From Halostagnicola kamekurae (GTDB lineage Archaea; Halobacteriota; Halobacteria; Halobacteriales; Natrialbaceae), in contig NZ_FOZS01000002.1 in assembly GCF_900116205.1 (NCBI RefSeq), positions 124,001 to 188,000 of the forward strand: a DNA stretch of 64,000 bases, given 5' to 3'. The stretch's first letter is position 1, and every line of letters starts with the position of its first letter. The position numbers and the translations under genes were made by a program. Of this stretch, positions 1 to 64,000 are shown one piece after another. The notes beneath the pieces were generated by a model. It worked only from the letters and a program-made list of their open reading frames with translations, was not told where the DNA came from and did not search any database.

Positions 1-619
1 TCGCCAGCAAATTCGAACCGTGGAAACCGACCAATAGAACTGCGAGTCCGACCAGTGAAGCAACCACTGCCTCCGGCAAGGTGTTGATGACGATGGGACC
101 AGCTCCCGAGTCGAATAGAGGAATCTCATACTGTGTGAACGGTAGAGGGTACACGAGTGGTGCCACGATCAGCGCCATCCCGAGGCTCGCTACTACGACC
201 ACAAACAGGAACGTGCCGATGCCGACGAACAGGGAGACCAGGAAGTATCCGACCAGTAGATACGACTGTGGATCGGTCAATATCGTCTTTATGTACGAAA
301 CAAGCGGCTCCGTGGTCGGATCATGGACCAAGGTGTGACCAACCTCTATCCCGAGTAGTCGGCTGATAACCTTGGCTTCGAATGTGCTGGCGTAGTCGGT
401 CAGACCGAGCACGAAACCGAGTACTGGGATACCAACGAGTACTGGCGTCAGTGCGACACCGATAGCGAGTCCGGTCAGAAAGACGGTGAAGTACCCGACA
501 CCAAGCGGGAGACGCAATAGGAGGAAGGCGACGTTACGGTACGTCTGTGGGTCGGTAACTGGGGACCAAAGCCGTTTATGGCCCGAATCCGGTGTGAATT
601 CAGTCGAGTGGGAGGGCAT
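1..619 (-). CDS. Membrane sensor-domain protein, C-terminal part outside window
   Basis: The reverse strand is open from an ATG at 619 to the window edge (206 codons). The N-terminus is short and hydrophilic, followed at about residue 30 by RLPLGVGYFTVFLTGLAIGV, then two more hydrophobic blocks near residues 125-150 and 190-206. The LPLG-YF-G-hydrophobic pattern followed by a PVLVGIPVLG stretch is typical of the 'putative sensor' membrane domain that precedes histidine kinases or stands alone in haloarchaea and actinobacteria. The C-terminal part that would show a kinase is missing, so only the sensor domain can be named. It is transcribed away from the ParB-like gene. Confidence 0.7.
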   Translation of the reverse strand, partial: MPSHSTEFTPDSGHKRLWSPVTDPQTYRNVAFLLLRLPLGVGYFTVFLTGLAIGVALTPVLVGIPVLGFVLGLTDYASTFEAKVISRLLGIEVGHTLVHDPTTEPLVSYIKTILTDPQSYLLVGYFLVSLFVGIGTFLFVVVVASLGMALIVAPLVYPLPFTQYEIPLFDSGAGPIVINTLPEAVVASLVGLAVLLVGFHGSNLLA

Positions 620-1121
620 CTTTAGGTGGATTCTGGTTGGCACACAGTATATTTCTATCGACATTTTAAGACCGCTCGCCGGCAACGAGACCACTATACT
701 GACTACGCGCTCTGTACTTACCATGGGTTTCACGGAGAACTCTGAATAAAAAAACCGTGCTACCAACTACTGTTAACATCGGGGCAAATTCCGGGGTTAC
801 TGCACTTATTTGGAGTTTGGTGCAGTGAGGACTGATTTAGAAAAACACGGGACGGCGATACGGTAGGTGTGTTCGAACCCTACTTTGTTTTTTCTCGAGA
901 AATATAATCTGAACTCTGATAGAACCCGAACCGATCGTCGCATACATCATCGTTCTGTTGTAACCGTAACAACAAAATTAGCACCACTCCATAGATTCTG
1001 TTTTTCTCAAAGCGCATCAACTTCGAGACCAGATTGACCGTATATAGGTAGTGTTCGGGAATGTATCTCGGGTAATTTATAGCCCTAAAGTGAGAACGTA
1101 ACCGACGAGAGTATATTTAGC
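620..1121. other. Intergenic, AT-rich, no gene seen
   Basis: This 500-bp gap lies between two divergent genes and is clearly AT-richer than the core chromosome. It holds an inverted repeat with 7-base arms, ACTGCAC and GTGCAGT, at about 801-828. A TATA-like sequence (taatttatag, about 1073-1082) lies about 40 bases before the ParB-like gene. No convincing reading frame was found on either strand. Confidence 0.5.
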
Positions 1122-1808
1122 ATGAGTAATGGTCACAACCCATTCAACGATCGGCTCGATTGGACGTTTCAGGGCTCTCGCTGTGTTGTCCATGGAGAGA
1201 ACGAAAAGGTGTACGAAGGTTACGTCGAAATGGTCCACCATAACCGTGGGAGTGTGATTATGCATAACTGTCGCGAACTCACGGAAGGACAGAAAGTAGG
1301 TTCAGTGTTCGTTCGTATCGTAGACGAGATTATTCAACTTGAGAGTCATAAGGAAATTCAAGAGCTTAATCCTGAGAGGGTTGCTAATTCACCCCACTAT
1401 GAAGCCAAAATCATACCTCGTGACTATCATATGCGACTCGCTTACCGAAATGGATACACCGGCTCATTCCCGGTTGCTCGAAAGCTAGAGAAGGATCATC
1501 CCCGGTTTGATCCGAGTCAGCAGTACGAACTTGTCAATGGGCACAAGAGGGTCGCTGCGATGAAGCGCGTTGGGCTACAGAAGCATCCTTTTGAAGTAAT
1601 CCAGTGTACGGATGAGGAAGCAAAGGAGCTGTATGAACTTGCTCACCGCGATCAAGACTCAGAGGATAGCGAGGATGACTCTACAGATGAAATGTTGGAA
1701 GAAGGTCTCTCGAGCAGCCGCACAACCCAGGGAGTACGTCGGCCAACGGCTACCACCGGCCAGCGAATTCAACCACGAGAACATATGATCGACCGGCAAT
1801 CTTCTTGA
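1122..1808 (+). CDS. ParB/sulfiredoxin-like nuclease-fold protein
   Basis: A 228-residue protein with the segment VNGHKRVAAMKRVGL near residues 138-152, followed by an acidic EEAKELYELAHR helix. This matches the NGHRR-AA-LG core of ParB/Srx nucleotide-binding folds used by plasmid, phage and chromosomal partition proteins and by some phage modification proteins. The C-terminal 60 residues are low-complexity and charged. Codon use is less GC-biased than in the core genes downstream. The next gene is a broken integrase, so this is probably a leftover of an integrated plasmid or virus. No ParA partner is visible, so a partition role is unproven. Confidence 0.55.
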   Translation: MSNGHNPFNDRLDWTFQGSRCVVHGENEKVYEGYVEMVHHNRGSVIMHNCRELTEGQKVGSVFVRIVDEIIQLESHKEIQELNPERVANSPHYEAKIIPRDYHMRLAYRNGYTGSFPVARKLEKDHPRFDPSQQYELVNGHKRVAAMKRVGLQKHPFEVIQCTDEEAKELYELAHRDQDSEDSEDDSTDEMLEEGLSSSRTTQGVRRPTATTGQRIQPREHMIDRQSS

Positions 1809-1932
1809 GGAGAGACGTTCGTTCCGGTTTTCCTCCCATGGAGGCAAGGTATTCGTAGACGACAATCACGACACAGATATCTATTCTACCGTGTAGAGTA
1901 ACTCGAGCGGGAAACACCCTTCACGGGTGTAA

Positions 1933-2532
1933 TGTAAATATACTGGTGCGCGTCTTGGTGCACTTCGCGGACTCGATATCGAGGACTACAACCGAGACGA
2001 ACAGTGTCTTGAGTTCATCCATCGTCCTACTGGAGAAACGCCACTCAAGAATGGTACTGACGGTGAGCGAATCGTTGGGATCCCGGAGAAGGTCTGTGAC
2101 ATCGTGGATGCATATCTCCGAAAACATCGACTCGAGGAATTCGATGACTTCGGACATCGCCCGCTCTTAACGAGTCAATTGGGACGGGGATTGACGAACG
2201 CTCTCCGCGCTTGGATGTACCTTGCTACGGTCCCGTGTTTGCATTCTCGATGCCCGCACGGGAACGATCCGGAGACGTGTGACTACCTTGATTACTCGTC
2301 GGCGAGCAAGTGCCCGTCTTCACGAAGCCCCCACCAAGTGCGAACGGGATCGATTACGTGGCAACTCAATCGTCGTATCCCACCGGAGCGAGTCCCAGAG
2401 CGAGTGAACACTTCCGTCGAGGTTCTCCTTCGACACTATGATCAACCAACAAAAATGGAAGAAATGCGTGAACGACGCCGGCCATACTTGGATCAACTTA
2501 CATTCGGTAACGAGGAAGGTGAAGGGCAATGA
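1933..2532 (+). pseudogene. Integrase (tyrosine recombinase) fragment, N-terminus missing
   Basis: The frame is open from just after a TAA at 1930 to 2532. It encodes the catalytic half of a haloarchaeal tyrosine recombinase: TGARLGALRGLDIEDY with the first catalytic Arg, the SPHQVRTGSITW box (His and second Arg), and LLRHYDQ with the nucleophile Tyr. Four cysteines (CLHSRC...C...C) match the Cys cluster of the intact integrase at 34,171. The N-terminal core-binding domain, about 150 residues, is absent and no start codon with a leader is seen. The active-site residues survive, so the gene was probably cut by a deletion or excision and not slowly eroded. Confidence 0.8.
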
Positions 2533-2679
2533 GGCTGAAATCCGGGCGACCCACTCACTTCTGTCACGAGCAAGTTCGTGAGCGACGAATGCGTACACTC
2601 TGAATGGGCGCAAGTATCGACTTTCGACTGACGTGTCGGTTTATCGCCGGTTCCGACGTTCTCGTTCCGACGAAGTCCG

Positions 2680-2967
2680 TCACGACGTTTCGGAATCGGT
2701 TTGCACCTCTTCGTCTTCGATCTCATCGAGGCGGTCGTGCAGCTCTTCGACCGCTTCATCGTCGACGGTACCCCAGTAGGCGACGACGGCGAGGGCGAGC
2801 ACGAAGACGACCCCCCATCCGACGGTCGCGTGCTCCTGTGGAACGTATAGGTTAAAGATCCCGTTGATGACGCCTTCTAACGAGAAGACGACGACGACTG
2901 GGCCGACTACCTCGCGTGGCAGAAAGTGGTCGATGTACGCTTTGAGAACCGCTGGATCTACGTCCAT
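2680..2967 (-). CDS. Small two-TM membrane protein
   Basis: A 95-residue protein starting at ATG 2967. Residues about 18-40 (VVGPVVVVFSLEGVINGIFNLYV) and 48-65 (WGVVFVLALAVVAYWGTV) are two membrane segments. An acidic tail follows (EELHDRLDEIEDEEV), predicted cytosolic and helical. High GC and acidic codon use agree with the core genome. The family is not recognised. It is transcribed away from the next gene, across a 190-base divergent promoter region. Confidence 0.6.
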   Translation of the reverse strand: MDVDPAVLKAYIDHFLPREVVGPVVVVFSLEGVINGIFNLYVPQEHATVGWGVVFVLALAVVAYWGTVDDEAVEELHDRLDEIEDEEVQTDSETS

Positions 2968-3129
2968 AGCGGTAGTATTGCAGTGGAGTAATTAAGCCCC
3001 CCTCTCCAGCGAGGCGATCGATCGAGGTTGAGGGACACGGTCGCGTTGAACGAACTCGGTCACCGAATCATGGCGAAGCCTCAGCGCATGAGAGGATGTC
3101 ACGTGAGAGACTCCAGTTCGGCCACCAAG

Positions 3130-3137
3130 CATATATA
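3130..3137 (+). promoter_or_regulatory. TATA box of leaderless transcript
   Basis: The sequence catatata lies about 26 bases before the ATG at 3160. This is the distance expected when transcription starts at or within a base or two of the start codon, as is common in haloarchaea. No Shine-Dalgarno sequence precedes the ATG. Confidence 0.5.
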
Positions 3138-3159
3138 CTCCTGATAGAATCCACCGGGC

Positions 3160-3720
3160 ATGGCAACGCGTACGAACGGATCACTCGAGAACGTCCCGGT
3201 GGTACAGGGCGGAATCTACGGCGCGATCGCGTTCGTCGCCAGCTATCTCGTGTCGATAGTGCTCTTGCAGGGAGACCTCGAGTTCGACTTGGCGGGCATC
3301 GCCGAGCTCGTCTCGGAGAACGCGTTCGAGGCCGCCGGCATGCTGTGGTTCAACAGCCACTTCGTCGACCTCGAGGTGAACGTCATCGGACTGGACACCA
3401 CGACGACGATGTTCGCGCAGGCGGAAACGGGGATTCCGCAAGTCCTCTATCACGTCGTTCCCATGCTCGTACTCGTCGCTGCGGGATATCTCGTCGGACG
3501 ACGTGCCCTCGGCCCGGAAGCGTCCCTCGAGGACGGCGTGAAAGCCGGTGCGACTGTCGTCGTCGGCTACCTTCCGCTCGCAGCGACGGGTGCGTTCGTC
3601 TTCGCCGTCGACGGCTCCTTCGGTAGCGCACAGCCGGAGACGGCGACCGCAATCTTGCTCGCGGGGGCGATGTTCCCGCTCGTCTTCGGTTCGATCGGCG
3701 GAATCGCCGCCACGCAGTGA
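3160..3720 (+). CDS. Haloarchaeal multi-pass membrane protein
   Basis: A 186-residue protein with about four hydrophobic segments: residues 17-36 (GGIYGAIAFVASYLVSIVLL), about 98-116 (YHVVPMLVLVAAGYLVGRRA), about 130-150 (AGATVVVGYLPLAATGAFVF) and the C-terminal 25 residues. The loop between TM1 and TM2 (LAELVSENAF...FNSHFVDLEV) probably faces outside. No transporter signature is visible. It resembles unnamed haloarchaeal membrane proteins with a G-rich TM4, but no function can be assigned. The ATG directly follows a TATA box at leaderless distance. Confidence 0.65.
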   Translation: MATRTNGSLENVPVVQGGIYGAIAFVASYLVSIVLLQGDLEFDLAGIAELVSENAFEAAGMLWFNSHFVDLEVNVIGLDTTTTMFAQAETGIPQVLYHVVPMLVLVAAGYLVGRRALGPEASLEDGVKAGATVVVGYLPLAATGAFVFAVDGSFGSAQPETATAILLAGAMFPLVFGSIGGIAATQ

Positions 3721-3831
3721 TCGACGGGTCGCACGCCAATCGTCGGCGGCGACCGACGACGGCCCGCCGACCGAACTGATACCGGCGTATTTTCCGCTGG
3801 GCTTTCGGTGATCCAGCGCCGAGTCCAGACT

Positions 3832-4068
3832 ATGTCACGACTCGTGGAACTCGAGGCGAACGGCCCGCGAAAACTCGACGCGGACGACCTCGACGAGCAG
3901 AAAGGCGACGTCGCGATCTGTCAGTGCGGCCTCGCCGAAACGTTTCCGTTCTGCGATGGGAGCCACCGAAAGACCAGAGACGAAGCGCCGGACAAGCGGT
4001 ACGTCTACGACGAGGACGGCACTCGAGCGGTCGTCGACCGGGTCGTCCGCGACAACGACTCGGAGTGA
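3832..4068 (+). CDS. CDGSH iron-sulfur domain protein
   Basis: A 78-residue protein with CQCGLAETFPFCDGSHRK near residues 30-47, which is the CxCx8CDGSH signature. Its three Cys and one His bind a redox-active [2Fe-2S] cluster. The protein is soluble, with no membrane anchor. I chose the ATG at 3832 over an upstream in-frame GTG at 3808 because the conserved sequence begins with MSRLVELEANGP. Family members act in electron transfer or Fe-S/redox sensing. The substrate here is unknown, and the flanking genes give no clear partner. Confidence 0.88.
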   Translation: MSRLVELEANGPRKLDADDLDEQKGDVAICQCGLAETFPFCDGSHRKTRDEAPDKRYVYDEDGTRAVVDRVVRDNDSE

Positions 4069-4194
4069 GTGCCGACAGACCCTCGAACAGTCGAGTCGAT
4101 CACGTCGGGGAGGCGATCGTACCCGCCCGCCGACGAACGCGGGTCGATCGGGCGAGATCAGAACACTTTCTCTTCGCAACGATAACACTCGAGT

Positions 4195-5373
4195 GTGAGT
4201 CGCTCGAGCGGGGAATCGCCCGACGGACGCCGAAGTTGGCTCGTGGCCGCTACCGGCGCGCTGGCAATGGTATTCACGTTCGGAACCGCCTTCTCCTACG
4301 GCGTCTTCATGACGCCGTTCAGCGACGCGTTCGGCGTCGAACCGCTGGCGCTTTCGACCGTCTTCGCGACCATGCTCTTCGCGTTCTACATCGGCGCCGG
4401 CGTCGTCGGCGTCTTCGGTGCTCGAGTCCCGTCCCGGACGATTTTACTCGTCTGTGCGGCGATTTCGGGACTTTTGGCCCCGTCGCTGTACGTCGTCGAG
4501 GGATACGCCGGTCTCCTCGTCGTCTTCGGGGCGCTCGGCCTGGCGCTCGGGACGGTGTTCGTCGTCCTCGCGTCTATCGTCCCCAGATGGTTCGACGCCA
4601 ATCGCGGCACCGCGACCGGCCTCATTTTCGCCGGTAACGGGCTGGGTCTGTTCGTCTTGCCGCCGGCGTGGCAGTACGCGATCGACGCCAGCGGCGTTCG
4701 GAACGGTTTTTTCGTCGTCCTGTCGATCACCGCGGTCGCGTTCCTCGTCGCCGGCGTCACCTGTCGGCGGCCCGACTGGGCCGAGCGGTCGACGGCCTCG
4801 GCCGGCGAGATCCTCGAGTGGGTGCGCGGGCTGGCCGGAACCCGGACGTTCCGACTGCTGTTCGTCGGCGTCGGTCTCTCGTTTGCGTGGTACCAGTTGC
4901 TCACGGCATACGCGATCGACCTGTTTACCGCCCGCGGAATGACCGCAGCAGGCGCGTCGCTCGCGTTCGGATTCGTCGGCGGCTTTAGCATAATCTCGAG
5001 ACTCGCAAGCGGATTCGTCGCCGACACCGTCGGCTACCGGCGAACGTTCATCGCGTCACTCGGGAGCGCAGCCATCGGCGGGGCGCTGCTGGTCCCTTCC
5101 CACTCGATCTCGACCGCGCTGTCGGTCTTCTGTCTCGGGATCGGCCTCGGTGGGTCGGCGACGCTTTACATTCCCGTCCTGATGCGGACCTACAGCCGGA
5201 CGAAAGATACGGCGGTCATCGGAATTTTCAACGTGGCGATCGGCACGTTCTCGCTGGTCGCACCGCCGGTCGGGACCGCGATCGTCGACTCGACGGGCTC
5301 TTACACGGCGGTCATCCTCCTCACCGTGTTCGCACTTCTCGGCGCAATCTGGGCCATCGCCGTCGGGTCCTGA
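4195..5373 (+). CDS. MFS transporter, monocarboxylate/oxalate-formate type
   Basis: A 392-residue protein with about 12 membrane segments in two six-helix halves separated near residues 195-215 by a charged loop (RRPDWAERSTASAGEILEW). The opening TGALAMVFTFGTAFSYGVFM and the motif RWFDANRGTATGLIFAG between TM4 and TM5 are typical of the MCT/OFA group of the major facilitator superfamily, which carry monocarboxylates, oxalate or formate. The start is GTG. The gene stands alone, and its real substrate cannot be read from the sequence. Confidence 0.85.
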   Translation: MSRSSGESPDGRRSWLVAATGALAMVFTFGTAFSYGVFMTPFSDAFGVEPLALSTVFATMLFAFYIGAGVVGVFGARVPSRTILLVCAAISGLLAPSLYVVEGYAGLLVVFGALGLALGTVFVVLASIVPRWFDANRGTATGLIFAGNGLGLFVLPPAWQYAIDASGVRNGFFVVLSITAVAFLVAGVTCRRPDWAERSTASAGEILEWVRGLAGTRTFRLLFVGVGLSFAWYQLLTAYAIDLFTARGMTAAGASLAFGFVGGFSIISRLASGFVADTVGYRRTFIASLGSAAIGGALLVPSHSISTALSVFCLGIGLGGSATLYIPVLMRTYSRTKDTAVIGIFNVAIGTFSLVAPPVGTAIVDSTGSYTAVILLTVFALLGAIWAIAVGS

Positions 5374-5514
5374 TCCTATCGCCGCCGGACCTGCCCCCAT
5401 CATCCTCGAGATCTGACTCGAACGCCGTCGAGTCCGGCCTCCACTCGCCCCCTGATTCCAAGTCCACTCGCCCAAACTCCATCGCCACCGACAGCCACAG
5501 CCGACGGCGTCTCC

Positions 5515-5826
5515 TTACCAGGTCTCGATCCGACCCGATCGAACGTCCTCGACGCACCCCTCACAATCCGGATGCCCGTGCTCGTAACACGCCGGACGAA
5601 ACTCGTCGTCGAGTTTCGCCGCCCGCTGTTCGGCGTAGCGCCGACAGACGATCTTCGCGCGACCCGCCTCGTCGGTCGGCAGCGAGCGGGCGTGCTTTGC
5701 CCCCTCGTAGGCCGTTCGGGCCTCCTCGAGTTGCTCACCGGTCGATCGACGCAACCCTTCGTACTGCTCGCCCGCTCGTCGGAGTTTCGTCCGAACGAAC
5801 CGCTCGAGACGACGCCCGTCTGACAT
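5515..5826 (-). CDS. Small conserved haloarchaeal protein (DUF7091-like)
   Basis: A 103-residue soluble protein from ATG 5826 (MSDGRRLERFVRTKLRRAG). The N-terminal two thirds is a charged helix with a KHARSLPTDEAGRAKIVCRRYAE stretch. The C-terminus has CYEHGHPDCEGCVEDV, where Cys and His residues could bind a metal. I believe this is the small haloarchaeal family labelled DUF7091, from memory. Function unknown. A longer in-frame extension to 5937 is rejected because it is Ser/Arg-rich and not conserved-looking. Confidence 0.65.
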   Translation of the reverse strand: MSDGRRLERFVRTKLRRAGEQYEGLRRSTGEQLEEARTAYEGAKHARSLPTDEAGRAKIVCRRYAEQRAAKLDDEFRPACYEHGHPDCEGCVEDVRSGRIETW

Positions 5827-6021
5827 GGCTCTGAAACAGATTCGAGCGCCGGCCACATAGGTTCGTCGCCGTCGCGGACTGCTTTCCGCGAGCGACGAGC
5901 AAAGTCGTGGAATCGAAAACCAGCTTGAACGCCGCACAATCGCAGTTGATCACTTTCGCTCCGGTGGCGGCAGTTTAAATAGTATCGGGAGCGAACGTCA
6001 GTATGCCTCCCATTGATACAC

Positions 6022-6030
6022 AGGAGGAGG
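6022..6030 (+). promoter_or_regulatory. Strong Shine-Dalgarno before RPA gene
   Basis: The sequence aggaggagg ends 9 bases before the ATG at 6040. This is unusual in a genome that mostly uses leaderless or weak-leader messages. It settles the start at MSDVRQHAED rather than at an in-frame ATG at 6013. A TATA-like gtttaaatag lies at about 5971-5980. Confidence 0.7.
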
Positions 6031-6039
6031 CGAGACACC

Positions 6040-6969
6040 ATGAGCGACGTACGACAACACGCCGAAGACATACACGACCAGTTTTCAGATCATCTCGACA
6101 TCACGGTCGACGACGTCGAGGAGCGCCTGACGACGCTCGTCGACGAGTACAAAGTGCCCGTCGACGAAGGTCGTCGGAGCGTCACGAACCACTACCTCGA
6201 GGAGGCGGGCCTCGAGCGCGAGGACATTGCGCGCGGCGGCAGCGAGGCCGTCAACGTCGAGGACATCGAGGAAGAAGAGCAGTGGGTCGACATCACCGCG
6301 AAGGTCATCGAACTCTGGGACCCCCGAAGCGACTCCGTCGCGCAGGTGGGACTACTCGGTGATCCGACGGGGACGATCAAGTTCACCAAGTGGGCCAAAT
6401 CCGAGCTGCCGTCGCTCGAGGAAGGCGGCGTCTACGAACTGCGAAACGTCGTCACCGACGAGTACCAGGGTCGGTACTCGGTCAAACTCAACAGCACGAC
6501 CGTCGTCGAGGAACTCGAGGACGACATCGAGGTCGGCGACGACACCTCCGAGATCGAAGGCGCGCTCGTCGACATGCAAAGCGGCAGCGGCCTCATCAAG
6601 CGCTGTCCGGAGGAAGACTGCACGCGCGTCCTCCAGAACGGACGCTGTAACGAACACGGCGAGGTCGAAGGCGAGTTCGACCTCCGCATCAAGGGCGTCG
6701 TCGACGACGGGATCGACGCCCACGAGGTCATCTTCGACGCCGAGGCGACCGAATCGCTGACCGGCATCAGCCTAGAGGAGGGCAAGGAGATGGCGATGGA
6801 TGCGCTCGATACCACGGTCGTCGCCGACGAGATCCGCGAGAAGATCATCGGGACCTACTACCGCATCGAGGGGCCGACCTTCGGGCGGTACGTCCTCGCG
6901 GACGACGTCGAGGAACTCGACGGACCGGTCGACGCCGAACAGCTGTTGATCAAAGCGAGGTCGATGTAA
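6040..6969 (+). CDS. rpa: Replication protein A, single-stranded DNA-binding (RPA1/RPA3 type)
   Basis: A 309-residue ssDNA-binding protein. The N-terminal ~70 residues are helical. An OB fold then starts at about residue 78 (WVDITAKVIELWDPRSDSVAQVGLLGDPTGTIKFTKWAKS). A second OB region with a zinc finger, CPEEDCTRVLQNGRCNEHG, sits near residues 190-210. In haloarchaea, RPAs of this form protect single-stranded DNA during replication and repair and are encoded with a dedicated partner protein. The next gene, one base downstream, is exactly that partner. I cannot decide between the RPA1 and RPA3 paralogue names. Confidence 0.92.
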   Translation: MSDVRQHAEDIHDQFSDHLDITVDDVEERLTTLVDEYKVPVDEGRRSVTNHYLEEAGLEREDIARGGSEAVNVEDIEEEEQWVDITAKVIELWDPRSDSVAQVGLLGDPTGTIKFTKWAKSELPSLEEGGVYELRNVVTDEYQGRYSVKLNSTTVVEELEDDIEVGDDTSEIEGALVDMQSGSGLIKRCPEEDCTRVLQNGRCNEHGEVEGEFDLRIKGVVDDGIDAHEVIFDAEATESLTGISLEEGKEMAMDALDTTVVADEIREKIIGTYYRIEGPTFGRYVLADDVEELDGPVDAEQLLIKARSM

Positions 6970-6970
6970 C

Positions 6971-7597
6971 ATGTCTCAGGCAGAACTCACCCGCGAAGTC
7001 GCACGTCGCGTCTTCGCCTCCGAATTCAACGATTCGACGTACACATTCAAAGAAAGCGACGACGAGCGCGCGCCGAACTACGCGTTGCTCCCGACGGGCG
7101 ACCGCGCGAACCGCGCGTTCATCGTCGGCACGCTCACCGAAACCGAAGACGTCGGCGACGAGAGCGAGTACTGGCGCGGCCGCGTCGTCGATCCGACGGG
7201 GACCTTTTTCGTCTACGCCGGCCAGTACCAGCCCGAAGCAGCCGCCGTCCTGCGGGACACGGAGCCGCCGGCGTACGTCGCGATCGTCGGCAAGCCGCGA
7301 ACGTACGAGACCGAAGACGGTTCCGTCAACGTCTCCGTTCGACCGGAGTCGATCTCGATCGTCGACGACGCGACCCGCAACCGGTGGGTCGTCGAAACCG
7401 CCGAACGCACCATCGATCGGATCGAGGCCTTCGAGGAGTGGGAAGCCGAACAGGAGGCTCCCGAAAGCGGTTCGACGGCACCCGGCAACGAGTACGCCCA
7501 GATGGCTCGCGAACGGTACGACTCGCCGGTCGAGAACTACCGTCGCGACGTAATTCTGGCCTTAGAGAGCCTCGAGGATCTCGAGGCGACGGCCTGA
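6971..7597 (+). CDS. RPA-associated protein (COG3390 family)
   Basis: A 208-residue protein that starts one base after the RPA stop, so the two are cotranscribed. It has an OB-like central region (RAFIVGTLTETEDV...YWRGRVVDPTGTFFVYAGQY...AYVAIVGKPRTYETEDGSVNVSVRPESI, about residues 50-135) and an acidic helical C-terminus (ENYRRDVILALESLEDLEA). This matches the haloarchaeal RPAP proteins, which bind their cognate RPA and are needed for its function in DNA repair. Assignment rests on sequence pattern plus operon context. Confidence 0.88.
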   Translation: MSQAELTREVARRVFASEFNDSTYTFKESDDERAPNYALLPTGDRANRAFIVGTLTETEDVGDESEYWRGRVVDPTGTFFVYAGQYQPEAAAVLRDTEPPAYVAIVGKPRTYETEDGSVNVSVRPESISIVDDATRNRWVVETAERTIDRIEAFEEWEAEQEAPESGSTAPGNEYAQMARERYDSPVENYRRDVILALESLEDLEATA

Positions 7598-7736
7598 TCG
7601 TCGACCCGAGAGTCCATCCACCCGTCAGTTTCACACATTTTTCGCAGAGAAGTCGTCTACTGCCCGAATTACGGCGATGCTCGCCGTCGGAGCGTCTGAC
7701 AAATCGTTAAGTAAGTCGAAGACGGTATCGGTACCA

Positions 7737-8141
7737 ATGGGCAACAAGAACAAGACGATCTCGTTCCGGGTGAACGAGGACGCGTTCGAAGCGCTACAGG
7801 ACATCGCCGCGGAGCGTGACATCTCGTTGTCCGCCGTGTTCCGCGATTACGTCGACCTGCTGGTCGAACACGACGGACAGGTCGAGGTGGTCCCCGAGTC
7901 CGAACTCGCCAGTCGAACGAGCGACGACGGCGAGCCGACCTATCCGCCGACCGTCGAGGTGCCAAAGAGCTTCGTGCGCGAACACGAGCGCCTCGAGCTC
8001 GAGGCCGAGCACCTTCGCGAGCAACTCGAGGAGCACAAATCGTACGTTTCGGAGCTTCGGAGTCGCCTCGAAGGGGAAGAAGACGAAGTGTTGTTGCTCG
8101 ACGACCTCGACGAGGACGACGAGCAGTACCCGTTGCGGTAA
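7737..8141 (+). CDS. Ribbon-helix-helix DNA-binding protein with coiled coil
   Basis: A 134-residue protein from ATG 7737 (MGNKNKTISFRVNEDAFEALQDIAAERDISLSAVFRDYV...). The first 45 residues form a ribbon-helix-helix: a beta strand with KTISFRV that would contact DNA, then two helices. A heptad-rich coiled coil (REHERLELEAEHLREQLEEH...) runs from about residue 80 to 120, followed by an acidic tail. RHH proteins bind as dimers, usually as repressors; the long coiled coil may give higher-order assembly. Candidate TATA cgttaagtaa lies about 30 bases upstream. The regulated target is unknown. Confidence 0.75.
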   Translation: MGNKNKTISFRVNEDAFEALQDIAAERDISLSAVFRDYVDLLVEHDGQVEVVPESELASRTSDDGEPTYPPTVEVPKSFVREHERLELEAEHLREQLEEHKSYVSELRSRLEGEEDEVLLLDDLDEDDEQYPLR

Positions 8142-8177
8142 CCGCTCCCGATCGGTACGTCGCCCAAATCGCGCCAG

Positions 8178-8633
8178 TTATCTCGCGAGATCGTCTTTGA
8201 CCTGCCGAATCTCGTCGCGTTTCTCACCGTGTCCGTCGACTCGAGCTAGGCCTTCTGCGGCCTCGAGCGTTCGAATGCCGCTGTCGAGAAAGGAGAGGAC
8301 GTCGCCGGAGTAGGCATACAGCATGTAGTCGTCGCTCATCACGTCGACGATGGCGTCCGGCCCTAACCCCTGGGCGCGCAACTCGAGGAGATAGCGGATG
8401 AACTTCCGTTCCGGACAGCCACAGTAGGGATTGGTGTCACAGTTGCAGTCAAGAAAGTCGCTCGCGAAATCGAGGACCCGCTCTCTGGTGGCCTCGTCTA
8501 GCTTCTCGAGGCCGTTGCCCTGAAAGAGCACGTCGAGCGTCGCACCTTTGAACGCGCCTTTCGGGATGTTCGTCTCGAGTTGCGAGCTCAACTGCCGATG
8601 GTTCTTGACGTATATTTTGTCGGTGATGGCCAC
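8178..8633 (-). CDS. Conserved haloarchaeal protein, DUF5814-like
   Basis: A 151-residue protein using GTG at 8633 (MAITDKIYVKNHRQLSSQ). A cysteine-rich centre, CNCDTNPYCGCPERKF near residues 78-93, could bind zinc. The C-terminal half (LGPDAIVDVMSDDYMLYAYSGDVLSFLD) is well ordered. From memory this is the stand-alone form of the DUF5814 family, also found attached to helicases. Function is not established. I rejected an upstream 23-residue extension because it lacks conserved character. Confidence 0.6.
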   Translation of the reverse strand: MAITDKIYVKNHRQLSSQLETNIPKGAFKGATLDVLFQGNGLEKLDEATRERVLDFASDFLDCNCDTNPYCGCPERKFIRYLLELRAQGLGPDAIVDVMSDDYMLYAYSGDVLSFLDSGIRTLEAAEGLARVDGHGEKRDEIRQVKDDLAR

Positions 8634-8770
8634 GCGTTGGCCGCCAGTAAGCGAGCGAGCGTCAAAAGCGGCTCGGAAGCGGCTCCTCGAGCGGACCGAC
8701 ACACCGTGACACGGCGTCCTCGAGAGCGTAACGTATTTCAGGTACTCCGCGATTACATAGAAGTACGCGT

Positions 8771-8845
8771 GTCCGGGTTGGGGTAGTGGACTATCCTTCA
8801 GCCTTGTGGAGGCTGAGACGCGGGTTCAATTCTCGCACCTGGACC
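8771..8845 (+). tRNA. tRNA-His (anticodon GTG)
   Basis: A full cloverleaf. Acceptor GTCCGGG pairs with CCTGGAC (one G-T pair). Anticodon stem CAGCC/GGCTG carries loop TTGTGGA with anticodon GTG. T stem GCGGG/CTCGC closes loop TTCAATT. The discriminator base is C, as expected for archaeal tRNA-His. The extra G at position -1 is not encoded and would be added after transcription. CCA is not encoded. Confidence 0.95.
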
Positions 8846-8990
8846 TTTTCGCGACGACACTCGGAGGAGCGAAAAATCCGACGGAGAGATTGAATCACGC
8901 GAGATGAGCGTAGCGAGTCTCGCAGTCGGGTTCAATTCTCGCACCTGGACCTTTTTCACGACGACACTCGGAGGAGCGGCAAGTCCGACG
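8821..8990 (+). repeat. Duplicated 3' end of tRNA-His plus flank (att-like scar)
   Basis: The last 25 bases of tRNA-His (cgggttcaattctcgcacct and the following bases) and about 38 bases of flank recur 106 bases downstream, with the second copy starting at 8927. Both copies continue through cgacgacactcggaggagc with few changes. In front of the second copy is a hairpin with arms GCGAGA and TCTCGC (8899-8923) enclosing tgagcgtagcgag. There is no gene between the copies. The arrangement looks like the footprint of an integrase-mediated event at the tRNA 3' end, or a tandem duplication. Confidence 0.7.
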
Positions 8991-9105
8991 AAGAGAATCG
9001 AACCGTATCAGTTGCGCAACGATCGATTACGGGAGTCAACAAAACCGATATCGGTCGCGTAGGAAACGCCAACGGGCCACGTCGCTAGCGCAGTTCGTTC
9101 GGTAG

Positions 9106-10386
9106 TCAGTCCAACGGCTGTGACTGCGAGGAGTGATTGACTTCGCCGCTCTGCTGGACGATGTTCAGCGCGGTCATCATGTCGGTTCTCGAGATCAGTC
9201 CGACAAGGTCGCCGGGTTCTTCGGTTCCGGAACCGCCGGCGTCCTCGAGAACTGGATCGTCGAAACCGCCGTCGTCGTAGACGGCCTCGTCCTGGATGGA
9301 CGCGTCCGGGCGGGTCATCGAATCGTCTCCATCGACGACGAGTAGCCGTCCGATGCGTTCGGATTGCATCCGTTCGATCGCGGTCATCGCGTCGGAGTTC
9401 GCATCGATCGTCTGGAGGTCCGTCGTCATCACGTCCGAGACGGTAAACGCGTCGCGTTCGACGGGTTTGACTTCCTGTGCATCCGAGAGCGTGACGAGGC
9501 CGACGAGGTGTCCGTTGTCGAGCACCGGATAACCTGTGTGTCGCTCGGAGAACATCCGCTGGATGAGTTCCTCGACGCTGGTATCGGGAGCGACCGTGTG
9601 AAGGTCTCGAGCGGGCGTCATGATGTCGCCGACGGTAACGTCCTGAAACGCGGCTTTCATGGTCACCTGCTGGGACTCGCCGGAGGCGGCGATGTAGATG
9701 AAGAAGGCGACGCCGATGAGGATGATGTTGAACGTCACGAGCAGTCCGAACAACCCCATCAACACCGCGAAGAACTTTCCGATGCTCGCCGCCTGCTGGG
9801 TTGCCTTCGCGTAGGGCTGGTTTCGAGCCAACAGCGCCCGGAGCACGCGGCCGCCGTCCATCGGGAACGCGGGGAGCATGTTGAACCCCGCGAGCGCGAC
9901 GTTGAGAACCGCGAGGTAGCCGAAGACGAACAGCGCCCCGTCGACGCTAGCTGGCGTGAGGAGAAAGAGGCCGTAGGAGAGCGCGCCGACGAGCACCGAG
10001 ACGATGGGGCCGGCGATCGAAATGGCCAGTTCCTGTTTCCAATCTTCGGGCATCTCCGTGAACGACGCGACCCCGCCGAGCAGCCAGAGCGTGATCGAAT
10101 CGATCGGGAACCCGTACCGCCGGGCGGTCAGCGAGTGGCCGAGTTCGTGGAGCACGACGCCGATAAACAATCCGATCGCCGCCGCGAATCCGAGCACCAG
10201 CGGCATCGGGCCGCCGGAGACCGCCGCCGTATCGATGCCGGCCCCGAGCAGGTCGTTGAGTAGGTCCGCGACCATCCCGATCTGGACGCCGATGAGATAC
10301 GCGAAGAAGGGCAAAACCAGCAGAAACGTCAGATCGAGTTTGATAGGGATCCCAAACAGCGATCCGATACGGAAGCTCTTCCACAT
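9106..10386 (-). CDS. Site-2 protease (M50) with two CBS domains
   Basis: A 426-residue intramembrane zinc metalloprotease. HELGH at residues 80-84 supplies two zinc ligands and the catalytic Glu, and FNMLPAFPMDGGRV supplies the third ligand in a later membrane helix. About six membrane segments occupy residues 15-225. The C-terminal half holds two CBS domains (DIMTPARDLHTVAPDTSVEE and DVMTTDLQTIDANSDAMTA) that usually sense adenosine nucleotides. The second CBS is split by an acidic insert of about 40 residues. The ATG at 10386 is preferred over one 11 codons upstream because MWKSFRIGSLFGIPI is the usual N-terminus. Confidence 0.92.
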   Translation of the reverse strand: MWKSFRIGSLFGIPIKLDLTFLLVLPFFAYLIGVQIGMVADLLNDLLGAGIDTAAVSGGPMPLVLGFAAAIGLFIGVVLHELGHSLTARRYGFPIDSITLWLLGGVASFTEMPEDWKQELAISIAGPIVSVLVGALSYGLFLLTPASVDGALFVFGYLAVLNVALAGFNMLPAFPMDGGRVLRALLARNQPYAKATQQAASIGKFFAVLMGLFGLLVTFNIILIGVAFFIYIAASGESQQVTMKAAFQDVTVGDIMTPARDLHTVAPDTSVEELIQRMFSERHTGYPVLDNGHLVGLVTLSDAQEVKPVERDAFTVSDVMTTDLQTIDANSDAMTAIERMQSERIGRLLVVDGDDSMTRPDASIQDEAVYDDGGFDDPVLEDAGGSGTEEPGDLVGLISRTDMMTALNIVQQSGEVNHSSQSQPLD

Positions 10387-10748
10387 ACCCGCATATATCG
10401 GCGGAAGAACCTTAAACACGCCGCCGAAACGCGGCGTTGTTCCGAGTCACGCCGGCGAATAGGCAGCCGTTTCACCAATGATTCTGTGGCGTTCTCTCGG
10501 TGACTACTGCGGCGTGACTGCCTCGCAGGTGTCGTGCTCGTGAAGTGCTGGACGGAGTTCTCGAGCATCGGTCGAACGGTGCACTCGAGATGGAGACCAC
10601 TCGAGAGATGGTCGCCGTTTCGAAACCGTCACCGTCCGAGTCAGGTGACCAATACCAATGCATATAATCACACTATTATCTACTAGCCAATATGCATCCG
10701 TCCTCCCATAGAGTTATACGTGAGATCGTGGTCGATGTGTTCAGACCA
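10387..10748. other. Divergent intergenic region, no gene seen
   Basis: This 362-base region separates the protease from the HTH gene. The part near 10640-10700 is AT-rich and has two similar short boxes, ccaatgcatataa and ccaatatgcatcc, which may be promoter or operator sites for the HTH gene. GC-rich imperfect palindromes (gccgccgaaacgcggcg) lie next to the protease start. No reading frame looks real. Confidence 0.4.
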
Positions 10749-10985
10749 ATGACAGCCCAACTCACCACGACGACCGCCACCAACCGAGCCGCGTTACCGA
10801 CTGAGCTGAACTCGGCGCAGGCGAAGCTGGTCTACCTCTACCTCGACGCGACAGCGGGTGCGACGATCCGCGAGGTGAGCGACGCGCTCTCGATGAAGCA
10901 GATGGCCGCACTGAGCGTTACCAAATCGCTTTCGACGCAGGGATTGATCGAGAAGACCGGCGACGAGTACGTTACCGTTCACTGA
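10749..10985 (+). CDS. Small winged-helix transcriptional regulator
   Basis: A 78-residue protein (MTAQLTTTTATNRAALPTEL...). The single HTH is LVYLYLDATAGATIREVSDALSM-KQMAALSVTKSLSTQGLIEKTGDEYVTV, with a helix, the helix-turn-helix, and a two-stranded wing ending EYVTV. This is the MarR/TrmB-like fold common among small haloarchaeal regulators. No effector domain is present. The start at 10749 is preferred over 10692 because the upstream residues are not HTH-like. Target genes are unknown. Confidence 0.7.
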   Translation: MTAQLTTTTATNRAALPTELNSAQAKLVYLYLDATAGATIREVSDALSMKQMAALSVTKSLSTQGLIEKTGDEYVTVH

Positions 10986-11041
10986 GCCTGGCCTCGAGAC
11001 CTGGCCAGTCCGATGTCGTCTACAGGCGGAGCAGGCCGGGT

Positions 11042-11118
11042 GCCTCGGGGTCGTACGGAAATCGGAGATTTCCGTGATGACGAGAATCTCCGATTCTCGA
11101 ACCACTTGACCCCGAGGC
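11042..11118. other. Three-way-junction palindrome (two hairpins inside an 11-bp stem)
   Basis: An outer perfect stem GCCTCGGGGTC (11042-11052) pairs with GACCCCGAGGC (11108-11118). Inside are two perfect 8-bp hairpins: CGGAAATC-gga-GATTTCCG (11056-11074) and CGAGAATC-tcc-GATTCTCG (11081-11099). The loops gga and tcc are complementary, and the cores aatcggagatt and aatctccgatt are reverse complements of each other. It lies 57 bases after the HTH gene stop and well before L10e, in no reading frame. It could be a structured RNA, a recombination site or a mobile palindromic repeat. Confidence 0.75.
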
Positions 11119-11159
11119 GGTTCACATATCTGGCTGTAACCGACGGGTTTCCGTTCTAG

Positions 11160-11234
11160 ATCGGTTGCTGACTCCGACCGATTGCCGTCACCGACCAGTT
11201 GCCGCCCCAATCGATTGCCGTCGCCGATCAACTG
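11160..11234. repeat. Degenerate short tandem repeats
   Basis: Five diverged copies of a 16-18 base unit are visible, with a core of cgattgccgtc or its variants: ggttgctgactccgac, cgattgccgtcaccgac, cagttgccgccccaat, cgattgccgtcgccgat, caactgccgctc. They lie between the palindrome at 11042 and the promoter of the L10e gene. Their role is unknown; they could be leader or binding-site repeats. Confidence 0.5.
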
Positions 11235-11369
11235 CCGCTCGAGTTTTCACGACCGGCACTAACGGTGGTCGATCCGCTTTTATCGCGGGCACGACGCAGA
11301 CGACGGTGGCGACGGGTTCGAAGCCTTTATCCGCGCGGTAGCACTCCGTTTTTGTAAGTAACTACAACC

Positions 11370-11900
11370 ATGTCAGAGAAACCCGCCTCTATGTACCGGA
11401 AGATCGATAAGCCGGCCTACACCCGCCGAGAGTACATCACCGGCATTCCGGGCTCGAAAATCGCACAGCACAAGATGGGAGACGTCGCGGCCGAACCCGA
11501 GGACTACCCAGTTCAGATCAGCCTGCAGACCGAAGAAGAGTGCCAGATCCGCCACGGATCGCTCGAGGCCTCCCGACTGTCGGCGAACCGCCACATGCTG
11601 AAAAACGCGGGCGAGAACCAGTACAAGATGATCCTGCGAAAGTTCCCCCACCACGTCATCCGGGAGAACAAGCAGGCGACCGGCGCCGGTGCAGACCGTG
11701 TCTCCGACGGAATGCGCCAGGCGTTCGGCAAGATCGTCGGCACGGCCGCCCGAATCCAGCAGGGCGAGCGCATCTTCACGATCTGGTGTGACGTCGAGGA
11801 CGCCGAGTTCGCGAAGGACGCGCTCCGGCGGTCCTACAATAAGATCTCGCCGCCGTGTCGCGTCGTCGTCGAGCGCGGCGAAGAAGAACTGATCGCATAA
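11370..11900 (+). CDS. rpl10e: 50S ribosomal protein L10e (uL16)
   Basis: A 176-residue large-subunit protein near the peptidyl-transferase and tRNA sites. It begins [20 protein letters not shown] and has the family landmarks [36 protein letters not shown] and [22 protein letters not shown]. Length matches archaeal L10e. It is monocistronic here, with a TATA-like tttatccg about 45 bases upstream and a short leader, cagacgacgg-rich. No anomalies. Confidence 0.96.
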
Positions 11901-12067
11901 GGCCCGACCCGACCGTTTTTCGCGCTCTCTCGAGCAGAGCGCCGGCTATCGGATCGACGCCGTCCGTCGGTTCGTGAGTGCTCGAGTCGCCACTGCTGAT
12001 CGGCGCGCGAGCCGAACTCCCGGCCGAATACTCTACCGTTTTTTGTCTCGGCCCCCCACACTCGAGT

Positions 12068-12937
12068 ATGATCGATCTCGCGGTCGCAAATGATCAGGAG
12101 ACGTTCCAGCGAATGCGAGAGCCCCTCTCCGAGCGGGGGATTGCGGTCCAGCACGTTCCCGTTCGCGAGCGCGTGGTTCCGCTGGGTTCGGACGCGCCGT
12201 GGTCCCCGGAGGAGTACGACGTCGGCTTCGTCTATCCCGGCCGGCTCATGGAAGGTGGGGTGGCCGATGCGTTGCTCGATATCCCGTGGCTCAACGACCA
12301 CGAGACGGTGTTGACCTCGCGGAACAAGGCCGAGGTGCTCGCCCGACTTGAGCGGGCGGACCTTCCGATACCCGATTCGGTGTACGTCTCGAACGACGTG
12401 AGCGAGTCCGAACTGATCGCCGTCTTCGAGCGGTTCGAGCCGCCGGTGGTCGTCAAACCCAACTCGACGACGCGGGGCGTCGGCGTCGCGAAGGCCCACG
12501 ATCTCGACTCGTTCCTCGGAATCTGTGACTACCTCTCGCTGGTACACGATTATCGGGCCACCGCCGACCAGTCGTTTCTCGTCCAGGAGTACCTGCCGGA
12601 GGCGGTCGACTATCGGGTCATGATGCTGGAGGGGGAGTACGTCGGGGCGGTCGAACGAACGCTTCCGGAGGACGCCGCGGCGCGAGGCCAGTGGAAGCAC
12701 AACGTCCACCGCGGTGCGACCGCGACCGGCGTCGACCTGCCGAAGCCGCTGCGAGAACTCGCCGAGTCGGTCGCGGGGGAACTCGAGATTCCGTTCCTCG
12801 GCGTCGACCTGCTCGTGAGCGGCGACCGCGTCGTCGTCAACGAGACGAACGCCCGCCCGACGATCGACGACGAGACGAAGTACGAATCAGGCTTTTACGA
12901 CCGACTCGCCGAGGCGATACGCTCGAGAGCGGAGTAG
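12068..12937 (+). CDS. ATP-grasp ligase, RimK-like
   Basis: A 289-residue protein from ATG 12068 (MIDLAVANDQETFQRM). The N-terminal third is a pre-ATP-grasp fold. The ATP-binding part includes VVVKPNSTTRGVGVAKA (about residues 131-147), FLVQEYLPEAVDYRVMMLEG (about 175-195), and the Mg-binding end FLGVDLLVSGDRVVVNETNARP with E and N ligands. The pattern VxxVN-ETNARPT is typical of RimK-type ATP-grasp enzymes that add amino acids or glutamate-like groups to an acceptor. The acceptor is unknown. It follows L10e but has its own spacing. Confidence 0.8.
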   Translation: MIDLAVANDQETFQRMREPLSERGIAVQHVPVRERVVPLGSDAPWSPEEYDVGFVYPGRLMEGGVADALLDIPWLNDHETVLTSRNKAEVLARLERADLPIPDSVYVSNDVSESELIAVFERFEPPVVVKPNSTTRGVGVAKAHDLDSFLGICDYLSLVHDYRATADQSFLVQEYLPEAVDYRVMMLEGEYVGAVERTLPEDAAARGQWKHNVHRGATATGVDLPKPLRELAESVAGELEIPFLGVDLLVSGDRVVVNETNARPTIDDETKYESGFYDRLAEAIRSRAE

Positions 12938-13022
12938 CCGATCGGACCGGGTGAAAATCCACAAGAAGAAACCGCTGTTCGACCGGAAACCCGGGCGAGA
13001 TCGGGATCGGCTCGGCGTGCGC

Positions 13023-13418
13023 TTATTCGAGGGATATGTCGGAGGACTTCTCGGCCGATTCGAAGACGACCTCGAGAACGCCGTTGTTGTAGGTGGCCTC
13101 GGCGGTGTGTTCGTTGACCCGCTGTGGCAGCGAGACGCGCTCGTCGTACTGTCGGTGCTGGCTCTGGGCGGAGATCGTGAGGGATTTGCCGTCGCACTCG
13201 AGGTCGATGTTGTTCTTTTCGACGCCCGGGAGGTCGGCGATGACTCGGAGTTCGTCGTCGGTCTCGTGAACGTCGATGTGGGTATCGGTGCCGAAGCCGT
13301 TCTCGACGGAGCCGGCGGAGTCGAAGTCGACGTCGCCGCCGTTCATCATTTCGTTCATCATCCGCTCGATTTCACGAAAGAGATCGTCGAAGGGTTCGTC
13401 GCGATCATCTCGGCGCAT
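13023..13418 (-). CDS. Hsp20/alpha-crystallin small heat shock protein
   Basis: A 131-residue chaperone. An N-terminal arm (MRRDDRDEPFDDLFREIERMMNEMMN) precedes the alpha-crystallin domain (HIDVHETDDELRVIADLPGVEKNNIDLECDGKSLTISAQ, then the GVLEVVF tail near residue 118). The A-x-LPGV-x-K and GVLxV(T)(I) marks are both present. The protein is expected to form oligomers that hold unfolding clients. The ATG at 13418 is preferred over an upstream TTG. It is convergent with the ATP-grasp gene. Confidence 0.9.
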   Translation of the reverse strand: MRRDDRDEPFDDLFREIERMMNEMMNGGDVDFDSAGSVENGFGTDTHIDVHETDDELRVIADLPGVEKNNIDLECDGKSLTISAQSQHRQYDERVSLPQRVNEHTAEATYNNGVLEVVFESAEKSSDISLE

Positions 13419-13507
13419 GAACGACTCTAGTAGGGCACGTGGCAAAAACTTTCTGTCGGTCCGAATCGTTCTGCGGTCGAATTCAAAACGGGATCGGCCG
13501 AACTGAG

Positions 13508-14521
13508 CTAGAAGCCGATTCCCAGATGCTCGTTCGTCGTCGCGATACTGTCGGTCGCATCCGACGCGCCGAGGACCGCACGGATCGCGTCGACGTTTTC
13601 GGGGACGACGTCCGACTCCTGGTGGATGCCCTGAAAGAGATAACAGTCCCGGCCGACGGTCGAGATCGACTCTTCCCAGATGCAGTTCTCCCAGAGGTCG
13701 CCCCGCGGTCGTCCCACGTCGTGGGCGTACTCCTTTAGCTTCCCGCTGCCGTCGATCGACATCGACTCGGGGATCAAGAACAGACGCGACTCGTCGGCGA
13801 AGCGGTCGCGGATCTCGGCCGCGTCGACGGCCTCCTCGAGCGTGACGTTCAGGCTGTGCATGTGCATCAGGGTGGCGGGCACCTTCATCCCGAGCGTATC
13901 GATGTCGAGGTCCGGGAAGATCGTCTCGACGTCGGGGCCGTGGTGGGACGGGATCGTCACCGGGTCCGGGAGGATGTCGTTGATCGGGCCGCGAGATGTC
14001 TGGCCGGGATCGCCCCCGCGACGAACCAGCGTCGCGCGGACCTTCTCAACGCCGTAGGCCTCCTGAAGCGGCGCGATGACTCGAGAGAGGCCGGTCGTGT
14101 TACAGGAGACGACCCGGACGTGCTGGGCGCCCGTCGCGGCCTCGAAGTTCGAGCGCGCGTTGAAGCTCACGTCCACCAGCTCGGCGTCCTCGCCGCCCTG
14201 GTAGAGCGCCGGCGTGTCGTACTCCTCGTAGAGAGACTTGTTCTCGGCGCCAATTCCCGACGGCGTCGCGTCGACGACGACGTCGGCGTTCGCGACGAGG
14301 TCCTCGACCGGGCCGGCTATCTCGAGGCCCGCCTCGGCGAAGCGGTCGGCTCGCTCCTCGATCGCGGCGTAGAGCGGATACCCCTTCTCGACGGCGGTTT
14401 CGGCCTCGAAGTTCGGGCGCGTTTTCGCGACACCGAGTACCTCCATATCGGGCTGTTCCCGAACGGCGTCTGCGACGCGTTTGCCGATCGTCCCGTAACC
14501 GTTGATCGCGACCTGTATCAT
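13508..14521 (-). CDS. gap: Glyceraldehyde-3-phosphate dehydrogenase, archaeal type II
   Basis: A 337-residue NAD(P)-dependent phosphorylating GAPDH. The Rossmann motif [11 protein letters not shown] is at residues 6-16 and the catalytic Cys140 is in SCNTTGLSR, the hallmark of type II (archaeal) enzymes. [31 protein letters not shown] follows as expected. The start is ATG 14521; the longer frame upstream is not homologous. In haloarchaea the type II enzyme serves mainly gluconeogenesis. It diverges from an M29 peptidase gene. Confidence 0.95.
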
Positions 14522-14702
14522 ACTCCCGACTCCATTACGGACGCGGATAATCGTTTCGAGCCTTCTCCGCCGGTTTTTACTCGCCTCAGAGTTTGTACTC
14601 GAGCTGTCATAGGGGGCTGCCAGTTCGAGTCGTCCGCGAACTCGAGGCGTCTCGAGCGCCGGGAGAGCAAGACCTTTCGGCGTACTACACGCATCCAGAG
14701 GT

Positions 14703-15659
14703 ATGACAGACCTTCGAACGCCTGCCGAAACGGCGATCCGACAGTGTCTCGACGTCCGGGCCGACGAGTCTTGCGTAATCGTCACGGACAGCAACCGCGA
14801 ACCGATCGCGAACGCGCTCTACGAGGCCGCGCTCGAGCGGACCGACGATGTCGCGTTCGTCCGGTATCCGCCGGGAGACACCCACGGCGAGGAGCCGCCC
14901 GAACCCGTCGCAGCGGCGATGGCGGGAGCCGACGTCGTTCTGGCTCCGACGACGAAGAGCTTGAGTCACACGCGAGCGCGGACCGACGCGAACGAGGCCG
15001 GCGCTCGAGTCGCGACGCTGCCGGGGATCACCGAGGAAGTGTTCGCCACCGGTCTCGAGGCAGATTACGACGAGATAGCCACCCGCTGTGAGGCCATCCG
15101 CGAGCAGGTCGACGGCGCGGACGAGATCCGGGTGACGGCCGCGGCGGGAACCGACATCACGTTCGGAATCGGCGACCGGGACTTTCGCTCGGATACCGGC
15201 ATCGTCCACGAGGCCGGTGCGATGTCGAACCTCCCCGCCGGAGAGGTGTTCGTCAGCCCCGAAACGGCCGAGGGAACGTTCGTCGTCGACGGCACGATGA
15301 TGCCCCACGGGTTGCTCGAGGACGGCCGGACGCTGACCTTCGAGGTCGAGGACGGCCTCGTGACGGACATCTCCGACGACGAGATTCGGTCGACGGTTGA
15401 AGACGCCACAACGGAAGTCGGCGACGCGGCGTACAACCTCGCGGAACTGGGGATCGGGACGAACGTCGCCGTCACCGAATTGGTCGGCTCCGTGTTGTTA
15501 GACGAGAAAGCCGGCGGCACGGTCCACATCGCGATCGGAGACGACGCGGGCATCGGCGGCGACGTCGACGCGCCGATTCACCTGGACGGGATCATCCGCG
15601 AGCCGACGGTGTTCGCCGACGGCGTCGAGGTCGACCTCCCCGCGGGAGAATCGCGCTGA
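14703..15659 (+). CDS. M29-family aminopeptidase (short form)
   Basis: A 318-residue protein like the thermophilic M29 metallo-aminopeptidases. Landmarks are [17 protein letters not shown] near residue 150, [23 protein letters not shown] near 178-200, [33 protein letters not shown], and the terminal PIHLDGII, where His and Asp are metal ligands. The ELGIGTN and H-x-D marks are shared with the longer paralogue at 55,061. At 318 residues it is shorter than the usual ~365-410, the difference lying mostly in the N-terminal lobe. It would cleave N-terminal residues from peptides using two metal ions. Confidence 0.85.
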
Positions 15660-15714
15660 GGAGAGTCACGATCAGGTTCACGCACCTTTTAGGGCAGTGG
15701 CGCTTACGCCGGGT

Positions 15715-16368
15715 ATGAGCGATATACCCGACCGGGTTCCGACGACCTGCCCCTCGTGTTCTCCGGACCTCGAGACGGTCCACGAGGTGCTCTCGCCGGG
15801 CGGCGGAAGCATCACCGTCCGCTGTAGCGAGTGCAGCCACGTCCACAAGATCCAACCGGAACCGGAGCGCGAAGTCACCCTCGACGTCGTCGTCTCACAG
15901 GACGGCGAGTCCTTCACCGCGAACGTCACGACCCCCGAAGACGAGACCATCGAGACGGGCGACGAGTTCATCCTCGAGACCGACGAGGTGCTCTCGACGG
16001 TTCGCGTGACCAGCATCGAACTCGACGAGCAGCGCCGGCGCGAGGCCGCGCCGGCCCAGGACGTCGAAACCGTCTGGACGCGCGAAGTCGACAACGTTTC
16101 CGTCGACGTCACGGTCCACCCGCAGGACGGCACGCACGACGAGAGTCGAAGCATCACGGTCTACGTCCCCGGCGACTACGAGTTCGAGGTCGGGACGGTC
16201 GAGACCTTCGGCGACGACGAGTTCGAGATCGACGCCTTCGTGGTTCGGGACGACGCGACGGGCTACGAGCGCGACCGAAATGAACTCGAGGGCGACGTCG
16301 TCCTCGCGAAGGACGCACAGCGCGTCTACGCCTACGACGAGACGACGACCGCCTGGTCGGCGTGGTAA
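15715..16368 (+). CDS. HVO_0476-family zinc finger protein
   Basis: A 217-residue protein starting MSDIPDRVPTTCPSCSPD. CPSC near residue 12 and CSEC near residue 41 form a zinc ribbon. The rest is beta-rich and acidic, with repeats of strand-turn pattern (DVVVSQDGESFTANVTTPEDETIETGDEFILETDE...). It matches the haloarchaeal HVO_0476 family, usually a single-copy gene with no assigned role. An in-frame GTG at 15697 is less likely as start. Confidence 0.85.
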   Translation: MSDIPDRVPTTCPSCSPDLETVHEVLSPGGGSITVRCSECSHVHKIQPEPEREVTLDVVVSQDGESFTANVTTPEDETIETGDEFILETDEVLSTVRVTSIELDEQRRREAAPAQDVETVWTREVDNVSVDVTVHPQDGTHDESRSITVYVPGDYEFEVGTVETFGDDEFEIDAFVVRDDATGYERDRNELEGDVVLAKDAQRVYAYDETTTAWSAW

Positions 16369-16384
16369 CGCGCCATCGCACTTC

Positions 16385-16813
16385 TCAGGCGTCCGGCCCG
16401 ATCGTCAGAACGGGAACGGAGGCCGACCTGACGACGCGCTGGGAGACGCTCCCGACGACGTTGTTCTCGTAGTCGTCGCCGCTGGTTCCCATGACGACGA
16501 GGTCGATTCCATGTGCATCGGCGTACTCGAGAATGCACTCGGCGGGGTTGCCCGTCTGGATGGCCGTCTCGGTCTCGATGCCGTGATCGGTGGCGTGGGT
16601 CGCCGCTCGATCGGCCGCCTCGAGCGCGTTTTCCTCGAGATCGGCGCGAACGCCCTCGACGCGGTCGTCGTCGAGGACCAGAAAGGCCCGATCGTCCACG
16701 ACCGAAAGCACGTGCAGCGACGCGTTTCGCGTCTCGGCGATGTCGACGGCGTGGTCGGCGACGGTCGCGCTGTGATCGGTGCCGTCGGTGGGAAAGAGAA
16801 TCGACTCGTACAT
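16385..16813 (-). CDS. Universal stress protein (UspA family)
   Basis: A 142-residue single-domain Usp. It starts MYESILFPTDGTDHS and ends with the ATP-binding signature VMGTSGDDYENNVVGSVSQRVVRSASVPVLTIGPDA, a variant of G-2x-G-9x-G(S/T). The conserved VVxMGT is present. Such proteins bind nucleotides and help survival under stress. Haloarchaea carry dozens of paralogues, so a specific role cannot be given. Confidence 0.93.
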   Translation of the reverse strand: MYESILFPTDGTDHSATVADHAVDIAETRNASLHVLSVVDDRAFLVLDDDRVEGVRADLEENALEAADRAATHATDHGIETETAIQTGNPAECILEYADAHGIDLVVMGTSGDDYENNVVGSVSQRVVRSASVPVLTIGPDA

Positions 16814-16900
16814 TAGGTGGACCTCTGGTGCGAGGGGAAAAAGAACTTCCCACTCCGGGCGGCAGTGTCCGTCTCGAGCGGTTCGACGGGACTCGAAGGC

Positions 16901-17149
16901 CTACTGGCGGTCGGGTTTCCAGCTGAGTTTGACGTCGACGGTCTCGCGCTGTCCGCGGAGCATCGAGGACTGCTCGACGACGTCGATCGAAACGGAGACG
17001 TCGTCCGGCGGGTGCAACGTCACCGTCTTGTTTCCGACGCCCACGTCGATATCCTCGCCCCCGCGGTCGAACTCGTCGGCGAGTTCGGCGAGGTATGCGC
17101 CGAGTTCCGTTCGTGACATCGTCTGATCGGCCGTCGTTCGTTGGGCCAT
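16901..17149 (-). CDS. Amphi-Trp domain protein
   Basis: An 82-residue protein with one amphi-Trp domain: TMSRTELGAYLAELADEFDRGG...VGNKTVTLHPPDDVSVSIDVVEQSSMLRGQRETVDVKLSWKPD. The closing ELSW-like strand (VKLSWKPD) with its Trp names the family. The domain is short and common in haloarchaea, with unknown biochemical role, and may occur as a dimer. It diverges from nadK. Confidence 0.8.
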   Translation of the reverse strand: MAQRTTADQTMSRTELGAYLAELADEFDRGGEDIDVGVGNKTVTLHPPDDVSVSIDVVEQSSMLRGQRETVDVKLSWKPDRQ

Positions 17150-17375
17150 GCGCCAGCATATGGGATCGACCCCGCAAAAGTATGGGCCGCGAACACGTCG
17201 CTAACAACCGATTACAGCCGCCGGTGGCGTCCCGCCGACGATCACCGGCGTCGCACGCGACTGGTCGCCGATCGGAAACGAGAGCGACAGCCGATCAGCG
17301 CCGGCGTCGTCGCTTCCGACTCGATCCGGCGCGGAACGAGTGGGTTTTTGGCGACGGGGCGGGTAGCCGGCGACG

Positions 17376-18218
17376 ATGGACGCCGAGGAGGAGCTCACGG
17401 TCGGGATCGTCGCCCAGCGAAACAACGACCGAGCGCAGTCGCTGGCGACCCGATTGGTCGACGCGCTCGAGCGCGAGGGCGTCGCGGCGGTCGTCGACGA
17501 CGAGACGGGCGACGCGCTCGGGAAGCGCTGCGTTCCCGTCGAGCGCATGAACGAGTTCGATTTAGTCGTGAGCATCGGCGGCGACGGGACGTTCCTGTTC
17601 GTCGCCCGCGAGGCCGGTAACGCGCCGATCGTCGGCGTCAATCTCGGCGAGGTCGGCTTTCTCAACGCCGTCACCCCGGAGAACGCACTCGAGGCGGTGA
17701 CGTCGCTGATCGCCGAACGCCGCGCAACCGGCTCGATCGGCGGCCGAGCCGTAAAGCGACTCCGGGCGCGCGGCGAGGGCTGGACGCTCGAGCCGGCGCT
17801 CAACGAAGTGGTGGTCCACGGGCCGAAACGCGGGAGCGGGGGCGGCGCAACGATCGAGATCCTCGTCGACGGCCAGCGGTACGCCGAGAGCCATTCGGAC
17901 GGCGTCCTCGTCGCGACGCCGACCGGGTCGACCGCCTACAACTTGAGCGAAGGGGGCCCGCTGGTGCACCCCGCAGTCGACTCCCTTATCGTCACGCAGA
18001 TGGCCGCGACCGATCCGATGCCGCCGCTCGTGATCGATCACACGAGCGAACTCACGCTCGCCGTTCGCGACGCCGAGACGGCCTACGCGATCAGCGACGG
18101 CCGCAACAGACAGCGACTCGAGCCGCCAGCGTCGGTAACGGTGACCACCGCTGACGACCCCGTGACGCTCGCCGGGCCGCCGGTGAACTTCTTCGAGGCG
18201 CTCGAGAAACTCGAATGA
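17376..18218 (+). CDS. nadK: NAD kinase
   Basis: A 280-residue enzyme that phosphorylates NAD to NADP. GGDGT is at residues 68-72, and the NE-type segment LNEVVVHGPKRGSG lies near 145, followed by SDGVLVATPTGSTAYNLSEGGPLVHP with the GSTAYNLSAGGPxVHP signature. The N-terminal extension seen in some archaeal fusions is absent. The start is ATG 17376. It is a soluble monofunctional enzyme. Confidence 0.95.
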   Translation: MDAEEELTVGIVAQRNNDRAQSLATRLVDALEREGVAAVVDDETGDALGKRCVPVERMNEFDLVVSIGGDGTFLFVAREAGNAPIVGVNLGEVGFLNAVTPENALEAVTSLIAERRATGSIGGRAVKRLRARGEGWTLEPALNEVVVHGPKRGSGGGATIEILVDGQRYAESHSDGVLVATPTGSTAYNLSEGGPLVHPAVDSLIVTQMAATDPMPPLVIDHTSELTLAVRDAETAYAISDGRNRQRLEPPASVTVTTADDPVTLAGPPVNFFEALEKLE

Positions 18219-18266
18219 GATTCCGCCGGGCGGTGCGGGTGATTTCTCTGAACCGCTGAAAACGAG

Positions 18267-18893
18267 TTAGGACTGCTCGACGAGCCGTTGGAGGTGATCC
18301 GGCGGGAGCGCCCCGCTGGCCGCGGTCCCGTCAGCGACGAACGTCGGAACGCCCGTAATCCGCTGGCGGGAGGCGCGATCGAACGCGTCCTCGAGTTCGG
18401 TCCGGAGGCCGTCGTCCTCGGTCGCGGCCCTGATTTCTTCCGGTGGAAGGTCGACGCTCGTCGCGAGGTCCGCGAGAACGTCCGCATCGCCGATGTCGCG
18501 CCCGTCAGTCCAGAGCGCGTCGAAGACTGCCCGATCGAACGCCTCCCACCGCTCGGGATACTCGGTCTGGACGTACCACGAGGCCATCTGCGCCGGCAGC
18601 GAGTCGACCTCGGTCGCGAGTTCCTGTTCCATCTCGACGTCGTACTCCGCTTGCAGGCGCCTGACGTTCTGTCTCGCCTGCTCGAAGTAGTCGTCGTCCT
18701 TGCCGTCATCGGCCGAGTGATCGATCGACCCGTCGGGATTGCGCTTGTCCCGACGGAGGTCGAACGGATGCCACTCGAGTTCGAGCGGTTCCTCGCGGCG
18801 CTCGCGATACTGTTCGAGCGACGCCCGCCCGAGGTAACAAAACGGACAGACGTAGTCGGAGTAGACGGTCAACTGGTCCGCTGTCTCGCTCAT
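18267..18893 (-). CDS. DsbA/FrnE-type thioredoxin-fold oxidoreductase
   Basis: A 208-residue protein with CPFC at residues 16-19 just after the first strand (LTVYSDYVCPFCYLG). A helical insertion (FEQARQNVRRLQAEYDVEM...) and the cis-Pro region RITGVPTFVADG near residue 182 complete the fold. No signal peptide is present, so it is cytosolic. FrnE-like proteins of this class act as disulfide oxidoreductases or 2-hydroxychromene isomerase relatives. It is convergent with nadK. Confidence 0.87.
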   Translation of the reverse strand: MSETADQLTVYSDYVCPFCYLGRASLEQYRERREEPLELEWHPFDLRRDKRNPDGSIDHSADDGKDDDYFEQARQNVRRLQAEYDVEMEQELATEVDSLPAQMASWYVQTEYPERWEAFDRAVFDALWTDGRDIGDADVLADLATSVDLPPEEIRAATEDDGLRTELEDAFDRASRQRITGVPTFVADGTAASGALPPDHLQRLVEQS

Positions 18894-19022
18894 GGCCGTC
18901 CTAACGGACCGTCACGGAAAAGTCGATAGCTCCCGGAAACTCCGGTCACGGGTCGTCCTCGAGCGGGCAGATCGGAGATCGTCCGCGAACCAGTCACAAC
19001 GAATGCGGTGACGGAGACCGAG

Positions 19023-19820
19023 TCAGCTATCGTCGGCGTCGGACTCGCTCGTCCCGACGGCGTCGCCGGGCTCTGCGGTATCTTCGGATCCAGTCGACTC
19101 GCTCGGCTCGGCCGAGTCGGTCCCCGTCGTCGCCGGCAGGTTCGGGTCCCGCCACGGATTCCTGCCATAGGCCGGAAGTTCGTCCTCGAGTTGCTCCTCG
19201 AGGACTCGCCGAAGCCGGTTGAGGCTGGTCGTATCCAGACCGTGTTCGGCCGCGAGCCGTTCGAAGGTCGGTTCGTCGGTGATATCGTGAGCCCGGTACT
19301 GACCGAAGAGCTCCTCCATCCGGTCGGGCGATAGCGACGCCGCGTCGACGTCGTCCAGTCCGAAATACGCCTGTCGGTCGCGGTCGACGACGTGGCGGAT
19401 GACGACCAGTGCGACCGTCGGGATGGCTCGCTGGCTGCCGAACGCCGTCAGGTCGATCTCGTCCATCACGCCGAGCGCGAGGTCGCGCTGCCACGGCGTC
19501 ACCTCGAGTGCGTTACACAGCGCCTGGGTCGTCCGGAGGCGGTCGAGGCGGTGGGCGCGTTCGGCGTAGCCGGGCGTCGCGCCGTGTTGCTCGTCGTGCA
19601 GTCGGCGAACGCGATCCGAGAGCTCCGCCTCGGGTGATTCCGCGCGGCCGATGACAGTCGCACTCGGCGTCACGACGCCCCACTGGCGCACGGACGCGTC
19701 TCGCTGCAGCGCCGCTCGAGAGACCGATCCCGCACCTGCGCGGCTCTCGAGGCGGCGTCGCGGCGCGTGCTCTCCGGTCCCGGCTCGCTCGAGGCGCGTT
19801 CCGGCGTCACCGTCGTGCAT
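19023..19820 (-). CDS. Haloarchaeal 'RNA polymerase subunit epsilon'
   Basis: A 265-residue protein. The conserved core begins VRQWGVVTPSATVIGRAESPEAELSDRVRRLHDEQH near residue 45, then LDRLRTTQALCNALEVTPWQRDLALGVMDEIDLTAFGSQRAIPTVALVVIRHVVDRDRQ. The C-terminus is acidic and low-complexity. It matches a haloarchaeal protein that databases label DNA-directed RNA polymerase subunit epsilon. The VIxTP-like opening and the cyclin-like repeats also recall TFB-type folds, so the polymerase label is family convention, not proven. The N-terminal 40 residues are Arg-rich and variable. Confidence 0.8.
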   Translation of the reverse strand: MHDGDAGTRLERAGTGEHAPRRRLESRAGAGSVSRAALQRDASVRQWGVVTPSATVIGRAESPEAELSDRVRRLHDEQHGATPGYAERAHRLDRLRTTQALCNALEVTPWQRDLALGVMDEIDLTAFGSQRAIPTVALVVIRHVVDRDRQAYFGLDDVDAASLSPDRMEELFGQYRAHDITDEPTFERLAAEHGLDTTSLNRLRRVLEEQLEDELPAYGRNPWRDPNLPATTGTDSAEPSESTGSEDTAEPGDAVGTSESDADDS

Positions 19821-19970
19821 CTCGTTCGTGGCTCATACGTAGAGAGGGAAAAACCCTCGCTCGAATCGGCGAAGCTGTTACCGAAACTGCACGTGACACT
19901 GATAGCTTTAGACGGGCGACGGAGATGCGGAGTGCAACCGCTCGCGGACCGATATCGGCGAAAAGCTCCT

Positions 19971-20006
19971 CGTATCTTTACCTTGTGACGAGAAGCACTT
20001 AAAGGA
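19971..20006. repeat. 36-bp direct repeat, copy 1
   Basis: The sequence begins cgtatctttaccttgtgacg and ends gcacttaaagga. It is repeated at 20170 with one mismatch (cgtatcta for cgtatctt), 199 bases away. The cttaaag core resembles a haloarchaeal TATA box, so each copy may be a duplicated promoter or regulator site. It lies between the divergent RNAP epsilon and carboxymuconolactone decarboxylase genes. Confidence 0.75.
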
Positions 20007-20169
20007 TAACCGAGCGGCGAGTACGTTCCCCGCCCCCTTCGGAGTCTCGAGAAGGGAGGTGAGTTTCGAGGTACTCGAAACGATGTATTCACTCGAGGAT
20101 ATCGAGATCAAACACTGTGGCCGACTGCGAGAAAGTACTGGGATCGATCGCGAGAAGTGAACTGCCGTT
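20007..20169. ncRNA. Possible structured RNA between the 36-bp repeats
   Basis: This non-coding segment follows repeat copy 1. It contains a hairpin with arms cccttc and gaaggg (about 20035-20057) and another, ttcgag-gta-ctcgaa (about 20066-20081). If copy 1 is a promoter on the + strand, this segment would be its transcript. No family (RNase P, SRP RNA, 5S) matches. This is a weak inference from structure and position only. Confidence 0.25.
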
Positions 20170-20205
20170 CGTATCTATACCTTGTGACGAGAAGCACTTA
20201 AAGGA
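20170..20205. repeat. 36-bp direct repeat, copy 2
   Basis: This is the second copy of the repeat at 19971, beginning cgtatctataccttgtgacg and ending cacttaaagga. It lies about 107 bases before the ATG of the carboxymuconolactone decarboxylase-like gene, too far for a leaderless promoter of that gene. Confidence 0.75.
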
Positions 20206-20311
20206 ATCCGGGTCGGCTCCACGGTGTGGAACGCGTCGTTCTCGAGCCAAATTCGAGTCGGTCCGCATACTCGACCCGCGCGTATTTGTCCCGTGTCCGG
20301 CTTTACTCGGT

Positions 20312-20884
20312 ATGGCGCGACTCGATCCCGTCGACCCCGACGAGGTGCCGGCCGAGAAACGATCGCTGCTCGAGACCGCCTCGGACGCAGCCGGCAGCGA
20401 CGACCACTCGCTCTCGGGCGGACGACTGAACGTCTATCGAACGCTGGCACACAATCTCGCCCTCCTCGAGGGCTTTCGCGACTACCTCTCGACCCTTTGG
20501 CACCAGAGCGGGCTAACTCCACACGAGCGAGAGCTCGTCATCCTGACGACCGCGGCACGAACTGACTCGGCCTACGAGTGGCACCAACACGTCCGGATCG
20601 CTCTCGACGAAGGCGTCCCGGTCGAAGATATCCTCGCCGTCTCACGCGGTCGCCACGACGCACTCGAGGCGAATCACAGCGTTCTGGTCGAGTACGTCGA
20701 GCAGTTCGTCGAGGGGACCGTCGACGACACGACTCACGCACAGCTAACCGATCACTATTCCGACGAGGTCGTCCTCGGCATCGGCGCGCTCGCAGGCAAT
20801 TATCTCGGCCTCGCACGCGTCCTCGAGGCGCTCGAAGTCGAACCCGAGTCCCCGTTCGTCGGCTGGGACCTCGAGAACCTGTAG
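20312..20884 (+). CDS. Carboxymuconolactone decarboxylase-family protein
   Basis: A 190-residue all-helical protein starting MARLDPVDPDEVPAEKRSLL. The CMD/AhpD-like core is ALLEGFRDYLSTLWHQSGLTPHERELVILTTAARTDSAYEWHQHVRIALDEGVPVEDILAV, where E and HxxH in YEWHQHV are the usual conserved residues. The AhpD CxxC is absent, so a peroxidase-linked thiol role is unlikely. It may be a decarboxylase-like or gamma-carboxymuconolactone hydrolase relative. It is the last clearly core-type gene before the accessory region. Confidence 0.8.
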   Translation: MARLDPVDPDEVPAEKRSLLETASDAAGSDDHSLSGGRLNVYRTLAHNLALLEGFRDYLSTLWHQSGLTPHERELVILTTAARTDSAYEWHQHVRIALDEGVPVEDILAVSRGRHDALEANHSVLVEYVEQFVEGTVDDTTHAQLTDHYSDEVVLGIGALAGNYLGLARVLEALEVEPESPFVGWDLENL

Positions 20885-21328
20885 CCGGGTCGGCGTCGGT
20901 CAGGTGTGATGGCACCCCAGTCCCAACGTAATTTGGCACTACTGCTATACGTCTCGAGTCCCTCACGAAAAACACGGCAGGAAGCCACATCATCATTGCA
21001 GTGCTCGAATGCTTTCCTGCCGGCGTATCCCCATCTTCCGTGCGCTACTTCCCTCGAGCGACTGGTTCGTCTGAACGCTCTCGGGTCGATGGCTCGAGTG
21101 CTGTCGAAACTGACCAGTGACACCGAACGGCGGCTCTATGTCATCGGTATTGGGCCAGTACTCGAGTGCGCTCTTGACGAGTCATCTGTGAAGTACCTCG
21201 AGGACAAGCCCCCAGGCACTCTCACTGTATCTCTGTAGACGAACAGTCGGAATTGTCGTTCTCGGACCGCGTCTTCTGGCGACTCGAGGTTCACATTCGC
21301 GGCTCCCGGAATAGTTCGCCTCGAGAAG
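20885..21328. other. Intergenic region with no supported gene
   Basis: About 440 bases with mixed composition. A 110-codon forward frame at 20906-21238 starts MMAPQSQRNLALLLY but has no acidic bias and no recognisable motif. It may be the remains of a decayed gene. The right end carries the tRNA-Phe-like sequence listed separately. Confidence 0.4.
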
Positions 21329-21350
21329 TGCCGCTTCCTAGATTTGAACC
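21329..21350 (-). repeat. Diverged copy of the tRNA-Phe 3' end (old att site?)
   Basis: The sequence tgccgcttcctagatttgaacc matches the tRNA-Phe 3' end at 46559-46580 at 19 of 22 positions by hand count. It sits where core genes stop and accessory genes start. It is best read as the decayed left attachment site of an older island that once used the same tRNA. Chance similarity is possible because T-arms are conserved, but the acceptor part matches too. Confidence 0.5.
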
Positions 21351-21364
21351 TATTGTGTCCTGAC

Positions 21365-22132
21365 TCACTGGGTGACGGTCACCGTTCCAATCGACCTAGT
21401 GTGACCTCCCTTTGACGAACCGTCGACGGTGATTCTGCCCGCCAGTTCGTGCTCACCCGGTTCCTCGAAGGCGTAACTGAACTCGTACTCCGGGCCGCTA
21501 GCAACTTGACAGTCTGCGCCACTGTCAACCGTTCCGTCGCGAGTTTCTACCGCTTCGCCGTCGACCAGGAGTGCGGCAGTGAATGACGTCTCAGCACCGA
21601 ACGTTGCAATACTGAATACCACCGTGACGTCCTCGCCGACAGTCACTGTCTCAGGATCGAACTCAGGCCGCCAAACATCGATGTCTGGTGAATCCAGGTA
21701 GTGAGAAACGGTGAGTTTCTCCGAGGCGAGAATCTCCCCATCCGGGCCACGAATCCGTGCACGCTTGTCGCCTGAACTGGGAATCGTCCGTACTTGTCCC
21801 GGTCCCTCGCCGAAACCGACCGACCACCTACCGTTATTGGTTTCGAAGGCAACTTCCTCGATCGTTTCGTTCTCGTCGACGATCTCGAGGATTAGTTCCG
21901 CGTTGCAGTCCCCTGCTTGTCCCTCTACACTCCCTGACCTGATTTGACCGGTACCACACCCGTATTCCACGGATACGGACGCTCGGGTGATCTCAACAGC
22001 ATCACAAGAATGAGTTGTAGTCGATGATGAGGAGTCACTCGAATCTTGAGATTGTGACGAGTTCGAGATACAGCCAGCAGAAAGCAGTAGGGCCGAGCCT
22101 GTAAACGTCGTGAGGAAAGCGCGCCTTCTCAT
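21365..22132 (-). CDS. Tat-exported lipoprotein, beta-rich
   Basis: A 255-residue protein starting MRRRAFLTTFTGSALLLSAGC. Twin arginines and the lipobox SAGC predict Tat export and a lipid anchor on the outer face of the membrane. A Ser/Thr-rich linker follows (SNSSQSQDSSDSSSS). The rest holds Ig-like strands, including PETVTVGEDVTVVFSIATFG and FEEPGEHELAGRITVDG. There are paired cysteines (SCDAVEI, YGCGTG, GDCNAEL, ADCQV). Function unknown; it may be a cell-surface binding protein. Confidence 0.75.
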   Translation of the reverse strand: MRRRAFLTTFTGSALLLSAGCISNSSQSQDSSDSSSSTTTHSCDAVEITRASVSVEYGCGTGQIRSGSVEGQAGDCNAELILEIVDENETIEEVAFETNNGRWSVGFGEGPGQVRTIPSSGDKRARIRGPDGEILASEKLTVSHYLDSPDIDVWRPEFDPETVTVGEDVTVVFSIATFGAETSFTAALLVDGEAVETRDGTVDSGADCQVASGPEYEFSYAFEEPGEHELAGRITVDGSSKGGHTRSIGTVTVTQ

Positions 22133-22135
22133 CAA

Positions 22136-22615
22136 AAACCTAACCCGTTTATTTCCACATAAGCTTTTTGCCGACGCGGTTCAGAAGCGTTAGCGTACCG
22201 CGGCGAGCGAAGTGAGGTGCGATTTCATTCGACGCGACCGATGGGAGTGTCGAGGTGTTTTTACCTGATTTTCCCGACCGAGAGATTCCCGCAGCGAACG
22301 TAGCGATCGAGAACCCATCGAAAAGGGATGCCACCCCCCCGGCTTGTGAACTACGCCCGAGAACCTGCTCGCTTCGCTCGCCGTATTGTTCGTTACAAAA
22401 ATGCCGCCTCTCGGCACGGCATCTTCGAAAGGATGGAACGAGAGAATTAACACTACAGCGGTGGGCGGCAGCTGCTCTGCTGTTCAGAAGATACCCATGA
22501 GTCCAGCTACCGTTAAGGATCAGACAGACGCCCATAAGCAAGATTAGAAGTTGACGCGAGCCAACGACCTCTGCTACTTTAGTCATAGCTGGTTAGCCAA
22601 CACAGTACGGGAGAT
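22136..22615. other. Gap with tRNA-like/hairpin debris, no clear gene
   Basis: About 480 bases. The stretch gaactacgcccgagaacctg followed by ctcgcttcgctcg (22349-22383) closely resembles the hairpin-flanked tRNA-end scar next to tRNA-Val at 47491. A short frame on the minus strand starting at 22586 (MTKVAEVVGSRQLLILLMGV) encodes one hydrophobic helix and then loses coding character; it could be the head of a broken membrane-protein gene. Nothing else is supported. Confidence 0.4.
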
Positions 22616-23506
22616 CTACTCACCCGGTGTTGGACTGGAGGCACCATTTCTTTTGATCGTCTTTCCCGAATCGTAATCATTCATCCAATACCGGTATGCG
22701 AGCGTCACGCCGAGGTAGATACAGGTAGTGCCGATCCAGAAGGCGATGAGCGCATTCCCCGACCAGTTCGTCCACTCAACCACAATTGGCCAAGTGTTGC
22801 CGAAGCCGTGCAACAGCGCAACGAAGTAGACGTTGTGAGTCAATTCGTAGAAGACCCCAAAAAGAACCGCGGTGAGGGTGGGAGCAAGCGCTGCACTGAC
22901 GACTCCGCCGAGTGACCTCCCGGCAACTATCGCTGAGGGGGTGTGCATCGCGCCGAACGCGATGGTCGTCGCACCGATCCCGAGAGCAATGTGCAACCGA
23001 GTGTCGTCGCCGAGCAAGGCGATCATCTTCGACTGGAAGTGCCCCCGGAACGCGACTTCCTCGACGAGTCCGATGACGAGGAAGTTGAGCAGAATGAATA
23101 CCAACCACGTCGCCGGCAGGGGCCCATACTGCTGGATTGCGGGGTGTTCGTCGGGGAGATGCCAGATCATACTTACAGCCCAGTCATTCCCGGTAGCGAC
23201 GGCAAGTCCGATTCCAAGCACATTCATCGCCACCCAGATCCCGCTAAACGCAGCGAGTGCGGTGAAGAGATGCCGGCGTGAGAGACCTAATGCGGTAAAT
23301 CGAGTCCCGTCAATCTGTAGGAGTATCCAGACGCATCCGAGGATCACAGCGAATTTGCCGAGGTCAGTCGCCAACGTAGCCCACGCCGACAGATTAGTAA
23401 CCGCCGAATTCAGTGGGACCCAGATCGCAGTCACGAGGGCGAACGCCACAGCGAATCCGACCACTGTCCGCCACCCACCCTGAAACGCGAGCCTGTTCTC
23501 GGTCAT
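22616..23506 (-). CDS. CPBP-family intramembrane metalloprotease
   Basis: A 296-residue protein with about eight membrane segments. Motif 1, VEEVAFRGHF near residue 168, has the paired Glu and the Arg. Motif 2 is the AFGAMHTPSA region, and LLHGFGNTW near the end supplies the third conserved His. These are the zinc and catalytic residues of CAAX-prenyl-protease/bacteriocin-processing (CPBP, Abi) proteins. Its start overlaps the stop of the P450 gene by 4 bases, so the two are translationally coupled. The substrate is unknown. Confidence 0.87.
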   Translation of the reverse strand: MTENRLAFQGGWRTVVGFAVAFALVTAIWVPLNSAVTNLSAWATLATDLGKFAVILGCVWILLQIDGTRFTALGLSRRHLFTALAAFSGIWVAMNVLGIGLAVATGNDWAVSMIWHLPDEHPAIQQYGPLPATWLVFILLNFLVIGLVEEVAFRGHFQSKMIALLGDDTRLHIALGIGATTIAFGAMHTPSAIVAGRSLGGVVSAALAPTLTAVLFGVFYELTHNVYFVALLHGFGNTWPIVVEWTNWSGNALIAFWIGTTCIYLGVTLAYRYWMNDYDSGKTIKRNGASSPTPGE

Positions 23507-24852
23507 TGGACTACTTCCTCGGTGTCGTCACGTTCGTGGAGTTCAATCTCGATTGGCTCACCGGGCTTAAGGTTTGTACTGGCGACCAGGTCGGGATTCG
23601 GCTTCGAGGCGAGTTCGAACGTATACTCGCTGAGAATCGTTGCGAGAACGGTCTTCATTTCCATACGCGCGAATCGCATGCCGATGCAGTGCCGAGGGCC
23701 ACCACCGAATGGGAAATGCGCGTACTCCGGGTGATCGGTGTCGCCCGCGAACCGATCCGGACAGAACGCCTTTGGATCGTCCCACCACGCTGGGTCACGG
23801 TGGACAGCCCACTGCGGCAAGACGAGGGTCGTACCTTCTGGAATGTGGTACCCCTCCAGTTCCACGTCCCTCGTCGCTTCACGGAAGAACATATACACTG
23901 GCGGGTAGAGGCGCAGTGCCTCGTCGATGACTCGTTCAGTCTGTTCGAGTTCCGGGAGGTCCTCGGCGGCCACCGCTTCACCACAGACGGTGTCGATTTC
24001 TTCTCGGAGGGCAGCTTGCTCCTCTGGGTGCTGGGCAAGACAGAGTAACGTGTACGTCAGTCCGAGCGCCGTCGTCTCGTGTCCGGCAAAGAGGAACGTG
24101 ACCATATTGTCACGGAGTTCTTCCTGTGTCAGTTCGCTCGCTTCGAGGAACCCCACGAGGATTGATAGCAGATCATCACCGCGGTTCTCGGGCGGGTGCT
24201 GACGACGCTGTTGAGCCAGTTCATCAACAAAGGTCTGGAGGTCGTCGAGTTTCCGTCTGTATCGTCGATTCGTTGGTGTCGGAAGGCGGTCCGGGAGGAA
24301 GGACCAGAACCGGCTCGTATCGAACCGGGCGAGGATTGCGTCCGATGCCTCCGAGACAACCGGGTTCTCGGTCACGTCAACACCGAACAGCGTCCGGCCA
24401 AGCACGTCCATCGTCGTCTTGGTCATCCAGTGGTTCACGTCAACAACCATCCCGTCACGCCACTGTTCAACCGTCTCTTCCGCAGTGGTACGCATTTCGG
24501 GGACGTACGTGTTCAACCTGTTCCGGTAGAAGGCTGGTTGAACCTGTGTCCGTTGGTTCTGCCACTGTTCGCCACCAGTCACGAACAGTCCTTCGCCCAT
24601 TGCGTCGGCGAGGTTTCGCGTCAACACCTCGCCTTTCTCGAATGCGTCGTGATCGTCGAGGAGCACCTGCTGGACGGCATCAGGATGGGCAATCATGCAC
24701 GCGTCCGTCCCAAACACTTCGTAACTTGCGACGCGACCGTGCTCGTCGCGTAGCTCTTCGAAAAACGCGAAGATGTCTCTGCTCAGATCGACGGTGTTGC
24801 CGATAACTGGGAGTCCACGCGGACCGGGTGGGTAGGTCACATCCGAGCTCAT
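23503..24852 (-). CDS. Cytochrome P450
   Basis: A 449-residue soluble P450. The proline-rich start is PPGPRGLPVIGN. The I-helix motif is FAGHETTALGL, with acid-Thr proton relay and an extra Thr. The K-helix ExxR is in IDEALRLYPPVY, and the heme-binding loop FPFGGGPRHCIGMRFA places the thiolate Cys at 389. It resembles CYP102/CYP4-like fatty-acid or terpenoid hydroxylases, but the substrate is not predictable. No ferredoxin or reductase gene is adjacent. First gene of a two-gene operon with the CPBP protease. Confidence 0.95.
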   Translation of the reverse strand: MSSDVTYPPGPRGLPVIGNTVDLSRDIFAFFEELRDEHGRVASYEVFGTDACMIAHPDAVQQVLLDDHDAFEKGEVLTRNLADAMGEGLFVTGGEQWQNQRTQVQPAFYRNRLNTYVPEMRTTAEETVEQWRDGMVVDVNHWMTKTTMDVLGRTLFGVDVTENPVVSEASDAILARFDTSRFWSFLPDRLPTPTNRRYRRKLDDLQTFVDELAQQRRQHPPENRGDDLLSILVGFLEASELTQEELRDNMVTFLFAGHETTALGLTYTLLCLAQHPEEQAALREEIDTVCGEAVAAEDLPELEQTERVIDEALRLYPPVYMFFREATRDVELEGYHIPEGTTLVLPQWAVHRDPAWWDDPKAFCPDRFAGDTDHPEYAHFPFGGGPRHCIGMRFARMEMKTVLATILSEYTFELASKPNPDLVASTNLKPGEPIEIELHERDDTEEVVQ

Positions 24853-24938
24853 ATGAACTCATTTTCGACACTCGGACTCCGGTGTTCTGTCGGACAGGTC
24901 CACCCCTTTTTACTATCTCTGAACGACAGTCCCTGCCA

Positions 24939-25619
24939 ATGCGATACCTCCAGTTACAGATTCGCTTCCCGCCCGAGGCGCGACACCCGATGCACCAGTT
25001 TCTCGTCGAACAAGACTCGATTCAACGAGCGCACCTACGGCACTGGAACTTCTCGAATCCCGAGTATGTCACCACCTTGCTCCACGTCGTCGGAAACATT
25101 GAGAAGGGACATAAGGAGTACCTCGTGGCTCTCGATGGCGTCGAAACCATCCAAGAGTACGACGTGACGCCAGTCAATGACCGCAGTTTCTACGTCTACA
25201 TTCGAGAGTCTGCACATGGGTTCGCCAGTCGCCTACGTGCTCTCCTCACCGATACTGAACTGCTCATCGTTCCACCAATCGAATACGGCACCGATGGTGA
25301 GATGCTCTTCGAGATCGCTGGCGAACAAGAGGCCCTCCAGGGGTTGGTCGCAAATCTCCCCGAACATCTCTCTGTGTCGGTCAACCGCCTCGGGGAATAC
25401 GACGCGTACAGGGAGTCACAAGTCACAGCGTTGACCGACCGACAAGAAGAGGTGCTTGACGTTGCACGGGACCTCGGGTACTACGAAATCCCGCGCCAAG
25501 CGAGCGTTCGAGAAGTTGCCGATGAGGTAGGTTGTTCGAAAAGTACCGCCGCAGACCATCTGCGAAAAGCAGAGGCGCGGCTTGTATCGCTCTACGAAGA
25601 TCGTTCAACTACGAAATGA
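24939..25619 (+). CDS. Bat-type HTH regulator (HTH_10)
   Basis: A 226-residue regulator starting MRYLQLQIRFPPEARHPMHQ. The N-terminal ~150 residues form the usual bacterio-opsin-activator sensing domain of alternating strands. The C-terminal HTH_10 reads LTDRQEEVLDVARDLGYYEIPRQASVREVADEVGCSKSTAADHLRKAEARLV. It diverges from the P450 gene over an 86-base gap holding both promoters, which makes that operon its likeliest target. In-frame codons upstream of 24939 lie inside the divergent promoter and are rejected. Confidence 0.85.
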   Translation: MRYLQLQIRFPPEARHPMHQFLVEQDSIQRAHLRHWNFSNPEYVTTLLHVVGNIEKGHKEYLVALDGVETIQEYDVTPVNDRSFYVYIRESAHGFASRLRALLTDTELLIVPPIEYGTDGEMLFEIAGEQEALQGLVANLPEHLSVSVNRLGEYDAYRESQVTALTDRQEEVLDVARDLGYYEIPRQASVREVADEVGCSKSTAADHLRKAEARLVSLYEDRSTTK

Positions 25620-25636
25620 TGCAGGGTAATTCGGTG

Positions 25637-26443
25637 TTAGTCGCTACCCTCCGGAGCGGGTGCCTCCTTACCGTCGATGAAGGCGCGAACCTCGGCTATG
25701 ACGCGATCAAGGGCTTCTGTCGGCCCGCCGTGACCGACGCCTTCGAACTCGACGAACCGGCTGTCCGAGAGGGCTTCGTCAACTGCACGGATGCCGTCTC
25801 GAAGGTGGGGCGGGCCCTCGGTTCCGGTCAGTAGGAGTGCTGGTGCGTCGATGTCTAGCGAGTCGGGGAGGCGGTACTGTTCGATGGCGCGGGTGATCCG
25901 CGCGATGTTTTCGGTCAGAGCGACGATGTCTGGCCACGGCGGCCACTCTGCGAGCCACTCGTCGAGATCATCGATGTCGCCACCGTGCATAACTTCGCGG
26001 ATGTAGAACTTCATTGCCTGTCGGCGGTCCCCGTCATCGATTCGCGCCTGCATCTGTGACGCGAGATCGGCTTGTTGTCTATACTCACCGACGAGAACGG
26101 CCGGTTCGTACGCGACGAGTTTCTCGACTGGTGCAGTTCGGGCGGTCTCGACCGCCAAGAGACCGCCGAACGAGTGCCCGAATAGAATCGGGGTTTCGTC
26201 CACTGCATCGATGACCGCACGGATATCCTCAACTCCGCGGGCAAGGCTGTACTCCTCAGAGTCGCCGCTTTCCCCAACACCGCGTCGATGGGGAATGATG
26301 ACGGTATAGTCTTCGGCGAACCGAGGAACCACCGGCTTCCAATACTGAGGTGCGGATCCACCGTGAAGGAGGATTAACGGCGGTCCCTCTCCGTGTCGTT
26401 CGAACGCGATACTGGTGCCATCTGCTGACGTGACCGTCTGCAT
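25637..26443 (-). CDS. Alpha/beta hydrolase
   Basis: A 268-residue hydrolase. It has the oxyanion LLHGGSAPQYW, the nucleophile elbow GHSFGG with Ser91, a helical cap (QADLASQMQARIDDGDRRQAMKFYIREVMHG...), an acid near DAPALLLTGTEGPPHL, and the catalytic His in VEFEGVGHGGPTE. No signal peptide. It is a paralogue of the protein at 27395: both share YEPAVL, the cap sequence, DDLDEWLAEWPPWPD or similar, and the C-terminal GTxGPxxLR. The substrate may be an ester or lactone. It is convergent with the bat-type regulator at 24939. Confidence 0.87.
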   Translation of the reverse strand: MQTVTSADGTSIAFERHGEGPPLILLHGGSAPQYWKPVVPRFAEDYTVIIPHRRGVGESGDSEEYSLARGVEDIRAVIDAVDETPILFGHSFGGLLAVETARTAPVEKLVAYEPAVLVGEYRQQADLASQMQARIDDGDRRQAMKFYIREVMHGGDIDDLDEWLAEWPPWPDIVALTENIARITRAIEQYRLPDSLDIDAPALLLTGTEGPPHLRDGIRAVDEALSDSRFVEFEGVGHGGPTEALDRVIAEVRAFIDGKEAPAPEGSD

Positions 26444-26533
26444 TGTACGTCTCTTCGTTCGGGCGGGACTGGGGAACCGCTATCTCTCAACCGTCCGGCC
26501 ATTTAAGTGGGGCCTGTTCCGGTGCAGAGTGGT

Positions 26534-27220
26534 TCAATCGGGGAGAGGCGGCCACGTCGTCGCCACCGTCTCCTCGATGAGTTGCGTCTCCGCGCGACGC
26601 AACCGCTCAGAGAGCGATGAGGCAGAGATATCCAGCTCTGTAGCGACTTCTTCTAGTGACGCCCGTCGCGGGATGTCGAAATGACCCATCTCGTACGCCG
26701 TCCGGAGCGCCTCCTGCTGATGATTGGTTAACCCATCGCCAGGTGGTTTAGACTCCCCATCACGAGTGAGACGATACAATCTGAAATCGGCGTTCTGTTG
26801 CCAGAACGCCGAGAACTCGTTGAACGCTTCTCGGTCGGCAAACCACCCGGTTTGTCGCCAGCCGTCCGGTAATACCTCGATCTGCTCGATGATCGCGTCC
26901 GCCGTGGCGAGCGCCTCAAGGCCCGCAAGGTCGTTTATCTGACCGCCGAGTTGTTCCTCGAAGCTGAGTGCTGGCATCACTTGGTAACGACGCGTGTCAC
27001 CGGCCTCTCCGACGAGCGTCCATTCACCGACATCATAGGCGTCGGAAAACGCGTTCGCAACCACTTGGTCGGAACCGTCTGTCACGGTGACGAGAAACAG
27101 GGGTCGTTCCCCGTGGTTGAACTGCAGTTCAAGGATCAGCGTCGCCTCGGGCACTGTCGCTGCTACCTCGACGAGCGGAAGCGCGTCGCAGCAGATCTTG
27201 AATTCAGCGACAAGCCTCAT
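26534..27220 (-). CDS. Bat-type HTH regulator (HTH_10)
   Basis: A 228-residue regulator. The N-terminal domain (MRLVAEFKICCDALPLVEVAATVPEATLILELQFNHGER...) precedes the C-terminal HTH: LTNHQQEALRTAYEMGHFDIPRRASLEEVATELDISASSLSERLRRAETQLI. It lies between the two paralogous hydrolase genes and diverges from the one at 27395, with TATA-like atttataaat at 27331-27340 in the gap. It probably controls one or both hydrolases. Confidence 0.85.
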   Translation of the reverse strand: MRLVAEFKICCDALPLVEVAATVPEATLILELQFNHGERPLFLVTVTDGSDQVVANAFSDAYDVGEWTLVGEAGDTRRYQVMPALSFEEQLGGQINDLAGLEALATADAIIEQIEVLPDGWRQTGWFADREAFNEFSAFWQQNADFRLYRLTRDGESKPPGDGLTNHQQEALRTAYEMGHFDIPRRASLEEVATELDISASSLSERLRRAETQLIEETVATTWPPLPD

Positions 27221-27394
27221 ACGGGATAGTTGATGCCATTGTTAGCGGAGGTGTTGAAGACTCGATGGCGAGGGGAATCTCTTCGAGTATTACTGTGCCA
27301 CTCTTTGGTATCTCGTATACTCTTCCCGCGATTTATAAATGGTCGAATGACTGAGAGTGCGGCTTAGCCTCGTCGTCCTCGAACACAGAACCAC

Positions 27395-28186
27395 ATGGTG
27401 ACAACACAGTCTATAGAAGGCCCCGAGATAGCGTATGAACGACATGGTGACGGACAGCCACTGATCTTCCTCCACGGCGGGATGGCCCCCCGCCAGTACT
27501 GGAATCCGATTCTGCCTCACTTTGAGGAGTATGGGGCTGTGATCCCGCAGCGACCGGGATTCGGCACCTGCCTTGATAACCCAGCAAAGACGAGCGCTGA
27601 CGAGGTACTGGGCCGTGAGGTACAGTACGTGCGGGCGCTCGCCGATGCCGTTGACGGCGATCCGATCCTGTTCGGCCACTCTTACGGCGCGCTGACGGCA
27701 GTTGAGGCCGCGGCGGATGCAGCAGTCGAAGCAGTCCTCGCGTACGAACCGGCGGTCCTCCCCGATAGCTACCGAAAGGAGGCCGATCTCGCTGACCGGA
27801 TGGCGACGCTCATAGAGGACGGTGAGCGACGAGAGGCAGTGAAACGCTACATCGAACAGGTCCTCCACCCCGACGGGATCGACGACCTCGATGCGTGGTT
27901 GGCCGAGTGGCCGGTCTGGCCGGACTGCGTGAAGCTCGCCGAAGAGGTCGTCCGGATGAATCGTGCCGTCGAACAGTACCAGCTACCTGCTGTTCTCGAT
28001 GTCCAAGCGCCGGTCCTCGTGATGACGGGCACTGGCGGACCAGATTTCCTCCGCGAGAGCGCTCGCGGCGTTCACGAGACGCTACCGCACAGCCGCCTTG
28101 TCGAATTCGATAGTGTCAGTCACAGCGGTCCAAGCGAAGCACCGGAACGGATTTCAGCAGAAGCGGAGGCATTTCTTAATGTCTGA
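27395..28186 (+). CDS. Alpha/beta hydrolase (paralogue of 25637 gene)
   Basis: A 263-residue hydrolase with LIFLHGGMAPRQYW, nucleophile elbow GHSYGA (Ser96), the cap segment EADLADRMATLIEDGERREAVKRYIEQVLHPDGIDDLDAWLAEWPVWPD, VLVMTGTGGPDFLRE and the His in VEFDSVSHSGPSE. It aligns almost end to end with the hydrolase at 25637, so the pair came from a duplication inside this accessory region or from a double import. Its last codons overlap the next gene by 8 bases. Confidence 0.87.
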   Translation: MVTTQSIEGPEIAYERHGDGQPLIFLHGGMAPRQYWNPILPHFEEYGAVIPQRPGFGTCLDNPAKTSADEVLGREVQYVRALADAVDGDPILFGHSYGALTAVEAAADAAVEAVLAYEPAVLPDSYRKEADLADRMATLIEDGERREAVKRYIEQVLHPDGIDDLDAWLAEWPVWPDCVKLAEEVVRMNRAVEQYQLPAVLDVQAPVLVMTGTGGPDFLRESARGVHETLPHSRLVEFDSVSHSGPSEAPERISAEAEAFLNV

Positions 28187-28439
28187 GTCACCCGCAATCT
28201 CCGGGAAACATCCCGTGTGGAGATACGTCGTTGACGGGATTTCTATTGCCGCAATCCTCCTCACGTGGGTCGTTATCGGGATCGCTTTCGAGTACGGTGT
28301 GAGTTCGATTGGTGGGACAGGAGGTCTGTTCGAAACGTCTGGTCCACAGCTAGGTGCAGTTGTTGCACTCACGGGCCTTCTCAACGCCCTTCTGTTCTCG
28401 TTGTATCGAGCTATCAGTTACTGGCACAACTACGACTAG
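28179..28439 (+). CDS. Small two-TM membrane protein
   Basis: An 86-residue protein starting inside the end of the hydrolase gene (overlap atgtctga), so expression is coupled. Residues 15-40 (YVVDGISIAAILLTWVVIGIAFEYGV) and 56-80 (GAVVALTGLLNALLFSLYRAISYW) are membrane segments. It has no known motif. The overlap suggests a membrane partner of the hydrolase, which is an inference from position only. Confidence 0.65.
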   Translation: MSESPAISGKHPVWRYVVDGISIAAILLTWVVIGIAFEYGVSSIGGTGGLFETSGPQLGAVVALTGLLNALLFSLYRAISYWHNYD

Positions 28440-28525
28440 GAGTGCAATTGATGATAGCGACAGTAATATCTCGTAATTTCGACTGGGGGATTAACTGCGG
28501 AAGTGAAACCGTGTTCTCAGTATGG

Positions 28526-28933
28526 CTACAGCCCGAGAAATCCTAGTGTCGAGAGCTGCCAACTGAACGCGAGACCCAGCAGTGCCAGTACTGTCTGGTG
28601 GATGCGTGTGGTGAGTGACCAGTAGCGGTACCGCCATGCCAGCATGGCACCGACAGTTGTACCGAGCGTGAGGGCACCGATGAGATACGGGAGCGTGAGT
28701 GCGATCTGCATCGGTAGCGGTCGCGTGAAGAGCGTGAGGTCGCCGCCGGTCTCCAAGACGAACATGAAGAGCATGACGAACCCAATCGAGACGCTACTCA
28801 GGCCGACGCTTGCCGCGCGGGCGAGCCACGACGCGCTCGTCAGTCGGCGTTTAACCCCGTATGTGAACCCGCTTCGCTCGTCGTACTCGTGCTGCTGTTC
28901 GGTTCGTTGTTGAGAGACGTGCTGATCTGTCAT
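28526..28933 (-). CDS. Multi-TM membrane protein
   Basis: A 135-residue protein from ATG 28933. It has a polar N-terminus (MTDQHVSQQRTEQQHEYDERSG) and then three to four hydrophobic stretches near residues 38-62, 70-95 and 108-135. It resembles the C-terminal membrane module that follows some beta-lactamase-fold hydrolases (FmtA/penicillin-binding-protein-like). Its ATG overlaps the stop of the serine hydrolase gene, so it is the third gene of the operon starting at 31565. Confidence 0.65.
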   Translation of the reverse strand: MTDQHVSQQRTEQQHEYDERSGFTYGVKRRLTSASWLARAASVGLSSVSIGFVMLFMFVLETGGDLTLFTRPLPMQIALTLPYLIGALTLGTTVGAMLAWRYRYWSLTTRIHQTVLALLGLAFSWQLSTLGFLGL

Positions 28934-30630
28934 TCGGAGTCCTCCATGTCGGATCCCTCGTCGGTGCGATACTGCTTCCACTGCCGCCAAGCGCTGTGTC
29001 CGCCCCAGCCGACGAGCGAGAGACCGAAGCCCGATAGTGCCGTCCCGAGAACACCTCCGGTGAGGAGTTGGCGTTCGTGGAACGGAACGGGCTGGTAGAC
29101 GCCGGTCGGTTCGCTGTTTATGTTCAGTACGTCTACCTCGCCATCTGTGACCTCGAAGGCGAGGACATCGTGACCGCCAACCTCCTCGTACACGTACGGT
29201 TCAGTCTCAACCCACTGTCGGGCGTCTCCTTCGAGAGTTGTCGTGCGCAGGCGGCCGTTGGCTGCGGGCTCGACGGTCAGGTGTTCGAGCAGATCGACGA
29301 CTTGTAGCGGCCCGCTCTGCGGAAGATACGTGAGACTGTACTCGCCGGCAACGGTTTCGGCGCGCTCCTGACCGCCCGATCTCGAAGTTGGTGTCGGTGT
29401 AGTCGGTGCTTGCTGGAGTTCGTACTCCGCGACGATCTCATCAACGACCGCTTTCGGACCCTCAATCGGGTTGCTGTTGAAGGCGACGAAGATTCCGACA
29501 TCGTGGTCTGGGGCGAGCAGTAGATAGCTCGTGAAGTTGACCGTCGCACCCGAGTGGCCGATGAGGTTGGCGTCGGGGTCACCGTACTCATGGAACCCGT
29601 ACCGCCAATTCGTGACTGCCGGGTGACGGACGTGGTGGCGGCTGTGCATCGCCTTGGCGGTGTCCGCGTCAAGGACCCGTCTGTCGCCGACTGCGCCGTC
29701 GTCGAGGTGTGCACGCATGAATGTGGCCATATCCGTTGATGTCGCGCTCAGCGAGCCCGCAGGACGCATATTGATGTATACGTCGTCGGCGACCAGGAAC
29801 GACTCACCGTCGCGGACGTGTGGTGCAGCGATGTCGCCAGGCTGGTCGTCCGGAACTGGCTGGGCGAATGTGCTGTGCGTCATATCGAGCGGCTCGAAGA
29901 GTTCCGACTGAACGTACTCCTCGAACGTCGTGTCGTTGGCTTTGGCGACGACGTGGCCGGCGAGCGCTGCACCGTAGTTGGAGTATCCGACAAGCTCACC
30001 AGGCGGGCGGATGCGCGAAGGCTGCTGGTCGGTGAGTAACGCCTCCAACGAGTCGAGAGCATCTGGGTCGGCGACAATGTCGGGATCGAGCGTGGATTCG
30101 AATCCGGCGGTGTGAGTGCCGAGATGCCGGAGCGTCACCGGATCGTCGTACGTAGCCGAAACTGTGACAGCAGAGTCGCCGAGATACGAGTTGACGTCGG
30201 TGTCGAGGTCAAGGACGCCCTGTTCGACACCCTGCATGACGGCGGTGTAAGTCAGGAGCTTGCCGACTGACCCGACTCTAAACACCGTCTCGTCGGCTCG
30301 AACCGGAACATCAGTATCAACGTCGGCAGCGCCGTATCCTTTTGTGAGAATGGGTGCGTCTCCCGAGACGATGGCGACAGTAGCTCCGGGAGTCATCGTC
30401 CCGATCCGTTCGGCCATCACATCATCGACGAATGCTTCGAGTTCGTCCGCGTCCGTGAATGGGCCCTCGCCTGGCTGTGAGTCGATGCTCTGAGAGTCTG
30501 TCGCGGCGCTCGTTCGACCGGTTGCGGTTCCGATAGCGACGAATCCAACGCTGCCGAGACCAGCGAGGAACGACCGTCTCGTGGCTCTATCCGTGCCATC
30601 GTCCGTTGTGGAGAGTCGTGGTCGTGTCAT
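28930..30630 (-). CDS. Serine hydrolase, class C beta-lactamase fold, Tat-exported
   Basis: A 566-residue protein starting at ATG 30630 (MTRPRLSTTDDGTDRATRRSFLAGLG). The RRSFLAG motif plus hydrophobic stretch predicts Tat export. The catalytic SVGK is at residues 121-124, the YSNYG tyrosine motif follows near 215, and HSGAT replaces the usual K/HxG triad near 395. The C-terminal ~110 residues include a lipocalin-like domain and a final membrane helix (LLTGGVLGTALSGFGLSLVGW). A longer frame running into the upstream CPBP gene is not real. Likely a cell-surface esterase or peptidase. Confidence 0.87.
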   Translation of the reverse strand: MTRPRLSTTDDGTDRATRRSFLAGLGSVGFVAIGTATGRTSAATDSQSIDSQPGEGPFTDADELEAFVDDVMAERIGTMTPGATVAIVSGDAPILTKGYGAADVDTDVPVRADETVFRVGSVGKLLTYTAVMQGVEQGVLDLDTDVNSYLGDSAVTVSATYDDPVTLRHLGTHTAGFESTLDPDIVADPDALDSLEALLTDQQPSRIRPPGELVGYSNYGAALAGHVVAKANDTTFEEYVQSELFEPLDMTHSTFAQPVPDDQPGDIAAPHVRDGESFLVADDVYINMRPAGSLSATSTDMATFMRAHLDDGAVGDRRVLDADTAKAMHSRHHVRHPAVTNWRYGFHEYGDPDANLIGHSGATVNFTSYLLLAPDHDVGIFVAFNSNPIEGPKAVVDEIVAEYELQQAPTTPTPTSRSGGQERAETVAGEYSLTYLPQSGPLQVVDLLEHLTVEPAANGRLRTTTLEGDARQWVETEPYVYEEVGGHDVLAFEVTDGEVDVLNINSEPTGVYQPVPFHERQLLTGGVLGTALSGFGLSLVGWGGHSAWRQWKQYRTDEGSDMEDSE

Positions 30631-31565
30631 TAGTCGGAAGGGCTGTGAGTGAGGTGGTTGCGTTGCTGGGCGGTACGGCCGCGGTTTCGCCAGCGTGTCC
30701 ACAGGAGTACGATTACGTATCCGGCGAGGATCGCTACGAAGAGCGGAATACCGCGAGATGCGCTCCACAGACCTGTCGCGGTGTGTTCGACTGTGAGCAA
30801 GCTCGGGACGCCGGGGGTTTCTGCGGCACCGATGCCGAAGATGTTCATAAGCGCGTAATTCACACCGAGATGCAGGCCCATCGGGAGCGCAAGCTCCTCG
30901 GTACGGAGGTACGCAACGCCGAACAGGCCACCGAGTAGTCCGGTCTTCACGACGACAAGTCCGACGTTGGCGTCCGCGACGATTGCCCCAGGAAGGTGGA
31001 TAAGTGCGAACGCGAGTGTGCTTGCGACCAAGGCGACGCCGGTTGCGACGGGGCGACTGATATCGCGGGCTGTGAGCCCCTCGACCGCGTTCGTGATGAA
31101 CGAGCCGCGGTAGATAAACTCCTCGTAGAACGCGACGCCGACGAACCCGGCGAAGAAGACGAGCAGCCACCCAAATAGTGCCGCGTCCGGGACGAGTGTC
31201 CCGCTGGTCACTCGCAGGGAATCGGTGGAGTGCGCGATGACGACAGTCATCGCAACTATGAGGACTCCGAGTCCGGTGCCGACGACGAACTTCCGCCAAC
31301 AGTCACCGGACAAACGATAGCCGTACTCGCGGAGTGGACGGTGGTCGAGATACCGCGCAGAGATACCGATGACGCCCAGCATCACGAGGGTGGTCCCGCC
31401 GAATGCAACCACCATCATTTCACCGCGGTTCAGGTCGAACGTGAGCGCGGCTACGCCTGTGAGGCGTAACGCGAGGAAGCCAGCAAGGACGGGAATGAGT
31501 ACCCGCCAGATGGCGCGGACGCGGCCGTGTTGCTGGCCCCAGACGAGCGACCGAAGGCTGGACAT
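30630..31565 (-). CDS. CPBP-family intramembrane metalloprotease
   Basis: A 311-residue protein with about eight membrane segments. YEEFIYRGSFI near residue 165 carries the conserved Glu-Glu and Arg. AFALIHLPGAI supplies the second motif His, and MGLHLGVNYA the third. Its TAA stop shares one base with the ATG of the serine hydrolase gene. It heads a three-gene operon whose leader region is a MITE insertion, 10 bases upstream of its ATG. It is a different subfamily from the CPBP gene at 22616. Confidence 0.87.
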   Translation of the reverse strand: MSSLRSLVWGQQHGRVRAIWRVLIPVLAGFLALRLTGVAALTFDLNRGEMMVVAFGGTTLVMLGVIGISARYLDHRPLREYGYRLSGDCWRKFVVGTGLGVLIVAMTVVIAHSTDSLRVTSGTLVPDAALFGWLLVFFAGFVGVAFYEEFIYRGSFITNAVEGLTARDISRPVATGVALVASTLAFALIHLPGAIVADANVGLVVVKTGLLGGLFGVAYLRTEELALPMGLHLGVNYALMNIFGIGAAETPGVPSLLTVEHTATGLWSASRGIPLFVAILAGYVIVLLWTRWRNRGRTAQQRNHLTHSPSD

Positions 31566-31567
31566 TA

Positions 31568-31762
31568 CACTAGACGGCTCTGGTGAATCGCTAGACTCCG
31601 GCGACTTTCAACTCTATATCAGGTGCTCGATGCACTACTCTTGGACAATTCTGGCTTCAGTTTCCCCCGAATCTCTGCTGGCGAAACGATTGGACTCATT
31701 CACAGTGCCACTATGTAGGTCCAACCCAACGCCCTATGGCGATTCACCAGAGCCCACTAGAC
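31568..31762. mobile_element. 179-bp MITE with perfect TIRs and 8-bp target duplication
   Basis: The element proper is 31576-31754. Its ends are GGCTCTGGTGAATCGC and the exact reverse complement GCGATTCACCAGAGCC (16 bp). It is flanked by identical octamers CACTAGAC at 31568-31575 and 31755-31762. GGCTCTG ends and an 8-bp duplication are the marks of IS6-type transposons, so this is probably a non-autonomous derivative. It encodes no protein. It sits directly before the CPBP gene on the minus strand and contains a TATA-like ctgatatag (about 31618-31626 on that strand). Confidence 0.88.
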
Positions 31763-31931
31763 ATACGTCACCCCCGGCATGGCGGCCGAATTCTGATGTA
31801 ACGTCTCGTCTGAGTCAGGGTAGCGATGAGTCAGGTGTGGGACGGACATGGTGGTTTCGTGGATTGTGACGTGGTGGTTGTTGCGTCGATGCGTGAGCGA
31901 GTGGTGGGTCGTGTGTGCGTTCATTGGATGT

Positions 31932-32633
31932 TCACCTGGGGGTGGCGTCGATGGTGGTGACGAGACCAAGGAACGCTGTCGTTGCGTTCTCGACCGGGAG
32001 CCCGGCTTGTTCGACGGTTTCCAGCGGCTCGTGGTTCAGCCGGCAGCCGTTCTTCTCGTAGTGGGACTCGGCGCGCCAGTCCTGGAGCCAGGCAAGTGGA
32101 GCGGCGTCGCTGCGTCTGTGTTCGAGCAGCAGGATCTCGCCGTCGGGGGTGCAGACTCGTTCCATCTCGTGGAGCGCGGCAATCGGGTTGGGGAATGTGC
32201 ACGTGGAGAACGACGAGATGACGGTATCGAAGCTGTCGTCGGGGAAGTCGAGTGCCTGGGCGTCCATCTGATGGACAGCCCCGTCCAGTTCGAGCCTGTC
32301 GAGCTCACTGCGGGCGTGGGCGAGCATCTCGGCGCTGATGTCGATGCCGACGACTTCGCTCGACGATGGAAGGTAGCGGAAATTCCGCCCGGTACCACAG
32401 GCGACATCCAGCACTCGGCCGTTCGCGTGCTCGAACTGGCGGCGACGATACCGACCGGCAAAGAGCCGGTCGAGCCGTCGCCACCGTGCGAGTTTGTCGG
32501 CGACATCTGCATACGCGTCGGCAATCTCGTCGGCCGATTTCGAGCGCCTTCGTGCTGATTGCTGTTGGTCGATATTCTCGTTGTGTGTTCGATGCTGCTG
32601 GCCTGTCGCGTCGTGGGAATTGCTCGATTGCAC
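31932..32633 (-). CDS. Class I SAM-dependent methyltransferase (UbiE-like)
   Basis: A 233-residue enzyme. Motif I is VLDVACGTGRN near residue 74. VVGIDISAEMLAHAR carries the acidic SAM ribose ligand, then HQMDAQALDFPDDSFDTVISSFSTCTFPNP (motifs II/III) and VCTPDGEILLLEH. This is a typical UbiE/Coq5-like small-molecule methyltransferase. Translation starts at GTG 32633, supported by a Shine-Dalgarno GGAGGT at 32641-32646 seven bases ahead. The substrate is unknown. Confidence 0.87.
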   Translation of the reverse strand: MQSSNSHDATGQQHRTHNENIDQQQSARRRSKSADEIADAYADVADKLARWRRLDRLFAGRYRRRQFEHANGRVLDVACGTGRNFRYLPSSSEVVGIDISAEMLAHARSELDRLELDGAVHQMDAQALDFPDDSFDTVISSFSTCTFPNPIAALHEMERVCTPDGEILLLEHRRSDAAPLAWLQDWRAESHYEKNGCRLNHEPLETVEQAGLPVENATTAFLGLVTTIDATPR

Positions 32634-32832
32634 GTGTTGGACCTCCGTTGACCGCGATTATGGGTCGGACCAGCAACAGCAATAAAACTATTGGGTATTT
32701 GATAATTTATCGGATCTGATTCAAAACCCGAGTTGAGTAGGAAACCACGATAATACACCCTTAACGCCGATAATCAGAGAACTCCCCGACCAGCCCCATC
32801 GTCTGCTCAACGCCGCTTTCGTAAAGATACTG

Positions 32833-33756
32833 TCAGGATTGTCGAAACTCACCGCTCTCGCCTCGCACGCGCTCCGTCCGCACCACCATCGCAGCCGAAT
32901 CAAGATAGAGTCGAACTGCATCGTCCCCATAGCGCAATACGACTTTGTACTCCTCAGGATCAGACGCCGTCTGTTCAGACGTCCAGCGGCCTTCATAGAC
33001 GTGTTCGTGAAACTCCCAGATACCCCGCGCCGTCACATCGACTCCACGATCCCAATGGAAGGCAATCGACGCCGGGTGGTAGACGACGCTGTAGGTCAAC
33101 GGGCTGTTGTACTCCCGGAGACACTCCTCACAAGTACTCGTCACCACGAACGAATCAGCATCAGGCAACGGACTTTCGGGCACCGCAACTACGTCGGCAG
33201 ACAGCTGCGCTCCGCACTCCGGACACATCCCCCGCCGGATCTGCCTGGCATCCTCCGCACTGCGTAACTTGACGCTCTGCACGAGCGACTCGCCGTCCCG
33301 CGTCCTGACCTGTGCGGGCGTGATCGGTTGCCCCGTAACCTGTTGCTCACAGGCCGTACAGTCGATGCGGAAAAACTGATGCGAGAGCTTCGCTTCCAGC
33401 GCCCCCTCGCCACAGAAGACGCACATTCCATCGACCGGTTCAGGCCCGAACGACTCCGGTTGCTCGTAATTTCCTGACAGGATGAATCGAACGATGCGCT
33501 CACCAGCGTGTGAAAGCGAGTACCCATCGTCGCTTTTCCGGAGATAGGCCCCTGTTAGTTCTCCGAGGTGGTACGACAGCTTGGACGTGTTCTCCACATC
33601 AACGTGGTCGTAAATCTCGGAAAAGGCAAGTTCAGCAGCCCCTGACCCGACCCCTTCGAGCTCATACTGTGCAACAGCGACAGCGCGAAGAATATCAACC
33701 CGTGTGTCGTCAGCGAGAAGGCGAAAAATATCCGTAGCCGAACGATCCTCTGTCAT
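32833..33756 (-). CDS. ArsR-type winged-helix protein with zinc-ribbon domain
   Basis: A 307-residue protein. The N-terminal HTH reads DIFRLLADDTRVDILRAVAVAQYE...LAFSEIYDHVDVENTSKLSYHLGELTGAYLRKSDDGYSLSHAGERIVRFILS. Then come cysteine pairs CVFCG, CTACE, CPEC and CEEC, which suggest two zinc ribbons near residues 110-215. The C-terminus is beta-rich. This arrangement is common in haloarchaeal regulators of unknown signal. The divergent region to its left (32634-32832) also serves the methyltransferase, which it may control. Confidence 0.75.
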   Translation of the reverse strand: MTEDRSATDIFRLLADDTRVDILRAVAVAQYELEGVGSGAAELAFSEIYDHVDVENTSKLSYHLGELTGAYLRKSDDGYSLSHAGERIVRFILSGNYEQPESFGPEPVDGMCVFCGEGALEAKLSHQFFRIDCTACEQQVTGQPITPAQVRTRDGESLVQSVKLRSAEDARQIRRGMCPECGAQLSADVVAVPESPLPDADSFVVTSTCEECLREYNSPLTYSVVYHPASIAFHWDRGVDVTARGIWEFHEHVYEGRWTSEQTASDPEEYKVVLRYGDDAVRLYLDSAAMVVRTERVRGESGEFRQS

Positions 33757-34043
33757 TGTCTTTCGTATTTACTCCCAGTTCAGCAGCGTTATTGAAACCT
33801 CTAGTCGCCGTACCCTCGGGTAAGAGATGGCCCTCCGATGGGCACAGCAGTAACTGGGTATCTCTATTAACTACGTAACTCTCTGTCCCGCGGAACTCGT
33901 GAGCAGTCTCTTCTCAGCTGGCACGCGGACGATGATCTGCACAGTGACGAAGAAAGTCGCGGGTCAAGTTCGACGAATAGGCCGCGAGAAAATCCCGGAA
34001 TTCTCGCCCGCACAGCACCGCAGGTATTTGAACTCTGAGTCTA
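33757..34043. other. Gap before att site, with hairpin and T-arm-like motif
   Basis: No gene is visible. A hairpin GCGAGAA-10 bases-TTCTCGC lies at 33984-34007, followed by gcaggtatttgaac (34019-34032), which resembles a tRNA T-arm read on the minus strand. It may be one more decayed tRNA-end scar next to the intact att copy. Confidence 0.4.
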
Positions 34044-34065
34044 ATGCCGCCTCCCGGATTTGAAC
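34044..34065 (-). repeat. attL: exact 22-bp copy of tRNA-Phe 3' end
   Basis: Bases 34044-34065 are identical to 46558-46579, the 3' end of tRNA-Phe (core gccgcctcccggatttgaac). Flanks differ on both sides. The tRNA match resumes at 34124-34135 (cggggacagctc, as in 46580-46591), so the original duplication was at least 34 bases and was later split by 58 bases of hairpin-forming sequence. The integrase gene starts about 100 bases to the right. Confidence 0.92.
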
Positions 34066-34123
34066 TTCCGGAAGGCTTCGCTGCGCTCGCCTTCCGTAGC
34101 CCCGCTCGCTCCGCTCGCGGGAC
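34066..34123. other. 58-bp hairpin insertion inside the att tRNA fragment
   Basis: This segment interrupts the tRNA-Phe 3' fragment at the junction of T-loop and T-stem. It has two hairpins: ggaagg...ccttcc (34070-34095) and cccgc...gcggg (34101-34121), with inner sequences rich in gcttcgctgcgctcg. Similar gctcgct-cgctc hairpins abut the tRNA-end copies near tRNA-His and tRNA-Val. It may serve as a terminator that insulates the integrase gene from the chromosome. Confidence 0.6.
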
Positions 34124-34170
34124 CGGGGACAGCTCCACTCCACGCTCATGGGGGCGCTTCGGTGAACCCT

Positions 34171-35196
34171 ATGACGAAGAACGAACTCGAACCCATCTCA
34201 CCTGTTGAGGCGAAGGAGATGTACCTCGACGCGCGGAAGAACGAGGTCTCGCAAAGTACGCTCGACGGCTACCACTATCGGCTCAAGCACTTCATCCGAT
34301 GGTGCAAGGACGTCGAGGGAATTGAGAACATAAACTCCCTCTCCGGTCGGGACTTGCAGAGGTACAAGACTTGGAGAAGGGATGACGGCGATTTGAAGCC
34401 AATCTCGCTTGAGGGTCAACTCGACGCCCTCCGGATTTTCATTCGCTGGTGTGGGTCCATCGATGCAGTCGAGACGGACCTCCATGAGAAGTTCGAGGCT
34501 CTGATGCCGAGTCTCGATAAGAACGATGAGCAGAGCGAGAGCATCCTCGATACCGACCAAGCGAAGGCGCTCATCGAATACCAGCGGAAGTTCGAGTACG
34601 CCTCTCGACCCCACGTCATCATGGAGATTCTATGGCATACTGGAATTCGACTGGGGGCCTTGCACGCGCTGGATATCGATGACTACGACGAGGAGAACGA
34701 GCGACTGATTATCCGGCATCGTCCGGAGGCCGAAACTCCTCTCAAGAACGGGAAGGAAGGGGAGCGAATCATCGCTCTGAACGCCGAAGTCTGCCGGGCT
34801 ATCGAAGACTGGCAGGATAATCACCGCCACGAAGTCGAGGATGACTATGGCCGGGAGCCGCTTCTCACGAGCCGGAACGGGAGGATGAATCGGTCAAGCA
34901 TTCGGGATGCAGTCTACATGGTGACTCGGCCTTGCTACTACGCTGACTGCCCGAAAGGACGCGACCCTGATGACTGTGAAGCCGCTGAATACGGAGGATA
35001 TAGCAAGTGCCCGGTCAACGTCTCCCCTCACGATATCCGGCGAGGCTCAATTACCCACTTCCTGACCGAGGATGTGCCGGAAAAGGTCGTCTCAGATAGG
35101 ATGAACGTGGGGCAGGACGTTCTGGATAAGCACTACGACAAACGAGATGAGGAGGTGAAGGTGGAACAGAGACGCGACTACATCAACGGAATCTAA
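34171..35196 (+). CDS. int: Tyrosine recombinase (integrase)
   Basis: A 341-residue integrase. Residues 10-100 form the SAM-like core-binding domain (LDGYHYRLKHFIRWC). The catalytic domain has Arg160 (HTGIRLGALHALDI), His287 and Arg290 (SPHDIRRGSITH) and the nucleophile Tyr322 (VLDKHYDK). Cysteines 255, 260, 269 and 280 form a cluster also kept in the broken integrase at 1933. The start is ATG 34171, the first ATG after the att hairpin that fits the domain. It should catalyse recombination between attP and the tRNA-Phe 3' end. Confidence 0.93.
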   Translation: MTKNELEPISPVEAKEMYLDARKNEVSQSTLDGYHYRLKHFIRWCKDVEGIENINSLSGRDLQRYKTWRRDDGDLKPISLEGQLDALRIFIRWCGSIDAVETDLHEKFEALMPSLDKNDEQSESILDTDQAKALIEYQRKFEYASRPHVIMEILWHTGIRLGALHALDIDDYDEENERLIIRHRPEAETPLKNGKEGERIIALNAEVCRAIEDWQDNHRHEVEDDYGREPLLTSRNGRMNRSSIRDAVYMVTRPCYYADCPKGRDPDDCEAAEYGGYSKCPVNVSPHDIRRGSITHFLTEDVPEKVVSDRMNVGQDVLDKHYDKRDEEVKVEQRRDYINGI

Positions 35197-35264
35197 ACGG
35201 CCTCACCTTACATTTTCTCGGCGTAAGAAATATGACGACATGATGAGCAGTAGTAGCATATCGT

Positions 35265-35912
35265 ATGGAAATCACAATTACGCTTGACCATGGACCTCTG
35301 AATGCGGAATTCGCCGGAGAGGATAGAGAGGAGATAGAGGAGAGTCTCGTCGGCTTCGTGGAATTCCTCGAAGAGAACGGACAGTTATTTGATGAGGTTG
35401 AATTCGAAGCCGAACCGCAAATAGAGGAAGAGCAATCTGGTATCGACGACTGGAATCAGGGGTCCAACGATGCGTCTTCCCCTCCCGATGAATCAGTAGC
35501 GTCTTCAGCCGAGGATAGCCCCCTATCCTCTATTGCTCAAAGAGTGGGGACATCTATCGATGAATTGGAGGAGTTGGTCTATGTCTCCGTTGAGGATGAC
35601 GAACTCCCGATGGTATTGGTTGATGATGTGGAGCGCTTGGGTGACAGCGTGGTTGAAAGGCAACGGAATACTGCATTGCTACTTCTCCTTATCTGGAACA
35701 AGTGCTACGGTAAGGAGAAGATGAAAACTTCTGACATCAAGAACGTCTTCTCGATGATGGATATCTCTACAAGTAATACGTACCGGGCATGGGAGAAGAG
35801 TTATTTCAAACAGAAAGGACAAGGTTCGTCAGCAACCATCCAACTTCGAGGACCTGGTGAAAGGGAAGCGTATTCCCTTTTGAGAGACTTGCTCGAAGAC
35901 GACTCTGAGTAA
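35265..35912 (+). CDS. Unknown helical protein, first of two-gene cargo operon
   Basis: A 215-residue acidic protein. The N-terminal ~40 residues form a beta-alpha unit (MEITITLDHGPLNAEF). A Ser/Asp-rich linker (NDASSPPDESVASSAEDSP) spans about 70-90. A helical C-terminal domain follows (VERQRNTALLLLLIWNKCYGKEKMKTSDIKNVFSMMDIS-TSNTYRAWEKSYFKQKGQ), which looks like a winged-helix. Its TAA shares a base with the next ATG. The family is not recognised. The linkage to the HEPN-like gene suggests a regulator, antitoxin or sensor. Confidence 0.7.
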   Translation: MEITITLDHGPLNAEFAGEDREEIEESLVGFVEFLEENGQLFDEVEFEAEPQIEEEQSGIDDWNQGSNDASSPPDESVASSAEDSPLSSIAQRVGTSIDELEELVYVSVEDDELPMVLVDDVERLGDSVVERQRNTALLLLLIWNKCYGKEKMKTSDIKNVFSMMDISTSNTYRAWEKSYFKQKGQGSSATIQLRGPGEREAYSLLRDLLEDDSE

Positions 35913-36691
35913 TGGAGTTCGACAGATTTTTGGAACATTTCGAGGACGGCGCAGGACAGAAGGAGCAGGTCGGATTGGTCATATATTATTTTGAGACCGA
36001 ACAGGCGCAAGACGAAGTAACTCAGGGAGATGTTAAAGAATTGATTCAGCGTTCCCGGTCTTCTATCTCTTCCTCAAGCATTTCGACGTACTTTTCGAGA
36101 TTGAGAGGAAGCGACTGGATTACTGACACGGAGAACGATGGATATCGATTAACCCACTTCGGAGAGGAAGAAGTCGAGACCCGGTTAGATGATGAGGCCC
36201 TCGATAACCCCCGAGGTGAAGAGGACCTTTTCCTCGATATAGATGGGTTTGAGAACGGCGATGACCGCTATGAGCGGCTGGTAGCGGATATAAATGAGGC
36301 CTATCGATATCGTCTCTATGATGCTACCATGGTCCTCACCCGGAAGTTCTTCGAGGACATGGTCTTTCAGATTCTCAAGACTCACTATGCAGGAGAAGAT
36401 AACGAGATGTTCTATGACCAAGAGAACAACCGCCACTATTCCTTCGATGACCTCCTTACGAATCTCCGGGAAGGCGTACCGACTCTTCGACAGTACGCAC
36501 GGGAATTAGAGCGTTCTACAGTCGATGATTTGCGGGACCTCAAGGAGGAGGGGAACTCTGGCGCACACGCCATTCGAGTCGACTTTACCGATGAGGAAAT
36601 TGAAGACTGGAGTGGTGACGCTACGAGAATTGCCGAGATTCTTTATGAGGTTCTACGTGGTGCGCGGATTGCGGATGAATATGATGAGTAG
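35912..36691 (+). CDS. wHTH plus HEPN/DUF4145-like domain protein
   Basis: A 259-residue protein. The N-terminal ~90 residues look like a winged helix (QGDVKELIQRSRSSISSSSISTYFSRLRGSDWITDTENDGYRLTHFGEEEV). The C-terminal half, from about 118 to 255, is all-helical: YRLYDATMVLTRKFFEDMVFQILKTHYAG, then LKEEGNSGAHAIRVDF near 210-225. GNSGAH matches the GN-AAH motif of DUF4145/HEPN-like proteins. Such domains occur in RNases and anti-phage systems. One base shared with the preceding gene implies coupled translation. Confidence 0.6.
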   Translation: MEFDRFLEHFEDGAGQKEQVGLVIYYFETEQAQDEVTQGDVKELIQRSRSSISSSSISTYFSRLRGSDWITDTENDGYRLTHFGEEEVETRLDDEALDNPRGEEDLFLDIDGFENGDDRYERLVADINEAYRYRLYDATMVLTRKFFEDMVFQILKTHYAGEDNEMFYDQENNRHYSFDDLLTNLREGVPTLRQYARELERSTVDDLRDLKEEGNSGAHAIRVDFTDEEIEDWSGDATRIAEILYEVLRGARIADEYDE

Positions 36692-36743
36692 CCCGATTGC
36701 TGAGGGAGCGCCTCTCTTCCCTCGCTCTTCTCGCTCCTCCTCG

Positions 36744-36821
36744 CCACTCAGAGGCGATTCGGCTTTGCTGGTAACAGGAATATCGGATTTGTATAAGCAC
36801 CGCAGAGGAGAGCGCTGAGTG
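36744..36821. repeat. ~76-bp cargo-border repeat, copy A
   Basis: It begins CACTCAGAGGCGATT and ends GCGCTGAGTG; CACTCAG and CTGAGTG are perfect 7-bp inverted ends. It aligns with copy B at 38531 over its whole length, about three quarters identical by hand alignment, with shared blocks ggtaaca, tatcg, ataag and gcgctgag. It lies between the stops of two convergent cargo genes. Confidence 0.7.
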
Positions 36822-36849
36822 ACTAATAGAAGCGGAACCACTTCCGGAT

Positions 36850-38427
36850 TTAATTACGGACGGTTTCCGTCGCTCTGAACCACTCTTCAGAAGTTTCGAC
36901 TAGTCCCTCTGCATTTTCCTTCCAGTCACCTTCCGAGTTCTCCGTTTCCTCATCAAGATAGTAGAGATATCCTCCAACGTCGTCCGGGTTCTTTTTTCGC
37001 CAATCGAAGATGTCTTTGACTTCAAATTCCTTCTCAATCCGTTCTCGGTTATCTCTCAAAACGCGCTCCTCATCCTGAGAGAGCCCCGGAATCAGTACGT
37101 CAATCCGGAGACTACGAAGCATTTCCTTGACCTCAATCTCCTCACCAACTAGATTATCCAATGCAATGGAAATTACGTCCTCAGGAGGACTTGAGGTTTC
37201 GAAGAACTTGATTCCTTCAATAGCCCCTTCAAGATATTCTGGATTCTTGGCCGACTCAAGAAGCTCGTTTTCAGACTGAGGGTAGTATGGGCGAGTGTTC
37301 GAAGTTTCAATAACTGCTACAAAGTGGCCCTCTGGAATGAGACTCTCTAATGCCCTGTTATAGAAGTCCTCTGCATCCGAGTACTCCTTCTCAGTAAATA
37401 TGGTATGTTTAGTGAGATAGAGTGGTTCCTGACCTTCGAATTTCGGTTTACTGTATGAGTATTGTTTCCCTTTCGTTGCAACGTGGTACTGGAACTTCCT
37501 TTCTATCTGGTTTTTGAATTGGTCTGTTGATTTCTCTCCGTGCCAATTTTGGGAGAATACAGTGAAACCCTTCTCAGTAGAATGCTCGCGAAGGATTCGC
37601 TCCTCTTCCTCCCTAATTACTTGTAGAATATTTCTCCCTGCTGCAGCGGTGTTGAGTTCTCCCTGCCGAACTATCTGGATTACCTTTGAGCGCAATCGTT
37701 CTTGCTCTGACTTCTCCTCGACATCATAATCAGGATAGTCTAAGAACGGGAGAAACGTGTGGACAAAATCTCGATAGACCTTCTCTGGCTCATCTGGCTC
37801 TCCTGTAAAGAGGGATTTTCTATCCGTTCTGTTCCCTTCTCGGATTGCAAGATTCAGCGTCTCAAATGTAGAGAGGAATCGAAGCTCATGTTTGCTGGGG
37901 GAACCGAATTCAAATTCACCCATTTCTCGGCGTAATCGCTGGCGGAGGTCGGCTCTTGACTCCCCATTCCATGAACCCCTTCTATCCGTCAGTCGAACTT
38001 GCTCTCTAGCCAAAACCATACAGAGGAATGTTTTCTCTCGCTTTCGCACCACCTCAGAGCCCCCTACTGCATTTTCTGGCACTGGAAGGTCTTCGTTTAC
38101 CGAGGGGAAATCCTGAAATAGATATGATGACGCAAAGGGGTAGACTTCGTGCTTGACTGGCTCGACTTGCTCAATTATCTCCGAGGCCAGCTCTTCTTTT
38201 TCCTGAGCAAATCCCTCATTGAGAAGTTCGAGTTCATCGATTACTATTTCCTCGAAGTCATTGAGCATGGAGACAACCGCATTCCGCTCCTGAACCTCAT
38301 CTACTAGATAGGTTTCTCGACCCTGCTGGAAATTATGAAGGAGGCCACTCAGAAGATACTTATTTGCGGCAAAGCCGTACGCACTTTTCAGACCGGCCCA
38401 AGTGGCCCTTAGTTGGTCGTACGACAT
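36850..38427 (-). CDS. Large unknown cargo protein
   Basis: A 525-residue soluble protein starting MSYDQLRATWAGLKSAYGFAANKYLL. The N-terminal ~110 residues are helical. The middle has LRFLSTFETLNLAIREGNR and FVHTFLPFLDYPDYDVEE. The C-terminal 200 residues mix strands and helices (EGHFVAVIETSNTRPYYPQSENELL, RSLRIDVLIPGLSQDEERVLRDN). No catalytic motif is recognised. GC is far below the core genome. It is bracketed by direct repeats A and B, as if it were a swappable cassette. A defence role is a guess from its position alone. Confidence 0.75.
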   Translation of the reverse strand: MSYDQLRATWAGLKSAYGFAANKYLLSGLLHNFQQGRETYLVDEVQERNAVVSMLNDFEEIVIDELELLNEGFAQEKEELASEIIEQVEPVKHEVYPFASSYLFQDFPSVNEDLPVPENAVGGSEVVRKREKTFLCMVLAREQVRLTDRRGSWNGESRADLRQRLRREMGEFEFGSPSKHELRFLSTFETLNLAIREGNRTDRKSLFTGEPDEPEKVYRDFVHTFLPFLDYPDYDVEEKSEQERLRSKVIQIVRQGELNTAAAGRNILQVIREEEERILREHSTEKGFTVFSQNWHGEKSTDQFKNQIERKFQYHVATKGKQYSYSKPKFEGQEPLYLTKHTIFTEKEYSDAEDFYNRALESLIPEGHFVAVIETSNTRPYYPQSENELLESAKNPEYLEGAIEGIKFFETSSPPEDVISIALDNLVGEEIEVKEMLRSLRIDVLIPGLSQDEERVLRDNRERIEKEFEVKDIFDWRKKNPDDVGGYLYYLDEETENSEGDWKENAEGLVETSEEWFRATETVRN

Positions 38428-38530
38428 TTGATAGTATATCGTTAGTCTGTCGTATCTTCAATCTCACGCTATTCTGAGTTCGCAATGGACATTTTCTCCT
38501 TCTCTGAAATCGATTCTCGCTTCTCTTTAC

Positions 38531-38608
38531 CACTGAGAGGCGATTGCTATCGGGTGGTAACACGAAATATCGAATCTCCATAAGTGCCCCTGAGGATGGC
38601 GCTGAGGA
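38531..38608. repeat. ~76-bp cargo-border repeat, copy B
   Basis: It begins CACTGAGAGGCGATT and ends GGCGCTGAGG. Same orientation and nearly the same length as copy A. It lies between the start of the 525-residue cargo gene and the stop of the zinc-finger gene, so A and B flank exactly one gene. Confidence 0.7.
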
Positions 38609-38623
38609 GCAAAGAGAACTCGG

Positions 38624-38965
38624 CTACGATTCGACGGTAGGAGCGCCTGGTACCCAGTCCCCTTCGTAATCGGCGTATATCGAATCCGGCTCTTCGGACC
38701 CCTCTCGAAGTCCCGGCCCCCACTCCGCGTGATATGCCACCTCATCAAGCTCGGTTTTAAGCGCGCTATCCAGCGTTCTATGGCGATGGCTCTCCTCGCC
38801 AGATTGCCGGACATGACTCCGAAGGGCGTCGGGCGAACCGATAACAGTACGAGAGCATCCCTCGATGGGGCAAGTGAAGGTATCCGGAGGGTCGGTCGAA
38901 TTCTCTTCTCCCTCTCGGGCTTTCCGGATGCGTTCGAGTTTGTCCTGGTTCTCGGTCTCACTCAT
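38624..38965 (-). CDS. C2H2-like zinc-finger protein
   Basis: A 113-residue protein from ATG 38965 (MSETENQDKLERIRKAREGE). The finger is FTCPIEGCSRTVIGSPDALRSHVRQSGEESHRHR near residues 30-62: CX4C followed by H and H. Small proteins with one C2H2 finger are frequent in haloarchaeal viruses and plasmids and probably bind DNA. The acidic C-terminus has no motif. It lies downstream of the PrimPol gene on the same strand, 79 bases apart. Confidence 0.75.
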   Translation of the reverse strand: MSETENQDKLERIRKAREGEENSTDPPDTFTCPIEGCSRTVIGSPDALRSHVRQSGEESHRHRTLDSALKTELDEVAYHAEWGPGLREGSEEPDSIYADYEGDWVPGAPTVES

Positions 38966-39044
38966 GAATTCCACCCCATTTTATCAGTTTTTCTAACTAA
39001 TTCGGCCCTCTCACTACAAAAGAGGGAGGAGATAAAGAGGACCA

Positions 39045-40427
39045 TCATATCCCCACCTCAATACCGAGTTCCTCGCGGCGGTCCTCAGGAATCAGTATTG
39101 CATGGCTTTCGAGGTAGTAGTATCGTTTACGACCATCCTTGATGGATTTCACGTTTAAGGGTACGTCATCGGAGTCCTGCATCTTTCTGAGTGCTTCATA
39201 GACCTGCGTCTCCTTACGGTCAACCCGTGGATGTTCGACTATCTCCCCTTTCCGAGCAAGAACCAAGTCGCTGAGGGCATCCTGTACTCGGTCGATGACT
39301 GGATAACTGACCTCTGGCCGTTCCTCTCGGGTGTATTTCGTAATTCCCAGTCCGGGGTCGTATTCGGTGTCTTTCGAGGTAGCGTAATCGAGGATTTGTT
39401 CTCGGTGATGGTCATCCCGTAGGAATTTCCGCTCGCTACTCTTGTCTGGGTCGTCAGCGTGGGCGTCTGTCTCCGGATTTCGATTGAAGATGGTTGTGAG
39501 AACCTGTTCAATGACCTCCCTGTTCCTCTCCATATAGAACCCAACCTGTTCAGCGAACCATCCCTCCGCTTGGTGACGGTCGTTTTCGAACCTGGTTTTA
39601 CTGAGGTTCCCTTCGATGACTGCCTCAATGGTTTCCGAGACCATTGAATTGAGCATCGTCTGATATCGCTTCTCGACGTTGAAGTTTGCCTCAATGTCTC
39701 CGAGGGAGTCAGGGACTTCGGTATCGAGTTCGATAGGTTCGGAATTCGATGTCTCGTTACTCGGAAGGAGTTCCTGAGGGAGGTCACCGGATTCGAGCTT
39801 CCCGATACCTGGATTCGATTCGACGTGATATATTCCACCAGAGGGGTGAATCGAACCGGGGAGGACTACATACTGGTTCTCGGCTCGAATCTCCCCAGCA
39901 CCATTCAATTCTTCCTTCCCCTTTGCGTTCTGAACGTCTCCCCCATTCTCGAAGGTTTGGTGATATCCCCTCCCTGAGCCGGAAATGACTGTGAGCGTAT
40001 CGGAATCGGCAGGGAATAGGTCGGGGTCATCATGGTCGGTGAAGACCAGCCCACTCGTCCCATGTTCCGGTTTTCCAGCGTAGAGGCAAAATCCTCGTTC
40101 TCCGTCTTGCTCGATAAGTTGGATTGCGTCCTCGGCATCGACCAAGAGTGATTTTGCCTCATCGGAGTCCAGCCGGCAACGTCCTGAAATAATCGGGCGC
40201 TTCCCCTCCCCATCGAGAGGCATCAATTGAACGCCCCGCCATCCGTTCTCCGTCAGGGTGCCAATATATTCTTTGAGGAGAGCGGCTCTTTCGCTATCTG
40301 ATGTATAGCAAGTGCAGACCGGATTCTCATGGTTGCAAGTACCACCTCTTCTGAAGTCCTTGCTAAGAACGTCTTCGGGGCTTCTCGGCGCGGAACTATT
40401 TTCTCTGTTGGAGTCTGATTTTCTCAT
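39045..40427 (-). CDS. PrimPol-type primase-polymerase replication protein
   Basis: A 460-residue protein. The archaeo-eukaryotic primase core is LVFTDHDDPDLFP with Asp131 and Asp133, SGSGRGYHQTF with His156, and GEIRAENQYVVLPGSIHPSGGIYHV (179-203). This is the hhDhD, sxH and GEIR/GSxHPSG pattern of bifunctional primase/polymerases. Cysteines (CNHENPVCTC) precede it. The C-terminus has a winged helix (QVYEALRKMQDSDDVPLNVKSI). Helicase motifs are absent. It should prime or replicate the excised element. A GGAG ahead of ATG 40427 supports the start. Confidence 0.78.
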   Translation of the reverse strand: MRKSDSNRENSSAPRSPEDVLSKDFRRGGTCNHENPVCTCYTSDSERAALLKEYIGTLTENGWRGVQLMPLDGEGKRPIISGRCRLDSDEAKSLLVDAEDAIQLIEQDGERGFCLYAGKPEHGTSGLVFTDHDDPDLFPADSDTLTVISGSGRGYHQTFENGGDVQNAKGKEELNGAGEIRAENQYVVLPGSIHPSGGIYHVESNPGIGKLESGDLPQELLPSNETSNSEPIELDTEVPDSLGDIEANFNVEKRYQTMLNSMVSETIEAVIEGNLSKTRFENDRHQAEGWFAEQVGFYMERNREVIEQVLTTIFNRNPETDAHADDPDKSSERKFLRDDHHREQILDYATSKDTEYDPGLGITKYTREERPEVSYPVIDRVQDALSDLVLARKGEIVEHPRVDRKETQVYEALRKMQDSDDVPLNVKSIKDGRKRYYYLESHAILIPEDRREELGIEVGI

Positions 40428-40515
40428 GTCGAAGGTCATCTCCTTCGGCGTCTCCCTCGTTACCCATAGTTCGGGGGTCCACGCCCCCGGATTCAATCCC
40501 TCTCATTGTCCAGAC

Positions 40516-40779
40516 CTACTTGTCGAGGATATCGTCTAGCGCCTCATCTACCATTTCCCCGTACATGTCCTCGTCGAAGCGCTCCTCGACAGCCCCGTGG
40601 ATTAGTTCGTTGATGCGCTCCTCCTGCCCATCCGTGAAAGCCTTGTCTGAATCGAGGGAATTGACGGCTCGTTGCAGGAAGCGGGACCAGGTTTCACCCT
40701 CGGGCTTGGCTTCCTTCAGTTCTCGATGTGTGTCTTTCTGAACGCCGATTGTCGTAACCTCTGTCTGTTCTTTCGCCAT
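40516..40779 (-). CDS. Small RHH-like DNA-binding protein
   Basis: An 87-residue protein (MAKEQTEVTTIGVQKDTHREL...). The strand VTTIGVQKDTHRELKEAKPEGETWSRFLQRAVN has the layout of a ribbon-helix-helix or VapB-like N-terminal domain, and the acidic tail EERFDEDMYGEMVDEALDDIL could bind a partner. It lies upstream of the PrimPol gene on the same strand, 88 bases apart. It is a likely repressor or copy-control protein of the element. No toxin gene is adjacent. Confidence 0.65.
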   Translation of the reverse strand: MAKEQTEVTTIGVQKDTHRELKEAKPEGETWSRFLQRAVNSLDSDKAFTDGQEERINELIHGAVEERFDEDMYGEMVDEALDDILDK

Positions 40780-41230
40780 ATATTCGATTGGCCTCCGAAC
40801 TGTCATAACTGCTGGCAAACACAAGTTCGACTCTTTGGCTCAGAAGTCGTTAGTACGCAATAGAAGACGTGAGTATCGAGATTTATCGAAGTGGGCCGGG
40901 AAGGTCAGAGAATCATACCATCTCCTACTCAGGCAGAGGTATATGAAGAAGCCCGCTCTAGTCGTATATTCTCGTCCGGAGGTTCAGCAAAAATGCACGA
41001 TGGACTGGTACGGGAAATTGTGGGATATGTGGTCGAAATCAACAAGGCTCCCAATAGACGGTCCCGGAATCCATCCAGCGCCAGTTCTCGCTGCGAGGGC
41101 AAGCAGAGAGTGAATCGAGGGGGGTTGGGCAACGGAAAGGGCCATCTCTTCGACAAATCGATGAGAGCGCGCCTCTCGCTCCTCTTAGAGCATGGACTGT
41201 TTATCTCGCCCCAGAGTCGAAGATTCGGAT
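40780..41230. other. Divergent control/origin-candidate region of the element
   Basis: The minus-strand replication genes and the plus-strand small genes point away from this 451-base region. Such a place often holds the replication origin or a lysis/lysogeny-type switch. Forward frames of 92 and 116 codons exist (40835 and 40891) but lack acidic bias and motifs. An imperfect palindrome gagagcgcgcctctc lies at about 41163-41177. Origin function is inferred. Confidence 0.35.
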
Positions 41231-41404
41231 ATGCCCGGTGAGATATGGCCCTGCCCATCCTGTGAGAAGGTTTTCCTCGAAGAGACCCCACTCCGAACTC
41301 ATTCCAGTCGGGTGCATAATGAGTTTCTGCGCCGAGGAGACGCTGAACCCAAAGAACTCTCATCGACAGAAGGAGAATTCTCGGAACCGCTGGAGGTTGC
41401 GTAG
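41231..41404 (+). CDS. Short C2H2 zinc-finger protein
   Basis: A 57-residue protein. MPGEIWPCPSCEKVFLEETPLRTHSSRVHNEFLRR contains one classical finger, CX2C and HX4H. The tail is acidic. Its small size and single finger are common in haloarchaeal mobile elements. It is the first gene of the rightward set and probably a regulator. Confidence 0.75.
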   Translation: MPGEIWPCPSCEKVFLEETPLRTHSSRVHNEFLRRGDAEPKELSSTEGEFSEPLEVA

Positions 41405-41530
41405 TACAGTCTGAGAGGGGAAGCTTCCTCGGATTGAGTCCGTCCCAAATCGTAGAGAGGCGTCCTCTTTCTCCCGTTTGAGGCCATCTCCGGCGGAATG
41501 TTGTTTAACTTGTTTGCCATAATCCTGAGT

Positions 41531-41956
41531 ATGAGCAAAGCTATACCCAGTGATTCGATGAAGCAGAAGGCTCGTGAGGAACTCAAGAAAGTGCTACAGG
41601 AGCGGTTCAACGAGGAGGTCGTCTCGGAACTCTTCGACTCGGACCAGTCTCGGACGAACGCCAGCCGAGGGTCGGGGCCGAATACGGTGACGGAGGAAGT
41701 CGAAATTCCGGTGTCTGGATTCACCGAGAGCGATTCCCCTCATACCGCGACAGTCGAGAGGGAACGAGTCGAACCAGGTAGAGACCCACGACTCAACGAT
41801 GACATGAGCGCGGCTGAAATCTCTCGGGCTTCCCGCGAGGGTCTGACCGTGGAGGAGGAACTCCAGATTCAGGGAGGTCGTCGGACGAACAGTAAAGACG
41901 CCAATCCCGAGGAAGTTCCCGTCGGTGGCTGGGACCATGGGGGAAACGATGAGTGA
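41531..41956 (+). CDS. Acidic protein of unknown function
   Basis: A 141-residue protein starting MSKAIPSDSMKQKAREELKKVLQERF, a charged helix, followed by a disordered acidic region (SDQSRTNASRGSGPNTVTEE). It has no recognised domain. The following gene overlaps it by 8 bases, so the two are coupled. The element context suggests a structural or DNA-packaging accessory, or a regulator, but nothing in the sequence decides this. Confidence 0.6.
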   Translation: MSKAIPSDSMKQKAREELKKVLQERFNEEVVSELFDSDQSRTNASRGSGPNTVTEEVEIPVSGFTESDSPHTATVERERVEPGRDPRLNDDMSAAEISRASREGLTVEEELQIQGGRRTNSKDANPEEVPVGGWDHGGNDE

Positions 41957-42146
41957 CGCTCAGGAAGTGACGCCCGAGGATGCAGATACAGTCGTGAAGA
42001 TGGAGAAGTCCGTCACCAATCCCGCCGTCTCGACCGAGGAAGTCGCCGAAGAACTCGGAGTCAGTATCGAAGAGGCGTTCGAGCTACTGGATGAATCCCC
42101 ACGCCCCTCAGGGAAGCCAGTCGGAGATACCCATATCTGGTGGTAG
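41949..42146 (+). CDS. Small HTH-like protein
   Basis: A 65-residue protein starting MSDAQEVTPEDADTVVKMEKSV. NPAVSTEEVAEELGVSIEEAFELLDE fits a helix-turn-helix, with VSTEEVAEELGVS as the first two helices. It ends DTHIWW. The start is inside the previous gene's last codons. It is probably a DNA-binding accessory. Confidence 0.6.
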   Translation: MSDAQEVTPEDADTVVKMEKSVTNPAVSTEEVAEELGVSIEEAFELLDESPRPSGKPVGDTHIWW

Positions 42147-42297
42147 AGGATTCCCCCATGTTTCAGATGGAGAACAGCAGGGACGATTTGATTCGTAGAT
42201 TCCCCGTAGCCATCCCCCTCCCGAATGGTGGGGAAGAGATGCTCAACGCTCTAACGCCCTCCCTCACCCCTCACAACGAACATCAACTCCATAGACC

Positions 42298-42936
42298 ATG
42301 ACCATCGAGCAAGAAGAGCAGTACCTCGGCAACGAACCTGACGAGGTTCCGAGAATCGAGCCAGACGAGCAATGCAACGGGAAGAAAGTCGAACGGGACG
42401 ACGAGAGTGAGGGGACCGTTTTCGCTGGATACTGCAACGCTACGGCCGGGAAGGGAACGGACCATCTCGGTGAAGGGCGTTGTAAGTACCATGGAGGAGC
42501 CTCGACTGGAGCGCCGAAGGGAAACCAGAACGCTCAGACTCACGCCCTGAACGCCGACCCCCATCACTACTTCCAATCCCTCCCGCGAGAGCAGAAGGAG
42601 TATGTCCGGGATGTCTCCGCTTCGATTCAGGACCGAATTCGAGCGCGTTCGGGAGACGTCGATTATCTCGATAGAGTGATGACCCGGCGAATCGCTATCG
42701 AACTCCACATCGTCAGTAAGGCCAGCGATTACGTCGAGAACGTCTCCGGATTGACCGAGACCATCATGACGGAACACGGAAGCCACGAGAAGGAAGCCGC
42801 CCTCCTTGATGAGATTCGCAAACGCGACAAGACGATATTCAGGATGCTCAAGGAAGTCGGCGTTCTGGATGACCCAGAGACTCAGAAAGCGGATGCGCTC
42901 GAATCTTGGCGGAGTTGGGTCGAGGGACGCAAGTAA
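42298..42936 (+). CDS. HGGAPKGN-motif protein, terminase small subunit-like
   Basis: A 212-residue protein. Its N-terminal zinc-type motif has Cys26, Cys46, Cys62 and His65 (GRCKYHGGASTGAPKGNQNAQTHAL), then a helical C-terminal half (REQKEYVRDVSASIQDRIRARSGDVDYLDRVMTRRIAIELHIVSKA). The CKxHGG...PKGNxNAxxH signature is shared by phage small-terminase-like DNA-recognition proteins, and the helical part is compatible with oligomerisation. No large terminase is encoded nearby. The assignment rests on the motif only. Confidence 0.6.
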   Translation: MTIEQEEQYLGNEPDEVPRIEPDEQCNGKKVERDDESEGTVFAGYCNATAGKGTDHLGEGRCKYHGGASTGAPKGNQNAQTHALNADPHHYFQSLPREQKEYVRDVSASIQDRIRARSGDVDYLDRVMTRRIAIELHIVSKASDYVENVSGLTETIMTEHGSHEKEAALLDEIRKRDKTIFRMLKEVGVLDDPETQKADALESWRSWVEGRK

Positions 42937-43013
42937 TAGGCCGATTTGAGACTTCGGAGAACCTTGACCAGAATATGAATAAGCATATCAAACTGTGTTG
43001 GTAAGTGACGATA

Positions 43014-44876
43014 ATGTCCGGGTCAGGATTTTTTGAGCGAACAGAGTTTAACACGGAAACCGGTCCCCAAGACCCTGAAGAAGCAATTCGCGAGAGGCAT
43101 GACCCAGAAGTAGCGTATGCTCATATCCTGAAACTCTCTGCCTCTGTTGATTCAGGACTAGAAGCAGTACCGGAAGAAAACCAGACGGCTGCAGAGGTTT
43201 ATGCTGCCGTGGACTTATTCCGTGCTACCATCCAATATATTGAAGAATTTGGGACATACCTAAGAGCACAAGCAGTAAGTGACGAGAGTTTTATTGAATC
43301 GTTGATTCGAACGAGCGCAAGCAATTTGGTTCCATTCTTCAAAGCCTGTCAAAATCATACTCTTGACAGCTATTTAGATGACCAAGACTGCCAGTTGAAT
43401 GCAACTGAATGGATTAGCGAACAATTTGGATATCAACAGATGCAAGATGGGCGTATTCAGCCCCCCGATGAATCTTCTGAGAGACCGTCGGAAGAAGAAC
43501 TAAGTGAATATATTGAGGGTTCAATTTCGTATATTGAAGCCGAATTAGAGGCTATTGCTACGTTCTATCTTAATTTCAAAGAAGCGTACAACGCCGTTAA
43601 ACATGGGAATAGAGTTATGGTCAATCCTTCCCCTCGATTTACAGTAGACAGTGAGCAGACGGAACCACAAGATTTGGAGACTGAGGACACCTACGCATCC
43701 TTTCTCTGCAAAGAAAGCGGAGATACCGGTGGTAATCCTTACATCCTGACGCTACCTTCTTCCTTCCTTGAGCGTTGGTCTCTTGATATTGCTGACCGGG
43801 TGAATCAGCTCTATACGCATGCCTACGAAATCACAACTATTAGTCAAGGAGACAGGGTCTCTGTTGATTTCTATAGGGCTGGTGCCAGTGGAGGTGGGGA
43901 GACAATATCCTATTTCTCTATCCAGAACACAGATGGTACGATAATCGTCCCTAAAAAAGATGTCCCAGAGATGGTCTCCGAATTCGAACTTGAGGAGGGG
44001 TTAAGCGTTGAACTCGTAGCATCTTGGTCTCTCTCAGGAAGCACCCTCCACTTTGAGATTGAGTATGCGACAGAACCTACCCCTGACTATCCAATTGAGG
44101 TTTCTCTCCAGTTTGAGGAAACCGATAGCCTTCGTGAGCTAGGAAGGGGGCAGTTCAACTTTTCAGTCGACCCAGGCCGGCTGAGTGTCTCCAAGTATCT
44201 TGAATTACTCGATATCCAGAATCGAGACGACATTTCCGATATTGAATTCAAGTTCCCTGATGGAGAGGTTTTCACTGAGTCACTTGAAGATTCATTCGAG
44301 GGGATTCAACTACCCCAACCAGAGGACCGGGAGTTCTTAGAGTTTGTTAAGAGGATTGAATTGGCTAACCAAACACGGATACCATTTCCATTAGCCTACT
44401 CTGATGAACATTACAATGTCTTTGAAGAGTATCAGAATGAGGATTTAGATAGAGATACTGCAGAAGAAGTTCTTAGCGAGTTTAAGGAAGCAGGTGAAGA
44501 AACGCTTAGTACCAAGATTATTGCCGAAATATGGGATGAGCCTCAGGAACAGGTTGAAGTCGAGGATATAGACCCAGAGCAACGCTTGGACCTTGGACTG
44601 ATAGATGGGTGCGTTGAGATGCAGGGGGATGGTATCGAAAAAACTCGTGGAGAACCAGGTGAGGTTCTCAAATCTGAACCAGCCCCCTCGTCCTATTCCG
44701 CCCAAGAAATCATAGAGATAATCGAGGAAGATGGTATTCAGGGCCTTTCTGAAGTTACTGAACAAGAGTTAGCCCCAGAAGAGAGAGAATCGAAGGTTGG
44801 GTACAAAGTCTTCTTTGGAGGAGAGACTATCTGGGGGACCATCGATACCCTCTATGTGGGAATCTTTAGAGAATAG
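43014..44876 (+). CDS. Large unknown cargo protein with HEPN-like motif
   Basis: A 620-residue protein from ATG 43014; an in-frame GTG at 43005 is less likely. The N-terminal 200 residues are helical and contain AIATFYLNFKEAYNAVKHGNR, where NAVKHG (193-198) matches the R/K-x4-H region of HEPN-type proteins. The rest is strand-rich with Glu-rich stretches and no known catalytic motif. Codon use is the AT-richest of the element, so it was probably acquired separately. It is inserted directly after the terminase-small-like gene and is followed by a duplicate of that gene's 3' tail. Confidence 0.65.
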   Translation: MSGSGFFERTEFNTETGPQDPEEAIRERHDPEVAYAHILKLSASVDSGLEAVPEENQTAAEVYAAVDLFRATIQYIEEFGTYLRAQAVSDESFIESLIRTSASNLVPFFKACQNHTLDSYLDDQDCQLNATEWISEQFGYQQMQDGRIQPPDESSERPSEEELSEYIEGSISYIEAELEAIATFYLNFKEAYNAVKHGNRVMVNPSPRFTVDSEQTEPQDLETEDTYASFLCKESGDTGGNPYILTLPSSFLERWSLDIADRVNQLYTHAYEITTISQGDRVSVDFYRAGASGGGETISYFSIQNTDGTIIVPKKDVPEMVSEFELEEGLSVELVASWSLSGSTLHFEIEYATEPTPDYPIEVSLQFEETDSLRELGRGQFNFSVDPGRLSVSKYLELLDIQNRDDISDIEFKFPDGEVFTESLEDSFEGIQLPQPEDREFLEFVKRIELANQTRIPFPLAYSDEHYNVFEEYQNEDLDRDTAEEVLSEFKEAGEETLSTKIIAEIWDEPQEQVEVEDIDPEQRLDLGLIDGCVEMQGDGIEKTRGEPGEVLKSEPAPSSYSAQEIIEIIEEDGIQGLSEVTEQELAPEERESKVGYKVFFGGETIWGTIDTLYVGIFRE

Positions 44877-44950
44877 TACGCTCCCGCACGCAAAGGTCTA
44901 AACGCGTTCTCCTTTTCGGTTCTGGATGGTCGATAGTCAGAAAGCAATAT

Positions 44951-44998
44951 GTTCGAAGACTGGCGAGGTTGGGTCAGTGAAGATTCTAAGTGGTAAGA
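44951..44998 (+). pseudogene. Duplicated 3' tail of the terminase-small-like gene
   Basis: ATG TTC GAA GAC TGG CGA... reads MFEDWRGWVSEDSKW then stop. It matches the end of the gene at 42298-42936 (LESWRSWVEGRK then stop) in its W-R-x-W-V core; about 19 of 24 DNA bases agree by hand. It lies 74 bases after the large cargo gene, which suggests the cargo entered by recombination at this tail. Confidence 0.5.
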
Positions 44999-45040
44999 GA
45001 TATCAATAAAATAGCGCAGTATAGGGGCCGCTAATAGAAC

Positions 45041-45514
45041 TCAGATTCGATTATCCAATTCGCTTACCAATTCTTCCCTCATTTCATGGAGGTTATCCAA
45101 ATGAGCTTCAATCTTGTCTCTCTTTGCTTTCTCATCTGCATCATGCAACGAACCCCATTCCTCCTGATACCCCAAAATGAGGACTTTTGTACTCGATAGA
45201 AAGGTATAGAATGTGACTATCTTCTCAATCTCTTCCTCTGCGAGTAAACCGATGTCTTTAGCTTGCGCCTCGTACATCTGTCGAGAAATCAGTCCCTCGA
45301 TATCCGTTTTAGGAAGGGCACCTATTCCGAAAGCATCCTCCCTATCTAACCACTCCATCGCTTCGACTTCATTCTTGATTGCTTTCCGCACTTTGTTTCG
45401 CCTTTCGGACTGTTCTCGCCTTCTAATGAAGAACTGAGTTAGAGACCCGACCAAGGCCCCAATGAATGTAGCAGTGGCAATAATGAGAGGCCCCATCTGC
45501 GAATCGAGAACCAT
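45041..45514 (-). CDS. One-TM membrane protein with coiled coil
   Basis: A 157-residue protein. Residues 6-28 (QMGPLIIATATFIGALVGSLTQF) form one membrane helix, followed by a basic patch (RRREQSERRNKVRK). The rest is helical and cytosolic (YEAQAKDIGLLAEEEIEKIVTFY...LHEMREELVSELDNRI). It is low-GC cargo with no recognised domain. Confidence 0.65.
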   Translation of the reverse strand: MVLDSQMGPLIIATATFIGALVGSLTQFFIRRREQSERRNKVRKAIKNEVEAMEWLDREDAFGIGALPKTDIEGLISRQMYEAQAKDIGLLAEEEIEKIVTFYTFLSSTKVLILGYQEEWGSLHDADEKAKRDKIEAHLDNLHEMREELVSELDNRI

Positions 45515-45571
45515 GGATAAACACAGAAAGAGGCGGTTTTAATATGTTGTTCCATCCAATGGATTGAGATT

Positions 45572-45647
45572 CACTAAGCGCGGCGAGGAGCCGATTCAAT
45601 AGAGAGCAATCGTCTTCTGCTCGATAGTTCTAGAATCGCCTGAGAGG
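45572..45647. repeat. ~76-bp cargo-border repeat, copy C (inverted)
   Basis: It has the end blocks of A and B in reverse orientation: CACTAAGCGC at 45572 and AATCGCCTGAG at 45634. The 57-base distance from AGCGC to AATCGCCT equals that in copy A, though the middle has diverged. It lies between two minus-strand cargo genes. Confidence 0.5.
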
Positions 45648-45687
45648 AGCGAAGGGGAGCGAGATGGATAGCTGGATGATGACTCTC

Positions 45688-46395
45688 TCAATTTAGGAGG
45701 CTCATCCCAAGCAGGATGTAGACACCTCTCTCCGTAGCCATCATAATCAGTTTTCTCGCGATATCATCACTGTATTCTCGGGCTTTAGCGATTATCTGCC
45801 TCAGCCGAGAGGCGTCTGTCTCGTCGCTTTCTAGTTCATCCTCAAACTTCTGTACGAGGTCTCGGAGTTCCTCTTTCTCTTCAGGCGAAGTCATCATACC
45901 ATCAATATCCTCAAAAATATTCTCGACCGTTACGCGCTGGACTTGGGTCTGAGCCTGTTCCTGAGATTGGCCCTGTTGGACGTTGATAACTGCAAATTCT
46001 CCACTTGAAGATATATCTTCAAAGTCGTCAGTATCCAAATCGAGTGTGTCTGCGATTTTGAGTGTTTCCAGTTTGATTTCCTGTATGGTATTCAGAGCGG
46101 CTTCACTCCCTCTATGAAGGTTTGTGCCTACAGAAATCCCTTCGGCCTCGGAAATATCTTGAATCCTCTGATTATCCGGATATTCGTCTTTGACCTCTTC
46201 AAGTACCTCGTTGAATCGTTCTGCAAGTGACGTATTGACTCTATAGTTGTCATCACGAAGTGCGCGCTCGCAGTCATCGTGAATCCTCTTGAGTGATTTC
46301 AGTAGGTAAGTTTCGACCATATGTCGAATGATGAACCGACCATCATAGTACCTCCCCTCAAGTAGCCCCGATTTCGGAACCACGACACGACTCAT
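45688..46395 (-). CDS. Helical protein of unknown function (end of element)
   Basis: A 235-residue protein starting MSRVVVPKSGLLEGRYYDGRFI. It is mostly helical. Its Gln-rich strand (VQQGQSQEQAQTQVQRVTV) is followed by FEDIDGMMTSPEEKEELRDLVQKFEDELES, a helical hairpin, and a hydrophobic C-terminus (KLIMMATERGVYILLGMSLL). The layout (helices, Q-rich strand, EEKEEL hairpin, hydrophobic end) resembles some abortive-infection-like proteins, but not enough to name. It is the last gene before tRNA-Phe. Confidence 0.6.
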   Translation of the reverse strand: MSRVVVPKSGLLEGRYYDGRFIIRHMVETYLLKSLKRIHDDCERALRDDNYRVNTSLAERFNEVLEEVKDEYPDNQRIQDISEAEGISVGTNLHRGSEAALNTIQEIKLETLKIADTLDLDTDDFEDISSSGEFAVINVQQGQSQEQAQTQVQRVTVENIFEDIDGMMTSPEEKEELRDLVQKFEDELESDETDASRLRQIIAKAREYSDDIARKLIMMATERGVYILLGMSLLN

Positions 46396-46557
46396 CTACT
46401 ACGCTAAGGTCTAAGCGCGCTCCGTTTCAAATGTAGGCTGAAGTGCCCGAAGGCGTTGGGGCGCGAGCTGAATCATAATGAAATCTAATCCGGGAAATCG
46501 GGATAAAATCACCATACGGCGTTCTCGTCCAGTGAATCTGGCGCGAGTGAAAAAGCC

Positions 46558-46579
46558 ATGCCGCCTCCCGGATTTGAAC
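46558..46579 (-). repeat. attR: tRNA-Phe 3' end, right border of element
   Basis: Identical to 34044-34065. It overlaps the 3' half of the intact tRNA-Phe gene, so integration left the tRNA functional. Confidence 0.92.
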
Positions 46580-46632
46580 CGGGGACAGCTCGATCTTCAG
46601 TCGAGTGCTCTCCCAGTCTGAGCTAAGGCGGC
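46559..46632 (-). tRNA. tRNA-Phe (anticodon GAA)
   Basis: A cloverleaf on the minus strand. Acceptor GCCGCCT pairs with AGGCGGC, discriminator A. Anticodon stem CGACT/AGATCG region carries loop CTGAAGA with anticodon GAA. T loop GTTCAAATC is closed by CCGG/CCGG. The 3' end is the integration site of the element to its left. Confidence 0.95.
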
Positions 46633-46838
46633 TCGACTCACACTCCGTCGATGGTACAAAAAAGGATTTCGAATCCGGGCGGGCGTGGTAGGTCCCGACA
46701 TCCGACGCCCTCCCGTGGTCGTCCTGTCTACCAGTAGTCACTGGTTACGCTCTCGAGTCAGCATCGAACACATCGCCGTCTGTCGGATTTATAGATATTC
46801 AAGACACCCTTTTCCGGACCGGGTGGTAATATCTTGTT

Positions 46839-47285
46839 ATGGAGGGCCTTACCAAGAATCAGGAGGGCACTGACCTGTCAGCGAACACGATTCTCGAGCT
46901 GCTGGCAAACCGGCGACGACGGTACCTTCTCTACGCGCTCCGCGGGCACGAAGATCCGATCGAACTCTCGAGAATCGCCGAACAGGTCGCCGGCTGGGAA
47001 CACGACTGTCCGCCAGAAGACGTCGCGAAAAAGCAGTACAAAAGCGTGTACGTCTCCTCCGTGCAGTGTCACGTGCCGAAACTCGACGACGCGGGTGTCG
47101 TCGACCACGACGAAAGCAACCACACGGTCGTTCTCGATGATAATTTCGAGCAACTCGAGCCGTACCTCCGACTCGTCGTCAAAGACGAACCAGAGAACTC
47201 GACGCTGAACACAGCACTCCAGTCCGAGCCCGGGGACGGACTCATCACCCAGATTCGAGAGAACGTCGCCAAACTCAAGCACTGA
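46839..47285 (+). CDS. Winged-helix DUF7344-like protein
   Basis: A 148-residue protein starting MEGLTKNQEGTDLSANTILELLANRRRRYLLYALR. The segment LLANRRRRYLLYALRGHEDPIELSRIAEQVAGWEHD...VYVSSVQCHVPKLDDAGVVDHDESNHTVVLDDN is the HTH domain of the DUF7344 type that is widespread in haloarchaea. The C-terminus is acidic and short. It marks the return to core-like GC immediately right of the element. Target unknown. Confidence 0.8.
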   Translation: MEGLTKNQEGTDLSANTILELLANRRRRYLLYALRGHEDPIELSRIAEQVAGWEHDCPPEDVAKKQYKSVYVSSVQCHVPKLDDAGVVDHDESNHTVVLDDNFEQLEPYLRLVVKDEPENSTLNTALQSEPGDGLITQIRENVAKLKH

Positions 47286-47596
47286 CGTCGCGGACCGTTT
47301 TCTATGCGGAACCGGACGTAGCTAACTCCTTCCGCTAGTCCGATTTCTGTGCTGGGACGCAGTAATCTATCGCTGATCCCCACAGGGTGCAGACTTGGCT
47401 TTTCGCTCTCGCTCGAGCACGCAGCCAAGACTGATCTCAATACGAGCGGGTCGAGAGGTTGTAAACTTAGAGGTGGACTCGGGCGAGTTCGAACTACGCC
47501 GAGACATGCTCGCTACGCTGCGCGCGACTCGTCTCCTTCGAACCCGCCGCTCGCATCACATCGCTGTCGCTCACGAATTGTTCGCGACAGCAATAG
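47286..47596. other. Gap with serial tRNA-end-like motifs
   Basis: About 310 bases without a gene. Three T-arm-like motifs on the minus strand (gttcgaac at 47487, ttcgaacccgcc at 47537, and the true tRNA-Val at about 47610) follow one another. The first is part of gtggactcgggcgagttcga (47473), a 22-base near-copy of the tRNA-Val 3' end (47596-47617), three mismatches or fewer by hand. Confidence 0.55.
47473..47494 (-). repeat. Copy of tRNA-Val 3' end (att-like scar)
   Basis: gtggactcgggcgagttcga and the two following bases repeat the tRNA-Val 3' end at 47596-47617 with about two mismatches, offset 123 bases. It is followed by a hairpin-prone sequence with gctcgctacgctgcg, like the scars at tRNA-His and in attL. 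Confidence 0.65.
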
Positions 47597-47670
47597 TGGG
47601 CTCGGGCGGGTTCGAACCACCGACCTCGGCCTTGTAAAGGCCGCGTCATAACCAGCTAGACCACGAGCCC
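47597..47670 (-). tRNA. tRNA-Val (anticodon TAC)
   Basis: A minus-strand cloverleaf. Acceptor GGGCTCG pairs with CGAGCCC, discriminator A. Anticodon stem CGGCC/GGCCG with loop TTTACAA gives anticodon TAC. T arm GTGGTTCGAACCCGC is typical. No intron. Confidence 0.95.
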
Positions 47671-47732
47671 GTACCTGATCGAAGCCGGTCCGTGCGAATA
47701 ACCTTTACTTTCTCGTTGCGCACCTATCGATA

Positions 47733-48224
47733 ATGGACACGGACCGTGCGTCGCGCCTGCTGCTGGTAGTCGCACTTGCGATTGTCGTCGGCTTTGTTCT
47801 CGTGCAGGTCGGGCTGTTCCCGACTCCATGGAGCGCGGATCACGCGACAGTAACTGTCACCGCCACCGACGGCGACCCGCGGGCGACCGTCGACGCCGAG
47901 GTCGCAGACACCTGGTCGGAACGCTACACCGGGCTGAGCAACCACGAGTCGCTCGAGGGCGACGAGGGAATGCTGTTCGTCCACGACGGCGAGGGCGAAC
48001 GAACCTACGTGATGCGCGACATGGACTTCGCCATCGACATCATCTTCATCGACGACGACGGCGAGGTGACGGCGGTCCGGGAAGCTCGAGCGCCCGACGC
48101 CGGCGAAGACGGCACCGACCTCGAGTATTCGGACCGGGCGAAGTGGGTGCTCGAGGTTCGAAGCGGGTACGCCGACGAACGCGGAATCGACGCCGGCGAC
48201 GAAGTTAGTATCGAGTACGAGTAA
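47733..48224 (+). CDS. DUF192-family membrane-anchored protein
   Basis: A 163-residue protein. Residues 7-28 (ASRLLLVVALAIVVGFVLVQV) are an N-terminal anchor or uncleaved signal. The DUF192 core is VDAEVADTWSERYTGLSNHESLEGDEGMLFVHDGEGERTYVMRDMDFAIDIIFIDDDGEVTAV. GMLF and the M-RxMxFxIDIxFID pattern are diagnostic. The domain sits outside the membrane and is probably a sugar- or ligand-binding beta fold; its role is unknown. Confidence 0.88.
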   Translation: MDTDRASRLLLVVALAIVVGFVLVQVGLFPTPWSADHATVTVTATDGDPRATVDAEVADTWSERYTGLSNHESLEGDEGMLFVHDGEGERTYVMRDMDFAIDIIFIDDDGEVTAVREARAPDAGEDGTDLEYSDRAKWVLEVRSGYADERGIDAGDEVSIEYE

Positions 48225-48313
48225 CCGAAACCCGCCAGATATGAACCGTCTCGCCGCTCCCTATTTCGATTCGTCGGTAACGCTTATTGGCGGCGGACCA
48301 CTGAGCGAATGCA

Positions 48314-50350
<2,037 letters not shown>

Positions 50351-50364
50351 CGTCGCGTCCCGTA

Positions 50365-50709
50365 TTAGAACGATTCCTGTCCTTCCTGGTCGTCCTGGTC
50401 CGGCGCGCCCTCATCCTGGCGGTCCTCGCCCGGCGCGGGCGGCGTTCGATCGCTGTAGTTCTTGCGCCCGATCGCCTCGTCGCCGACCATGTTCATGATC
50501 GCCTGTTCGACCGCCTCGTAGGACTCGTACTCGTCTTCGTTGAGCGGCCCGATGACTTCCTCGAGCGTCGCGGTTTCCTCGCCCATCTCGAGTTCCGCGT
50601 CGCCGTGATCCTCGAGGAGTTCGTCCTGGCTGGCGGGGTACTCGTAGTTTCGGAGCCGGTCGCCGAGTTCGCCCAGTTCGACGCCGAGTTCGCGGTTCTC
50701 GTCGGCCAT
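50365..50709 (-). CDS. DUF5789-family acidic protein
   Basis: A 114-residue very acidic protein starting MADENRELGVELGELGDRL. The core, LRNYEYPASQDELLEDHGDAELEMGEETATLEEVIGPLNEDEYESYEAVEQAIMNMVGDEAIGRKNYSDRTPP, ends in a YSDR pattern. This is the DUF5789 (DUF2795-like) family, common in haloarchaea and unknown in function. The C-terminus is low-complexity. Confidence 0.8.
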   Translation of the reverse strand: MADENRELGVELGELGDRLRNYEYPASQDELLEDHGDAELEMGEETATLEEVIGPLNEDEYESYEAVEQAIMNMVGDEAIGRKNYSDRTPPAPGEDRQDEGAPDQDDQEGQESF

Positions 50710-50818
50710 AGATAGAATCTACGCCACACAGCCGGAAACCGTTTTGGCCTGCCGACGCGGATGTCGAGCGAGCAACGTGTGCAGTGCATACAAGGGAGAG
50801 CCGCTCCTCGAGACGAGC

Positions 50819-51574
50819 ATGGAACTCAGGTCGGCCACCTGGACGGACCTCGCCGGCTGCGAGACGGATCTCGCGATCATCCCGGTCGGAAGCACGGAAC
50901 AACACGGCCCGCACGCGCCGCTCGGGACCGATGTTATCACTGCTGAGTCGGTCGCCCGAGCGGGTCTCGAGCGCTTCGACGGGGAGGTCGTCCTCGCACC
51001 GGCTATTCCGGTGGGTATCGCTGAAGAACACCGGCAGTTTTCGGGCACGATGTGGGTCTCGCCGGACACGTTCCGAGCCTACGTCCGCGAGTCGGCGACG
51101 AGCCTCGCTGCGCACGGCTTCGATCGTATCGTCTTCGTCAACGGTCACGGTGGGAACGTCGACGCGCTGCGGGAGGTCGCGGCCGATATTTCGCGCACCG
51201 AAGACGCCTACACCGTCTCGTTCACCTGGTTCGAGGCGGTCGGCGAGCACGCGAGCGAGATGGGCCACGGCGGGCCCCTCGAGACAGCGCTCCTATCCCA
51301 CGTCGCACCCGAACTGGTCCGGGAGGACCAACTCGAGGAAGCCAGAGACGCCGCCGCCGACTCGTGGGGCGAGTGGGTGAGTCACGTGAATCTCGCGCAC
51401 GATTCGGCGGAGTTCACCGAAAACGGCGTCGTCGGAGACCCTGGTGAGGGTGACGAGCAACTGGGCGAAGAGCTACTGGAACTGGCGGGAACGAGCCTCG
51501 CACGCCTGCTGGAGGGAGTCGAGAAACGGGACGTGGACCGTCCGGAAAACAGGCCGGACCCATCGACGGACTAA
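50819..51574 (+). CDS. Creatininase-family amidohydrolase (ArfB-like)
   Basis: A 251-residue metallo-amidohydrolase starting MELRSATWTDLAGCETDLAI. It has IPVGSTEQHGPHAPLGTDVITAES (about residues 24-47, Glu, His and Asp metal ligands), EEHRQFSGTMWVSP, VFVNGHGGN and EMGHGGPLETALL with further ligands. This matches the creatininase family. In archaea, members such as ArfB deformylate an early intermediate of riboflavin and F420 synthesis, which is the likeliest role, but creatininase-like roles remain possible. An in-frame upstream segment is rejected. Confidence 0.85.
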   Translation: MELRSATWTDLAGCETDLAIIPVGSTEQHGPHAPLGTDVITAESVARAGLERFDGEVVLAPAIPVGIAEEHRQFSGTMWVSPDTFRAYVRESATSLAAHGFDRIVFVNGHGGNVDALREVAADISRTEDAYTVSFTWFEAVGEHASEMGHGGPLETALLSHVAPELVREDQLEEARDAAADSWGEWVSHVNLAHDSAEFTENGVVGDPGEGDEQLGEELLELAGTSLARLLEGVEKRDVDRPENRPDPSTD

Positions 51575-51580
51575 CCGCTC

Positions 51581-51982
51581 TCAGTCGTCGGATTCGTCCG
51601 CGCTCTCGAGCGTGCTCCGCAGAGCGGGTATCGTCGACGTGAGCTCGCCGACCTGCTCGCCAGCCTCGGAGATGTCGTCGATCGTCGCTTCGAGTTCTTC
51701 GATTTCCTCCTCGAGGTCGTCGGCGTCGTCGAAGGCGTCCGCGCGCTGGCCCATCGTGAACCATTTTTTGGCGTCACGAAGGTGGTCCTCCGCGTCGCCG
51801 GCGTCGAGGGCGGACTTGAGCCCGTTGAGCGCGCCGAGGACGTTGTCGGCGTCGCTCTCCCAGACGTCGTCGGCGTCGGGCAGGGCGTCCCAGGCGTCCG
51901 CGAGAGAGGCTTCGACGTCGTCGCGCATTTCGGTCGCGGCTTCGCCGAACAGTTCGTCGTCGTCGAGCGAGGCTTGGCTCAT
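51581..51982 (-). CDS. DUF5790-family acidic protein
   Basis: A 133-residue protein (MSQASLDDDELFGEAATEMRDDVEASLADAWDALPDADDVWESDADNVLGALNGLKSALD...). It is a long helical and acidic protein with a coiled-coil C-terminal half (DLEEEIEELEATIDDISEAGEQVGEL). The DELFGEAA...DVEASLADAW start fits the haloarchaeal DUF5790 family. No catalytic residue is apparent. Confidence 0.75.
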   Translation of the reverse strand: MSQASLDDDELFGEAATEMRDDVEASLADAWDALPDADDVWESDADNVLGALNGLKSALDAGDAEDHLRDAKKWFTMGQRADAFDDADDLEEEIEELEATIDDISEAGEQVGELTSTIPALRSTLESADESDD

Positions 51983-52157
51983 AGCACCACGTTTGCGGCC
52001 ACCGGGGTTAAAAGGTAGCCCGAAAGTGAAAGTGAAATCGGAGGAGAGAAATCCGGTAGCGACGAAATAGCCCGGGTGTTTCGAAACGAACGTCGTATCC
52101 CTTCGCGGTCGGGCAGGGCCCGGGTCGTTACAGTGAGCGTCGCAGTATTCGCGGGCG

Positions 52158-52571
52158 TCAGCGCTCCCGGACCGATTCGATGGCCATCAGCGGATAGCCG
52201 TCTTCCATCTCCATGCGGGTCACGACCGTACAGCCCTCGTAGTCGACGACGATTTCGACCTCGAGGAATCGGCCCGTCAGTTCGGTGTAGTCTGCCGTCG
52301 ACTCGGTCAGCGCAGCCTCGAGCGCGTCGGTCTGAACGTCGACGGAGACCGACCGACAGTGGGGCTGGTTCTCGATCGAGTCCTCCATCGCCCGCGCGAG
52401 ACTCGGCGCGCTGTCGAGCGACACCGGCGTCCCAGCGAACTGGTGGTACAGCGTCCCGAACTTGATACCCGCCTCGAAACAGGCGGCCTCGGGGTCGGTC
52501 GGCGCTCTATCCTCCGGCCCCGTACTCGAGGGCCCGTCTCCGCTCGAGTCGGGGTCGTCTGCTGCGGTCAT
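52158..52571 (-). CDS. mptD: Dihydroneopterin aldolase-family protein (MptD)
   Basis: A 137-residue protein from ATG 52571 (MTAADDPDSSGDG, then the conserved PEAACFEAGIKFGTLYHQFAGTPVSLDSAPSLARAMEDSIENQP). The end is VDYEGCTVVTRMEMEDGYPLMAIESV. EAGIKFGTLYHQFAGTP and the terminal Y-M-I/V segment mark the archaeal MptD group, which converts dihydroneopterin to 6-hydroxymethyl-dihydropterin for folate or methanopterin-type cofactors. Single copy here. Confidence 0.88.
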   Translation of the reverse strand: MTAADDPDSSGDGPSSTGPEDRAPTDPEAACFEAGIKFGTLYHQFAGTPVSLDSAPSLARAMEDSIENQPHCRSVSVDVQTDALEAALTESTADYTELTGRFLEVEIVVDYEGCTVVTRMEMEDGYPLMAIESVRER

Positions 52572-52719
52572 ACGATGTGACTCGAGGGCCGGGCGCAAGG
52601 ACGTTCCGATAGGGACGGGGCGAACGGTCGGCCGCAGCGACACAGAAGTTGGGAAACTAAGATATCGCCGAAAGCAGAATCGCATGGTACTTATCGACGC
52701 TGTGTTTCACACCAAACGA

Positions 52720-53463
52720 ATGGCACAGTCCGTCCTGTTAACGGGGGCGTCCGGGCGTGTCGGACAGGCAGTCCTGGGCGACCTCGCCGACGCGTACGAG
52801 TGGCGCTTGCTCGATCGCGACCCGCCGACCGAGGATCTCCCGGGGGAGTTCGTCGTCGCCGACATCACCGACGACGAGGCGGTCCGCGAGGCGATGGACG
52901 GGATCGACGTCGTCGTCCACCTGGCCGGCGACCCACGTCCCGAGGCACCCTGGAACAGCGTCCTGACGAACAACATCGATGGAGCGCGAACGGTGTACGA
53001 AGCCGCCGTCGAGACCGGCGTCGAGAAGGTCGTCTTCGCCTCGTCGAACCACGCCGTCGGGGCCTACGAAACCGACGAGCGCACGCCCGATATGTACCGA
53101 TCGAACGACGAATTCCTCCTCGACGGGACGGAACTGCCCCGCCCGACGAACCTCTACGGCGTCTCGAAAGCGACCGGCGAAATCCTCGGCCGGTACTATC
53201 ACGACGAACACGACCTCTCGGTCGTCTCGGTTCGGATCGGCAACCTCACGAAAGACCACCCACCGATCGACTACGAGCGCGGGCAGGCGATGTGGCTTTC
53301 CTACCGCGACTGTGCACACCTCTTCGATCGGTGCATCCAGGCTGACTACGGCTACGAGATCGTCTACGGCATCTCCGACAACGACCGAAAGTACTACTCC
53401 CTCGAGCGCGCTCGAGAGGTCCTCGACTACGAACCACAGGACAACTCGGCCGACCACGACTAA
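52720..53463 (+). CDS. azf: NAD-dependent glucose-6-phosphate dehydrogenase-like (Azf)
   Basis: A 247-residue short-chain dehydrogenase-like enzyme starting MAQSVLLTGASGRVGQAV. It has the Rossmann GxSGRVG, the LAGDPRPEAPWNSVLTNNIDGARTVYEAA region, SSNHAVGAYETDERTPDMY, the catalytic YGVSK near 145, and IGNLTKDHPPIDYERGQAMWLSYRDCAHLF. This closely resembles the Haloferax Azf protein, an unusual NAD-using glucose-6-phosphate dehydrogenase. An ATG 12 codons upstream is also possible. It is divergent from mptD. Confidence 0.87.
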   Translation: MAQSVLLTGASGRVGQAVLGDLADAYEWRLLDRDPPTEDLPGEFVVADITDDEAVREAMDGIDVVVHLAGDPRPEAPWNSVLTNNIDGARTVYEAAVETGVEKVVFASSNHAVGAYETDERTPDMYRSNDEFLLDGTELPRPTNLYGVSKATGEILGRYYHDEHDLSVVSVRIGNLTKDHPPIDYERGQAMWLSYRDCAHLFDRCIQADYGYEIVYGISDNDRKYYSLERAREVLDYEPQDNSADHD

Positions 53464-53574
53464 GCGCCCGGACCCAGACGAGTGCGGTCGGAACAGGAGT
53501 CGCGATTCGACGACGAGCCACCGGCAATCGCGCGCGATTTTGGATTTCAGTGCGTCCGATCGACGCGTAGATCT

Positions 53575-53901
53575 ATGTCTCGAGACCGCGAATCCGCGAG
53601 CATGAACGACGACGGCGATGCAACCGACTCGTTCGACCTCACGAATCCCGGTCGCGTCCAGTTCGGCGTCACGCGAGGCGAGTACGACCTCGAGATCGGC
53701 GGTCCCCGCGAGTATCCCGACCGTGCGGATATCAGCGTCAAACCCACCGATGACGGAGCCCTGCTGGTCACGATCGACGCGATGGCCGGCGACCACGCCA
53801 CGGGTCACGCTGACGTCGAACTCACCCTCGAGGACGCGCGGACGCTGCGTGACCTGCTCGCGGAGACGTGTCGGTGGATGGAAGGGGAAACGGACGAGTG
53901 A
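53575..53901 (+). CDS. Small beta-rich acidic protein
   Basis: A 108-residue protein, or 99 residues if the second ATG at 53602 is used (MNDDGDATDSFDL). The sequence FDLTNPGRVQFGVTRGEYDLEIGGPREYPDRADISVKPTDDGALLVTIDAMAGDHATGHADVELTLEDARTLRDLLAETC shows alternating strands and one C-terminal helix. High GC and acidic codons support it as a real gene. The family is not recognised. Confidence 0.65.
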   Translation: MSRDRESASMNDDGDATDSFDLTNPGRVQFGVTRGEYDLEIGGPREYPDRADISVKPTDDGALLVTIDAMAGDHATGHADVELTLEDARTLRDLLAETCRWMEGETDE

Positions 53902-53992
53902 GGCGGGCGATCAAAGTATCGAGTTGCGCTCGACGACTCGAGTGAGAGCGGCCAGCGAGAAACGACCTCGAGCGCCGTGGGGCGAAGCTTCG

Positions 53993-54607
53993 TTAAAACA
54001 GGCCCTCGACGTCGGATTCTCTCGCCGCCCGGCGCTCGACGTGCCCGGAGAGGCGTCGATACACGATCCCGCGGGTCTCGTCCTCGCGAACGAAATCGTA
54101 CAGCAGCGAGACGAACCGGCTGTCGTCCCGACCGGCCTCGAGATCCGATAGCGCGTAGGTCCCCGCCTGCTCGAGGGTCGCCTCGTCGTAGCCCCACTCA
54201 GCGGCGAGGACGGGTGCTGCAGCGGCCAGCCCGGCGGGGTCGAGAGAGTCGAGTTTCGGTACGGACTCCTCGAAGACGAGCTCGATGGGCGATCTTCGCT
54301 CGACGAGTTCCGGATCGGCCGCGAGCGCTTCGAGAAACGTTCGAACGGGCTCGAGCGAAACTCCGCGATACGGTTCAGGGAGCTCCGCCAGATACGAGTT
54401 CGCACTCGTCGCCAGGCCGATGGTCCCTTCCCAGTTCCCGTTCCGGGCGTGATAGACCGCCGCCGTGAACTGGATCAGGCCGTGGAGCAGTCGCTCGTCG
54501 TCGGTGCCGGACTCGAGGTCGAGCCAGCGACTTTCCCAGACGTCGTGTGCCGCATGGACCTCGCCGGCGTTGTAAACGGCCATCCCGGCCCGGAGTACGT
54601 CGCGCAT
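53993..54607 (-). CDS. DUF309-family protein
   Basis: A 204-residue all-helical protein starting MRDVLRAGMAVYNAGEVHAAHDVWESRWLDLES. The FxxGxxHxAHDxWEExW pattern with YNAGEVHAAHDVWE, then RLLHGLIQFTAAVYHARNGNWEG, is characteristic of DUF309, a probable metal-binding fold of unknown activity. The N-terminus begins with the ATG; a long non-homologous extension upstream is dropped. Confidence 0.85.
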   Translation of the reverse strand: MRDVLRAGMAVYNAGEVHAAHDVWESRWLDLESGTDDERLLHGLIQFTAAVYHARNGNWEGTIGLATSANSYLAELPEPYRGVSLEPVRTFLEALAADPELVERRSPIELVFEESVPKLDSLDPAGLAAAAPVLAAEWGYDEATLEQAGTYALSDLEAGRDDSRFVSLLYDFVREDETRGIVYRRLSGHVERRAARESDVEGLF

Positions 54608-55060
54608 TGCGTTCCCTTCTGTCCGGAGGATCCAGAACCCGATAACGGTACTGGACGATATCGGACGCGGCGACGCCGAAGGAACCACCCGTTGGCACAT
54701 CGGATCGGTCGATAATCGATCCGGCCGGTCTCTAACGAAGTGCGAGCGAGAGTAAGACGGCGACGAGAGATCGATGAGGGAGTGCCGGATACGTTCCGCC
54801 TCCGGCGGGGCGGGCAGACAACTGTCGAACGCGGGACGAGTCGACGATCGCGCGCCGTCCCACCGGTTACTCGCCGCCACCGGTCGGGCGGTGTGCGATC
54901 GAAGGCGCGTTTCAGACATTAGTATGAAGCCGTTTCTCGACAGGGTCAACAGTTGATCGCGAACACAGTTCGATAATACACCCCATAATCGGACGCGGAA
55001 GTCGACAATAGATCGATTCGAAGCGGCTACTCGCTCGAATGCTCCCGATCCGGGGTTCCG
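54608..55060. other. Intergenic, no gene seen
   Basis: About 450 GC-rich bases. Several short frames occur on both strands but none has acidic codon bias or motifs. No repeats or tRNA-like parts were found. A short AT-rich stretch near 54965-55015 may hold the promoter of the M29 gene's neighbour or a terminator. Confidence 0.4.
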
Positions 55061-56158
55061 TTACTCGGAAAACTCTTCCTCCCAGCGGAATCGACCGTTT
55101 CGCTGAACGACCTCGCCGTCGATCTCGAGTCTGGAATCCTCGCTGACGTCGGTTATCATGTCGACGTGGACCGCCGATTCATTGCCCGACTCGCCCTCGG
55201 GCAGACAGGCGTCGTAGGCCCGTCCGACCGCGAGGTGGACCGTCTCGCCCATCTTCTCGTCGAAGAGGATGTTGTCTGTGTAGCGGTCGATACCGCGGTT
55301 CATTCCGATCCCGAGTTCGCCGAGTCGGCGAGCGCCCGCGTCGGTCTCGAGAATCTCGCCGACGACGGCTTCCCCCTGTTCGGCGGCGTAATCGACGACT
55401 TCGCCGTCCGAAAACTCGAGGCGAACGTCCCGAACGGTCTCGCCGCGCAGGGTCATCGGAACGTCGAAGGTCACCGTTCCCTCGACTTCCTTAGGGGCCG
55501 TAAACACCTCACCGCTTGGCAGGTTGTGCGAGTCGTAGGCGACCGACGCCGCGCTGTTGACCGCCGTTCGATCGCCGATTCCCATCGTGAGATCGGTCCC
55601 GCTCGAGACGAGTCGAACCTCCTCGCCCTCGTCCAGCAGTTCCTTCAGGGTGCCCATCTCGTCGGCCAGCGACGCCCAGTCGCGACAGATCGCATCGTAG
55701 GCGAACTCCCGGTAGGCCTCGTAGGACATGTTCGCCTGCTGTGCGAGCGACCGCGTGGGATGAACCGTCGACACCCACCGCGTGTCGAATCGCGCCTCGC
55801 GCACCGCCTGCTGTGAGCGCCTGTACGCGCGTCGCGTTTCGCCGGGAACGTCCGCGGTCGCGCTCGTATTTCGGCCGCCGCCGAGCGAGAGGTAGACGTC
55901 CGCGTTCTCGAACAGTGCCAGTTCGTGGCCACCGCCGTCGTCGAACTCGTCGTCGTGCGCCCGAAGATACGCGCGCTCGATCTCGCCCGAACTGTAGGTC
56001 GAACAGAGGTTCGCCCCTCGTTCGCCGAGCTTTTCGGCGACTGCAACCGCCAGCTCGTGGGCGTCCGGGCCGACTGAGACGACGACGTCGTCACCGGCCT
56101 CGACTCGAGCGCTCCAGTCGACTAGCACCGTCGCGTGCTCGCGTACGCGTTCGTCCAT
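55061..56158 (-). CDS. M29-family aminopeptidase (full length)
   Basis: A 365-residue paralogue of the gene at 14703. It starts MDERVREHATVLVDWSARVEAGDDVVVSVG. Landmarks include TDLTMGIGDRTAVNSAASVAYDSHNLPSGEVFTAPKEVEGTVTFDVPM and ELGIGMNRGIDRYTDNILFDEKMGETVHLAVG, then the end AVHVDMITD with His and Asp metal ligands. It should remove N-terminal amino acids with two bound metal ions. The longer N-lobe makes it the more typical family member. Confidence 0.9.
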   Translation of the reverse strand: MDERVREHATVLVDWSARVEAGDDVVVSVGPDAHELAVAVAEKLGERGANLCSTYSSGEIERAYLRAHDDEFDDGGGHELALFENADVYLSLGGGRNTSATADVPGETRRAYRRSQQAVREARFDTRWVSTVHPTRSLAQQANMSYEAYREFAYDAICRDWASLADEMGTLKELLDEGEEVRLVSSGTDLTMGIGDRTAVNSAASVAYDSHNLPSGEVFTAPKEVEGTVTFDVPMTLRGETVRDVRLEFSDGEVVDYAAEQGEAVVGEILETDAGARRLGELGIGMNRGIDRYTDNILFDEKMGETVHLAVGRAYDACLPEGESGNESAVHVDMITDVSEDSRLEIDGEVVQRNGRFRWEEEFSE

Positions 56159-56230
56159 AACTTCGAGTCAGTCGGAAACCACTAAATCGTACGGATCGGT
56201 TCACGCGCTCTCGAGGGGAGACCGCACAGA

Positions 56231-56953
56231 TTACGCAGAAGTCGGTTCCTCGAGCCCGTCATCGCTTCGCGAACGGGCGAGCGCAACGATCGCGTAGACC
56301 ACCGGCGTATCGGCCACGGCGATCGCCAGCTTGAGGAGGTACTGTCCGATCATGAGTCCGATCACGGCCTCGGGCTGGAGCGCGTTCCCGACGCCGAACA
56401 CGAGCGGAGCGATCGCGAACGCGATCGAGACGAAGATCACGGTATCGATCGCCTGACTGCTCGCGGTCGATCCGATATTTCGTAGCCAGAGTCGCTCGCC
56501 GTCGGTGTACTCCCGAATCCAATGGAAAACGATCACGTCCCAGTTTTGGCTCACGAGATACGCGATCAGACTCCCGGCGACGATGTTCGCCGCCGGGCCC
56601 AGAACCGCTGCGAACTCCCCCGCACCGACGGGCGTGGTCGCCGAGGCCGGAGCGGCGATCGTCGACCAGACCAGTGCCAGGACGACGAAGTTCATCGCGA
56701 ACGCGACGTTGACGACGATCTGGGCGGCTTTCCGACCGTAGAGTTCGGCGTAGCAGTCGCTCGCGAGGAACGTAAGCGCATAGGCAAGCGCCGCGCCCGG
56801 GAGCACGAGTTCGGCACCCGCGAGGGGAATCGCAACCGGGAGTTCGAACGCGAGAATCTTCGAGGCCGTCACTTGCGCAGTCGTCAGTGCGGTGACGAAG
56901 AGTCCGATCAACGCCACATGTGCGATCGACGGCGCGGCTCGAGTCGTTGTCAT
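56231..56953 (-). CDS. VUT-family queuosine-precursor-type transporter
   Basis: A 240-residue protein with about six membrane segments. The motif ITAQVTASKILAFELPVAIPLAGAELVLPGAALAYALTFLASDCYAELYGRKAAQ is typical of the VUT (YhhQ) family: conserved TxxKI and DxxxExYG, where the Asp and Glu line the transport path. Bacterial homologues import the queuosine precursor preQ0/preQ1; in archaea, archaeosine or a related purine is possible. It is single and unlinked to modification genes here. Confidence 0.85.
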   Translation of the reverse strand: MTTTRAAPSIAHVALIGLFVTALTTAQVTASKILAFELPVAIPLAGAELVLPGAALAYALTFLASDCYAELYGRKAAQIVVNVAFAMNFVVLALVWSTIAAPASATTPVGAGEFAAVLGPAANIVAGSLIAYLVSQNWDVIVFHWIREYTDGERLWLRNIGSTASSQAIDTVIFVSIAFAIAPLVFGVGNALQPEAVIGLMIGQYLLKLAIAVADTPVVYAIVALARSRSDDGLEEPTSA

Positions 56954-57181
56954 GCTCGTCGGCTATCCAGTCGAGGTACGTAAGCGATACTATTCGAGAC
57001 GCCCGCGAGTATTCGCCAGTTCTTCTCGAGATATTCTATTTTGATGGCCGATTCGAATTCAGTAGATAGATCCATCACACGATTCACTGGCTTTCAGTAC
57101 TGCTTCTATCAGCCGCTCGAGTTCAAATTGCACGGCAAAACCGGAAAGATTATTTTAGATAGGTTAAACTAGAGAAACATT

Positions 57182-58393
57182 ATGGTTGATAGACAGATAT
57201 CAACTCGGCGTCGCTGGTTGACGGCCTGTGTCGGAGCGACGGCGGGAGTCGCGACGCTCGCTGGCTGTGCGAGTGATACCGAGAATGACGGGAGCGAGGC
57301 GGATGGAGGTGAGACGGGCAGCGAGGAAACCGCTAGCGAATACGGGAGTTGGCCGATGGCGCACTACGATGCAGCGAATACCGCTGTTGCTCCGAACAGC
57401 GGACCGGATAGCAAACCTGAGGAGGAGTGGTCTATTAAATTTGAAGGGGAGCCGACAACCCCTGTCGCTTCAAACGGAGTTGCATATGTGGGTGTGAGAG
57501 ATGATTCATACTATGCGGTTGATATTAGTGAGGGGGAGACAATTTGGAACTATCAAACTGGAGAATTTGAAACACCAGCTATTTCTGACACTCAGGTATT
57601 TGTCTCAGGCGAAGGAATTGAAGCTTTAAAGCCGGGAAATGGAGATCAAATTTGGGCTAGTGGTCATGAACCACTATCCAATCTCCGAATTAAACAGGGG
57701 GTGGTATATGGGTCATCAGACAGACACGTATATGGGGTAAATACCGGATCAGGGGAAGAAGTGCAATCTATCGAGGTATCCTCGAGCATCGTTTCTTTTT
57801 CAATAGACAGGAATAGAATATACATAAAAACACAACAAAATAAGAAAAATTACCAGATAGAGTGCTATAGTATGGAATCAGGGAATTTCATGTGGGATTA
57901 TGAGATTCAACAGTCAAATTGGGGCCATGGCGGGCTTAAATTTCCTGTTACAAATGGGAGAGTTATTACACGAGATCAGAAGGCGCTAACTACAATCGAC
58001 GGTGAGACAGGTGAAGGGCGAATAATTAATGAGTTTGAGCTAAATCTCACCGTTTCAGTTTCTGTGGCAGATAGCGTCGTATATTGTCCACTACTAATAA
58101 ATGAACTGCCAGCTGTAGATATGGAATCTGGCGAAAGAATATCAGATTGGGAATGGGATCCTTTAGCAGGAAGAATTAACTGGAGGACTCCTATCGCAGA
58201 TAGTACGCTCTACGTATGGGCATCTAGAGGTGTATCCAGCGGGTTTGTCCTTATTGCAGTCGATTCAAAGACTGGCAATCAAAAGTGGGAGTATGAATCT
58301 CAGTTGACTGGCAACCCTGCTGGTCCAACAATTCTGAAAGATATGGTGTTATTCCCCGATGATTATGGAGATAGGCTTGTGGCAATAAAATAG
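57182..58393 (+). CDS. Tat lipoprotein with PQQ-type beta-propeller
   Basis: A 403-residue protein starting MVDRQISTRRRWLTACVGATAGVATLAGC. The RRR and LAGC motifs predict Tat export and lipid anchoring. An acidic linker is followed by six to seven blades of the PQQ repeat type: WSIKFEGEPTTPVASNGVAYVGVRDDSYYAVDISEGETIWNYQTGE, then repeats with ...GDQIWAS, ...GNFMWDYEI, ...GNQKWEYESQ. The first ~80 codons are GC-rich, the rest distinctly AT-rich, so this gene is mosaic. It may be a BamB-like scaffold or quinoprotein; no catalytic residue is seen. Confidence 0.85.
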   Translation: MVDRQISTRRRWLTACVGATAGVATLAGCASDTENDGSEADGGETGSEETASEYGSWPMAHYDAANTAVAPNSGPDSKPEEEWSIKFEGEPTTPVASNGVAYVGVRDDSYYAVDISEGETIWNYQTGEFETPAISDTQVFVSGEGIEALKPGNGDQIWASGHEPLSNLRIKQGVVYGSSDRHVYGVNTGSGEEVQSIEVSSSIVSFSIDRNRIYIKTQQNKKNYQIECYSMESGNFMWDYEIQQSNWGHGGLKFPVTNGRVITRDQKALTTIDGETGEGRIINEFELNLTVSVSVADSVVYCPLLINELPAVDMESGERISDWEWDPLAGRINWRTPIADSTLYVWASRGVSSGFVLIAVDSKTGNQKWEYESQLTGNPAGPTILKDMVLFPDDYGDRLVAIK

Positions 58394-58445
58394 CCTAAAC
58401 GGTAGTTGTAATAGGCTAGTTTAAGGACAGGTCTTGTTGCTGTAG

Positions 58446-61400
58446 TTAGTTATTATCTCTACAAGCAAGGTCATCCAGTTCTCCTTTTTTAAAATCTGGA
58501 CCAACGTAATTCCAAGTAGAGGAACAAACATCCAATCCATCAGTTCCGGTTACACCCGGATCCGCCACAGATGGAACTGCACCGCTCGCCATCACCCCAC
58601 CGGGCATCATCACGATCACCTCTGTCGAACTATCGAAGTCGATCGGTTCGTTCGAACCGACGGCAATACTGCTTCCATCCTCGAGCGTCAGTTCGATCGG
58701 TCGGTGTTCGCGGATGACCGACAGTCGACCGGTGCCCGAGGCGTCGCCGACTGTCGCGCTCGCTTCGAAGCGCGCGTACTCGCCACGAACGTCGACGTTC
58801 CAACTGTTGAGTTGGGCGAGATAGAACGACGGCGGGGTCGGAATCAGCGGCACGCCGGGCCATCCAACCCGATTGTCGGTGTGGATCGCCAGTGAGGCGT
58901 ATTCGGTTTCGCCATCGACGTCGGTGATCGTGTCGTTTTTCGGTCGAATGGCTGGGTCCCTGTCCTGACTGATATTCTCGGCGGTGAGGTACGTCGGCGA
59001 TCCGGTGACCTCGAACTGCGCATCCTCGAGCACCGGCGAGCCGTCGATTTCGTCCGGTTCGTACGAGACGTCCGCGTTCATCGCGTTCTGTGCGAACGCG
59101 AGGACGTCGTCGAGCGATTCCGTACCGCTTCTGCCAGCGTCGTCGACGTAGTCGCTCGTCTCGTCTACTTGCTCCTCGTAGGAGGTTGCAACGAGGTCGA
59201 GCCAGTAGTAGATCCGATCGAAGTACGCCTTCCGGACCTGTGCGGTGGCTACTTCCGATGGGTTTTCGTAGGTGTCTCCCTCGAATCCGTCGTAAACGAA
59301 GTCGGCCTCGTGCTCGGTTCGAACGTGGTCGATCGCCCGCGATGGCGGCGTCGGCGTTTCGAGGAGTTCCGTCCGTTCGACTTCGAACGGCTCCGCCTCA
59401 AGCGTCTCGAGGAAGTCACGATGGGTGTCTTCGAGATCGGTTCTGAGTTCCTCGAGTAGCTCCGTCGCCGAGTTCGGCTTGAGATCCTCGAGGGTTGCGG
59501 TGTAGGTCGATTCGTCGCTCGTTAGGTCGGTTTCGATATCGTCCTCGAGCGCTCCCATCGATGGGATCTCGTCACCCTCGAGCGATTCGATTTCAGCCGT
59601 GAAATCGTCGGAAACCTGAGCTGGCGACTCCGCCGTCGTCAACTCGGTAATCGCCAGTTCGAAGCCGTTCTCGAAGTTAGTTCGCCAGCTATCGTTTCGA
59701 GACCCTGATTCGTAGTCGCGGTCGAGCGGACGGTCCTCGACCGGGAACTCGTCATGGTCGTAGTACGCTCCCTGCCGATAGAATCCGTACGCGCCGTCGA
59801 TATCGATCTGTGCCGTAAGCGACACCGACCGATCGGTGCTGAAACGTCTGGTCGTCGGCGTCGTGTTCTCCGGATCGTCCGCTTCCCAGATCTGGGTTCG
59901 CTCGAGGTCGAGGTCGGCCGTGACATCGATCTCGTGGAGGGTCCGATCGCTCGAGGTCCCGTTTTCGAACGTTTCGTGGTCGACGCGGACGTTTGAGACG
60001 GCATCGACGACAGTGGAATCCGAAGATTCGGTGTAATTGTCCCGGTCGTCAGGGGACCGGCTGGGAGGGAGACTACCCGAAACGTCTATCGCGTCCGTTT
60101 CGCGCTCGAGGTCGATCTGATAGAGTTCCTCCACGATATCGCGAACGCTCCGATCGTACTCGTCCGAACCGGCGGGGAGGTCGGCGGCGTCGCCGCTCGT
60201 CCTGGGTGAAATGTTTCCGGCGGCCATCTCCGCGCGGGTCTGTTCTTCCATCCATTCGATCATATCCATCTCTTCTTCAGTGGAGTACTCCAGATAGGCT
60301 GCTCGTGAAACGTCGCCGAGCGGGACCTCCTGTGAGCCGTTCATGACGCTCAGTTCGCCGAGTCCACCGCGGATCAACTCCGATAGTGGCGGCACTTCGG
60401 GGAGCGCTCCCGTCGCGGTGTCGCCGAAGGTCCACTCCTGTACCGCGCCGCCGTCACAGAGTTGTGTTTCGATATCGCCGATCGCCGTCTCGTTTTCGAC
60501 TTCGTCTGGGTCGACGCCGAATCCGCTCGTATTTGGATCGACCAGTGAGTTCTCACCATCGTTCTGATTGGATCGCCTCCCGCTCGCGATGTCGTTCCCC
60601 ATTTGGGTCGCCATACAGACGAACCCAGGTCGCATCGTCCTGTCGGCGTACGGATCCTGCGTCCCGAAGACATCGTTCTGGACGTCGAATATCGCGTGGT
60701 TAGCCAAGACCTCCGTATGCTTGACGTCGATCACCTCCTCGAAGTCGTGTTGGTCGGGCGTTCGAGTCGGCTGCGTGCGATCCCAACCCGCCTTGAAATA
60801 CGCGAACGGATACAGACGCGCACCGAGATGTTGTCCGAGTCCATCGACGCTCGAGTCGAGCGATTCGTCGAAGAAGCCGGCGTTCAACTGGCTTTCGTAC
60901 TCGGTCAGCCGGTCGTGCAGTTCGAACACCGGCGTACCGACGCTCACCGTAATCGAGCGCGTTTGCTCGAGCGTCTCGGTTCCGCCGCGAGTCACGCGAA
61001 ACTCGATGCCGTCGATCGTCGCGTTGACTATTCCAGCTGTGGTGTCGTCATCGAACTGCCCGATGTCGAGGGCGACGCGATCGATCGCCCCGTCGGGATC
61101 GATCGATGCTCCGGACCCGGACGCTGTCACGGGCGGTATCGACACGTTCGTTCGGGTGTCCGAACCGACGGTACTACCGGCGTTCGACAGCGTCTCCGTT
61201 GCCTCGAGGTAGACCAGGAGCTTGACGTAGTTTCGGAACCGGGCCTCCCGATCGGGCGCGTCGGCGATCGCATCGACGTCGCTCTCGTTCGCGGAGATGA
61301 CCGGTGCCGTTCCGGCCCGATAGCTCGCCTCGAGGACCGCGCTTCGAAGCTCTCCTTGGGTCGCAGCCAGCGTCCGGTCCATCGCTCGATCGGTCTGTCG

Positions 61401-61550
61401 TTCGAGGACCGGTTCGGATCGGGTTTCGAGCGTCGCGACGATCATCACGCTCGAGACCAGAAGGAGGACGGCGATCAACGAGAAGGGGACCCGACCGCGT
61501 TCGTCGAGGTCGATCGAAACCGTCGAACTGTCGTCTCGATCGGCGGTCAT
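58446..61550 (-). CDS. Large membrane-anchored surface protein (DUF7286-like)
   Basis: A 1034-residue protein starting MTADRDDSSTVSIDLDERGRVPFSLIAVLLLVSSVMIVATL. One N-terminal membrane helix is followed by a huge extracellular part rich in Asp, Glu, Thr and Ser. The type IV pilin-like start (charged residue then hydrophobic helix) links it to its neighbours. Its last ~35 codons are AT-rich and end in CSSTWNYVGPDFKKGELDDLACRDNN, where two cysteines and the changed composition suggest a recombined end. Name from memory of the haloarchaeal DUF7286 family. Its ATG overlaps the previous stop by 4 bases. Confidence 0.65.
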   Translation of the reverse strand: MTADRDDSSTVSIDLDERGRVPFSLIAVLLLVSSVMIVATLETRSEPVLERQTDRAMDRTLAATQGELRSAVLEASYRAGTAPVISANESDVDAIADAPDREARFRNYVKLLVYLEATETLSNAGSTVGSDTRTNVSIPPVTASGSGASIDPDGAIDRVALDIGQFDDDTTAGIVNATIDGIEFRVTRGGTETLEQTRSITVSVGTPVFELHDRLTEYESQLNAGFFDESLDSSVDGLGQHLGARLYPFAYFKAGWDRTQPTRTPDQHDFEEVIDVKHTEVLANHAIFDVQNDVFGTQDPYADRTMRPGFVCMATQMGNDIASGRRSNQNDGENSLVDPNTSGFGVDPDEVENETAIGDIETQLCDGGAVQEWTFGDTATGALPEVPPLSELIRGGLGELSVMNGSQEVPLGDVSRAAYLEYSTEEEMDMIEWMEEQTRAEMAAGNISPRTSGDAADLPAGSDEYDRSVRDIVEELYQIDLERETDAIDVSGSLPPSRSPDDRDNYTESSDSTVVDAVSNVRVDHETFENGTSSDRTLHEIDVTADLDLERTQIWEADDPENTTPTTRRFSTDRSVSLTAQIDIDGAYGFYRQGAYYDHDEFPVEDRPLDRDYESGSRNDSWRTNFENGFELAITELTTAESPAQVSDDFTAEIESLEGDEIPSMGALEDDIETDLTSDESTYTATLEDLKPNSATELLEELRTDLEDTHRDFLETLEAEPFEVERTELLETPTPPSRAIDHVRTEHEADFVYDGFEGDTYENPSEVATAQVRKAYFDRIYYWLDLVATSYEEQVDETSDYVDDAGRSGTESLDDVLAFAQNAMNADVSYEPDEIDGSPVLEDAQFEVTGSPTYLTAENISQDRDPAIRPKNDTITDVDGETEYASLAIHTDNRVGWPGVPLIPTPPSFYLAQLNSWNVDVRGEYARFEASATVGDASGTGRLSVIREHRPIELTLEDGSSIAVGSNEPIDFDSSTEVIVMMPGGVMASGAVPSVADPGVTGTDGLDVCSSTWNYVGPDFKKGELDDLACRDNN

Positions 61551-62653
61551 TGCTCCCACGTTTGAACTGTGACGTCGACTGTCTCCGGCGAAACGATACG
61601 TTCAAAGACTTTCTCGAGCCTGTCGACGACGGTATCGGACGACGATTCGGCCCAGATCCGATCAATTTCCCCGCCGATCGGACCGTTTCGCATGTCGGCT
61701 GCGATCCGAGCGCTCAATCCATCGCCGGAGTCGATCTCCCCGACGAGCGTTTCGTTTGCCGCCGCCGCGTGTGGCGCACGTTCGCCGACGTAATCGTCGA
61801 CGTCGACGCCGACGGAATCCGCCACTTGCCTGTACTCGTAGACCGCGACGGAACGCTCGGTGAGCGAAGACTCGAGGGCGTACTGGGTCTCCTCGAGCGG
61901 GAAATAGCCCTCGACGATCGCTTCGGCGATGACGGTTGCGGCTGCGTCGTACCCGTCGGCACCGTCGTCGTCGGCGAGCGGCGTTCCGATGTCGCTCGTT
62001 TCCTCGCGTTCGAACTCGCGTGCCAGTGTTTCGGGATCGAGAGCGGGAACGTCACTCGAGACCGTCGTACTGACGCTCGAAACGTCGGCGGTCGGAGGCG
62101 GTCGTTGACCCGTCGTCGCTGTTCCGCTGAGCGACGACCCCTCGTAGGGAGTCCACGTTGCGACCGCGTAGACGTTGTCTGCAGTACCACCGTCTGATCC
62201 TTCAGTACCGATGTGCGGCCCTGCAGTGCCGACGTGTGACCCTCGGATCGAGGAGTCGACGGCGTCTTCGTAGACAGCACCGTACGCGAAGAAGTCGCTC
62301 TCGTCGAAGCCGACGTTTGCGAGCGCAGCATCCGCCAGCAGACTGATCGAAGAGCCGTATGTCGTCATTTCGTATAGATCGTCAGAGACCGTCGTATCCC
62401 GGTTTCCCGGCGGATCGAAGGTGTCGCTCCCGATCGTCGAAACACCAGTCTCGTTCGGCTCGGCGAGGTCGTAGACGACGGTGCTCGTCGTCGCGCTCAT
62501 GCTCTCGAGGGCCTGTTCCGGGTGCCCCTCGGGCGGTGACTCGTCGGGGCCGTAGAGAGCCGATCCGAGCACCAGTACGCTCGCGCTGACCACGAGCAAG
62601 GCGAGCGTGATATCCACGACGGTGCTCACGCCGCGGTCAGTCGAACGATACAT
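61547..62653 (-). CDS. Membrane-anchored protein, pilin-cluster type (DUF7284-like)
   Basis: A 368-residue protein starting MYRSTDRGVSTVVDITLALLVVSASVLVLGSAL. RGVSTVVDITLALLVV is a class III signal-like hydrophobic segment, as in haloarchaeal pilins and pilin-cluster proteins. The rest is extracellular, with DDDGADGYDAAATVIAEAIVEGYFP and similar acidic helices. Its start overlaps the previous gene's stop by one base, and its stop overlaps the next start by 4 bases. It is part of a three-gene operon. Role unknown. Confidence 0.65.
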   Translation of the reverse strand: MYRSTDRGVSTVVDITLALLVVSASVLVLGSALYGPDESPPEGHPEQALESMSATTSTVVYDLAEPNETGVSTIGSDTFDPPGNRDTTVSDDLYEMTTYGSSISLLADAALANVGFDESDFFAYGAVYEDAVDSSIRGSHVGTAGPHIGTEGSDGGTADNVYAVATWTPYEGSSLSGTATTGQRPPPTADVSSVSTTVSSDVPALDPETLAREFEREETSDIGTPLADDDGADGYDAAATVIAEAIVEGYFPLEETQYALESSLTERSVAVYEYRQVADSVGVDVDDYVGERAPHAAAANETLVGEIDSGDGLSARIAADMRNGPIGGEIDRIWAESSSDTVVDRLEKVFERIVSPETVDVTVQTWEQ

Positions 62654-63120
62654 CAGGACCACACCTCCACCGTGAGCGTCCCGGATCGCACGTCGGCTTT
62701 CGACCCGATCGTGACGGGAACGCGCCGGCTCGCGACGCCGGCCGAGTTCGGTGGGTCGTCGACGTCCTCGAGCGAGAGGGAGCGGCCCTTATCGTCGAAG
62801 CGCGCCTCGGCGACCGTTTCCGGAGTGCCGTCGGTGTAGACTTCGACGGCAACGTGGCTGTACTTTCCGTTCGGAACGGCGTCCGGTCCGATTTCGCTCG
62901 AGACGTTCCGAGGGTGCTCGTGCGCGAGGTAGACGCCGGCGTCCTCGAGGTCGGTCCACACGAGATCGATCGCCGTCTGCTCCGGTGTTCGCTCGCTCGT
63001 CCCCGGAATCGTATCAGTCACGTACGCGCCGTAGATTCCGATCCCGACGGCGAACGCGGAAACGGCGATTAGCGCGGCGATCGGTTCAGTCTGTCCCCTA
63101 TTCGGTCGTGGAGATAGCAT
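62653..63120 (-). CDS. Membrane-anchored protein, pilin-cluster type (DUF7285-like)
   Basis: A 155-residue protein starting MLSPRPNRGQTEPIAALIAVSAFAVGIGIYGAYVTDTIPG. RGQTEPIAALIAVSAFAVGI resembles the pre-pilin-like N-terminus of haloarchaeal minor pilins. A beta-rich C-terminus follows (VAVEVYTDGTPETVAEARFDDKGRSLSLEDVDDPPNSAGVASRRVPVTIGSKADVRSGTLTVEVW). First gene of the operon, immediately downstream of tandem palindromes and of the HerA-like ATPase gene. Confidence 0.65.
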   Translation of the reverse strand: MLSPRPNRGQTEPIAALIAVSAFAVGIGIYGAYVTDTIPGTSERTPEQTAIDLVWTDLEDAGVYLAHEHPRNVSSEIGPDAVPNGKYSHVAVEVYTDGTPETVAEARFDDKGRSLSLEDVDDPPNSAGVASRRVPVTIGSKADVRSGTLTVEVWS

Positions 63121-63305
63121 ACTCACCTCCCGAGCGGGAGAGTCGACGCGGCGAACGAACGAGGTGACAGCGAAGAGACTGTCCCCGCCCGTCGACTGCA
63201 GTGGAGTTTCGAGACATATCGGCGTTGGTCCCGAACTTATACTTAAACTATAACCTCGTTCGGACCACTCAGCCGAGACGGAAGTTCCAGTGAAGAAATC
63301 AGAAC

Positions 63306-63347
63306 GGACGGTTAGCTGTCCACGAAATAACGGACAGTTATCTGTCC
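63306..63347. promoter_or_regulatory. Two tandem palindromes (operators or terminator hairpins)
   Basis: GGACGGTTAGCTGTCC (63306-63321) and GGACAGTTATCTGTCC (63332-63347) are spaced 26 bases apart, with cacgaaa after each. Each is an inverted repeat with a 4-base centre. The second overlaps the stop codon of the ATPase gene. They could bind a dimeric regulator of the downstream operon or form two terminator hairpins for the ATPase message. Confidence 0.55.
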
Positions 63348-64000
63348 ACGAAAACATCACTCGCACGCGGGCTGGCTCCACCGTGTGTGGTTTCTCGTTC
63401 CCGAACCCGCCCTGCGTGTGTCGTCTCCGTCGCATCGTCTATCACGACGACATCGCCGGGAGCGTCGGGCATCCGCTCTTCGATCGTCGCGTTCATGTAC
63501 GTCGGTCGGGCCCGCTCGAGCGCTTCGAGATCCGACCGTGAGGTGAGCCGGTGGGAAAGGACGATATCCGACTGCGAGATCCCGACCGCGGGGACGGAGC
63601 TCGGTCGCTGGGTCGCCGCCACGAAACTCACGCCCGGTGCCCGCCCGCGCGTCAGAATCGCCTCGAGTGCGGGCCCGGCCACGCCGTCGAAAAACGTGTG
63701 AGCTTCGTCGACCACGAGCCACGGCAATCGATCGACCGAGCCCGTCACTCGAGCGCGATAGAGCGTTTCGGCGACGCCGCGACAGATCGCGTTCATCGGT
63801 GCGCCGTCCATGCCGGAAACGTCGATGACGGTTATTTCGGGTCCACAGAGGTCTGTCTCCCCGATTCCCTCGCTTTCGAATACACCCCACGATGCCGCGA
63901 GATCGAGGTGATTGACCGCCGCGCGAACGTCTGAACGCGGGGCGTCGACCGACTCGATACGATCTCGCATCGCCTCGAGCGCCGCACATTCCTGTGCGGC
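63338..64000 (-). CDS. HerA/FtsK-like ATPase, N-terminal part outside window
   Basis: Open to the right edge (10 further codons, ending AAQECAALEA before MRDRIES). The visible C-terminal part has WLVVDEAHTFFDGVAGPALEAILTRGRAPGVSFVAATQRPSSVPAVGISQSDIVLSHRLTSRSDLEALER. It carries DEAH Walker B, the ATQRPS sensor region and an RLTSRSD arginine-type segment. This is the HerA/VirB4/DUF87 class of ring ATPases that move DNA or power surface-structure export. The Walker A lies beyond the window. It lies upstream of the pilin-cluster genes. Confidence 0.8.
   Translation of the reverse strand, partial: AAQECAALEAMRDRIESVDAPRSDVRAAVNHLDLAASWGVFESEGIGETDLCGPEITVIDVSGMDGAPMNAICRGVAETLYRARVTGSVDRLPWLVVDEAHTFFDGVAGPALEAILTRGRAPGVSFVAATQRPSSVPAVGISQSDIVLSHRLTSRSDLEALERARPTYMNATIEERMPDAPGDVVVIDDATETTHAGRVRERETTHGGASPRASDVFVDR

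Follow-up and report, generated by a model that had tools for sequence, protein, structure and literature searches.

IS200/IS605-type elements are expected to insert without duplicating their target, which in the case of IS608 is TTAC. Terminal-only remnants of IS605/IS1341 elements, the PATEs, are found down to a length of 52 bp in Haloquadratum and originated by deletion between the two end palindromes (PMC3119063). The near-terminal palindromes of PATEs and IS605-type elements are, in turn, targeted by the SMR-A small mobile repeats (HqIRS42, 43 and 55), which are about 110 bp long, have prominent terminal inverted repeats and have been proposed to inactivate IS605-type elements (PMC3119063). 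When small mobile repeats residing in IS605-type palindromes were described in 2011, their movement was called "enigmatic" (PMC3119063).

Here, we consider an intergenic palindrome at positions 11042-11118 of a haloarchaeal chromosome segment from Halostagnicola kamekurae (the window, that is, the whole analysed stretch of 64,000 nucleotides). The palindrome is flanked by a short unassigned ORF that ends at 10985 and by the gene of ribosomal protein L10e/L16, which starts at 11370; there is no tnpB beside it. The initial annotation described a perfect 11-bp outer stem (11042-11052 paired with 11108-11118) enclosing two perfect hairpins with the loops GGA and TCC, and all of these are present, with 9 bp in hairpin A and 8 bp in hairpin D. 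It also held that so strict a complementarity is hardly accidental. Since the folding z-score relative to dinucleotide shuffles is -5.1 (0 of 200 as good) and copies recur both in the own genome and across the order, the palindrome is, indeed, not a product of chance. As argued below, it is best explained as a whole by two nested, transposase-free mobile elements that would move as single-stranded DNA, the inner one most likely being a passenger or parasite (Table 1), a reading to which we assign a probability of about 0.72.

Table 1. Parts of the 102-bp composite element in window coordinates; the limits were drawn from the empty site L062, the own-genome copies and both ends of intact TnpB transposons
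Feature	Position	Strand	Remarks
Target CTAC (TCTAC)	11020..11023	+	directly 5' of the element, single occurrence; empty site L062
Whole composite: terminal-only PATE with twin-hairpin insert	11024..11125	+	102 bp
PATE left end AGGCGGAGCAGGCCGGGT	11024..11041	+	corresponds to TnpB transposon left end; L101 upstream of tnpB: CTACAGGCGGAACAGGCCGAGTGCCTCGGGGCTTGACCCCGAGGGTGAA
Host palindrome, left arm GCCTCGGGG	11042..11050	+	empty form downstream of tnpB in relatives
54-bp twin-hairpin insert TCGT...AACCA	11051..11104	+	covariance model R1 (match G000:C2:135051-135104); empty/filled pairs
Hairpin A CGGAAATC-GGA-GATTTCCG	11056..11074	+	GNA loop; 9-bp pairing 11055-11063/11067-11075
Central linker TGATGA	11075..11080	+	read as insertion site of the second module (~49-51 bp) in four-hairpin copies
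Hairpin D CGAGAATC-TCC-GATTCTCG	11081..11099	+	pairing 11081-11088/11092-11099; TNC loop, GNA on the opposite strand
CTTGA, host palindrome loop before insertion	11105..11109	+	empty palindromes of relatives
Host palindrome, right arm CCCCGAGGC	11110..11118	+	empty palindromes of relatives
PATE right end GGTTCAC	11119..11125	+	corresponds to TnpB transposon right end

The outer element belongs to the terminal-only PATEs: in its 48 bp, the left and the right end of a TnpB (IS1341/IS200-IS605-type) transposon are joined through the palindrome that they have in common. None of the places read at the TnpB genes of the own genome shows the matching right end; the parent transposon was, therefore, sought in relatives and traced via relatives of the tnpB gene that adjoins one of the copies (L029). 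Most of the close tnpB relatives end in a simple hairpin, ...GCCTCGGGG-CTTGA-CCCCGAGGCGGTTCAC; the empty palindrome GCCTCGGGG-CTTGA-CCCCGAGGC follows tnpB at L093, L094 and L098-L101, among others, and the sequence common to the regions downstream of tnpB runs to ...CGAGGCGGTTCAC before diverging. At L101, the left end of the transposon reads CTAC|AGGCGGAACAGGCCGAGT and is followed by the same palindrome. In the window copy, such a left end, a single palindrome and the right end are joined without any intervening gene, which identifies it as a fused, terminal-only PATE. Its ends and near-terminal palindrome are the same as those around tnpB in many relatives, it has a short 5' target and no terminal inverted repeats or target duplication, and it contains no transposase gene, for which 102 bp, or 48 bp without the insert, would be too short. 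A Y1 transposase is encoded elsewhere in the own genome (G000:C2:754531-754869). The empty 48-bp fused PATE was found in 30 DNA stretches of named haloarchaea, from Natrinema to Haloferax and Haloquadratum.

An empty site for the whole element is seen at L062, which belongs to a genome of the same genus (G004) and is the nearest relative with the same gene order. There, ...ATCGTCCAC|ACTATCCG... corresponds to ...GTCGTCTAC|element|ATATCTGG... in the window, the junction bases being GTCCAC|A(C)TATCC and GTCTAC|element|ATATCT, respectively. This comparison places the element at 11024-11125, 3' of CTAC and without target duplication, so that the limits given initially, 11042-11118, captured the palindrome correctly but were too short. 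In a related PATE of genome G045, TCTAC stands 5' of the element in all 11 copies with a visible 5' end. Just 3' of the composite, at 11140-11238, there are four imperfect 32-nt direct repeats (CCGA..GATTGCCGT..), which, being partly present in L062, are older than the insertion.

Two sources contribute to the 11-bp outer stem: the host palindrome (GCCTCGGGG/CCCCGAGGC) supplies 9 bp, and the remaining 2 bp are formed by the first TC of an insert pairing with the GA of the host loop CTTGA. At four loci (L092, L095, L103 and L117), the hairpin downstream of tnpB likewise carries a two-hairpin insert between GGGG and CTTGA. This insert is a 54-bp unit of the form TCGTn-hairpin-nGAT[G/C]A-hairpin-AAC[C/G]A, in which each hairpin has an 8-bp stem and a 3-nt loop; its ends are TCGTTCG/CGAACGA in the GATCA subtype and, with weaker pairing, TCGT.../...AACCA in the GATGA subtype. 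The unit is nested in the host palindrome, the two being found apart as well as together.

Clean presence and absence of the unit at the same base of homologous DNA is observed in the right palindrome, in the left palindrome (L027 is filled, its own right end L098 is empty) and at two sites within tnpA coding sequence, TGTCG|CTCCAC and CCGAAG|CACGC, where the difference is 54 bp. One copy (G236:C1:727730-727783) lies within a PF01797 match (727598-728011). The unit also occurs in tnpB genes, in other palindromic repeats (G138 and G078 loci) and in a repeat of G154, without target duplication and almost always between G and C: among 111 copies with distinct flanks, G precedes the unit in 103 of 110 and C follows it in 108 of 111. 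The coding insertions identified here affect transposon genes (tnpA, tnpB), and several of them bring in a stop codon. In copies within or close to coding sequence, the linker is often GGATCA instead of TGATCA (L095 1057-1110, in tnpA; L100, L103, L170, L171, L196); in the L095 tnpA, an in-frame TGA is thereby lost, so that the insertion adds 18 codons in frame, right ahead of the HUH motif. A long, high-copy repeat in one genus (CCAAAGCCCCAGCCGCGAGG ... CCTCGCGGCTGCCCCTTTGAGTCCCACCCCGC; G138/G078 loci L223-L232, L241 and L242) carries the unit in a palindrome of its own.

By their flank pattern, 78 of the 111 copies reside in a near-terminal palindrome of PATEs or TnpB transposons, and the unit carried by the G045 PATE exceeds the PATE core in conservation (98.6% versus 91.5%). 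Both observations would fit if the twin hairpins were native to some TnpB transposon ends, as an extended omega-RNA or end hairpin, and the empty palindromes were deletions. This is, however, very improbable: the unit, always of 54 bp or a close variant, is cleanly inserted in tnpA, tnpB and unrelated palindromic repeats, and, within one transposon family, occupancy of the left end, the tnpA sites and the right end differs from copy to copy (a comparison that leaves aside the tnpB data of L096). The coding-sequence insertions, in particular, largely refute a native origin.

The stems of the inserted unit are kept in a way that is characteristic of DNA. Of the 1568 stem pairs in 98 distinct copies, 1554 (99.1%) are Watson-Crick, 6 are G-T and 8 are mismatches; since a copy was included only if no more than one of the 8 positions of each stem was unpaired, the overall figure is biased upward, and the informative part of the data is the covariation and the scarcity of G-T. 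In an alignment of 22 sequences, there are 41 double-change cells and a single one-sided change, and the covariation score was matched by none of 500 shuffles. Had the stems evolved as RNA, G-U intermediates should be more frequent, hence the reading of the stems as DNA; the covariation that the initial annotation proposed to look for is thus there, as that of DNA palindromes. The loops are GNA (83) or TNC (67) in 150 of 196 cases (77%, against an expectation of 12.5%), and the closing C-G pair is nearly invariant (194 of 196). C(GNA)G mini-hairpins are unusually stable in DNA. Hairpin A favours GNA and hairpin D favours TNC (Fisher p = 7e-7), so that each strand tends to present a GNA loop in its 5' hairpin.

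This strand symmetry of GNA and TNC is sufficient to yield complementary loops in a given copy without any kissing interaction. Direct loop complementarity, noted at the outset and present in the window, is found in 21 of the 98 copies against 15.4 expected (p = 0.064), and the equally noted reverse complementarity of the hairpin cores (inner 11 nt) is present here but recurs in only 3 of the 98; both features are, therefore, largely particular to the window copy. Kissing loops, as a candidate conserved feature, were rejected on these numbers. Of the two readings offered initially, a palindromic DNA unit of the REP/MITE-like kind has held up, the sequence being a dispersed, mobile, transposase-free repeat, whereas the kissing-loop three-way-junction RNA has not. 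A cellular role as a structured non-coding RNA of that kind, or as a variant omega-RNA scaffold, deserves consideration because the omega-RNA region of TnpB transposons includes their right-end palindrome (PMC12558985) and because strong transcription of a 489-bp PATE has been described in a halovirus (PMC10544981). Yet such a role has very little to commend it here, given that loop complementarity is not conserved, G-U pairs are nearly absent, RNA energies favour one long hairpin (-46.7 kcal/mol) over the three-way form (-41.5 kcal/mol), Rfam yields no match (cmscan, E up to 1) and the window copy has no adjacent tnpB. With DNA energy parameters, the twin-hairpin form is the minimum.

The same excess of double over one-sided changes (41 to 1) is what templated correction would produce, and the stems could have been kept perfect by quasi-palindrome correction, via template switching at replication forks, with the units being passive relics. 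We regard this as rather improbable, inasmuch as it leaves unexplained the fixed length of 54 bp, the 77% of GNA/TNC loops, the near-invariant C-G closing pair and the G|C site; concerning, as it does, the cause of the covariation, it can also be compatible with nested elements.

The search of the genome and its relatives, suggested in the initial annotation, returned matching copies in both. In the own genome, there are several full copies of the palindrome along with partial ones; a covariance model built on the inner part recognizes nine loci, namely, five two-hairpin and four four-hairpin ones. DNA matches were obtained in 40 of the 61 genomes searched (the own one and 60 relatives), and 259 of 293 Halobacteriales genomes contain the unit according to the covariance model, the copy numbers per genome being "at least" values; among the weaker matches, some represent longer variants (58-66 nt) with an unchanged architecture. 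When genomes were drawn from the whole phylum, 32 of the 33 listed members of the order gave matches, versus 7 of about 164 others, with weak scores. Hence, the unit is essentially specific to Halobacteriales. Phage records gave no match, and a single scan of viral contigs with one strict pattern gave 0 matches.

The four-hairpin loci of the own genome (L216, L217, L219 and L221) feature a second module, TCAA-hairpin-7 nt-hairpin-T[T/C]AG, which is about 49-51 bp long. These copies, of about 105 bp, are read as having the second module nested in the central linker of the first unit. The module was seen in such linkers in both orientations (at the same four loci and at L049; inverted at L047, ~1510-1600) and also on its own in tnpA (L094, L097, L099, L113 and L114), at one codon position, after WCPK, in distinct transposon subfamilies. 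A regular-expression census, which is an undercount, gave at least 4 copies. Other kinds of twin hairpin occur in the same repeats as the unit (L231 and L241, from G138 and G078; in Haloquadratum C23, the region of L237), an example being CAGAACGC-nnn-GCGTTCTG ATTGGCT CACGAGAGC-nnn-GCTCTCGTG, suggesting that there are more families. One might tentatively envisage an order-wide class of autonomous twin-hairpin DNAs, with at least two families of 49-54 bp, that insert as single strands into the tips of palindromes and into each other, a hairpin-into-hairpin mode that would be new; we consider this possible rather than probable.

As to the origin of the composite, a 48-bp PATE inserted 3' of CTAC without target duplication, and the 54-bp unit was placed, again without duplication, between G and C at the tip of the PATE palindrome. 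A Y1 (HUH) TnpA, acting in trans, would move the composite in the form of single-stranded DNA. The unit itself may, with less certainty, have entered via a single-strand reaction that makes use of its stable GNA hairpins: a reaction of Y1 type is suggested by the clean insertion at a dinucleotide without duplication, the symmetric stable hairpins and the hosts that themselves move as single strands. In a hand-picked set, 14 of 16 genomes rich in the unit and 5 of 11 without it have a Y1 domain (Fisher p = 0.033). The two exceptions among the former, G078 and G133, have many model matches with no Y1 transposase detected today, and they speak, like the 5 genomes that have the domain but not the unit, against a link; such co-occurrence is suggestive at most. 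The unit and the composite could also have spread partly via recombination between palindromes. A hybrid copy in L182 (~390-443) has the left flank of a tnpA insertion site and the right flank of a right-end palindrome, consistent with recombination between two unit copies that deleted the intervening DNA.

Genome G045 contains 12 copies of a PATE of about 460 bp at unrelated sites; the unit or a variant occupies the left palindrome in 12 of 12 and the right one in 0 of 12, although the two palindromes are nearly identical. A PATE carrying the unit in its left palindrome has, thus, reached many sites. Repeated independent targeting would be expected to hit both palindromes, so this PATE most likely already carried the unit as it spread, which speaks against a role in inactivation alone, of the kind proposed for SMR-A (PMC3119063). 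The higher conservation of the G045 unit, calculated over seven copies (L243-L249), looks as if the unit were under constraint or more recent. Most likely, TnpB transposons carry the unit as a passenger or parasite, and it fulfils no cellular function at the window locus. With exact ends, the insertion dinucleotide, empty/filled pairs and a model with matches in 259 genomes at hand, the mobilising enzyme can be sought directly. Moreover, a unit lodged in the right-end palindrome of TnpB transposons, beside the start of the guide, amounts to a natural perturbation of RNA-guided nuclease scaffolds, and the G045 copies suggest that its insertion alone does not stop the host element from spreading.

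Comparison with the known systems begins with the PATEs, or terminal-only IS605/IS1341 remnants, of Haloquadratum walsbyi (PMC3119063). The outer element shares with them fused TnpB-transposon ends, a near-terminal palindrome, the lack of inverted terminal repeats and of target duplication, a short 5' target and a terminal gap that is longer on the 5' side than on the 3' side; it differs in its length (48 bp versus 52 bp) and in bearing an insert at the tip of the palindrome. The inner unit resembles SMR-A (PMC3119063) in being tiny, devoid of a transposase, inserted without target duplication and located in near-terminal palindromes of PATEs and IS605-type elements, and Haloquadratum walsbyi C23 (G094) has both the 54-bp unit and 108-110 bp repeats. 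For these reasons, the insert might be taken for one of the SMR-A repeats. It is, nevertheless, set apart by the SMR-A description: it has 54 bp rather than about 110 bp and two GNA hairpins, it also occurs in other repeats and in tnpA and tnpB, and the 12 G045 copies that reached separate sites indicate that its insertion is not simply inactivating. De novo detection in the 800 kb of C23 that were read yielded abundant 108-110 bp repeats with terminal inverted repeats; their sequence is unlike that of the unit, which rules out their identity with it and makes an SMR-A assignment of the insert unlikely. Copies of one of them, F3, sit inside transposon palindromes, as described for SMR-A (PMC3119063), so two kinds of tiny element share one niche. 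In these 800 kb, which belong to C3 of the C23 genome, a repeat 109-110 bp long with the ends ATAGTGATTAGT/ACTAATCACTAT and about 16 copies is mostly outside any evident transposon palindrome and usually flanked by TG/GA.

REPINs and BIMEs, the paired REP hairpins moved by the Y1 protein RAYT (PMC3116915, PMC2817692), likewise combine two short hairpins in imperfect inversion, and their dispersal presumably proceeds through a single-strand reaction. The unit differs from them in having no RAYT partner found, in its strong preference for transposon palindromes and in its restriction to Halobacteriales. The palindromic elements of Rickettsia are short palindromic units that lie in coding genes and have a length that is a multiple of three. 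The unit is similar in its palindromic nature, its coding insertions and its length, likewise a multiple of three; unlike in Rickettsia, its identified coding insertions are in tnpA and tnpB, and several of them carry a stop codon.
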